Shown in pieces: positions 1 through 36,092 of a stretch of 36,092 nt of DNA (the stretch's first letter is position 1; every line of letters starts with the position of its first letter). The position numbers and the translations under genes were made by a program. Origin of the DNA: an uncultured Pirellulaceae bacterium (GTDB lineage Bacteria; Planctomycetota; Planctomycetia; Pirellulales; Pirellulaceae); NCBI GenBank assembly GCA_937928555.1, contig CALFWR010000155.1, positions 1 to 36,092 of the forward strand, read 5' to 3'. The notes beneath the pieces are model-generated. The model ran no database searches, was not told the DNA's origin, and saw only the letters and a program-made list of their open reading frames with translations.

Positions 1-285
1 CGTCGGACGTGGCCGAGAATCTTGCCAACGCTGAAATGGTTCAAACCGGAACACCCCGTTTGCGCCGCTCCGGCAATTCCGCGTCCTTGGTCCGGCCTAC
101 TTACTGCGCACTGTTTCAGTCGGTTGGGCTTGATGTTGCGAGGTTGCGTAGGCCGGATCAAGCAAACAGGCCGATGCCGGAACGTCGGACGTGACCGAGA
201 ATCTTGCCAACGCTGAAATGGTTCAAACCGGAACACCCCGTTTGCGCCGCTCCGGCAATTCCGCGTCCTTGGTCCGGCCTACTTT
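1..285. repeat. Tandem direct repeat, about 103 bp per copy, period 182 bp
   Basis: Positions 1-103 recur almost unchanged at 183-285 (one visible difference, tGGccg versus tGAccg near the start). The spacer carries GTAGGCCGGATCAAGC, which partly mirrors the GGTCCGGCCTAC that ends each copy, so each copy could fold with the spacer. No credible gene is seen in 1-302; the short frames here merely read through the repeat. The array may continue left of the window. Confidence 0.8.
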
Positions 286-302
286 CGAGAAACCGATGCC
301 CT

Positions 303-1004
303 TTACAGCACGTCGCGGAACAGCAGCGACCCAACACGGACGATTGTGGCGCCCTCTTCGATGGCAGCTTCGAAATCGCCGCTCATGCCCATCGATAGCT
401 GTTTGAGCTGCACGTTCTCTGGCGCGTCGGCGGCGTGTTTGTCGCGCAAGTCCCGCAACAATGCGAACTCGCGGCGAGCATCGTCAGCGTCGCCCGCCAA
501 ACCGGCCATGCACATCAATCCACAAAGCCGAATCGACGAAAGCCGCGAGACTTTTTCGATCGCCGCACCAACCTGATCAGGCGCAAAACCATGCTTGGAT
601 TCTTCGCCAGAGACGTTGACTTCGATCAGGCAATCAACGACCTTGCCATCCTCGGCGGCGTGACGGGAAACGGCATCGATCAACGATTCGCGATCCAGTG
701 AATGAACCATCGACGCAAACTGCAACGTCTTTTTGACTTTGTTTCGCTGCAAGTTCCCGATCATGTGCCATTGGACGTCAAGGTCCGACATTGCGTTGGC
801 TTTTTCTTCAAGCACCTGCGGGCGGTTCTCGCCGAGGACTTTCGCGCCCGCGGCGACCAGTTGAGCCGTTACCGCAGCGTCGACGTACTTAGTGACCGCA
901 ACCAAAGTCACGTCTTCGGCACTGCGGCCGCTTTTGACCGCCGCATCAGCAATGCGACCGCGGACTTCGGCCAGGTTTCTGCTGAAAGATTCTTGCATGC
1001 TCAT
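303..1004 (-). CDS. YggS/PLPBP family pyridoxal-phosphate homeostasis protein
   Basis: 233 residues, the usual length for this family of cytosolic fold-type III PLP-binding proteins. They have no known enzyme activity and buffer PLP and amino/keto-acid pools. The N-terminal VAVTKYV segment holds the expected PLP lysine (Lys39). GENRPQ and QWHMIGNLQRNK follow in the usual order, and the C-terminal half carries LSMGMSGDFEAAIEEG and VRVGSLLF, which are family hallmarks around the phosphate-binding site. The start is the ATG at 1004; a second Met two codons later is possible, and neither has a strong ribosome-binding site. It lies 48 bases downstream of the large minus-strand gene and may share its transcript. 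Confidence 0.93.
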   Translation of the reverse strand: MSMQESFSRNLAEVRGRIADAAVKSGRSAEDVTLVAVTKYVDAAVTAQLVAAGAKVLGENRPQVLEEKANAMSDLDVQWHMIGNLQRNKVKKTLQFASMVHSLDRESLIDAVSRHAAEDGKVVDCLIEVNVSGEESKHGFAPDQVGAAIEKVSRLSSIRLCGLMCMAGLAGDADDARREFALLRDLRDKHAADAPENVQLKQLSMGMSGDFEAAIEEGATIVRVGSLLFRDVL

Positions 1005-1052
1005 TGGATCGGCAAACTCGTAAGCTGCGATGACGATGTGAAATCGCCTACC

Positions 1053-2954
1053 TTACTGAACCTGTACCAACTCGTCGACTTCCCCGTTGGCTTTGAATCG
1101 ACCGGCGAAGAAATCTCCGGCAAAGTTCTGCCCGAGAAAGGTCCGATTACCGACGCTTCCGAGCGCCCGATAGAACACCCATTGATCGCGGTCAACCTGG
1201 ACGCGAAACGCCCCGGCGGTTTCCGGGCGGACGATCTTGAGCGATTCGGCAACGGTCAACCGACGCCACGTTCGCTTCAGCCGACTTCGTTTGGGGCTCA
1301 GGTCGAAGAACATCGGAAAGTAAAGCCCGCCGCCGTGTTCGCGAAGCGTTGCCGACGCCGTCGCTGACAAAAACGTCCGCCCATCTTCAACGCGTTCAAC
1401 AAGCTTGCCCTGGCCTCGCTGGTTGGTCCATTCGGGCAGTGCCAACGGTAGCACCAGCGACTGAATTCCACCGCAGTTCAGGTACATTTCCCGAGTCCCG
1501 TTTTCAGGGACGATGTTGACGCCGGGTGCCAGCGGCAGATCCAGCGACCACTCGATTTCGCCGCTGCCGGATTTGTGAACGCCGTCAGCGACTAGCAAAA
1601 ATTTGTCTTTGCGGCCAAGCAACAGTTGCCGGTAAAACTTCAAACCCGAGGCCGTCATTTCCAGTTCCAGATAGCTGACTTTGTCGTCGTGGATCTCGCA
1701 AGTCACGTCAAAGCCAGCCGGATCAAGGATGACTTCCTGGTTGTCGTCACGCACTGAGATTTTGGACTGTCCGGAAATCAGCAGATTCTTCGCACCGATT
1801 TCAAATCGCGAATTGGGCTGCCCAAAGTCCACCGCAAGGAAAGGGCTGGCGGACTTCCAAGAGCTTTTTAGGATTGCGGACGACGCCCATTCCGAGACAC
1901 AGCAGGGATCGTTCAGGTCTGCTGCGGGCTTGGTCTTTGACCTGCCAGCCGGGACAACTTTTGCTTCCCGTGCTGCGGCCCAGCCATCGGGATCGTCGAT
2001 CGTGTTGAGCAAATCCAGGGTGAATTTCTCATCGACCTTGCCGTAAGTTTCACCGCCAAACAGCGGCAGTTTTCCCGGCCCCAACAGTCTGACGAATTGC
2101 TCCGCCAGCCATGCGGCTTGTGAGCTGGCGGTTTTGTCGAGCTTCAAACCCAACTGTTGGATGGCACTGAGCGAACGCATCCATGACGCGACAAGAGTCG
2201 GGAAAAGTTCTAGGCAGTTTCTTGCCGGCCAACCGTCAGCATCCAGATGCATTTTGAGGTTCTGCGACAGGTTCGCGGCACCAAGTTTGGCAAGCTTGCG
2301 AAAGTGTTTGACTTCCGGCAGTCGCAGGCCCAACATCAATGGCACTTCTGCTGAAAGCCACTGATTGAGCAAAACGTTTTCACCACCATCGTCTTCGTAA
2401 CGGATTCGCCCCAGCACATCGAGCGACCGGTAGATCCGTTCGAACTGCTGATCGGTTCCATGCTTGACCACGCGGCGAATCTGGTTGGCGACAAGAATCG
2501 CCGAAAAGCCACCGAGCAACCTGGCCTTTGCCACACCAGGAACTTCGACGCCAAGCTCTGTCGGGCTGGCATCGAGAAAGGTCGCCGCAACCGATTCGGA
2601 CAATGACGCGATTCCTTCGATCGATTCAGCCCGAGCCGATTTGGACTTGGGCGATGCTTCGAGAAACTTGATCAGCGGTTCTGAGTCCACGGCAAGCTGT
2701 AGCGGCAAACCCATCGTCAGACGCGGGATCATCTTTTTCCGCGACACGAATTTCTGTGAAGCGGCCGCCTGCGAAAGCGACCCGACTTTTTTGACAATAC
2801 GCGGCCACTTGTCACTGATTGAATCGGCCCACGCGTCATGCACAGGTTGCTTCCTGGCTGCGGATGGATCGGGCTTTATAGAGACCGGGGCGCTAGCGGA
2901 ATCGGGTCCGGGGGTCGGGCGGGCTACTGGATTTTCTGGATCTCGTTCGATCAT
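1053..2954 (-). CDS. Heparinase II/III-like protein
   Basis: 633 residues. The N-terminal 45 residues are Pro/Ser/Ala-rich and probably disordered, and no signal peptide is visible. The middle (about 90-330) is likely helical. The C-terminal half (about 370-600) contains beta-rich segments such as YLELEMTASGLKFYRQLLLG, LLVADGV and GEIEWSLDLPLAPG, which resemble the C-terminal beta domain of heparinase II/III-type polysaccharide lyases (compare the usual 'H.R.i.f....l.v.D.i....' pattern). I did not identify a full set of lyase catalytic residues, so activity is uncertain. It is transcribed away from the lipoprotein gene at 3128 and upstream of yggS. Confidence 0.6.
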   Translation of the reverse strand: MIERDPENPVARPTPGPDSASAPVSIKPDPSAARKQPVHDAWADSISDKWPRIVKKVGSLSQAAASQKFVSRKKMIPRLTMGLPLQLAVDSEPLIKFLEASPKSKSARAESIEGIASLSESVAATFLDASPTELGVEVPGVAKARLLGGFSAILVANQIRRVVKHGTDQQFERIYRSLDVLGRIRYEDDGGENVLLNQWLSAEVPLMLGLRLPEVKHFRKLAKLGAANLSQNLKMHLDADGWPARNCLELFPTLVASWMRSLSAIQQLGLKLDKTASSQAAWLAEQFVRLLGPGKLPLFGGETYGKVDEKFTLDLLNTIDDPDGWAAAREAKVVPAGRSKTKPAADLNDPCCVSEWASSAILKSSWKSASPFLAVDFGQPNSRFEIGAKNLLISGQSKISVRDDNQEVILDPAGFDVTCEIHDDKVSYLELEMTASGLKFYRQLLLGRKDKFLLVADGVHKSGSGEIEWSLDLPLAPGVNIVPENGTREMYLNCGGIQSLVLPLALPEWTNQRGQGKLVERVEDGRTFLSATASATLREHGGGLYFPMFFDLSPKRSRLKRTWRRLTVAESLKIVRPETAGAFRVQVDRDQWVFYRALGSVGNRTFLGQNFAGDFFAGRFKANGEVDELVQVQ

Positions 2955-3127
2955 GCCGTCTGTCTTGAGGATTGCGGTCTGGCATCATAGCACCGCCAAA
3001 ACGTAAATTCACCCGTCCATTTTGTGTCTTTTTTCAGACAATGCCTGGCCGGTAAGCGATCATGGGCTACTTCTTTTTGCGGTGCGATTCTATCCTTAAA
3101 AGGAAGTTACTTTTTCCGGGGTTCGAC

Positions 3128-4096
3128 ATGTTTGTCCGTGTGCTGCTTTTTTCTGTTTGCCTTGTTGGCCTGATCTTTGCATTGGGCTGCGATAGCGGAC
3201 CCGCAGTCGCCACTGCGGCCGACGGCGCGACGCCCCAGGACGAAGCAAAGACTCCGGGCAATCCCCCGGCAGGGAATCTGGAAAAGCCCCAAACACAGAC
3301 CCAACGACCGGTGCTTCAGGGACCAGAAACATCCACCCGGGCCAGCACCAACATTGCCGATCAAATGAAACGCGAGGCCGAAGCGTTCGAAGAGCAATCG
3401 ATCACGATTCCTTCTTCATGGAAAAGGCTCAGTGAGACCAACCACATCTGGGCCGACACAAAAACCAAAAGCGTCATCGTCCGCGGCTCGATCTGCCTTC
3501 GCGAGGGCCTCTTGGAAATGTTCGCCTGTCCTACGGAAACCAAAGACCACGAGTCGATTGTGTCCACGCATGCGTTGTCTTCCGAAGCCCACGCTGCGTT
3601 TTTGGCGATGGGCGTCAACCCGGGCAAGCCGATGGTTTGGGTGGGCAAGTACATTCCGGTCACCGGTCCGATTCTGGAAATCGAAGTTTGGTGGTCCGAA
3701 GAAGGCAAGCTTCAGAAGCGCCGCGCTCAGGAGATGATCCGCAACGTCGACACGGACAAGCCCATGCAGTCCGAGTTTGTTTTTGGCGGCAGCGAGATCT
3801 ATCAGGATCGTCACTCAAAAGAAAATCTCTACTACGGCGATTCCGGAGAATTCATCAACGTCACCAATTCGCCTTACGCCATGATTGACATCGCCATCGC
3901 GAGCACAGACGACGCCGAGCAGGGTTTGCTTTACGGCACGTTGACCGAAAAAATCCCGCCGATGAACACTAAAGTTTACGTGGTGATGACGCCAACCGGT
4001 AAAATCCGCAAGAACGACCCCGAAGCGACAAAAGAAAGCCCACAACCGTCCGAGCCACAGGAATCGAAACCGTCGCAGGACGGAAGTTCATCATAG
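3128..4096 (+). CDS. YdjY-type lipoprotein
   Basis: 322 residues from the ATG at 3128, chosen because it opens directly into a lipoprotein signal peptide (MFVRVLLFSVCLVGLIFALGC, lipidated Cys21) and is preceded by GGGG seven bases upstream; an in-frame ATG at 3062 would bury the signal. After a Pro/Thr-rich linker (about 25-90) comes the conserved region (about 95-215) with the motifs IWADTKTKSVIVRGSICLREG, LEMFACP, HESIV, HAAFLAMGVNPGKP and EIEVWW, as in YdjY-domain proteins, which are frequent in planctomycetes and of unknown function. The C-terminus is a Pro/Ser/Lys-rich tail. Predicted to be an envelope protein. Confidence 0.8.
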   Translation: MFVRVLLFSVCLVGLIFALGCDSGPAVATAADGATPQDEAKTPGNPPAGNLEKPQTQTQRPVLQGPETSTRASTNIADQMKREAEAFEEQSITIPSSWKRLSETNHIWADTKTKSVIVRGSICLREGLLEMFACPTETKDHESIVSTHALSSEAHAAFLAMGVNPGKPMVWVGKYIPVTGPILEIEVWWSEEGKLQKRRAQEMIRNVDTDKPMQSEFVFGGSEIYQDRHSKENLYYGDSGEFINVTNSPYAMIDIAIASTDDAEQGLLYGTLTEKIPPMNTKVYVVMTPTGKIRKNDPEATKESPQPSEPQESKPSQDGSSS

Positions 4097-4178
4097 AATG
4101 TCAGTTCAAGCGTGAACCTCAACGCGGCCCGGCCACTCTTGCCGAAGTCCGCGACCACCAGCCCAACCCGTCACCGCC

Positions 4179-5621
4179 GTGCAAGATCGCAAGAAAAAAG
4201 AACAGGTTAGCGAAGAAGTCGCCGTCGTTGTGCGTGTGCAATTCCCTGACGATCCGGTCGAACTTGATCCCGTCGAAGAGATCCATGGCCTGGCGGAAAC
4301 AGCCGGAGCGATCGTGATGGGTTCGATGATCCAGCGCCGCGAGAAACCCGACACCACGACGTACATCGGCAAAGGCAAGGTCGCCGAACTGAAGGAACTG
4401 GTCGAATTCCATGCCGCCGATGTGGTGCTGTTCGACAACAACCTGTCTCCGGCTCAGAATCGCAATCTTGAAAACGAACTGAAGGTCAAAGTCCTGGACC
4501 GGACCGAAGTCATCTTGGACATTTTTGCCACCCACGCCCGGACCCATGAAGCCCGCTTGGCGGTTGAACTGGCTCAGTTGGAATACGCCCTGCCGCGACT
4601 GAAGCGAATGTGGACGCACCTTTCGCGACTGAAGATGGGCGTGGGCATGCGTGGCCCGGGTGAAAAGCAACTCGAAACCGACCGCCGTTTGGTCGAAAAG
4701 CGAATTCACGATCTCAAAGACGAGCTTCACAAAGTCGAGAAACGAAAAGAACGTCAGGTGAACTCGCGCCGCGGCACAATGACGGTGTCTTTGGTGGGCT
4801 ACACCAACGCGGGCAAGAGTACTTTGATGAACGCGCTGACCAACGCGGAAGTCCTCGCAGCGGACAAACTTTTCGCGACGCTCGACACGCGGACTCGGCG
4901 CTGGCAGCTTCCCCAGTGGGGACCGATTTTGCTTTCCGACACCGTCGGGTTTATTCGCGATTTGCCGCACAGCCTGATCGCCAGCTTCAAAGCCACTCTG
5001 GAAGAAACCCGCCAAGCCGACCTGCTGCTGCACGTTGCCGACGCGAGCAACCCCAAGGTCATCGATCAGATCATTTCGGTCTACGACGTGCTTCGCGAGA
5101 TCGGTGTGGAAGAAAAAGATACCCTGCTGGTGCTGAACAAGATCGACCAGGCTCGAGAACTTCCGCACTACAACTCGTTGCTGGAACGTTACTCCAACGC
5201 CGTCGCGGTCAGCGCCAAAACGGGTGATGGCTTTGACAAACTACACACCGTCGTGGGAGACGCACTGAGCCGCTCGTTTCAGAATGTGGACATCGAAATG
5301 TCGGTCAGCAACGGCAGATTGTTGGCTTACCTTGCCGCCAAAGGCGACATTAAATCGACGCAGTATCGCGAAGACGCAATTCTGGTCCATTGCCGGATCC
5401 CACAAAAGTACCTTGGCCGGATCGACTACGACGACGCAATCATTACACCGCACAACGCGGCGGGCTGGAAAACTGACCAAGAGATTGCGGCCGAATCGCA
5501 AACGGCAACGGAATTCGATTCTGTGTCCGAAACCGAATCTGACAATCCCCTGGTGGACCCCGTTATTCCGCCCACAGAAATCGAATCGGTGGCGGACCCG
5601 ACTGAGGCAACTCAGGATTGA
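4179..5621 (+). CDS. hflX: GTPase HflX
   Basis: 480 residues. HflX is a ribosome-associated GTPase that splits stalled or heat-damaged 70S ribosomes. The N-terminal HflX domain shows TTYIGKGKVAEL and FDNNLSPAQNRNLE. A coiled linker with GMRGPGEKQLETDRR precedes the G domain, which has G1 GYTNAGKST (about 207-215), G3 DTVGFI (about 254) and G4 NKID (about 320). The start is GTG at 4179, the only reasonable start codon in this frame near the domain start; no good Shine-Dalgarno sequence is seen. The last 50 residues are an acidic Glu/Thr-rich tail absent from the E. coli protein. The stop overlaps the start of the next gene (TTGA), suggesting translational coupling. Confidence 0.95.
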   Translation: MQDRKKKEQVSEEVAVVVRVQFPDDPVELDPVEEIHGLAETAGAIVMGSMIQRREKPDTTTYIGKGKVAELKELVEFHAADVVLFDNNLSPAQNRNLENELKVKVLDRTEVILDIFATHARTHEARLAVELAQLEYALPRLKRMWTHLSRLKMGVGMRGPGEKQLETDRRLVEKRIHDLKDELHKVEKRKERQVNSRRGTMTVSLVGYTNAGKSTLMNALTNAEVLAADKLFATLDTRTRRWQLPQWGPILLSDTVGFIRDLPHSLIASFKATLEETRQADLLLHVADASNPKVIDQIISVYDVLREIGVEEKDTLLVLNKIDQARELPHYNSLLERYSNAVAVSAKTGDGFDKLHTVVGDALSRSFQNVDIEMSVSNGRLLAYLAAKGDIKSTQYREDAILVHCRIPQKYLGRIDYDDAIITPHNAAGWKTDQEIAAESQTATEFDSVSETESDNPLVDPVIPPTEIESVADPTEATQD

Positions 5622-6403
5622 AACGCGTTCTTAAAAACAAACGCGTCATCATCACGGGCGCTACCAGCGGCATCGGCCTGGCATTGGCCAACGCGCTCGC
5701 TGCCGAAAATTGTCGCTTGGTCATCAACGCAAGACGCGGCGAAATCCTTGACAGCATGGTAGACGGATTTGGCAAGGCCCGCCGCGAATGCATCGCCGTC
5801 GCAGGGGACGTTACCGATGTGACGGTCCGCAAAAAGCTGCTTGCCGCAGCCCACGATCACTTTGGCGGACTCGACATCCTGATCAACAACGCTGGCATCG
5901 GAGCGATGGGTCGGTTTGATACCGCGTCCCACGATCGGCTTCGTCAAGTCTTCGAAGTCAACTTTTTCGCGGTTGCCGATTTCATTCGCGAAAGCCTGCC
6001 GCTGCTCAAGGTTGGCGATGATTCGTTGATCGTCAACCTTAGCAGCGTCCTTGGCCATCGCGCCGTTCCGCTGAAAAGCGAGTACTGCGCGAGCAAGTTT
6101 GCGATCCACGGTTTCAGCGACGCGATCCGCGCTGAACTGGCCGGCAATGGCGTCGAACTGTTGCTGGTCAGTCCCAGCACAACCGACAGCGAGTTCTTTA
6201 ATTCGGCAATTGAGGATTCAGCGCAGAAAGACTGGAAGAAAGGCGGCGCGATGTCGCCTGAGGCTGTCGCGGCTCGAACCATTCGCGCAATGGAGAAGCG
6301 CCGCCATGAGATCATTCTGACATTCGGCGGCCGCACACTCGTTTGGCTTGATCGAATCATCCCCGGAATCGCGAATCGAATCATTGCCCGCTTCGGGCAG
6401 TAG
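5618..6403 (+). CDS. Short-chain dehydrogenase/reductase (SDR), classical type
   Basis: 261 residues. It carries the nucleotide-binding TGATSGIG (residues 13-20), NNAG (90-93), the catalytic Ser around 142-143 and YCASK (Tyr156, Lys160), so an active NAD(P)(H)-dependent oxidoreductase is expected; the substrate cannot be told. The start is taken as TTG at 5618, overlapping the hflX stop by four bases, since no ATG precedes the Rossmann motif. The C-terminal 25 residues (LTFGGRTLVWLDRIIPGIANRI) are hydrophobic/basic and could form a membrane-associating helix. Confidence 0.9.
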   Translation: MKRVLKNKRVIITGATSGIGLALANALAAENCRLVINARRGEILDSMVDGFGKARRECIAVAGDVTDVTVRKKLLAAAHDHFGGLDILINNAGIGAMGRFDTASHDRLRQVFEVNFFAVADFIRESLPLLKVGDDSLIVNLSSVLGHRAVPLKSEYCASKFAIHGFSDAIRAELAGNGVELLLVSPSTTDSEFFNSAIEDSAQKDWKKGGAMSPEAVAARTIRAMEKRRHEIILTFGGRTLVWLDRIIPGIANRIIARFGQ

Positions 6404-6732
6404 GAACTTGAGTTCACCGATCTCGATCGCAAAAGTGAGCCGACTGGCCGTGAGGCCGCAGGTCTGAATCACCATACGCCTAACGATCGCCAACAGGCCT
6501 GAATCATGCAAACCACGAATCTTTCCCAACGCTCCCTGAGGTCGCGCAACAGCTTTATCAACGTACAAGCAGGCTGTTGCTTTACCGTTCTCGCGAACCG
6601 TCCTCCCACCCGAGGCCTCACGGCCAACGGCTCACGGCCAACCGGGTCGCGAGCAATCGCAACCCTCCTATTGTCTTCGCCGATTTTTTTGGGAAACTTT
6701 TCTCTTACAAAACCATACAGAAACGAACTTCC
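6404..6732. other. Intergenic region before lysS, no gene seen
   Basis: About 330 bases without a convincing frame. It contains a short direct repeat, CTCACGGCCAAC at 6617-6628 and 6631-6642 (period 14). An A/T-richer stretch with TTTTTTGGGAAAC lies 40 bases ahead of the lysS start and may belong to its promoter or leader. No terminator hairpin is obvious after the SDR gene. Confidence 0.5.
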
Positions 6733-8295
6733 ATGGACGAACAGGAAAACAGCGGCGGCGGCATGAGCCCTGAAGAGGCCCGCCGCGCGAAACTCGCTCA
6801 AATCGAAGCCCTTGGCTTGGACCCCTGGGGCCACCGCTTCGACGACAGGCAAATGATCGCAGACGTTCGCGCACGCGCCAACGAGATCCGGTTTGCGAGC
6901 GAGGACGGCAACGAAGTCGAACTTCCGGCCGACAAAATCGCAGACGGGACGCTTGCCGACTGGCTTAAAGAGCAGGGCAAGGGAAAACTTTCCGGACCCA
7001 CCGTTCGTGTCGCCGGCCGCATCATGCTTTACCGCAAAAGCGGCAAGACTCAGTTCATCGATCTGGAAGACTGGACAGGCCGGGTCCAAATTTTCGTGAA
7101 CCAAAAACTGCTGGGCGAAGAAGCATGGGAACTGGTCAAGTGTCTGGACCTTGGTGATTTGATCGGAATCGACGGCGAGCTGCGCCGCACCAAAACGGGC
7201 GAGCTTTCGATTTTCGCGTCAAAGCTAACGTTCCTCACAAAGACGCTCGACCCGCCGCCAGACAAACACTCGGGCTTGACCGATCCGGAGATTCGACAGC
7301 GCCGCCGCTACGTGGACCTGGCTTACAACGACGGCGTCCGCGAACGATTCATGAATCGCTCAAAGATCGTGGCTTCGATTCGCAACACGCTTTTCGAAAA
7401 GCACTTTGTCGAAATCGAAGGCCCGACGCTGCACACGATTGCCGGTGGCGCTGCCGCCCGTCCGTTCAATACGCACCACAACGCGCTCGACATGCCCCTG
7501 GTGATGCGGATCGCGCTCGAACTGCACCTCAAGCGATTGATGGTCGGCGGGATGGAACGCGTTTTTGAGCTTGGTCGCGTGTATCGCAACGAAGGCATTT
7601 CGCCCAAACACAATCCCGAGTTCACCATGCTGGAGGTCTACCAGGCGTTCGGCGATTATCACTCGATGATGGATCTGACCGAAGCGGTAATTCAGAATGC
7701 GATTCAGGCTATCGGCTGCGGTTTCGTCGTGCCATGGGGCGACAAACAAATTGACTTTACTCCGCCGTTCGAGCGGAAGACTTACGACGAACTGTTCCAG
7801 ACCCACACTGGCGTTGACCCAACCGATGCCGACGCGGTCAAAGCACTCGCTGAAGAGATTGGCTTTGACACCGCAGGCAAACACCCGGACGTGATCAAGA
7901 GCGAAGTCTTTGAGGAGAAAGTCGAAGACGCGCTGAGCGGGCCGGTTTTTGTGATCGACTATCCGGCGAGCATTTGTCCGCTGACCAAACGAAAGCGTGA
8001 CAATCCCGAGGTCGCCGAGCGATTTGAGTTGTTCATCCACGGGATGGAGTTGGCCAATGCCTACACCGAACTGAACGATCCGGACTTGCAGCAGCAATTG
8101 TTCGAGACTCAACTTGAAGGCATGGCCGAAGAGGACTCGATGGCCAAAATGGATCATGACTTTGTCCGCGCCCTCCGCAACGGCATGCCGCCGGCGGGCG
8201 GTTTGGGAATCGGCATCGATCGCCTGGTGATGCTGCTGACCAATAGTAGCTCGATCCGCGACATCATCCTGTTTCCGTTACTGCGCGGCGAATAG
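6733..8295 (+). CDS. lysS: Lysyl-tRNA synthetase, class II
   Basis: 520 residues from the ATG at 6733 (MDEQENSGGGMSPEEARRAKL); the frame is open 52 codons further upstream, but that stretch looks non-coding. The N-terminal OB-fold anticodon-binding domain (about 85-180; VRVAGRIMLYRKSGKTQFIDLED) is followed by the class II core with motif 2 (GRVYRNEGISPKHNPEFTMLE) and motif 3 (GGLGIGIDRLVMLLT). It charges tRNA-Lys in the cytosol. Length and motif order are those of bacterial LysS. A large inverted repeat follows 12 bases after the stop. Confidence 0.97.
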   Translation: MDEQENSGGGMSPEEARRAKLAQIEALGLDPWGHRFDDRQMIADVRARANEIRFASEDGNEVELPADKIADGTLADWLKEQGKGKLSGPTVRVAGRIMLYRKSGKTQFIDLEDWTGRVQIFVNQKLLGEEAWELVKCLDLGDLIGIDGELRRTKTGELSIFASKLTFLTKTLDPPPDKHSGLTDPEIRQRRRYVDLAYNDGVRERFMNRSKIVASIRNTLFEKHFVEIEGPTLHTIAGGAAARPFNTHHNALDMPLVMRIALELHLKRLMVGGMERVFELGRVYRNEGISPKHNPEFTMLEVYQAFGDYHSMMDLTEAVIQNAIQAIGCGFVVPWGDKQIDFTPPFERKTYDELFQTHTGVDPTDADAVKALAEEIGFDTAGKHPDVIKSEVFEEKVEDALSGPVFVIDYPASICPLTKRKRDNPEVAERFELFIHGMELANAYTELNDPDLQQQLFETQLEGMAEEDSMAKMDHDFVRALRNGMPPAGGLGIGIDRLVMLLTNSSSIRDIILFPLLRGE

Positions 8296-8306
8296 AGCTA
8301 GCACAT

Positions 8307-8412
8307 AGTAGTAGGCACACTCCGTGTGCCGTCGTAAACCACAGCGAGTTCGACGGGATACCGCGCTTGACGAGATACCGCGCTTGACGGCACACGGAGT
8401 GTGCCTACTACT
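8307..8412. repeat. 27-bp perfect inverted repeat with internal direct repeat
   Basis: Arms at 8307-8333 and 8386-8412 are exact reverse complements (AGTAGTAGGCACACTCCG onward). Each arm holds its own small palindrome, GGCACACtccGTGTGCC. The 52-base loop contains GATACCGCGCTTGAC twice (8357-8371 and 8373-8387). It sits between lysS and the ABC permease gene and looks like a dispersed REP/MITE-type element; it could also act as a transcript hairpin. Confidence 0.85.
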
Positions 8413-8482
8413 TTGCCTTTGGCCATTGCGGCTGACTTTGCTACCATCCACCGGTTCCCCCAGAAAATGCCAAGGATGGCAA

Positions 8483-10171
8483 ATGTACAAATTTCTTCTT
8501 TCGTGGCGCTACCTGCGTACACGATTCATTGCCTTGGCTTCGATCATCAGCGTAACGCTGGGCGTTGCAACGCTTATCGTGGTCAACAGCGTCATGTCGG
8601 GATTCGTCGACGAGATGAAAACGCGCCTGCACGGCGCGCTTTCTGACATCGAGATGTCCGCATCCCTGCTGAGCGAAATCAACTATCCCGATTACAACGT
8701 GGAAATCATCCGCGAATTGCTCAAGGATGACGTCGAAGAAGTCACCTGCGTCGTGCGAACCCCGGCACTGCTGGCATACAAATTCGCCGACCGCACCTTG
8801 ACGCAGCAGATCATGCTGGTGGGAATCGACGACAAAACCTTCGGCAAAGTCACTGATTTTAATCCCTATCTGCAACACGAGCGAAAACGACAGCAGTTCA
8901 GCTTCGACCTCGAAGAATCGGGCTATCCCGACACGATGGGCATTAGCGGTTGGGCTTACCGTCGCCAAAAAGAATCGCACAAACGGGAACTCGAAAGGCT
9001 CTACCAGGAACAATCCAACCGGGCTGTCCAACTGCAGAGCCAATTCCCACAGTCGTCTACCGAAATTGCCCAAACCAGCTACCTTCAGGAAACAACCGCA
9101 CCGCCAGCTGAAACTGACAAAGATGTTCAGTTGACCGATGGCGGTTTTCAGTTGGTCCCACTGCCCACTCGCAAAGCCGGCGACATCGAACAAGCCATGA
9201 AAAACAGAGGTTCGATCGAAAACGATGACTTCAAACTCGACGGGCACGATCCGCACGCTCACCTGCGAGCCAAAATCAATCCCGAAGACATGTTTGACCC
9301 CATGAAGGACCAATACACCGGCATTATCTTGGGCAAAGCCATCGTCACAAGGAAAGACTACGAGGGCAAAGAGCACTTTCTGATTCGGCCTGGCGACGAC
9401 GTTCAGATCATGCTGACAACGGTTGGCGATCAGCCCAAACCCGTTAGCGACGTTTGCACTCTGGTGGACTTTTATTCCAGCAACATGCACGAGTACGACT
9501 CGCAGTTTGCTTTTATGCCGCTGTCCGAATTACAAAGAACACGTGGAATGATCGACCCGATGACGCAGCAGGGTTCGGTTTCCACAATCCAGATCAAGCT
9601 TGCGGAAGGGGCCGACCTGAACGCGTGCCGCGACCAGTTGATGGCACGGTTTCCTCACGAAAAATACTTCTGCGAAATCAGAACCTGGCAGGACACACAG
9701 CGACCGCTGCTAAGTGCTGTCAACATGGAACTGACGATTCTTAACATTCTGCTGTTCCTGATCATCGCCGTTGCCGGATTCGGAATCCTTGCGACTTTCT
9801 TTATGATTGTCGTTGAGAAAACGCGGGACATTGGCATCCTCAAAGCCCTTGGGGCGCCCAGTCACGGCGTGATGTCGATCTTTTTGGGCTACGGTGTTTG
9901 CCTGGGGGCGGTAGGAACGGGCGCCGGGATCCTGCTGGGGCTGCTCTTTGTCAGCTACATCAACCAGATCGCCGCGTTCGTGCAAACGATCACCGGCAGG
10001 GAGATCTTTGACCCCACGATCTATTACTTCTCTGAAATTCCCACGATCGTCAGTCCACTCATGGTCGTCGGTGTTGCCTTGGGTGCGATCGCGATCGCCG
10101 TTATGGCTTCCGTTTTGCCAGCACTCCGCGCTGCCAGACTTCATCCTGTAGAGGCACTTCGCTATGAGTAA
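8483..10171 (+). CDS. LolC/LolE-type ABC transporter permease (FtsX/MacB fold)
   Basis: 562 residues. The start at ATG 8483 has AAGGATGG just upstream, and MYKFLLSWRYLRTRF leads straight into the first membrane helix (about 16-38). A long periplasmic domain (about 45-410) follows, with a Gln/Glu-rich possibly coiled insertion (RRQKESHKRELERLYQEQ) and a second FtsX-type core with three C-terminal helices (about 415-555). EKTRDIGILKALGA and ALRAARLHPVEALRYE are signatures of the lipoprotein-releasing LolC/E and MacB permease family. Paired with the ATPase gene that overlaps its end by eight bases, it most likely extracts lipoproteins or another hydrophobic substrate from the inner membrane. Confidence 0.88.
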   Translation: MYKFLLSWRYLRTRFIALASIISVTLGVATLIVVNSVMSGFVDEMKTRLHGALSDIEMSASLLSEINYPDYNVEIIRELLKDDVEEVTCVVRTPALLAYKFADRTLTQQIMLVGIDDKTFGKVTDFNPYLQHERKRQQFSFDLEESGYPDTMGISGWAYRRQKESHKRELERLYQEQSNRAVQLQSQFPQSSTEIAQTSYLQETTAPPAETDKDVQLTDGGFQLVPLPTRKAGDIEQAMKNRGSIENDDFKLDGHDPHAHLRAKINPEDMFDPMKDQYTGIILGKAIVTRKDYEGKEHFLIRPGDDVQIMLTTVGDQPKPVSDVCTLVDFYSSNMHEYDSQFAFMPLSELQRTRGMIDPMTQQGSVSTIQIKLAEGADLNACRDQLMARFPHEKYFCEIRTWQDTQRPLLSAVNMELTILNILLFLIIAVAGFGILATFFMIVVEKTRDIGILKALGAPSHGVMSIFLGYGVCLGAVGTGAGILLGLLFVSYINQIAAFVQTITGREIFDPTIYYFSEIPTIVSPLMVVGVALGAIAIAVMASVLPALRAARLHPVEALRYE

Positions 10172-10949
10172 ATTCTCGATGGCCGCACAACAAGCGGCTT
10201 CCAATGCCCAGTCCAATGCCCAGTCCGATGCCAGCCGACCGCCGCTGAGCGTCGTCCGCAAGACCGCGATGGCAACGCATGGACTGAAGAAAAGCTACCA
10301 CAAGGGCAAACTCGAAGTCCCTGTCCTTAAAGGGGTGGACATCGAAATCGAAGAAGCCCGCTTCACCACTATCGTCGGTCAGAGCGGGTCCGGCAAAAGC
10401 ACATTACTGCACCTGCTGGCCACCCTTGATGCGCCAGACGATGGCGAAATTCACTACAACGACCAGCGAATCGACAATTTGCCAGCCAGAAAAAAAGAGA
10501 CGTTACGCAACCAAGAATTTGGGCTGATTTTTCAGTTCTATCATCTGCTTCCCGAGCTCACGACCCTGGAAAATGTGCTGGTGCCACGCATGGTTCAGGA
10601 TGGAGTCTTTCGCTATCTGGGCAATCGACGCAAATATCGCCAAACGGCGACAGAGATTCTGGAACTCGTCGGGCTGGGCCACCGTTTAACGCACAAGCCG
10701 TCGGAGCTTTCCGGTGGCGAGATGCAACGAACAGCGATTGCTCGAGCCCTGATCTCCAATCCGCGGGTTCTGCTGGCAGATGAACCGACCGGTAACCTCG
10801 ACGAAGAAAACGGCTCCGAAGTCATGAATACTTTGCAGCTTCTGCGTCGGGAAAAGAACCTGACCATCGTGATGGTGACTCACGACGCCGGGATGGCACG
10901 CGATTCCGATCAGATCATTCGCCTGGTCAACGGCAAAGTCGCCAGCTAA
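10164..10949 (+). CDS. LolD-type ABC transporter ATP-binding protein
   Basis: 261 residues. Walker A is GQSGSGKST (72-80), the signature LSGGEMQR lies around 182 and Walker B VLLADEPTGNLD around 200, followed by a His switch (MVTHDAG), as in the LolD/MacB ATPase group. It has a 35-residue Ala/Ser/Gln-rich N-terminal extension containing a repeated SNAQ segment (DNA CCAATGCCCAGT twice), so a later Met (MATHGLKKSYHKG) is a possible alternative start. The ATG overlaps the end of the permease gene (ATGAGTAA), implying coupled synthesis of a two-component exporter. Confidence 0.93.
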   Translation: MSKFSMAAQQAASNAQSNAQSDASRPPLSVVRKTAMATHGLKKSYHKGKLEVPVLKGVDIEIEEARFTTIVGQSGSGKSTLLHLLATLDAPDDGEIHYNDQRIDNLPARKKETLRNQEFGLIFQFYHLLPELTTLENVLVPRMVQDGVFRYLGNRRKYRQTATEILELVGLGHRLTHKPSELSGGEMQRTAIARALISNPRVLLADEPTGNLDEENGSEVMNTLQLLRREKNLTIVMVTHDAGMARDSDQIIRLVNGKVAS

Positions 10950-11289
10950 GCTCGTTACCGCTGAACGCTGGGCCCAATAAAATCGATCGTGCCCCGATGG
11001 CTAGTTGGTGGGAGATGCGCGATCGCCAGCGGTGACGAACCTCAATACGGCAACGCCCCTTCGCATCAAAAACCGCCATAAGATCGCGGTTTTTCGCTAG
11101 CGTTTCGCGACTCAAACACGTGACCTTGCAATCTGCAATTCCGTTTCATTCCTTTTTTGCCGGAAAAACGGAACAGCCACAATCTTCGCTAAATTCCCTA
11201 CAGCTTAAATGGCGATTGAGTCATTGGAACGCTGGGGTAGTGCCCCATCTGCCTTGCCGCAGTGTTTCTGACAACTTCAGGGGAAAACC
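10950..11289. other. Intergenic region before the envelope operon
   Basis: 340 bases with no credible gene. It contains one terminator-like hairpin (11068-11094, listed separately). The stretch 11150-11215 is A/T-richer and probably holds the promoter for the gene at 11290, but no clear -35/-10 pair could be assigned. Confidence 0.5.
11068..11094. terminator. Probable bidirectional rho-independent terminator
   Basis: AAAAACCGC (11068-11076) pairs with GCGGTTTTT (11086-11094) across a nine-base loop. The A-tract and T-tract make it usable on either strand. It lies about 120 bases after the ABC transporter operon. Confidence 0.6.
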
Positions 11290-12504
11290 ATGACAAGCGA
11301 AGTCTACAACAGGCGAATCCTGAGCAGTTTGATGTTGGCAGTTGCCATCACCTCTCTGACTTATACCGGATGCAGCCAGCCCATTCGGCGACTTGGCATT
11401 ATCGATGAGCTCGCGATCTCGTACCGTGATCAGGTTTGGGCTCGTCGTGCCTACAACCTCCGTTTCGCAAACTGCAACCGTCAGTTCGAAAGCCATTTTG
11501 AAAATGGTTTTTGTGCGGGCTATTCGGACGTTTGCAACGGCGGCGACGGATTTGTTCCGGCTCTTCCACCGGACGAGTACCGCGGATTCGAGTACCAGTG
11601 TGCCGAAGGCTCCAACTGCATCGACGCATGGTTCGACGGTTACCCCGCTGGTGTTGCTGCTGCTCGTGAAGAGCGAGTCGGCAAGTACCACGAAGTTCGC
11701 ACCTCGAACATGATCGACCGGGCCATCTCCCAGCAGAAAGCACCGAACAAGCTTCCCGCTGACGTACCGGTCACCAAACCGAACGCGAACCTGATCCCAC
11801 CAACTGCAACCGCCAAACGACTCGGGCCTCTGCCGAAGTCCGTTAAAGCGACGTCGGTTCTGCCGAAGATGAGCGAACGTGTCTTTGGCACCAGTCAGCC
11901 TGTTTCAGTTGCTAGGAATGGCGCTTCGAGGCTGACACCGTCAACGCCACGTGTTGCCCAATCGACGCTTCCGCTGTCAGCACAGAACGCAACTCGCAAT
12001 GCACCGCCTGTTCCGCTGCAACCGGTCAGGAAAGCAACAGAAACTGCTCCCCAGCCTGTTCGGACTCCCGCACCGGCAACCGGTTCGAGCACCAAACCCT
12101 CAACCTCGCCACAGCCATCGGCTTCCAGTGCCCCTCCGATTATCACTGCCCATAGAAATCGCCGGGTTGCCAGACCGCAGGCTCCACTGGAACCCGGGAC
12201 AGCTTTGATCGCGTCGAGCAACTCGTTTACTCCACCGATCATCCGTCGTGGCAAGCCACAGATTGAAACGCAAGCCATCCCTGCTGTTCAGTCGATCCAA
12301 CCGGTTTCGCACGGCACAGAACTTCCGCCGACCTACCGCGGCCAGAAGATGGACACGTCGGCTCGAGCATTGCTTCCGCCAATCATTCGCGGAAACAAAA
12401 TCGATCCCTCTGCAACAGTCACCGAAGCAGAAACGTCGGCACCACTTTACTACTCAAGCCGAACTGCACGTCAACAGTCCACTTCTGGATCACAGACGCG
12501 ATGA
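11290..12504 (+). CDS. Exported proline-rich lipoprotein, function unknown
   Basis: 404 residues. The N-terminus (LSSLMLAVAITSLTYTGCSQ) is a signal peptide with a probable lipidated Cys28, though the lipobox Thr-Tyr-Thr-Gly-Cys is atypical. Residues about 35-130 form a compact Cys-containing domain (FANCNRQF, FCAGYSDVCNGGDGF, YQCAEGSNC), with four or more Cys that may form disulfides. It is followed by a long low-complexity Pro/Thr/Ser/Ala region to the end, with repeated PPII-R-G segments (PPIIRRGKPQ, PPIIRGNKID). I recognise no family. AGGGG precedes the ATG at a short distance. The stop overlaps an ATG of the downstream polysaccharide-export gene frame, so a role in cell-envelope or exopolysaccharide assembly is inferred from context only. 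Confidence 0.75.
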   Translation: MTSEVYNRRILSSLMLAVAITSLTYTGCSQPIRRLGIIDELAISYRDQVWARRAYNLRFANCNRQFESHFENGFCAGYSDVCNGGDGFVPALPPDEYRGFEYQCAEGSNCIDAWFDGYPAGVAAAREERVGKYHEVRTSNMIDRAISQQKAPNKLPADVPVTKPNANLIPPTATAKRLGPLPKSVKATSVLPKMSERVFGTSQPVSVARNGASRLTPSTPRVAQSTLPLSAQNATRNAPPVPLQPVRKATETAPQPVRTPAPATGSSTKPSTSPQPSASSAPPIITAHRNRRVARPQAPLEPGTALIASSNSFTPPIIRRGKPQIETQAIPAVQSIQPVSHGTELPPTYRGQKMDTSARALLPPIIRGNKIDPSATVTEAETSAPLYYSSRTARQQSTSGSQTR

Positions 12505-12544
12505 CACGAAACTTCGACCCTACAACGAATTCAAATTCTCACGA

Positions 12545-12560
12545 GGCCGCACGTGCGGCC
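12545..12560. promoter_or_regulatory. 16-bp perfect palindrome upstream of a ribosome-binding site
   Basis: GGCCGCACGTGCGGCC is a perfect palindrome ending three bases before the AAGGAG (12564-12569) of the export gene. It could be a protein-binding operator or an mRNA hairpin that tunes translation of the second gene relative to the first. Confidence 0.35.
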
Positions 12561-12575
12561 GCCAAGGAGTTCAAA

Positions 12576-13904
12576 ATGGTGAATCGCCAAACCGAATCCG
12601 CCCTTTGCAGCAACGGAACACGCATGCTTGTCATGATGACCTTGCTCGCCAGCCTTTCCTTTACCGGATGCACGGCGTTATTTTCGCCAATCGATACCAT
12701 CCCGGCTGAGAGGGTCCCGCGACAATTCCTCGCCGAACCGCAAGCCAACAAGGTAGCGATTGACTTTGCCCGCCTTCGCCAGGACAAACCCGAGTTCTAT
12801 ACGCTCGACGCCGACGACGTGCTCGGAGTGTTCATTGAAGGCGTTCTTGGCGAATTCAATTCGGCACCTCCGGTCCAATTCCCCGATCCCAACAGTGACC
12901 TTCCGCCGGCGATCGGTTTTCCGATCCCTGTCCGCGAAGACGGCACGCTGTCGCTGCCATTGGTACCACCGATTCCAGTACGCGGCCTGACGGTTCAGCA
13001 AGCCGAAGCACTGATCACTCGTGCTTACCGTCAGGGTGGCAATCCGATTCTGATCGAAAAAGGTCGAATCATCGTCACACTGTTCCGCAAACGAACCAAG
13101 CGTGTGTTTATTGTTCGCCAGGATAACTCGTTGGCCTCACGAGGTTCGCAGTTCCAGGGACAAGCCCGTGGTGCTGCTGTTACTGACCGAAGTGACCTTT
13201 CGAGTCGCGGCTTTGTTCTGAACCTGCCTGCCGGTGAGAACGACGTCTTTACGGCTCTCTCGCAAACAGGTGGTATCCCGGGTTTGAACGCGAAACCGGA
13301 AGTCCGCTTGCTACGCGGAAACCGCCTCGCGACCGCACAGCGTGACGCTCAGTTGGCCGAGTTCTACCGAACCAATCGTCCTGACGAGTTCCCGTTTGGC
13401 GTGGTTCCAACGGTTCCCGATGAAACCAACACACTGCGAATTCCTCTGCGACTGAGCCCCGGTGAAATTCCGAACTTCCGCGAAGAAGACATCATTCTTC
13501 TCGATGGCGACATTGTCTACGTCGACTCTCGCGAAACGGACGTTTACTACACTGGCGGCCTGCTACAGGCCGGCGAATTCCCTCTTCCACGTGACTACGA
13601 TCTGGACGTCCTGTCCGCGATCTCGCTGGGAGGAACCGGAATCGGAACAGGTCGACAAACGGGCCTTCTTGGCGGAGCGGTCCAGCAAACGCAGCCAACG
13701 GAACTGATCGTTCTTCGCCGAATTCCTGGCGACCGCCAACTGGCGATTCGCATCGACCTCAATGACGCCATCAACGATCCGCAGCAACGGCTGCTGGTCA
13801 AAGCCGGCGACACATTGTTGCTACGATTCAAACCACAGGAAGAACTCCTGAACTTTGCCTCCGCAACGTTCTTCACATTCGGATTGGGACAGCTGTTCCG
13901 CTAG
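12576..13904 (+). CDS. Polysaccharide biosynthesis/export lipoprotein (Wza-like)
   Basis: 442 residues from ATG 12576, chosen because a strong AAGGAG sits six bases upstream and the protein then begins close to a lipoprotein signal (MLVMMTLLASLSFTGC). An ATG at 12501, overlapping the previous stop, is the alternative. After the signal comes the Poly_export domain (YTLDADDVLGVFIEGVLGE..., VREDGTLSLPLVPPIPVRGLTVQQAEALI) and then SLBB-like segments (GENDVFTALSQTGGIPG; YYTGGLLQAGEFPLPRDYDLDVLSAISLGGTG). Such proteins form the outer-membrane exit of capsule or exopolysaccharide machines. No glycosyltransferases or Wzc kinase are nearby in this window. A strong terminator follows. Confidence 0.9.
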   Translation: MVNRQTESALCSNGTRMLVMMTLLASLSFTGCTALFSPIDTIPAERVPRQFLAEPQANKVAIDFARLRQDKPEFYTLDADDVLGVFIEGVLGEFNSAPPVQFPDPNSDLPPAIGFPIPVREDGTLSLPLVPPIPVRGLTVQQAEALITRAYRQGGNPILIEKGRIIVTLFRKRTKRVFIVRQDNSLASRGSQFQGQARGAAVTDRSDLSSRGFVLNLPAGENDVFTALSQTGGIPGLNAKPEVRLLRGNRLATAQRDAQLAEFYRTNRPDEFPFGVVPTVPDETNTLRIPLRLSPGEIPNFREEDIILLDGDIVYVDSRETDVYYTGGLLQAGEFPLPRDYDLDVLSAISLGGTGIGTGRQTGLLGGAVQQTQPTELIVLRRIPGDRQLAIRIDLNDAINDPQQRLLVKAGDTLLLRFKPQEELLNFASATFFTFGLGQLFR

Positions 13905-13925
13905 AATAAGCCAGACAACCACAAA

Positions 13926-13960
13926 GGGCCGCAGCATTCATTTGCTGCGGCCCTTTTTTT
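13926..13960 (+). terminator. Strong rho-independent terminator
   Basis: GGGCCGCAGC (13926-13935) pairs perfectly with GCTGCGGCCC (13944-13953) across eight bases, followed by seven T. It ends the envelope operon, 22 bases after its last stop codon. Confidence 0.95.
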
Positions 13961-13995
13961 GATGGGAGGTTATTGTGTGCTGGAAAAAGTGCAAA

Positions 13996-14019
13996 AGCAC
14001 CCCATGAAGGATTCGAACC
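13996..14019. other. Left attachment site core (attL)
   Basis: AGCACCCCATGAAGGATTCG and the next four bases are identical to 23002-23025. The sequence is the antisense of a tRNA T-arm and acceptor stem, a classical tyrosine-integrase target. No 5' tRNA half accompanies this copy. Confidence 0.85.
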
Positions 14020-14203
14020 AACCCAAGATTCCCAAGGGAAAAAAGACGTTTCTGGTTTTGGTGGTGCAGGGGGTGGTGCAGAGACCGTCAAAACAGAGCT
14101 CGAAAGGCGTCTTCTAAGCCTGTTTCGTCAACTGCCCGAGGACGAACAGCGACGACTGATTGAAGAACTCGAAACGCTCCAATTCCCTTCCGGGAAGCCC
14201 TAG
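14020..14203 (+). pseudogene. Stranded C-terminal tail of the element integrase
   Basis: The frame running through the left att core reads ...PHEGFEP, exactly as the integrase does at the right core, then continues for 60 residues (TQDSQGKKDVSG ... LPEDEQRRLIEELETL ... SGKP) to the TAG at 14201. It has a Gly/Ala-rich stretch (GGAGGGA) and an amphipathic Leu/Glu/Arg helix. If the two cores are joined in the excised circle, this becomes the natural end of the integrase (412 + 60 = 472 residues). In the integrated state it has no good start; a TTG at 13973 has a ribosome-binding-like GGGAGG only three bases away. The general pattern, a Gly-rich segment followed by an LP-E helix, resembles tails I recall from planctomycete integrases. 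Confidence 0.65.
14061..14080 (+). repeat. GTGGTGCA repeat pair, left arm-type site candidate
   Basis: Two GTGGTGCA octamers (14061-14068 and 14073-14080) in a 20-mer identical to 22872-22891 near the right end. Their placement 42 bases inside the left core is typical of integrase arm-binding sites. Confidence 0.5.
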
Positions 14204-14285
14204 GTTCGTTTCCTGCAGACCAAGCCGATTGCCTTTCATGCGCAACGAGTGGACGAACCCCATCAAACGCACCTGCCCGTATTGC

Positions 14286-15857
14286 CTATTGCCAAGACTT
14301 AATGCATTCGTAGATCTTCTTGACCTCACATTCCAAACCGTGATTGAATTCAGAGAGCTTTTTGTCTCCACCCCAAGAGTGAATACGTCTTCTTGCTTGT
14401 TCCATCTTATTTTTTAGGGTTATCTTAAGGCTGGCATCGTCCATGTATGACTCTATGGTTCGAGAGTCTGTATCCCCTTTTCTGAACCAAAATCCATACT
14501 TGAATCCCTGCTTTGCATGTTTCTCTTGTTCCAGCAACATTGCATCTTTTGCGTCCTCAAAAGTCGCGTAGCTGTCAACTTCGTCCTGCTCATTCCGAAA
14601 CGCATCGCTGTCCATCACCAAGAATGCATTTCGGCTAACGCGCAGCATCGAGAACAGCTTCTCAACTGATTCTTCTACCGATACCTTCGCACTGAAAAAG
14701 TAATAGCGTAGGCATCCGCCCGCCGTCATTTGAAAGGCAAAATCGTGGTGCCGCCTGAATATCGGAAGTCCTTTTTCAACCGCGTACATCTCAAGCCATT
14801 TTTGGATATAGAGGGCGTCCGACGGTCCCTCCACCCAGATTATTCCGTTGCATTGCAATAGGTCAGCACCCAATGCTCCAAGTTCGTCCAACAAAGAGTG
14901 GCCGCCATCCCACACCTGTTCGACCCTTGTCGTGAGTCGAAAAGTAGGCTGTCGCTTGTGGACAAGCTGCCCGTCGTCGTATTGAAACTCAGTGTGCTCC
15001 ACGTCTTTTTCATAAAACCTGTAAATCGCCGCATCAGGCTGTAACGACAGAAAGCAGTTTATGAAGACGCTGGAATGAGAAGCGATAAAAAATTGATTGA
15101 AGGACATTGCCTCGTTCGGTCGCTTCTGAAAGCCGCATGATTTCAACTGATTGGAAAAGAACCCGTCAATCTTCTTGCAGCAGATCTCCTTCGTAAAACA
15201 GCAGCTATTCTGATTCGCAGTGCTAATCAACCAGACCAAGACGTCAAACAGCCGGCGAATTGATTTCGGTTCTAGGTGCCGTTCTGGTTCGTCAAAAAAA
15301 ACCACCTCGCTCCCCGGATTGGAGAAAAGCCCGAGGAACAGCTTTATCAATGAGAAGGCTGAGGAGGGCAGCGTGTTTGTGTCATTAGTCCAATCGTAGT
15401 AGGTGAATTGATCACGTTCCCGCTTGAAACTTCCGTCGTCAAATCGGTATTGATCCTTCAGAACATAGCTGACTACAAACTGCAAAAGGACTTGATCGCA
15501 ATACTCAAGCTGGACAAGTTGTTCTGTCGGGTCCGTTATGGAATAGTCCACCATCAGAAGTTCGTCAGGGTAACTGCTGTCGACACTTTCAAAATCGACA
15601 GCAGAGTATTCGAATGACTTGTCTGGCTGCTCAAATTCGACTCTCAGAAAACGCTCCATCTTGAAGTCTCGAGACTCCCGGTTTTGGACGTCTCTGTAAT
15701 CGAGCTTCTGTTTTGGCAATGTGGAAAGAAGTTGCATTGCATTTGTTTTGCCGATGCCATTTTGACCAATGAATAGGTTGAGTAATCCAAAACCTTCGAA
15801 TTCGCATTTGTCACAAAATGCCTGAATTCCTTGAACTGACATGCTCTTGATTTTCAT
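14286..15857 (-). CDS. OLD-family ATPase/TOPRIM nuclease, probable anti-phage protein
   Basis: 523 residues from ATG 15857, which has TAGGGA just upstream and starts the ABC-type ATPase domain (MKIKSMSVQGIQAFCDKCEF). Walker A is GQNGIGKT (31-38), Walker B VVFFDEPERHLEP (about 184-196) and the switch His is in FFIASHSS (about 257). A C-terminal TOPRIM domain shows WVEGPSD (Glu about 341), FLVMDSDA (about 414) and an ESYMDD segment typical of OLD nucleases. This AAA-plus-TOPRIM order is that of OLD/GajA-like proteins, which cut DNA upon phage infection. No UvrD-type helicase is adjacent, so a stand-alone class 1 OLD is likelier than Gabija. The ABC signature is degenerate (LPSSAFSLIK). By eye the gene is A/T-richer than its host flanks, consistent with acquisition. 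Confidence 0.85.
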   Translation of the reverse strand: MKIKSMSVQGIQAFCDKCEFEGFGLLNLFIGQNGIGKTNAMQLLSTLPKQKLDYRDVQNRESRDFKMERFLRVEFEQPDKSFEYSAVDFESVDSSYPDELLMVDYSITDPTEQLVQLEYCDQVLLQFVVSYVLKDQYRFDDGSFKRERDQFTYYDWTNDTNTLPSSAFSLIKLFLGLFSNPGSEVVFFDEPERHLEPKSIRRLFDVLVWLISTANQNSCCFTKEICCKKIDGFFSNQLKSCGFQKRPNEAMSFNQFFIASHSSVFINCFLSLQPDAAIYRFYEKDVEHTEFQYDDGQLVHKRQPTFRLTTRVEQVWDGGHSLLDELGALGADLLQCNGIIWVEGPSDALYIQKWLEMYAVEKGLPIFRRHHDFAFQMTAGGCLRYYFFSAKVSVEESVEKLFSMLRVSRNAFLVMDSDAFRNEQDEVDSYATFEDAKDAMLLEQEKHAKQGFKYGFWFRKGDTDSRTIESYMDDASLKITLKNKMEQARRRIHSWGGDKKLSEFNHGLECEVKKIYECIKSWQ

Positions 15858-15864
15858 TGGTTCC

Positions 15865-16506
15865 CTAGTTCTTCTTTCTAAATTCCCAAGGTGGAATCGG
15901 ATCAGGGTCGGCCCACAAGCCAACCTTCGACGCGCGGGCCTGCTGCTCTAGCAAGCCTAGTGTTTCCGATTTTGAGTACCGGTCGAATTCCCACGCCAGC
16001 CCGGCTCGGACCATGGCATCCCCAACATCCTCACCCAACACGTAGACGAATCCAATGATGCGTCCCCATCGATCAACGTCTATTTGGAATACGCAGATAT
16101 CGCGATTGAAAACCATGGCCGCCAGGGCTTCTCTTGATTTTTCGGCGTATGCTTGCCCGCTTCTTTTCTTGGGAGCATCAATCGCGGCCAATCTAACCCG
16201 GCGCTCTTCGTTGCTGTCGCCATTGGTGACCAATACCTTGATCGTATCGCCATCAGTGACGCCAACGACTTTCCCGTAGAACGTCTGAACGATGTTTTCA
16301 CCATGGATGACATGCGTAGTGGTTGTCGGTGGCAACACGCTTGCAGTCGGCTGCGCTTCCTCCAGCTCTTTGGTGGGCTGTTCGCCAACCTTCTCGACCT
16401 TCTCAATGGTCTCTAGTTGTTTGGCTTGTCGCTCCGTCTCTCCACATCCAGAAAATCCGATAACGCAAGCAAGAACGGTCAGGATTGAAGTCTTCATATG
16501 CGCCAT
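15865..16506 (-). CDS. SNase-like (thermonuclease-fold) lipoprotein
   Basis: 213 residues from ATG 16506 (MAHMKTSILTVLACV), with GAAG upstream; Met4 could also serve. The signal peptide ends in a lipobox (IGFSGC, Cys21), then a Glu/Lys/Thr-rich spacer (about 25-70) and an SNase domain (about 75-205). Conserved are DGDT (85-88), Arg105 and Asp110 (VRLAAIDAP) and Arg149 (DRWGR), equivalent to staphylococcal Asp21, Arg35, Asp40 and Arg87. However, the catalytic Glu43 position is Lys113 (DAPKK instead of DAPE), so hydrolysis may be lost or altered. It is predicted to sit outside the inner membrane. It lies seven bases upstream of the OLD-type gene, so the two are almost certainly co-transcribed. 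Confidence 0.85.
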   Translation of the reverse strand: MAHMKTSILTVLACVIGFSGCGETERQAKQLETIEKVEKVGEQPTKELEEAQPTASVLPPTTTTHVIHGENIVQTFYGKVVGVTDGDTIKVLVTNGDSNEERRVRLAAIDAPKKRSGQAYAEKSREALAAMVFNRDICVFQIDVDRWGRIIGFVYVLGEDVGDAMVRAGLAWEFDRYSKSETLGLLEQQARASKVGLWADPDPIPPWEFRKKN

Positions 16507-16943
16507 TTTTTCTTCAGTTCGATCGAGGGGGCCTATTGGTGGGCGTAGCCCGTATCGAAGGCTTTTTTCTAGCTGGGGGGCAAAAAATCTGAGTGACACA
16601 TGACACATCAGAATGGTTGCAGTGGATGCCATTTTCTGCGGAGGTGATAAAATCGTCTAGGTTCCTCTGAGGCGGTAGCGTCCCCAAGAGAGGTAAAAAA
16701 GGCCGCTGAACCCCGCACACAGAGTCCGGCGCAAACCGGGAAAGTTTTGAGCGACACGTAAGATGTAGGGTTGCCCGTCCATTTCGATGGCAGATGGTGG
16801 CAGACGAAACAGGCTTTTCAGGCCGGTAGGGAAACAAAAGGTACTTCGCTGGTTTGATACCGAATTAAGACCGCTGGGCGAACACCCGCGGCGCACAAAC
16901 TGATCGTACTCGTAAGCCCTTTGGGGTAGGGGGCCCGTCTGCC
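16507..16943. other. Intergenic region inside the element
   Basis: About 440 bases between the divergent SNase-like gene and the 101-residue gene, with no convincing frame. It should hold promoters for both directions, but none could be assigned. A distant 8-bp inverted pair (GGCAGACG 16799-16806, CGTCTGCC 16936-16943) is present, and the run GGGGTAGGGGGCCC sits just before the start at 16944. Confidence 0.45.
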
Positions 16944-17249
16944 ATGTCATTTACACGGATGCACGAAACACGAATGAACGCCAGAGCAATCAAACGACGC
17001 TGGCCGATCGGTGATGGACTCAAAGCCGAGATTGTCGCCCAACTAATGGAAGTCTTGAAAGATCCTTCCTCAAGCGCCAGAGAACGCATCGCAGCGGCCC
17101 AAGGGCTTCTATCGGCAGAGTCTCAAAACCAACGGGACGAACACAAGATCGTTGACGCTGGGACGCCATCGCAGCAATTCGACGTTGTGGCCATTGCCAA
17201 AGAATTGGGGCTTGATCCAGCATTGATTGTTCACGACGCCGAGACATAA
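16944..17249 (+). CDS. Small conserved-looking element protein, unknown
   Basis: 101 residues. The basic start (MHETRMNARAIKRRWPIGDGLKAEI) is followed by a helical stretch (VAQLMEVLKDPSSSARERIAAAQGLLSAESQNQRDEH) and a C-terminal helix (VVAIAKELGLDPALI). The RRWPI...RERIAAAQGLL layout recalls small DNA-binding or packaging-associated proteins of mobile elements, but I cannot place it in a family. Two internal Met (codons 6 and 11) are alternative starts. The next short frame begins one base after its stop. Confidence 0.55.
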   Translation: MSFTRMHETRMNARAIKRRWPIGDGLKAEIVAQLMEVLKDPSSSARERIAAAQGLLSAESQNQRDEHKIVDAGTPSQQFDVVAIAKELGLDPALIVHDAET

Positions 17250-17250
17250 A

Positions 17251-17346
17251 ATGAGGAAAGCCCGGCGACGGTTGGGCGAATCACGTATCGGGCAGCGGAT
17301 TGATCCCCGCGCGTTGAACCGGTTGCTGGCCATCATCCGCCAGTAG
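17251..17346 (+). CDS. Possible 31-residue basic peptide
   Basis: An ATG one base after the previous stop opens a 31-codon frame (MRKARRRLGESRIGQRIDPR, then ALNRLLAIIRQ) ending in TAG at 17344. It is highly basic with a hydrophobic C-terminal helix. The tight spacing suggests coupled translation, but the size makes chance possible. Confidence 0.3.
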   Translation: MRKARRRLGESRIGQRIDPRALNRLLAIIRQ

Positions 17347-17386
17347 CCCGTTCGGCACCCGTTCTGAGCGATAAGGATGATATTTG

Positions 17387-18460
17387 ATGGCTGTCGAAGA
17401 CAGAGCCTTGCGGGAAAAAGCGTTGAACCGCTTTGAAGACCAACTTCAGGGGCTTAAAAAGCAAAACTTACGAATTCAAGCTGCACTTGTTCACACAGTC
17501 GAGACAGGTGAGAAGATCCCCGAAGCCCCTGAGCAGCTACTCGTTGGAAAGAATCCCGGAGCTTTGTTTTCCGGAATCATTGGCTGGCGATCCGACATCC
17601 ACACGCCCACCAAGTCTACTTTTCATTATGCGGGAGGCGAATCGAAAGAGCTAGAAGTTTTGGCTAACGCAAGCGCTCAAAATTTCATCATCACTGACAG
17701 TCAAACCAATCCGATTAACTATGAAGAACGTCAACGTATTGAGGATGATTTTTGGCACATCGCCAAAGACCTTGGGAAGCAGGTCTGGAGTGATCTACCA
17801 AAGCTTCGGAAGCACGGACTGTGGAAAATGTGGCAGGAAATTGAACCGCGTTATACCGACAACTTTCATGGTGTTTGGGTCGATTTTGTTTTCGAGTTAG
17901 CATGGCATGCAAGCAACTCCCCGTTGACCGCGAAAAAAATGGTTTTCTGGAATGGGGTTACCATCGAACTTGATTCGATTGAAAAAATACCGAAGTCATT
18001 CGCTGAATTTACATTGGCTGATGGAACAACGCCACTTTCAACGCCTCATCAAATTCCAAGGCCGGTTCCGCAGTGGCACTCAAAGATCGACGACATCGTA
18101 TCGGCTTCCCAGTACGCACTGGATTGTTTGAATGTCTGGATCAAGCTTGACGCCGCGACTGAGCAAAATGTTTCCGTTGAAGATAAAGTGGAGCCGTCCA
18201 AGCCGAAGAACCGCAAACCAAAAAAACCGGGGCGAAAGCCAACTGCCGACAAAATAGCGAACGACAAGCTGGTTGCTGAGCGATGGAGGTCCGACGCCTA
18301 CCCCAAGATCGGAAGGGACGACCGCGTGGCAACCGCCGCTGCATGGCTCGATAAGTATTCTGACATGGACTTCCTCACCGAGGGGTTGAAAGATCCAGAC
18401 GATCACGAAGCGGTAGCGAAACGGATTAAAAACGCTTTGGATCGGCACCGCCGCCGCTGA
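17387..18460 (+). CDS. Unknown cargo protein with lysine-rich linker and C-terminal helical domain
   Basis: 357 residues from ATG 17387, which has AAGGAT seven bases upstream (a TTG one codon earlier is less likely). I recognise no family. Visible: an N-terminal coiled stretch (LREKALNRFEDQLQGLKKQNLRIQ, about 6-30), a Trp-rich central region (DDFWHIAKDLGKQVWSDLPKLRKHGLWKMWQEIEPRY; GVWVDFVFELAWHA), a strongly basic linker (KPKNRKPKKPGRKPTADK, about 280-300) and a C-terminal segment (AERWRSDAYPKIGRDDRVATAAAWLDKYSD) that resembles sequences found in phage or plasmid regulatory proteins. No catalytic motif stands out. It ends five bases before the twin-palindrome region. Confidence 0.65.
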   Translation: MAVEDRALREKALNRFEDQLQGLKKQNLRIQAALVHTVETGEKIPEAPEQLLVGKNPGALFSGIIGWRSDIHTPTKSTFHYAGGESKELEVLANASAQNFIITDSQTNPINYEERQRIEDDFWHIAKDLGKQVWSDLPKLRKHGLWKMWQEIEPRYTDNFHGVWVDFVFELAWHASNSPLTAKKMVFWNGVTIELDSIEKIPKSFAEFTLADGTTPLSTPHQIPRPVPQWHSKIDDIVSASQYALDCLNVWIKLDAATEQNVSVEDKVEPSKPKNRKPKKPGRKPTADKIANDKLVAERWRSDAYPKIGRDDRVATAAAWLDKYSDMDFLTEGLKDPDDHEAVAKRIKNALDRHRRR

Positions 18461-18461
18461 T

Positions 18462-18594
18462 TTTGGAGCGCGAATTCCAGAGTCGCCTAATTCGCGCTCG
18501 AGATTTTCAAAAAAACTTCGCTGTTCTTCGCCAGCGTATCAGGTGCTTCTACCCTTTGTTTGGAGCGCGAATTACATGAAATAATTTGCGCTCG
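18462..18594. repeat. Twin interrupted palindromes, putative origin or operator
   Basis: The 15-mer TTTGGAGCGCGAATT occurs at 18462-18476 and 18559-18573. Each copy is followed by its inverse: AATTCGCGCTC at 18489-18499 (perfect 11-bp arms) and AATTTGCGCTC at 18583-18593 (one mismatch). The two palindromes are 97 bases apart, separated by an A-rich tract (TTTTCAAAAAAACTTCG), and lie directly upstream of the excisionase/primase operon. This layout fits a replication origin bound by an initiator or a double operator of the operon. Confidence 0.6.
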
Positions 18595-18612
18595 AAATCG
18601 TCCCGTATCGTG

Positions 18613-18662
18613 ACTCCATCAGCCCACCGCCATGTCGGCACCGGGCATCACACTGATGGAGT
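18613..18662 (+). promoter_or_regulatory. Hairpin that would sequester the xis ribosome-binding site
   Basis: ACTCCATCAG (18613-18622) is the exact reverse complement of CTGATGGAGT (18653-18662). The right arm contains the GGAG (18658-18661) that serves the ATG at 18671, so folding of the leader would hide it. Confidence 0.45.
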
Positions 18663-18670
18663 ACGAAACC

Positions 18671-18871
18671 ATGAGAGACACATCTACCGCCCCTGCTGGG
18701 GCACTATCCCGCGTCGAGGCCGCCGCGTACCTGAGCATATCCACCCGACTGCTAGACGATCTGCTGACCGCCGGGGAAATCCAAAAAATCAAAATCGGCC
18801 GCAAGACGCTGGTGAGAGTCATCGACCTAGACGCGTATCTGGCCGAGCTTGCTGGGGAGGTGGTCCAGTGA
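18671..18871 (+). CDS. Excisionase-like HTH protein
   Basis: 66 residues from ATG 18671 (GGAG nine bases upstream); in-frame ATGs at 18632 and 18656 lack comparable signals. LSRVEAAAYLSISTRLLDDLLTAGEIQKIKIGRKTLVRVIDLDAYLA matches the winged-helix HTH_17/excisionase (MerR-like) pattern, with the characteristic G-R-x-x-V/L-V....L..YL ending. In an integrated element such a protein would direct excision by the integrase and/or regulate the operon it heads. Its stop overlaps the start of the primase gene. Confidence 0.85.
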   Translation: MRDTSTAPAGALSRVEAAAYLSISTRLLDDLLTAGEIQKIKIGRKTLVRVIDLDAYLAELAGEVVQ

Positions 18872-19716
18872 GCATGACCAGAGTATCACGACGTAGACCG
18901 TGTCCGATCTGCGAGCGCCCCGACTGGTGTTTGGTGGCCGCCGATGGACCGGCTGCGATCTGTCAGCGCATCGAGTCCGATCATCGTGTCGGTGATGCCG
19001 GATGGCTCCATCGAATCCGGGATGACTGGACACCACCACCGCGGCGCGTAGTACGTCGATCATCACCACAACCGACGATCGACTGGGCCGCACGCCACGA
19101 GCGATATCGGCGCAGCCTGACCGCCGGTGGACGCGATCACGTAGCATGCGCGTTGGGCATCGCCAGCACTACCGTCGATCGGATGGCGATCGGCTGGTGT
19201 CCATCACGCAGTGTATACACATGGCCGCTATGCGATGGGCATGGCCGCATCGTCGGCATCCGCACCCGCGCCAGTCATGGCGCTAAGCGAGCCGACAACG
19301 GTAGCGATGGTAGTGGTCTGATCTACGGCCCGCATCTGTCATCGCGATATCTGCTGATCGCGGAGGGCCCGACCGACACGACCGCATTGGCCGACTGTGG
19401 CTATCTGTCTGTGGTCGGTCTGCCATCATGTCGATCCGGCACCTGCTACATCATCGACCTGATCCGCCGACTGCGACCGGCTGCGATAGTGCTGGTCCCT
19501 GATCGGGATGATGCGGGTCTATCGGGGTTCGCCAGCGTGGCTGGCTCCATCATCGACAGTGGAGCTATCCCACTGATCCGCATCGACGCTGTGGTGCCAC
19601 CGACTGATGCAACTGACGCCCGAGCATGGGCAAAGAAAAACCGCAAAGACCTGACCAAGACCATTGCGGAGAGTATCACACGCATCACATCACGTAGCAC
19701 GGAGGCCACCGCATGA
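18868..19716 (+). CDS. TOPRIM primase with CHC2-like zinc motif
   Basis: 282 residues from GTG 18868, seven bases after GGGGAGG and overlapping the xis stop (GTGA); ATG 18874 is the alternative. The frame is open upstream, but that stretch is antiphase to xis. An N-terminal zinc motif (Cys12, Cys15, Cys21, Cys32: CPICERPDWC...AAICQR) is typical of phage and plasmid primases. The TOPRIM domain has LLIAEGPTD (Glu166) and LVPDRDDAG (Asp212, Asp214). It likely primes replication of the excised element. Codon use is dominated by CGA/CGC/ATC, and the gene holds 14 GATC sites. Confidence 0.85.
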   Translation: MSMTRVSRRRPCPICERPDWCLVAADGPAAICQRIESDHRVGDAGWLHRIRDDWTPPPRRVVRRSSPQPTIDWAARHERYRRSLTAGGRDHVACALGIASTTVDRMAIGWCPSRSVYTWPLCDGHGRIVGIRTRASHGAKRADNGSDGSGLIYGPHLSSRYLLIAEGPTDTTALADCGYLSVVGLPSCRSGTCYIIDLIRRLRPAAIVLVPDRDDAGLSGFASVAGSIIDSGAIPLIRIDAVVPPTDATDARAWAKKNRKDLTKTIAESITRITSRSTEATA

Positions 19717-21269
19717 CACATCCACATCATATCACACACATCGACCCCGAGCATGGTCTGACTCTGCAACCGCCTGAGCGACCGCCAGAATATCAACCGT
19801 GGCCGATCGACACGTTGCCCGAGCCTTTACGATCGTTGGCCATAGAAGGCGCTGAGGCTCGGCAATGCGATCCCGTGTTGATAGTTCTGCCAATGCTGTC
19901 CACTGTTGGGGCGGCAATTGGGAACGCGCGGCACCTAACCGCCAAAGACGGCTGGCACGTCCCCGCGATGCTGTGGACGTTGTTCATTGCCGAATCAGGC
20001 AGCGTAAAGACGCCCGCGATGAAATTAGCAAAGCGACCGCTTGAAGACATCGAACACGATGCTTGTACGTTGTTTGATCGGCTCGATGCCGAACACGCCG
20101 AAGCTGACGAACAATATCAAGACGAATTGAAGCAATGGCGTAAGAAACACCAAGGCGAACGCCCGGCAGCGCCAGAGCCGCCGCATCCAATCCGGTACAT
20201 CGTGAAGGACACGACGTTAGCGGGGCTAGTCGAGATCCTGCAAGACAACCCGCGTGGTTTGCTGGTGCCAACCGACGAACTAGCGGGCTGGTTTGGCTCG
20301 TTCAACCGGCACGACAAAGGCGGTGGTGATGCGCAACAGTGGATTAGCATCTACTCTGCTGAGGCCATAAGCGTAGACCGCAAAGGCAATCGCAACAGCC
20401 GTGGCGTCATCCGGCCCATCAAAGTCTATCGCCCGTTTGTCGCGATCACCGGCGCGATACAGCCGGGGCTATGGTCGCACGTCGTCACCGCCGAGCATCA
20501 GGCCAGCGGGATGGCAGCGCGTTTTCTAATGGCGTGGCCACCGCGAAGATCAAAAAAGTGGAGCGACACCACCGTCAGCACGTCCACTGGTGAAGCCTAC
20601 GCTTCGCTGATTCGAAAGCTGATCGAGCTCGACCATGACACGACCGACAGTGGGCACTATTGCCCAAAATACATCGGGATGGATGCGCACGCCAAACGCT
20701 TGTATCGCGACTGGTACAATCGCCACAACCTCGATCACGTAGACCGTGATGGCAGTCTTGCTGCCGCCAGCGCTAAGATCGAGGAGATACCGCTTCGGGT
20801 TGGCCTGATCCTACATTGTGTTCGATGCGCGACCGGGGAATGCCAGATTGATCGAGTCGATGCTGACACAATGCGGGCCGCCATAACGATCGCCGATTGG
20901 CACATGGCCGAAGCTGAACGTATCTACGCCATTATGGCCACCGAGTCGTCATCCCGGCCTCATCGCGAGCTTGCTGATTGGATCAAGGCGAAAGGCGGAT
21001 CGATCACGGCCCGCGAATTGGTGTCAGGTAAACGCATGATCAAGACAGCGGATCAAGCCACCGAACGACTCAACGCTCTCGAGTCAGCGGGTTATGGGAA
21101 TTGGCAAAATGTTCCGACAACCGGCAAGGGTGGGCGGCCATCCCGAAAATTTGTGCTTGCGGGTGTCAGCGTCAGCACAACCCCACCCAAACCCGAGGAA
21201 AACAGTAGTTGTGCTGACGCTGACAGTGCTGACACGCGAAAAATGAAAACCAAGAGGGTGACAGTATGA
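19713..21269 (+). CDS. DUF3987 (YfjI-type) element replication protein
   Basis: 518 residues, starting in an ATGA overlap with the primase gene. PVLIVLPMLSTVGAAIGNAR, the P-loop-like AESGSVKTPAMK (about 93-104), VKDTTLAGLVEILQDNPRGLLVPTDELAGWFGSFNRH and AARFLMAWPPR are the recognisable DUF3987 blocks. These proteins resemble primase-associated helicases and accompany TOPRIM primases on phages and islands. The Walker A position reads SGSVKT, with Val where Gly is usual, so ATP binding may be weak. The C-terminal 110 residues look like a winged-helix domain (RELADWIKAKGGSITARELV). It ends in an ATGA overlap with the next gene. Confidence 0.8.
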   Translation: MTHPHHITHIDPEHGLTLQPPERPPEYQPWPIDTLPEPLRSLAIEGAEARQCDPVLIVLPMLSTVGAAIGNARHLTAKDGWHVPAMLWTLFIAESGSVKTPAMKLAKRPLEDIEHDACTLFDRLDAEHAEADEQYQDELKQWRKKHQGERPAAPEPPHPIRYIVKDTTLAGLVEILQDNPRGLLVPTDELAGWFGSFNRHDKGGGDAQQWISIYSAEAISVDRKGNRNSRGVIRPIKVYRPFVAITGAIQPGLWSHVVTAEHQASGMAARFLMAWPPRRSKKWSDTTVSTSTGEAYASLIRKLIELDHDTTDSGHYCPKYIGMDAHAKRLYRDWYNRHNLDHVDRDGSLAAASAKIEEIPLRVGLILHCVRCATGECQIDRVDADTMRAAITIADWHMAEAERIYAIMATESSSRPHRELADWIKAKGGSITARELVSGKRMIKTADQATERLNALESAGYGNWQNVPTTGKGGRPSRKFVLAGVSVSTTPPKPEENSSCADADSADTRKMKTKRVTV

Positions 21270-21784
21270 CCCTTTCAGACATTCAAACCATCGCGTCAGC
21301 AAGTAGCGTTTCGATGCTCGTTGAAGCGGGAAAACTGATCCTAGACGGCCCCGATGATGCCGTCGATGAATTGCTTCCATTGGTGAAACAATGGAAACCG
21401 GAATTGATTCAACTGTTGTCTGGCGAAACCGTCGCCAATGTTGGCCAGTGCGAGCAGTGCGATGCTGATCTGATCGGCCTGCTTGTTTCCGGCGGATACG
21501 TTAATCGCGTTTGTGGAGCCTGTGGACGCTGGGCAATTTGTTTGCCGCCAGATTGGACGCCCGAAGATGTTGCAGAACACATCGCCGAACGCGCCGCGAT
21601 CATGGAGCATGACGGTGGACTCCGCCGCGATGATGCCGACCGTGAAGCCATTGAAGCTGTCAGGGCTCAATTTGAAGAACAAAAGTCAATCTTCGGTGCT
21701 GCCGACCGAATAGAGTATGATTCAAAAGGTGGTCGCCAGTCCGGCAAGACTGACGACCGTGATAACCAACTAACAAGGAGTTGA
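21266..21784 (+). CDS. Small zinc-finger protein with TubC-like N-terminus
   Basis: 172 residues, coupled to the DUF3987 gene by ATGA. The first 50 residues (VSMLVEAGKLILDGPDDAVDELLPLVKQWKPELIQLL) resemble the TubC N-terminal docking fold often attached to replication proteins of mobile elements. A four-Cys motif follows (CEQCD...CGACG, 22 residues between the pairs) and then a charged helical tail. A role as accessory replication or protein-docking factor is inference from position. Confidence 0.6.
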   Translation: MTLSDIQTIASASSVSMLVEAGKLILDGPDDAVDELLPLVKQWKPELIQLLSGETVANVGQCEQCDADLIGLLVSGGYVNRVCGACGRWAICLPPDWTPEDVAEHIAERAAIMEHDGGLRRDDADREAIEAVRAQFEEQKSIFGAADRIEYDSKGGRQSGKTDDRDNQLTRS

Positions 21785-21790
21785 TTACCG

Positions 21791-23065
21791 ATGGCAAGCG
21801 TAAGTTTTGAGAAACGCGGTGGCAAGCGTCTGGCCCGCGTCTGGTTTGAGATCGATGGAAACCGCAAGTCAATCCGACTTGGGGAAATCAGCAAGCGAAA
21901 CGCTGATACTGTTCTTTCCCACGTGCGAGAACTGGAAGCATGCAAACGTATTGCCGACAAGCCGGATCCCCGGACACGGGGTTGGCTCAACGAGATAACA
22001 GATGAATTCCACGAGAAACTGGCTGAAGCTGGACTGATCCCTCACCGCGACAGACGAACCGTGAAGCAGTTTTTCGATGATTGGGCTTCGGATACGCGCA
22101 TCGTAGATAACAGCAGAAGGAACCGTCGAAACACGGTCACCAAAGTGATTGAAGCTTTCGGCGCTGAAACCGCGCTTCGGGATGTGTCGCCTGAACAGGC
22201 TGACCGGTTCTTCGCGGACATGACCGACCGGTATTCGCGGGCTCACGCCAACAAGATCACGAAACGAACGCGGCAGGTATTCGCCAAAGCCGTACGGTTG
22301 AAGATCATCACGGACAATCCTTTTGCGGATATTCGCATCGGCGATGAATCCAATACGGATCGGCAGGTATTCGTGGACGCCAAGACCATCGAAAAGGTCA
22401 TCAGTGAGGCTACCGACAACGAATTCAAGCTGCTGATCGCGTTGGCCCGGTATGGTGGACTTCGCGTTCCCAGTGAAATCGTGGGGCTCAAGTGGGGACA
22501 CGTGAACTGGGAAACTTCCCGCATCGAGATTACGGACACGAAGCGCAAGCGGACTCGCATCATTCCAATATTTGAAGAACTGAGACCGCACCTTGAGGCA
22601 TGGTGGTGGGATGAAGCGTCGGACGGCGCAGAGTACGTCATTCCCAGCTACCGCGATGCAAACCGGAACATCCGAAGCCGGCTGATCCGAACTATCAAAA
22701 GAGCTGGTTTAACTCCGTGGTGCAAGCCGTGGCAGAATCTCCGATCATCGCGCGAGACCGAGCTGGCCGACCGTTTCCCGATTCAGGTGGTGACGGCATG
22801 GATTGGAAACAGCGTCGCCGTTGCCAAGCGCCACTACCTTCAAGTGACCGATGGGCACTTCGATGCAGCAAGTGGTGCAGGGGGTGGTGCAATAGTGGTG
22901 CAAAGTGGTGCAAATACGGTGCAGAGCCCGCAAGCAACGAACAGCACCGAAGCGGGAAAAACCGATGTTTCCTCAATTGTCCCGGTATACAGCACCGTTC
23001 CAGCACCCCATGAAGGATTCGAACCTCCGCTTCGGATCGAAAAATCCGACGTCCTTGGCCGCTAG
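21791..23065 (+). CDS. Tyrosine integrase of the element
   Basis: 424 residues as found here. AAGGAG lies about ten bases before the ATG. An N-terminal SAM-like arm/core-binding region (about 80-170; VKQFFDDWASDTR) precedes the catalytic domain: Arg225 (GGLRVPSEIVGLKW), the box-II region NLRSSRETE, in which the usual His of HxxR is not present, WIGNS, and the nucleophile Tyr349 (RHYLQVTD). After residue 358 the tail is Gly/Ala/Gln-rich (GAGGGA) with embedded GTGGTGCA DNA repeats. The last 14 residues (EPPLRIEKSDVLGR) are read antisense through the tRNA-Glu-like gene, which the gene overlaps by 62 bases. The att core lies within codons 404-412, so the tail differs between integrated and excised states. 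Confidence 0.95.
   Translation: MASVSFEKRGGKRLARVWFEIDGNRKSIRLGEISKRNADTVLSHVRELEACKRIADKPDPRTRGWLNEITDEFHEKLAEAGLIPHRDRRTVKQFFDDWASDTRIVDNSRRNRRNTVTKVIEAFGAETALRDVSPEQADRFFADMTDRYSRAHANKITKRTRQVFAKAVRLKIITDNPFADIRIGDESNTDRQVFVDAKTIEKVISEATDNEFKLLIALARYGGLRVPSEIVGLKWGHVNWETSRIEITDTKRKRTRIIPIFEELRPHLEAWWWDEASDGAEYVIPSYRDANRNIRSRLIRTIKRAGLTPWCKPWQNLRSSRETELADRFPIQVVTAWIGNSVAVAKRHYLQVTDGHFDAASGAGGGAIVVQSGANTVQSPQATNSTEAGKTDVSSIVPVYSTVPAPHEGFEPPLRIEKSDVLGR
22872..22912 (+). repeat. GTGGTGCA repeat cluster, right arm-type site candidate
   Basis: Four GTGGTGCA octamers (22872-22879, 22884-22891, 22895-22902, 22905-22912), with a near copy CGGTGCA just after. The first 20 bases are identical to 14061-14080. 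They lie about 90-130 bases inside the right core, within the integrase gene. Confidence 0.5.
23002..23025. other. Right attachment site core (attR), within the tRNA 3' end
   Basis: 24 bases identical to the left core. They cover the acceptor 3' strand and most of the T-arm of the tRNA-like gene, so insertion preserves that sequence. To its left is element DNA, to its right the rest of the tRNA. Confidence 0.85.
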
Positions 23066-23076
23066 ACGAATGGGGC
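23004..23076 (-). tRNA. tRNA-Glu(UUC)-like gene, unusual anticodon loop
   Basis: 73 nt. Acceptor GCCCCAT pairs with ATGGGGT (one G-U), the D-arm is GTCT/GGAC with AGCGGCCAA as loop, and the T-arm is GGAGG-TTCGAAT-CCTTC, all as in tRNA-Glu. CCA is not encoded. The anticodon stem TCGGA/TCCGA encloses TTTTTCGA: eight bases, not seven, with a three-base variable region where four is usual. UUC fits the anticodon if one U is bulged. Total length is still 73. It may be a functional variant or a decaying copy. Confidence 0.75.
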
Positions 23077-23114
23077 ATTCCAAATATAGACCAGAGCTAT
23101 CGCGACAAACTGGC

Positions 23115-24317
23115 TTATTGCTTCCCGGCCGCTGCTTTGGATTCGTTTTCTTTGATGCGTCGAATGGAACTTTCTGCCTGGGCTTTGACCAACAATGACT
23201 CGCTCGCGTCAGCGGTTTGTTGAAGCGCCTCGACGACTCCGTCGCCACCAAGGTCGCCCAGCAGATGGCAGATATCCAACAACGTCTTGTTGCGATCTGA
23301 CTTGAGCCACGGCAACACCCAAGGTGAGGCAGTGCTGCCGAATGACTTCAAGACACGGCCAACTTTTCGACGGTCCGGACTGTCAAGCCGTTCGCAAAGC
23401 TCCGGAATGATTCGCGGATCACCAAGACTCTCGAGCAACTCGTAAGCCCGCGAGCGAATCTCGAAAGACCTGTCGTCGACGCGACAGAGAATATAAGCCA
23501 AACTTTGGTCCGGGTCACGCGCCGCGAGAATGTCGATCGCACCAAGACGAAGGGATTTGTCCTGCGACGAAGCCGTGTTGATCACCACTGCGACCAAGTC
23601 ATCCGATCGCCCCACCGGCCAAGACTCTGCCAACGCACTAACTGCCTGCCGTTTCTGAACGACCTCGACTGAGTCATCCATCAGAATCATGGCAAGCTTC
23701 CGTTGCTCGTCAGGAAGTAGCCGGATTCCTTCGGCACTCACGTCGACCAAGAAAACAGGATTTTCTGTTGGCTGTCCGCTATCATCCCTTTTGATGTCCT
23801 TGTCAATTCGAATCGCTTTGGAAGAGTCGAATGGTTCCGCTTGGATTTTTTTTTCCGCAATGGGCAAACCGAGCGGTCGTGAAGTCACTTCGCTCGCATT
23901 CCGGTTCCCTCGATCGGTTCGAGCCGCGTTCACATTGTCTTTCGCTGCTTTGTCGGCAATTGCCTTGGCCTTGGCCCGGGCTTCGGCAGCGGCTTTTTCT
24001 TTCTCCATAAAGGCAACCACGCGCTTTTGATCGGCCTCGCAAAGCTTGGAGAGGGGCACTGGAATTTCCAGCCCCTCGCCATCAACAAGCACCGCCTGGA
24101 CATTTCCATCAACTTCCATCGTTCGCTCGAGAACTGCTTCGACCTGATAGGTTCCCGTCGAGTCCGTCCAGGTGCTTTGCTGCGCAGCGGCGGGTTGAGC
24201 AATCGCGAGGACGCAAATAACGGCTATCAGGACAGAGCACGCCTGCAGTGATCCACGACGGCCTCCGATGCCTCCGATGCCTCCGATGCCTCCGACAATC
24301 CGGTTTTTCACGATCAT
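23115..24317 (-). CDS. Exported SHD1- and HEAT-repeat protein
   Basis: 400 residues from ATG 24317, chosen because GGAG precedes it and it opens into a signal peptide (hydrophobic core SVLIAVICVLAIA, cleavage after AAA near 45). The n-region carries an unusual GGIGGIGGIGG. Residues about 47-105 (WTDSTGTYQVEAVLERTMEVDG...VPLSKLCEADQKRV) fit the SHD1 domain common in planctomycete secreted proteins. An Ala/Lys/Glu-rich helix (about 110-140) follows, then HEAT-like repeats from about 225 to 390 (SLRLGAIDILAARDPDQ; EIRSRAYELLESLGDPRIIPEL; GRVLKSFGSTASPWVLPWL). Probably a periplasmic scaffold; partner unknown. It diverges from leuA. Confidence 0.75.
   Translation of the reverse strand: MIVKNRIVGGIGGIGGIGGRRGSLQACSVLIAVICVLAIAQPAAAQQSTWTDSTGTYQVEAVLERTMEVDGNVQAVLVDGEGLEIPVPLSKLCEADQKRVVAFMEKEKAAAEARAKAKAIADKAAKDNVNAARTDRGNRNASEVTSRPLGLPIAEKKIQAEPFDSSKAIRIDKDIKRDDSGQPTENPVFLVDVSAEGIRLLPDEQRKLAMILMDDSVEVVQKRQAVSALAESWPVGRSDDLVAVVINTASSQDKSLRLGAIDILAARDPDQSLAYILCRVDDRSFEIRSRAYELLESLGDPRIIPELCERLDSPDRRKVGRVLKSFGSTASPWVLPWLKSDRNKTLLDICHLLGDLGGDGVVEALQQTADASESLLVKAQAESSIRRIKENESKAAAGKQ
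24261..24296. repeat. 9-bp tandem repeat (GCCTCCGAT x4)
   Basis: Four copies of GCCTCCGAT, the last ending in C, inside the signal-peptide region of the minus-strand gene; they encode Gly-Gly-Ile units. The nine-base unit keeps the reading frame, so copy changes would only lengthen the n-region. Confidence 0.8.
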
Positions 24318-24465
24318 TTCTCCGAACCAACAATGCAGGTCGATCTTCAGTCCTCTATTGTACCTCCAAGGTGATTTTAGAGAACTCCAGGAGCCTGGCT
24401 TTTGAATATACCCACACGGCGATAGCATATGTGAGTCGTTGATTGGATATCGGAGAGAAAACACA

Positions 24466-26004
24466 ATGAGTAATAAAAGGTCAATTCGAATTTTCGACAC
24501 CACGCTGCGCGACGGTGAACAATCGCCCGGCTGCAGCATGAACCTTCAGGAAAAGCTGGAAGTTGCCCAGGCGTTGATCGACCTAAAGGTTGACGTCATC
24601 GAAGCCGGGTTCCCAATCGCGTCCCCGGGCGACTTCGAAGCTGTCCGCGAAATCGCGACATCTCTGGGAAATCGCGGCGTCGAAATTTGTGGACTGGCAA
24701 GATCCAACGACAAAGACATCGATCGGGCATGGGAAGCTCTCAAGCAATCTGCCAATCCGCGGATTCATGTGTTTCTTGCCACCAGCGCGATTCATCGCGA
24801 ATTCAAACTTAAGATGACTCCCGAAGAGATCATCAAAAGGGCCGTTGCTGGTGTGGAGCGGGCCAAAAGTTACTGCGACAACATCGAATTTTCCCCCGAA
24901 GACGCAGCACGCACCGAGATCGACTTTCTTTGTCAGGTCGTCGAAGCGGTCGTCAAAGCTGGAGCCACCACGGTCAACATTCCTGACACGGTCGGCTATG
25001 CGACCCCCAGCCACATGCGCGACGTGATTTCGGCGCTGATGAATCGCGTGCCCAATATCGATCAAACCGTGATCTCGGTTCACTGCCACAACGACCTGGG
25101 CATGGCAGTCGCAAACAGCCTTGCCGCAGTCCAGGCGGGAGCGGGTCAAATCGAATGCACGGTCAACGGAATCGGCGAACGCGCCGGAAACACATCGCTG
25201 GAAGAAGTCGTGATGGCAATGAGAACACGCCACGACGTCTATGACTTCGACACCAACATTGAGTCCAATCGCCTGGTTCCCGCCAGTCGGCTGGTCTCGG
25301 CCGTCACAGGGCTTCACGTTCAGCGAAACAAAGCCATCGTGGGTCGCAACGCGTTCGCCCACGAAGCCGGCATTCACCAGGACGGAATGCTGAAAAATCG
25401 TGACACTTACGAAATCATGCGTCCCCAAGACGTTGGCTTTGCTGCGACCGATCTGGTTCTGGGAAAACACAGCGGCCGTGCGGCGTTGGCTGACCGCGCC
25501 AAACAGCTTGGATTTCAACTCACCGGCGAACAACTACAAAGCGTATTTGAGAAATTCAAGCAACTTGCCGACAAGAAGAAAGAGATCTTTGATGGCGACA
25601 TTGTGGCGATCATTCAGGATGAAATCCTCGGTGCCACCGAATCCGAATGGTCACTGGTCACCTATCAGGTGGAACTGGCTTACAAGTCCACTCCTCGAAT
25701 CAGCCTGACGCTGGCCCGCGACGACCAGGAGAAAACGGTTGAAATCAGCGACGGATCGGGCCCGGTTGATGCTGCCTTCCTTGCCGTTCAACAACTCACC
25801 GGAGTCGAACTGGACTGTAACGAATTCCAGATCCAGAGCACCACCCTGGGACGCGATGCCAACGGCGAAGTCACCATCGAAACCGACCACGAAGGCCAAA
25901 CTTGGCGGGGCAGGGCGGTGTCCATGGATTGCGTGGAAGCAACCATCAAAGCAATCCTTAACGCGACCAATCGAATCCTTGCGTCAACCAGACAACCGGT
26001 CTGA
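24466..26004 (+). CDS. leuA: 2-isopropylmalate synthase
   Basis: 512 residues from ATG 24466, with CGGAGAG eight bases upstream; an earlier in-frame ATG at 24439 is less likely. It condenses acetyl-CoA with 2-oxoisovalerate in the first committed step of leucine synthesis. The N-terminal TIM barrel has FDTTLRDGEQSPG (metal and substrate binding) and HCHNDLGMAVAN (about 206; metal-binding HxH), and NGIGERAGNTSLEEV follows. The C-terminal regulatory LeuA dimer domain (about 380-505; VELAYKSTPRISLTL, AFLAVQQLTGVE) is present, so leucine feedback is expected. It is followed 33 bases later by a Gfo/Idh gene, probably in the same transcript. Confidence 0.95.
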   Translation: MSNKRSIRIFDTTLRDGEQSPGCSMNLQEKLEVAQALIDLKVDVIEAGFPIASPGDFEAVREIATSLGNRGVEICGLARSNDKDIDRAWEALKQSANPRIHVFLATSAIHREFKLKMTPEEIIKRAVAGVERAKSYCDNIEFSPEDAARTEIDFLCQVVEAVVKAGATTVNIPDTVGYATPSHMRDVISALMNRVPNIDQTVISVHCHNDLGMAVANSLAAVQAGAGQIECTVNGIGERAGNTSLEEVVMAMRTRHDVYDFDTNIESNRLVPASRLVSAVTGLHVQRNKAIVGRNAFAHEAGIHQDGMLKNRDTYEIMRPQDVGFAATDLVLGKHSGRAALADRAKQLGFQLTGEQLQSVFEKFKQLADKKKEIFDGDIVAIIQDEILGATESEWSLVTYQVELAYKSTPRISLTLARDDQEKTVEISDGSGPVDAAFLAVQQLTGVELDCNEFQIQSTTLGRDANGEVTIETDHEGQTWRGRAVSMDCVEATIKAILNATNRILASTRQPV

Positions 26005-26037
26005 TAGACGATCCGATAACTTTTCCGGACCGAAAGC

Positions 26038-27087
26038 ATGAAGCTACGCGTTGGCCTGGTGGGACTTGGCGACCAATGGACGACCCGTCATGCGCCGGCC
26101 TTTCGCGCTCTGGCGGATCGTTTTGAAATTACCGCCGTTTGCTGCGAAGTTTTCGAGCGGGCGCGCAAAGTCGCAGCAGAATTTGACGCCACACCGATGC
26201 ACGGATTTCGCAATCTCGTCGATCGCCAAGACATCGAAGCCATTCTCTACCTGTCCCCGCAGTGGTTTGGCCCGCTACCGATTCTTGCTGCCTGCGACAA
26301 TGGCAAAGCCGTCTACACGTCAGCGGCGCTCGACGTGACGCCCATCCAGGCGGCAGAAATTCGCCACCGAGTCGAAGCCGCAGGAATTGCCTTCATGGCG
26401 GAACTGCCCCGGCGTTACTCACCGGCAACATTACGAATGAAAGAGCTGATCGCCACACGCATCGGCCAACCGCAGCTCCTGTTCTGTCACCAGCGACTGT
26501 TCCTAGAAAGCCAACAGGACCAACGACGCAAAGGCCAAATGTGCCCGATCGTGTGGCGGAATTTGATGGAGTTGGTCGATTGGTGCCGCTATCTCGTTGG
26601 CGACAATCCCAATTCCGTCGTCAGTTCAATTTTTGAAAACAACGATCCTCAAAGCAATCAGTTTTACCAAATGGTCAACCTGGACTTTCCACCGGTACGC
26701 GACAGCGACGGGGCGGCAAGCTGGAAGCCGATGGCACAGCTTAGCGTCGGGCACTACATACCGCAGCGTTGGCCAGATGCACTGTCGTTCCGCCGCCCTC
26801 CTTCAGTGCAAATCCGCTGCGAAAAAGGCATGGCCTTCATCGATTTGCCCTCGAATCTGATCTGGTTTGATGACGCGGGCCAGCACCACGAGTCCCTCGA
26901 AGCCGAACGGGCTCCCGGCGAACAGATGCTCAATCAGTTCTACCGCAGTGTCACCAGCTTGGTCCGACACAACCAAGACCCTGAAAATGCCTGGCGAGCA
27001 ATGAAGATCGTCGTCGACGCCCACCGCAGCGCTTCGACAAACCAGCGGATCGAAATCGACTACGACCCAAAAGTCGATTTGCAATAA
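26038..27087 (+). CDS. Gfo/Idh/MocA family protein lacking the EKP motif
   Basis: 349 residues. The N-terminal Rossmann fold (MKLRVGLVGLGDQWTTRHAPAF) and the order of elements (ILAACDNGKAVYTSAALDVT) match the Gfo/Idh/MocA oxidoreductases, usually sugar or cyclitol dehydrogenases. Where family members have EKP with the catalytic Lys, this protein reads SAALD, so the canonical lysine is missing and its activity or substrate may differ. It has no signal peptide, unlike many planctomycete paralogs, and is therefore cytosolic. Its position just after leuA suggests co-expression but not a leucine role. Confidence 0.85.
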   Translation: MKLRVGLVGLGDQWTTRHAPAFRALADRFEITAVCCEVFERARKVAAEFDATPMHGFRNLVDRQDIEAILYLSPQWFGPLPILAACDNGKAVYTSAALDVTPIQAAEIRHRVEAAGIAFMAELPRRYSPATLRMKELIATRIGQPQLLFCHQRLFLESQQDQRRKGQMCPIVWRNLMELVDWCRYLVGDNPNSVVSSIFENNDPQSNQFYQMVNLDFPPVRDSDGAASWKPMAQLSVGHYIPQRWPDALSFRRPPSVQIRCEKGMAFIDLPSNLIWFDDAGQHHESLEAERAPGEQMLNQFYRSVTSLVRHNQDPENAWRAMKIVVDAHRSASTNQRIEIDYDPKVDLQ

Positions 27088-27200
27088 ACCCGGATAGAAA
27101 AAGCCGCATCCAGGCCAACTGCCCTGACACGAGAAACAGACAACAAGTGCAACCCAGTTTCCGTCGGCGTGATTGGCCAACGATTCCGACCGGTTTTGTC

Positions 27201-27218
27201 CGGGGCGATTCCGCCCCG
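27201..27218. terminator. Hairpin between convergent genes
   Basis: CGGGGCG (27201-27207) and CGCCCCG (27212-27218) form a 7-bp stem with a four-base loop, followed by AATTATT. It lacks a clear T-run, so it is only a candidate terminator for the convergent Gfo/Idh and zinc-ribbon genes. Confidence 0.35.
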
Positions 27219-27250
27219 AATTATTCACAAGGCGCGGGCTCGTGTCCGGG

Positions 27251-27757
27251 TCAATGGTCAAACTTTGGCAACCGTACTTTGCAAACGCTGCACACAGGAT
27301 ACTTGTTTCGAATCAACAACCCCACCCAAAAGAAAATGCAGGTCGTAACCAACAGGATCGCCAGCACGATCCAGCCCACCGTTGAGATTTCCGACTTCCA
27401 CATCGGAGGCTGCCGCGTGGAGCAGTAGCGACACCGCCACCCGTGGTTGGCATCCCCCTGATACACCGGCGAAATCGTGCCGGGCATCCTGAAAGCCTCC
27501 TCAGGCGCGGCCGGTTTGGCCGTGGGCTCGATATCGGCTTCGGTGATCCGGTGTCGGGTCGATTCAGAGTCCGTCGCAGGTTCGGTCGGCGGTGCCGGCG
27601 ACTCACGGGCAATCGTTGGCTCAAGCTGTCGTTCGCCGGGTTCCACCAGCGTGAATCGATAATCACACTGCGGGCATTCAATGTCGAAGCCGATCTTTTC
27701 TTCGCCGGTTTGCATCACCGCCTGGCAACGAGGGCAAGAAAAACGGACTTTGGCCAT
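27251..27757 (-). CDS. Zinc-ribbon membrane protein with LITAF-like C-terminus
   Basis: 168 residues from ATG 27757 (MAKVRFSCPRC). The N-terminal MJ0042-like ribbon (CPRC...CPQC, about 8-35) is followed by a Pro/Glu/Thr-rich linker. A C-terminal domain has CRYC, then a hydrophobic segment (STVGWIVLAILLVTTCIFFWVGLLI) and CSVC, the arrangement of LITAF-like membrane-inserted zinc domains, in which two CxxC knuckles flank a membrane-dipping helix. The function is unknown; it lies just downstream of the large exporter gene on the same strand. Confidence 0.65.
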   Translation of the reverse strand: MAKVRFSCPRCQAVMQTGEEKIGFDIECPQCDYRFTLVEPGERQLEPTIARESPAPPTEPATDSESTRHRITEADIEPTAKPAAPEEAFRMPGTISPVYQGDANHGWRCRYCSTRQPPMWKSEISTVGWIVLAILLVTTCIFFWVGLLIRNKYPVCSVCKVRLPKFDH

Positions 27758-27847
27758 ATGCGGATTCGACTTCAAAACAGACGGATTGAAACGTGGTTGT
27801 CAGTACATTCGTACAACCCTCGCAAATCCTGGCAACAAAATGGAACT

Positions 27848-30800
27848 TTAGCCAGACTCCGGTGCCAACCGACTGGCGATCGGTCCGGATGTGCCCGTTG
27901 CAGCACCACCCGCCGAAGGATCAATTGCGGCGTCTTCGGTGTGAACACGAAGCTGAGCCCGTCGCTGCTCTTTTTCCTCATCTGAAAGTTCACGACCAAA
28001 GTACTTGCCCAGAGGACTGGCAAGGACCGCCGGAAGAACGATCAAGTCGCCAACCAGTGCCGCCGCCAACAGGAAAAGCATCAGCGTTCCAAACCGCTGA
28101 GTCGGCATGAATGTGCTGAAGGCAAACGCGTACAGCCCCAAGCCACCAATCAGTGTTGTCTGGGTCATCGCCGTGGCGACTTTGTCGTAAGCATACTTGA
28201 TCGCCGACTTTCGCGTCTGGCCTTCGTCGAGTGCATGCCGGTACCAGGTAAGGTAGTGAATCGTGTCATCGACCGCGATTCCCATCGCCACACTGGCGGT
28301 CATCATCGACCCAATATCGACTTTCATGCCATACATGCCCATCACGCCGAAAACGACAACCACGGGAAAGACGTTGGGAATCATCGAAAGCATCCCGCCA
28401 CGGAAGTTCAACAGGTTGTCGCTGCGAAAACCGTCGCGCCGCGGTCGCAGCAACAGCATCATCACCACCGAAATCATCACAAAGGCCAACAGGATACTCT
28501 TGATCAGACTCCACAGCAGCGAACGCTGGGCTTTGTAGACGATAGGAACAATGCCGGTGTAAATCGCTGACACCTGAATGTCCTCACCACGTTGCTCCTT
28601 GCGTTCCTTGGCCGTCATCATTCCACGCAGCGGCTTTTTGGAATCCGGGTCAATCAGATAAAGATGGTCGCGGCAATCGATGAAGGACTTCGCGTGCTTG
28701 CGGACAAAATCTGAATCATACGACTCATGATCCTGAAGCAAAATCACGCAATCAAATTCCTCAGCGAAGTACTTTGGATCGTTTTTCAGTTTTTCACGAA
28801 GCAGGATCGTGGCTTTCCTCTGTTTCGTCGTCAGCCGCGGATTGGAGGGATCATAGTGGTCCATGTCCCGCCAAAACAATCTCTTTTTGGATCCTTTCTT
28901 GCGCAGAATCTCGCGATTGGCCATCAGGTCATTGAGGGTATGCGCGAAGACATACGTCTGGTCGATCAAATCAGAAACTGACTTTCCTTGCTCCAGCATG
29001 GCAGCAATGTCGACCTCGTTACGCAACGGATCGGGCCCCAGCACCAGAATCCGACACTGCTCCATTTCCGCTGGATCACCGTCGCGATAAATCGCATCAA
29101 GAATATCCGCCCGCGAACGGTAAGCCGACATGATGGGCTCGATAACCGACTTCAGGTCACCAATGAATTTACCGTAATCGACGTCGGTCAGTGCGGCCAG
29201 GCGAATACTGATCCGCCACATCTCACTTTCCGCCCCTTCGACGCCGCCGGGCGAGATTCCCATTTCGCGAACTAGGGCGAGGTAATCCTGCAAGATCATC
29301 TCAGGCCGCTTCTCATAAAGCCGATTGCTGAACACGTCCCGCTTCATGCCGCCCTCCTGCGACGTCAGCGTGTACAGCGGCACAAAGACATCGGTCGACA
29401 TGCCCGACCCGACATCGCCGGTGCCGTCGGGACCAAAGTACATTTCCAGAAAAGTGCGAACACGACCCGATAGCTCAATACGTTCCAGCATCGACAACTT
29501 CTGCTCGTAAGCACGACGGTCATACTCCCATTGCGGACCGCGTTCCTCCAAAGCCTTGATCTCTTCTTCGGTCTCGGCAGCCGCGATTTCCGCGCGAAGC
29601 CGCCGTTCGCCTTCGCGTTTCAGGGCGTCGACGTAGATCTCCCGCTGGGATGCGGCATCAACCGTGACAACAATTTCGGCAGGAACCAACTGCCCAAGAT
29701 TATCCTCCATCCAGTGGTAGTCTTTGAGGATCTTGGCGTTCTTGTCGAACAGCTTCAGCAAGTGGACCTGAGTCTGGACCTTGGAAATACCCACCGCACC
29801 AAAGATCAGCACAGCCACTCCCACGGCCAACACCGGGCCGTAGTTGCCGATCACCCAGTCGCCAACACGGTCCCAAAACCGCGTTACCGCAGCGATGACG
29901 CCGGCTTCGTTTTCGACTTCCGACTTTTCTTTTTTCTCATAGCCAGGCTTGAACGTCGTCAGTGCACTGGGCAAAAACGTGAACAGAATGATGATCGCGC
30001 CAAGCGTTGCCAGTCCAGAGTAGTAGCCGAATTTGTTGATCGGCGCTAACTGGCTCGTTGCGAGCGAAAACAGCCCCAACGCTGTCGTTGCAGCCGCCAA
30101 AGAACAGGGCCCGATGCAATGCATCACCGCCCGTTCGGCGGCCAATTCGCTTCCGTGTTCGTGACAGGCATCGCGATAGTAATTCACCAGATGCACCGCC
30201 CCCGAAAGCCCCAGCACATAAACCAGCGAGGGCATTGACATCAGGATTGCGTCCATCGAATCGCCGGCAAACCAGACGATGGCAAGGCTGCCAATTGCCG
30301 AAACTCCGCCCACGAAAAAGAGCATCGAAGTGATTCTCACGCTGCGGAAGCTCAACCACGCGATCGTGATACCGAGAATCGCCGACCAGCCGATCAGCTT
30401 CACCAACGTCGAGGTGCCCTCTTCGTCGATCGCAACGTTATCCGCTGGCGGGCCGCCGATGCGGATGTTCTTCATGCTGATTCCGCACTTGCTAATCGCC
30501 AGTTCCTGAATCCGACCACGACGTGGCTTGCCCGGAACCGGACGGCCCACGACGCGATCGAGCTCGCTAATAATGGGATCGTTGAGCGTTACAACCAGAC
30601 AGGTTTGCCGTGGCGGTGGATCCATTCCCAACTGTACCCACAGTTCCAACCAGAGTCGCATCCGCATGTCCTGGGTCGCGGCAGCGAGATTCGCCCGGCT
30701 TCCGTCAAAGTCCGTTTTGACTTTCTCCTTGACGAATGTGTTGAACAGATCCCGGTAGCGAACATCGGACTGAAGCAAACCCAACGTCGATTCATCTTCG

Positions 30801-31660
30801 ACGTGTTGCAACAGCGACTCAAAAGTCCAGGTAAACTTTGGCGACGGAGTCAGCCCGAACAGGGCTCCGGTAAGCCGCTTGTGTGCTTCGACGCGAGCTT
30901 CGAAGGCCGACAATTCGTCTTCGGCATTTTTGCTGATTCGCAGCGTGCCGTTTTCGCCGCCCATCTGCTCAAAGACTTCCACGCCAGAAACGACTGACTT
31001 GAATGGACGACAACACAACTTTTTGGGGTCCGCGTAAAAAGGATTCTCCCGGCCGCGATTCAAATCCGGCGGAGGGCCAAAGGTATCGATGTACGTGCCT
31101 TCGGCTTTGTTGCGACCGTTCCGCAAACGCTCAATCCATCGCTGCCCACCTTCAACGACATTGTTCTGACCATCCCAACGGTACAGCTCTCCACCACGTT
31201 TGATGAAGTACCACTGCTTGTCTTTGCCCTGAAGCCATTTCTCCTGCTGCTCGCCCCAACCCTTGTGGTAGCTGCCGGTGAACATCAACCCTAACTCGTC
31301 GCCCTTGCGATGAGCCCTGACTTCTTCGTCGCGTCCCGATTCGATCAGGACTTTTTCGTAGTCCAGAGATTCTTCGATCAGTTTCTGTTTGAGCAGATTG
31401 AACCGCGGGTCGCCTTCTTTGCACCAATCGCCGCTGACAACAACGAACTGGTCGCCGTAGAAGTACTTGCGAAACTCCTTGAGATCCTGAGTCTCGACGT
31501 AGTGATCGGGAAGCCAATCTGCGACATCGTTGGTGACGTTATCCAGACCCATCTTGGCACCGCGCAGCAAAAACGCCACGACGAAAGCCACCGCCAGCAA
31601 TATCAGAAACGCAAGCGTGTCGAAAACTGGAATCTTTTTCGAATAGAAGGGCTTAACCAT
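27848..31660 (-). CDS. MMPL/RND-superfamily exporter
   Basis: 1270 residues, an inner-membrane protein with the duplicated RND layout. TM1 is at about 13-33, a large periplasmic loop runs to about 410, and a first helix bundle covers about 414-580 (SAILGITIAWLSFRSVRI, MSMPSLVYVLGLSGAVHLVNYYRD). TM7 is about 603-625, a second loop runs to about 1045, and a final bundle covers about 1045-1230 (GMYGMKVDIGSMMTASVAMGIAVDDTIHYLTWYRHALDEG). The GIAVDDTIHYLTWYR segment holds acidic residues like those of the RND/sterol-sensing relay. Such exporters move lipids, hopanoids or drugs using the proton gradient; the substrate is unknown. Possibly co-transcribed with the zinc-ribbon genes on either side. 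Confidence 0.88.
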   Translation of the reverse strand: MVKPFYSKKIPVFDTLAFLILLAVAFVVAFLLRGAKMGLDNVTNDVADWLPDHYVETQDLKEFRKYFYGDQFVVVSGDWCKEGDPRFNLLKQKLIEESLDYEKVLIESGRDEEVRAHRKGDELGLMFTGSYHKGWGEQQEKWLQGKDKQWYFIKRGGELYRWDGQNNVVEGGQRWIERLRNGRNKAEGTYIDTFGPPPDLNRGRENPFYADPKKLCCRPFKSVVSGVEVFEQMGGENGTLRISKNAEDELSAFEARVEAHKRLTGALFGLTPSPKFTWTFESLLQHVEDESTLGLLQSDVRYRDLFNTFVKEKVKTDFDGSRANLAAATQDMRMRLWLELWVQLGMDPPPRQTCLVVTLNDPIISELDRVVGRPVPGKPRRGRIQELAISKCGISMKNIRIGGPPADNVAIDEEGTSTLVKLIGWSAILGITIAWLSFRSVRITSMLFFVGGVSAIGSLAIVWFAGDSMDAILMSMPSLVYVLGLSGAVHLVNYYRDACHEHGSELAAERAVMHCIGPCSLAAATTALGLFSLATSQLAPINKFGYYSGLATLGAIIILFTFLPSALTTFKPGYEKKEKSEVENEAGVIAAVTRFWDRVGDWVIGNYGPVLAVGVAVLIFGAVGISKVQTQVHLLKLFDKNAKILKDYHWMEDNLGQLVPAEIVVTVDAASQREIYVDALKREGERRLRAEIAAAETEEEIKALEERGPQWEYDRRAYEQKLSMLERIELSGRVRTFLEMYFGPDGTGDVGSGMSTDVFVPLYTLTSQEGGMKRDVFSNRLYEKRPEMILQDYLALVREMGISPGGVEGAESEMWRISIRLAALTDVDYGKFIGDLKSVIEPIMSAYRSRADILDAIYRDGDPAEMEQCRILVLGPDPLRNEVDIAAMLEQGKSVSDLIDQTYVFAHTLNDLMANREILRKKGSKKRLFWRDMDHYDPSNPRLTTKQRKATILLREKLKNDPKYFAEEFDCVILLQDHESYDSDFVRKHAKSFIDCRDHLYLIDPDSKKPLRGMMTAKERKEQRGEDIQVSAIYTGIVPIVYKAQRSLLWSLIKSILLAFVMISVVMMLLLRPRRDGFRSDNLLNFRGGMLSMIPNVFPVVVVFGVMGMYGMKVDIGSMMTASVAMGIAVDDTIHYLTWYRHALDEGQTRKSAIKYAYDKVATAMTQTTLIGGLGLYAFAFSTFMPTQRFGTLMLFLLAAALVGDLIVLPAVLASPLGKYFGRELSDEEKEQRRAQLRVHTEDAAIDPSAGGAATGTSGPIASRLAPESG

Positions 31661-31863
31661 GAGAACGATGGCTCGTTATCGAATCCGGGTACAAGGGCCT
31701 TATCAGCATCGGCAATTCTGGCTCGCCGCGTGCAATCCCAAGCCGTAGAGGGTACCCGAATTGGACATCCATCGTCCACTTCAATCAAGCAATTCGCCAG
31801 CAAGTTTGCGTTTGCGGACGTACAAACGTCAAGGCTTGCTCGCGGCCTGACGACACGAAAAGA

Positions 31864-32706
31864 TCAGGCAATCGGAAAAGTCTCAAACAGCACCGGTAGC
31901 GAGGATTCAACCGGCCCGACTCCCGCGCTCGACACGTAAGCTCCTGAAGCCGCTCCAACGACGAGGGCGACAAGCAGAATAATCGTCGGCATCAGAAGAG
32001 TCTTACCCTGCATAAACCCGAACATGATGCAGTAAAGACCCGCTGTCAGGACACAACCGATTCCGTGCGCCGGTTTCGACTTAAAGGCAACCAGCGTAAT
32101 CCAGATCGTCATCGTGATCCAAATCCCGCAGGACGCCACAAAACTGATGAAGCCCGAGTTGTAGTGCTTCGAGATTTCATCCATCGAAAACACGATCACC
32201 AGCCCAATCAGGACCACGATTGCCAGAATGGCACCCGCCACACCGGCGATCAGAAACGAGTCACCTCCATCGCCGAAATCCTGATCGTCACTATTGATCG
32301 GAACTTCGTTGATTTCCTCTTCGGCCTTCCGCATGATTTTTTCGGCATCGCTCAACCCGGTGTCACCGCCGCCGTCTTCTTTGCCACGGCTGACACGGAG
32401 TTTTTTGCCGGTTTCCAAATTGAAACCACAAGCCACACAGATCACGTCCCCGGGGCTGATGAACTCTGCACAGTCCGGACAGATCGGACCCCCGCGTGAG
32501 ACCGGACCAATGTTCGCTTCTTCGAGCAAGGCCTCCATCGGATCAACCGATGGGGCACGCACCGGGGCGGGTGCCGCTGCTGCTGACTTGGCAGCCGGAA
32601 TCATCATCCGTGCCTTGCACTTGGGACACTTCACACGCTTCCCGGCAAGCTCATCTCGGGCGTTGAATGTCTGTTGGCAAGAATTGCAGGTTGCTTTGAT
32701 AGCCAT
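31864..32706 (-). CDS. Double zinc-ribbon membrane protein
   Basis: 280 residues. The N-terminus has an MJ0042-type ribbon (ATCNSCQQTFNARDELAGKRVKCPKCKARMMIP) and, after an Ala/Pro linker, a second ribbon (CPDCAEFISPGDVICVACGFNLETGKKL). An acidic helical segment follows, and then about four membrane helices (about 150-265). This architecture is frequent in planctomycetes and functionally uncharacterised. The gene is 203 bases upstream of the exporter gene on the same strand. ATG at 32706 is the only reasonable start. Confidence 0.7.
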   Translation of the reverse strand: MAIKATCNSCQQTFNARDELAGKRVKCPKCKARMMIPAAKSAAAAPAPVRAPSVDPMEALLEEANIGPVSRGGPICPDCAEFISPGDVICVACGFNLETGKKLRVSRGKEDGGGDTGLSDAEKIMRKAEEEINEVPINSDDQDFGDGGDSFLIAGVAGAILAIVVLIGLVIVFSMDEISKHYNSGFISFVASCGIWITMTIWITLVAFKSKPAHGIGCVLTAGLYCIMFGFMQGKTLLMPTIILLVALVVGAASGAYVSSAGVGPVESSLPVLFETFPIA

Positions 32707-33139
32707 GTTTTAGATTCCGTACGCCGGTTTTCGGTTCCTGTTGAAGCCTCAGGTAGTGATATTCTGCGTCGCAGCACCCCTTTGGCAACCAATTTTGCAC
32801 GTATTTCGGCAATGTGAAAATCGCCGTTTGGCAGTTCACCTGAAAAAGGCGCTTCAGTCCGCAAAATCCAGCCGAATTTTTCCGGTGACAGATTGGCATT
32901 TTTTGAAAAAAGACTCTGGTAGACCGGTCGCGGAAGTAGACAATCTGCTTCCCAAGCCCAGTTTTCCCCGACGCTTCAAGGCGCTTTGAAAGAAATCTGG
33001 CTCGCTAAAATCAATTGAGGCTCCTTTGGCGCGGATGTTGCTTGGGAAGCCTCATCACGTTCGCGTACGCAATTTTGGCAGGATGATTCCCGCCACCAGA
33101 ACGACAAACGGATTCAGACAAATACTGGAGATCACGAGA
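32707..33139. other. Divergent promoter/leader region of groESL
   Basis: 433 bases without a gene. It holds an A/T-rich symmetric run (TTTTTTGAAAAAA near 32899-32911) and a leader hairpin, TGAGGCT (33016-33022) with AGCCTCA (33048-33054), ending about 85 bases before the groES start. No CIRCE element (TTAGCACTC-N9-GAGTGCTAA) is present. No promoter boxes could be assigned with confidence. Confidence 0.45.
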
Positions 33140-33460
33140 ATGGCAACCGCCACCAAAAAGAGCAAAACAAAAACCAAATTGCAGCCGCTGGGCGATCGCA
33201 TTGTTGTTCAACGGGAAGCCTCAGGCGACACAACCGCTGGCGGCATCTACTTGCCCGAATCCGCCAAAGATAAGCCTTCTCGAGGCACCGTGATCGCGGT
33301 CGGAGACGGCAAGCTTCTCAAAGACGGATCCCGCGCACCGCTTCAGGTCAGCAAGGGCGACGTCGTCCTGTTTACCACTTACGGCCCCGAAGTAATCAAC
33401 GATGGCGACCAGGAATTGCTGCTGATGCGCGAAGACGACGTTCTCGCAGTGCTCGGCTAA
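33140..33460 (+). CDS. groES: Co-chaperonin GroES
   Basis: 106 residues from ATG 33140 ([26 protein letters not shown]); GGAG lies ten bases upstream, and upstream in-frame Mets would add an unrelated stretch. It shows [11 protein letters not shown], the mobile loop ([24 protein letters not shown]) and a [13 protein letters not shown] segment, as in the heptameric lid of GroEL. A 10-residue Lys/Thr-rich N-terminal extension is extra compared with E. coli. groEL follows after 60 bases. Confidence 0.95.
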
Positions 33461-35140
<1,680 letters not shown>

Positions 35141-35215
35141 TTTGTCGTCGCGACAGCCTGAGAATCGATGGTGATCACATCCCACCATCGCCTGTCTGCC
35201 ACACTAGCCGATCCA

Positions 35216-35247
35216 AAAAGCCGCGAGACCATCTCGCGGCTTTTTTT
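35216..35247 (+). terminator. Strong rho-independent terminator after groEL
   Basis: GCCGCGAGA (35220-35228) pairs with TCTCGCGGC (35232-35240) around a three-base loop, with AAAA before and seven T after. Another hairpin without T-run, CGATGGTG/CACCATCG (35166-35173, 35183-35190), lies upstream. Confidence 0.92.
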
Positions 35248-35295
35248 ATGCGATTGGTGCAAACTCGATTTAGGTTTGTGCCAGTCCTGTAAATT

Positions 35296-35320
35296 CGCTT
35301 CGGTGTGTCGGACCGAAGCG
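35296..35320. other. Hairpin bordering the tandem-repeat block
   Basis: CGCTTCGGT and ACCGAAGCG form a perfect 9-bp stem with a seven-base loop, seven bases before the first 22-bp repeat. It has no T-run and no known role. Confidence 0.5.
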
Positions 35321-35327
35321 TGCTTGG

Positions 35328-35591
35328 TTAGCTCCACAATTCCTGCCAGTTAGCTCCACAATTCCTGCCAGTTAGCTCCACAATTCCTGCCAGTTAGCCC
35401 CACAATTCCTGCCAGTTAGCTCCACAATTCCTGCCAGTTAGCTCCACAATTCCTGCCAGTTAGCTCCACAATTCCTGCCAGTTAGCCCCACAATTCCTGC
35501 CAGTTAGCCCCACAATTCCTGCCAGTTAGCTCCACAATTCCTGCCAGTTAGCTCCACAATTCCTGCCAGTTAGCTCCACAATTCCTGCCAG
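35328..35591. repeat. Tandem array of twelve 22-bp units
   Basis: Twelve head-to-tail copies of a unit beginning TTAGCTCCACAATTCC. All are identical except for one T/C position, which is C in copies 4, 8 and 9. There are no spacers, so this is a minisatellite (VNTR), not CRISPR. It is non-coding by all appearances. Confidence 0.95.
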
Positions 35592-35935
35592 CCCGGAGGG
35601 CGAAAGATCCCTGCCGGTGGCATCAGCCACCCGAATCATAGCAAAATGCCTCAAAGCCCGGAGGGCGAAAGATCCCTGCCGGTGGCGCCACCGGAATCAT
35701 TGCAAAATGCCTCAAAGCCCGGAGGGCGACACATCCCTGCCGGTGGCGTCAGCCACCGGAATCATAGCAAAATGTCTCAAAGCCCGGAGGGCGAAAGATC
35801 CCTGCCGGTGGCGTCAGCCACCGGAATCATAGCAAAGTGTCTCAAAGCCCGGAGGGCGACACATCCCTGCCGGTGGCGTCAGCCACCGGAATCATGGCAA
35901 AATGCTTCAAAGCCCGGAGGGCGACACATCCTTCA
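35591..35935. repeat. Array of 65-bp double-hairpin repeats (REP-like)
   Basis: Six units starting GCCCGGAGGGC at 35591, 35656, 35717, 35782, 35847 and 35912 (spacing 65, 61, 65, 65, 65; the last is truncated). Each full unit has two palindromes, GCCCggaGGGC and CCGGTGGCgtcaGCCACCGG; the second copy has lost the four-base loop. The linker ends GCAAAATG(C/T)CTCAAA. The array ends about 20 bases before the Y1 transposase gene, the layout of REP arrays next to REP-associated transposases. Confidence 0.85.
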
Positions 35936-35956
35936 TCAAATGGAGAATCGGCAACC

Positions 35957-36092
35957 ATGGCATCGCATCAACAACTTCTCTACCACATTGTTTTCAGCAC
36001 AAAGGAGCGGCGATCCTTATTGCGTGAGGACGATTTCAGGGACAGTGTTTGGCGTTACATGGCTGGGATCGCCAGCAATTTGCAGGGCCATG
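35957..36092 (+). CDS. IS200/REP-associated Y1 transposase, N-terminal fragment
   Basis: 45 codons before the window ends: MASHQQLLYHIVFSTKERRS, then LLREDDFRDSVWRYMAGIASNLQGH. LLYHIVFSTKxRR is the opening strand of Y1 (HUH) single-strand transposases of the IS200/IS605 and RAYT type; the HUH and Tyr residues lie beyond the edge. The start has GGAG eleven bases upstream. Given the adjacent hairpin array, a domesticated REP-associated transposase is favoured over a classical IS200, but both remain open. Confidence 0.85.
   Translation, partial: MASHQQLLYHIVFSTKERRSLLREDDFRDSVWRYMAGIASNLQGH

Follow-up and report, generated by a model that had tools for sequence, protein, structure and literature searches.

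The DNA analysed here (the window) is a contig of 36,092 nt from an uncultured Pirellulaceae bacterium, and it carries an integrative element of ~9 kb whose two ends are marked by exact copies of a 24-nt core (Table 1). The gene that runs into the right-hand core encodes a tyrosine recombinase/phage integrase, as judged by a match above the cut-off to Pfam PF00589 and by a match to PHROG 1. Its frame passes through the core, which it reads as PHEGFEP, and closes with PLRIEKSDVLGR, encoded antisense to a tRNA gene. The original prediction, made from the sequence alone, placed attP inside this gene and proposed that integration exchanges the C-terminus of the enzyme, with a possible switch of activity, stability or direction as the consequence. 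In agreement with its structural part, the two cores proved identical over 24 nt and in the same phase, the chromosomal C-terminus comprised 12 residues antisense to the tRNA, and joining core to core, as in the excised circle, reproduced the open frame of 472 aa that had been claimed, consisting of integrase residues 1–412 and 60 codons from 14021–14200. A crossover at any point within the identical core gives the identical fusion product. The 424-aa chromosomal form retains the entire Pfam catalytic domain, and the left-end tail of the window is free of in-frame ATG, GTG and TTG before its last 28 codons.

Table 1 Features of the integrative element, its integrase gene and its target in the window
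Feature	Position	Strand	Evidence
Left 24-nt att core (attL)	13996..14019	+	Exact 24-nt repeat
Orphan integrase tail, 61 codons and stop, in frame with int upon circle formation	14018..14203	+	
Pair of GTGGTGCA arm-type repeats within the tail frame, spaced by 12 nt	14061..14080	+	
Codons of the predicted helical hairpin (helices at residues 19–38 and 41–55 of 61)	14072..14182	+	AlphaFold2
Left-end cargo ORFs	14286–15923 and 15865–16632	-	PADLOC; protein-family scan
Excisionase-type HTH gene, candidate directionality factor	18632..18871	+	TIGR01764 above cut-off; HTH_17
Tyrosine integrase, chromosomal 424-aa form	21791..23065	+	Pfam PF00589, 7.9e-12; PHROG integrase, 3.6e-28
Clustered GTGGTGCA/GGTGCA arm-type repeats in the int gene, upstream of the core	22872..22923	+	
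Right 24-nt att core (attR), read in frame as PHEGFEP	23002..23025	+	Exact 24-nt repeat
tRNA-Glu target (attB), 3' end restored by the element	about 23003..23076	-	Rfam tRNA, 46.6 bits; ARAGORN, anticodon unnamed; congeners
Chromosomal C-terminus, 12 residues and stop, antisense to the tRNA	23026..23065	+	

The target was read by eye as a tRNA-Glu gene, with its boundary at 23003 or 23004. Its anticodon loop is of odd length and ARAGORN left it unnamed; the same program, applied to 11 congener loci, returned tRNA-Glu(TTC) at 7, tRNA-Lys at 1 and the unnamed outcome at the remaining 3. As judged by eye, the length of the chromosomal C-terminus, 12 residues, hinges on this odd-length loop. We compared the insertion site with those of two congeners, G318 and G308: the homologue of the gene on the left flank stops ~110 and ~80 nt, respectively, from the tRNA, and no element intervenes. 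Relatives thus show the empty site.

Beside the excisionase and integrase genes lie primase-like and DUF3987 helicase-like genes (18586–21269, plus strand), a layout resembling that of a small phage satellite; the primase-like and excisionase ORFs overlap in different frames. The cargo at the left end consists of an AAA ATPase, for which PADLOC gave AriA as the best match, and a staphylococcal-nuclease-like protein.

We then collected related integrases. These were found in 28 of 294 genomes spanning the phylum (E up to 1e-30) and in at least 93 of 197 relatives (E up to 1e-50). From named genome contigs, 80 of at least 579 confirmed loci were kept, mostly titled as planctomycetes, and viral contigs contributed 76 loci; the phylum assignment of related loci rests on the contig titles. 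The plasmid and phage collections returned 2 and 3 records, respectively, none covering 80% of the query and all below 60% identity. By sequence, the known structures closest to the recombinase part were those of XerC/XerA-like recombinases and Tn1549 Int, and by fold, using a model of the relative L168, those of Tn1549 Int, XerA and lambda Int. The fetched sequences contained 253 distinct integrase genes (a subset of the listed matches, with identical genes and tails collapsed and loci L001, L002, L032–L038 and L304–L333 omitted here and from the element set below): 145 run into an antisense tRNA, 4 end just short of one, 98 are tRNA-less and 6 run off the contig. Overlap with the tRNA was thus the rule among antisense-tRNA-associated integrases (145/149).

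When the window tail and core were searched pairwise against the 294 genomes, the best other match had E 0.003 and was unconvincing; left ends were subsequently located through the core rather than through tail similarity. This yielded 43 elements, namely the window and 42 others whose fetched DNA included a left core of 15 nt or more. In 39 of the 43, the integrase frame stayed open beyond the core for a tail of at least 40 codons, as against 7 and 12 for the other two frames, and the median tail lengths were 58, 20 and 17 codons, respectively. With a leave-one-out profile, which was built from the other elements and excluded tails half identical or more, 35 of the 43 tails were recognised at 5 bits or above, and all 35 were in the integrase frame. 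These recognised tails cover the three phases of the integrase relative to the tRNA (20, 9 and 6 cases); the co-variation of the tail frame with the integrase phase is the strongest single result. In an earlier set of 35 tails the true frame scored best in 33 and exceeded all 200 shuffles in 30. The window tail itself scored 8.2 bits against the profile from the other elements, and the highest of its 200 shuffles scored 2.9.

The conservation of the tail was also assessed at the level of codons. Over the helix part of 32 tails, identities at codon positions 1, 2 and 3 were 0.37, 0.46 and 0.31, compared with 0.28–0.29, 0.25–0.27 and 0.26–0.27 in codon-shuffled controls; seven tails (L082, L255, L262, L249, L250, L257 and L285) had been excluded from this count beforehand and were kept in the start-codon and 43-element counts. 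Since third positions also lie above the shuffled values (0.31 versus 0.26–0.27), the conservation may be partly at the DNA level. Pooled pS and pN were 0.44 and 0.24 per site over 74 tail pairs with at least 55% amino-acid identity, which are non-independent and include six identical pairs, so that pN/pS is indicative only. A tail profile matched at least 134 of the 197 related genomes (E up to 0.01); this profile (A2) drew partly on genomes later searched with it and also contains the tail of locus L070. A tRNA-like core peptide was seen by eye upstream of the left-end tails found with the profile in 27 of 30 loci (not in L323, L331 and L333), several of which are elements already counted. 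The comparison shows the predicted hairpin tail to be conserved as a protein, and in frame with the integrase, across related elements, which indicates that it has been selected while fused to the integrase.

Several observations count against the explanation that we favour below. Eight of the 43 elements (L285, L082, L249, L250, L255, L257, L258 and L262) yielded no tail at 5 bits or above. The L258 tail is in frame at 4.3 bits, the best weak score falls out of frame in L249, L255 and L262, and the cores of L285 and L082 measure only 15 nt and may be due to chance. The window tail lacks the common Trp. The closest integrase among the matches listed, that of genome G305 (72% identical), has a tail ORF on the same contig, and no repeat of at least 10 nt was found linking this ORF to the 3' end of the integrase gene. 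Some variants were also noted by eye: the tails of L255 and L262 are similar to each other, and L249 and L352 appear to share another type of tail (FRGKTY...AGDSRGI), which is short and lacks the hairpin motif. At locus L145, the left and right copies (5492–5620 and 11194–11322) share 129 identical nt, far beyond the usual core.

Among the 98 tRNA-less integrase genes, 11 continue uninterrupted into the tail; two of these (L182 and L243) have the same terminal sequence, and the tail of L070, another of them, is also part of the profile. By eye, a tRNA-like core peptide lies between integrase and tail in 8 of the 11 and is ambiguous in L176, L181 and L341. Seven of the 11 are on IMG/VR contigs, which were taken as unintegrated because the tRNA is absent. 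Junctions of tandem elements fuse the integrase frame to the tail of the next element at L070, where the N-terminus of the upstream integrase looks damaged, and at L351/L340, which is an integrase fragment. Two results point the other way with respect to the favoured explanation: in L350, integrase and tail are adjacent and their frames differ, and in 40 of the 98 tRNA-less integrases the C-terminal extension is shorter than 40 codons, so that there is no such tail there. The comparison with homologues, set beforehand as the test of the original prediction, left it standing, with frames that cross the core into homologous tails and with contiguous tail-bearing genes. At the level of sequence, the position of attP inside the integrase gene and the exchange of the C-terminus are supported by the core, the fusion frame and the relatives.

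We next considered the DNA around the core and the fold of the tail. The motif GTGGTGCA occurs 7 times in the 36-kb window, always on the plus strand, with 2 copies beside the left core (14061 and 14073) and 5 in the integrase gene (22717, 22872, 22884, 22895 and 22905). Summed over the 43 elements, 352 direct 8-mers are common to both sides of the core where 22.4 are expected, as against 46 inverted ones, and the direct sharing is individually significant at 0.05 in 33 of the 43. Since arm repeats flank the core on both sides, the whole attP lies inside the reading frame. AlphaFold2 folded the window tail alone as a hairpin, with a pLDDT of 97 for residues 31–50, 78 for residues 21–30 and 51–60, and 75.6 as the overall mean. 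For the contiguous relative L168, the model contained a confident recombinase and a hairpin at residues 463–492 (ten-residue means of 75–93), separated by residues 374–461 over the translated attP with pLDDT below 50. On these models, the tail would form a helical hairpin carried by a linker of translated attP.

Family searches with the tails gave few matches. A Pfam scan of 29 tails returned one weak Spectrin match (E 0.024), and a profile search of the PDB gave a best E of 0.17, to a Csp231I C protein. With PHROGs and NCBIfam, applied to 27 tails, the window tail alone resembled DicA-type regulators: its frame (14018–14200) is like their C-terminal helices (PHROG 5736, E 1.6e-6), a likeness found in 0 of the 26 others. 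One tail weakly matched TIGR02574 (E 0.022). The DicA-type and TIGR02574 likenesses are leads only.

The comparison shows two encoded enzyme forms that are tied to the state of the element, with the part exclusive to the circle under selection. We consider it probable that this is an integrase with an embedded attP, in which the hairpin raises or directs the activity of the circle form and its loss leaves a weaker or excision-biased enzyme. In the circle, a single gene would encode a 472-aa recombinase followed by the translated-attP linker and the C-terminal hairpin, which may act in integration or in holding the synapse together. Upon integration into tRNA-Glu the gene is cut at the core, ends in the antisense tRNA and encodes the 424-aa form with its catalytic domain intact; the hairpin codons are stranded at the opposite end of the element, where they have no evident start of their own. 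The product of recombination would itself set the state of the enzyme, reversibly, and the excisionase of the element would drive exit. Because this excisionase is encoded separately, the swap would act alongside it and not replace it. By analogy with phage Mx8, the reading we favour is a switch of activity or direction; that precedent points to a chromosomal form weaker than the circle form (PMC4701971). A more far-reaching version, to which we give somewhat less than an even chance, is a memory spread across the Planctomycetota in which the circle-only hairpin sets direction beside the separate excisionase: the enzyme with it would integrate, and the enzyme without it would stay or excise.

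Several other explanations of the tail were weighed. The hairpin may be needed in the circle, for instance for tail-to-tail contacts in the synapse, with no regulatory switch at all, and a disordered linker that tolerates attP would then allow a compact int-attP module to be exchanged as a single unit. The low-confidence linker predicted over attP in L168 agrees with this, the likeness of the window tail to DicA-type C-terminal helices hints at subunit contacts, and an argument for compactness has been made for archaeal suicidal integrases in a review (PMC8371274). However, it can be argued that a tail required for all activity would leave the chromosomal form unable to excise, yet its catalytic domain is whole and the excisionase is kept; we regard this explanation as possible and clearly the less probable. 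A role of the tail as a degradation signal that integration takes away, on the model of mycobacteriophage BPs, is unlikely. The geometry is the same as that of the BPs repressor, whose viral form carries an ssrA-like tag according to excerpts of PMC4557955, but the conserved part here is internal, an amphipathic hairpin, and the tails differ in both length and sequence at their extreme C-termini, where no common tag was seen by eye.

Two further explanations would detach the left-end frame from the integrase. One is a separate small gene with its own expression. Of 39 left ends, 22 have some in-frame ATG, GTG or TTG ahead of the last 28 codons, but an in-frame ATG stands there in 7 of 39 and any start with a Shine-Dalgarno-like sequence in 5 of 39, which makes independent expression of the orphan tail unlikely as a rule. 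Moreover, all 35 recognised tails follow the integrase phase, which a separate gene would not need, and we hold this explanation to be very improbable. Least credible of all, to the point of being nearly negligible, is an open tail that arises by chance or from DNA-level conservation of arm sites. The GGAESGA-like stretch does represent translated arm repeats, common as DNA to both sides of the core; the hairpin, however, lies largely beyond them, and both the conservation of amino acids and codon positions and the in-frame placement of every recognised tail argue against such an origin.

The favoured switch has precedents. That the logic is known from phage repressors, as the original prediction stated, holds for BPs, in which, according to excerpts of PMC4557955, integration at attP within the repressor gene shortens the product; what it overlooked was prior art for an integrase, in phage Mx8. 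The principle of C-terminal exchange in a bacterial integrase was established there (sections of PMC4383910, PMC6070905 and PMC4701971): integration swaps a C-terminus of 112 residues for one of 13, and the modified enzyme is reported, in the sections seen, to be less active (PMC4701971) or altered in specificity (PMC6070905). As in Mx8 IntP, the attP core in the window lies in frame inside a tyrosine integrase gene and the C-terminus is replaced, and the Mx8 protein record, read by eye, has a tRNA-antisense-like peptide, STGLEPV, where the core is expected. Mx8 Int scored 8.2 bits with the integrase profile and 1.6 bits, outside its tail, with the tail profile. Neither a homologous tail nor a close integrase relationship was found, and these scores do not suggest descent of the window integrase from Mx8 Int. 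Whereas Mx8 is one phage, many planctomycete elements share a common hairpin tail.

In archaeal suicidal integrases of the SSV type, the gene is likewise split by integration at an internal att site, which leaves two inactive parts (PMC8371274, in part). Their catalytic domain lies in the C-terminal part; in contrast, the catalytic domain here stays whole and the tail alone is exchanged. The planctomycete elements and Mx8 represent milder, bacterial cases. The likeness to the integration-dependent immunity of BPs is that the form of a protein is tied to the state of the element through an attP inside its gene, but the BPs gene encodes a repressor and not an integrase, and its lost end is ssrA-like-tagged. 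Streptococcal ICEs in rumA differ, with a serine integrase and a protein gene as target. In the excerpts consulted, very few elements are said to have an att site within the integrase gene (PMC4701971), and recombinases that disrupt their own gene are described as restricted to archaea (PMC8371274).

A literature search with planctomycete terms, which covered few subscription journals, returned no report of such an arrangement in Planctomycetes. As far as these searches go, the phylum-wide family, the conserved hairpin and an attP wholly embedded in a coding linker appear to be new. With the tail profile matched in at least 134 of the 197 genomes, placement of the att site within the integrase gene is widespread in this bacterial integrase family, and the conserved domain that goes with it has no evident place of work other than the circle form. 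This may explain why many of these integrases apparently end in a tRNA-antisense peptide, and why orphan small ORFs with the same motif lie at the opposite end of such elements. How site-specific recombinases acquire direction is a long-standing question, and the two forms provide a natural pair of enzyme states with which to address it. If the reading as a memory is true, the enzyme would both report and enforce the state of its own DNA.
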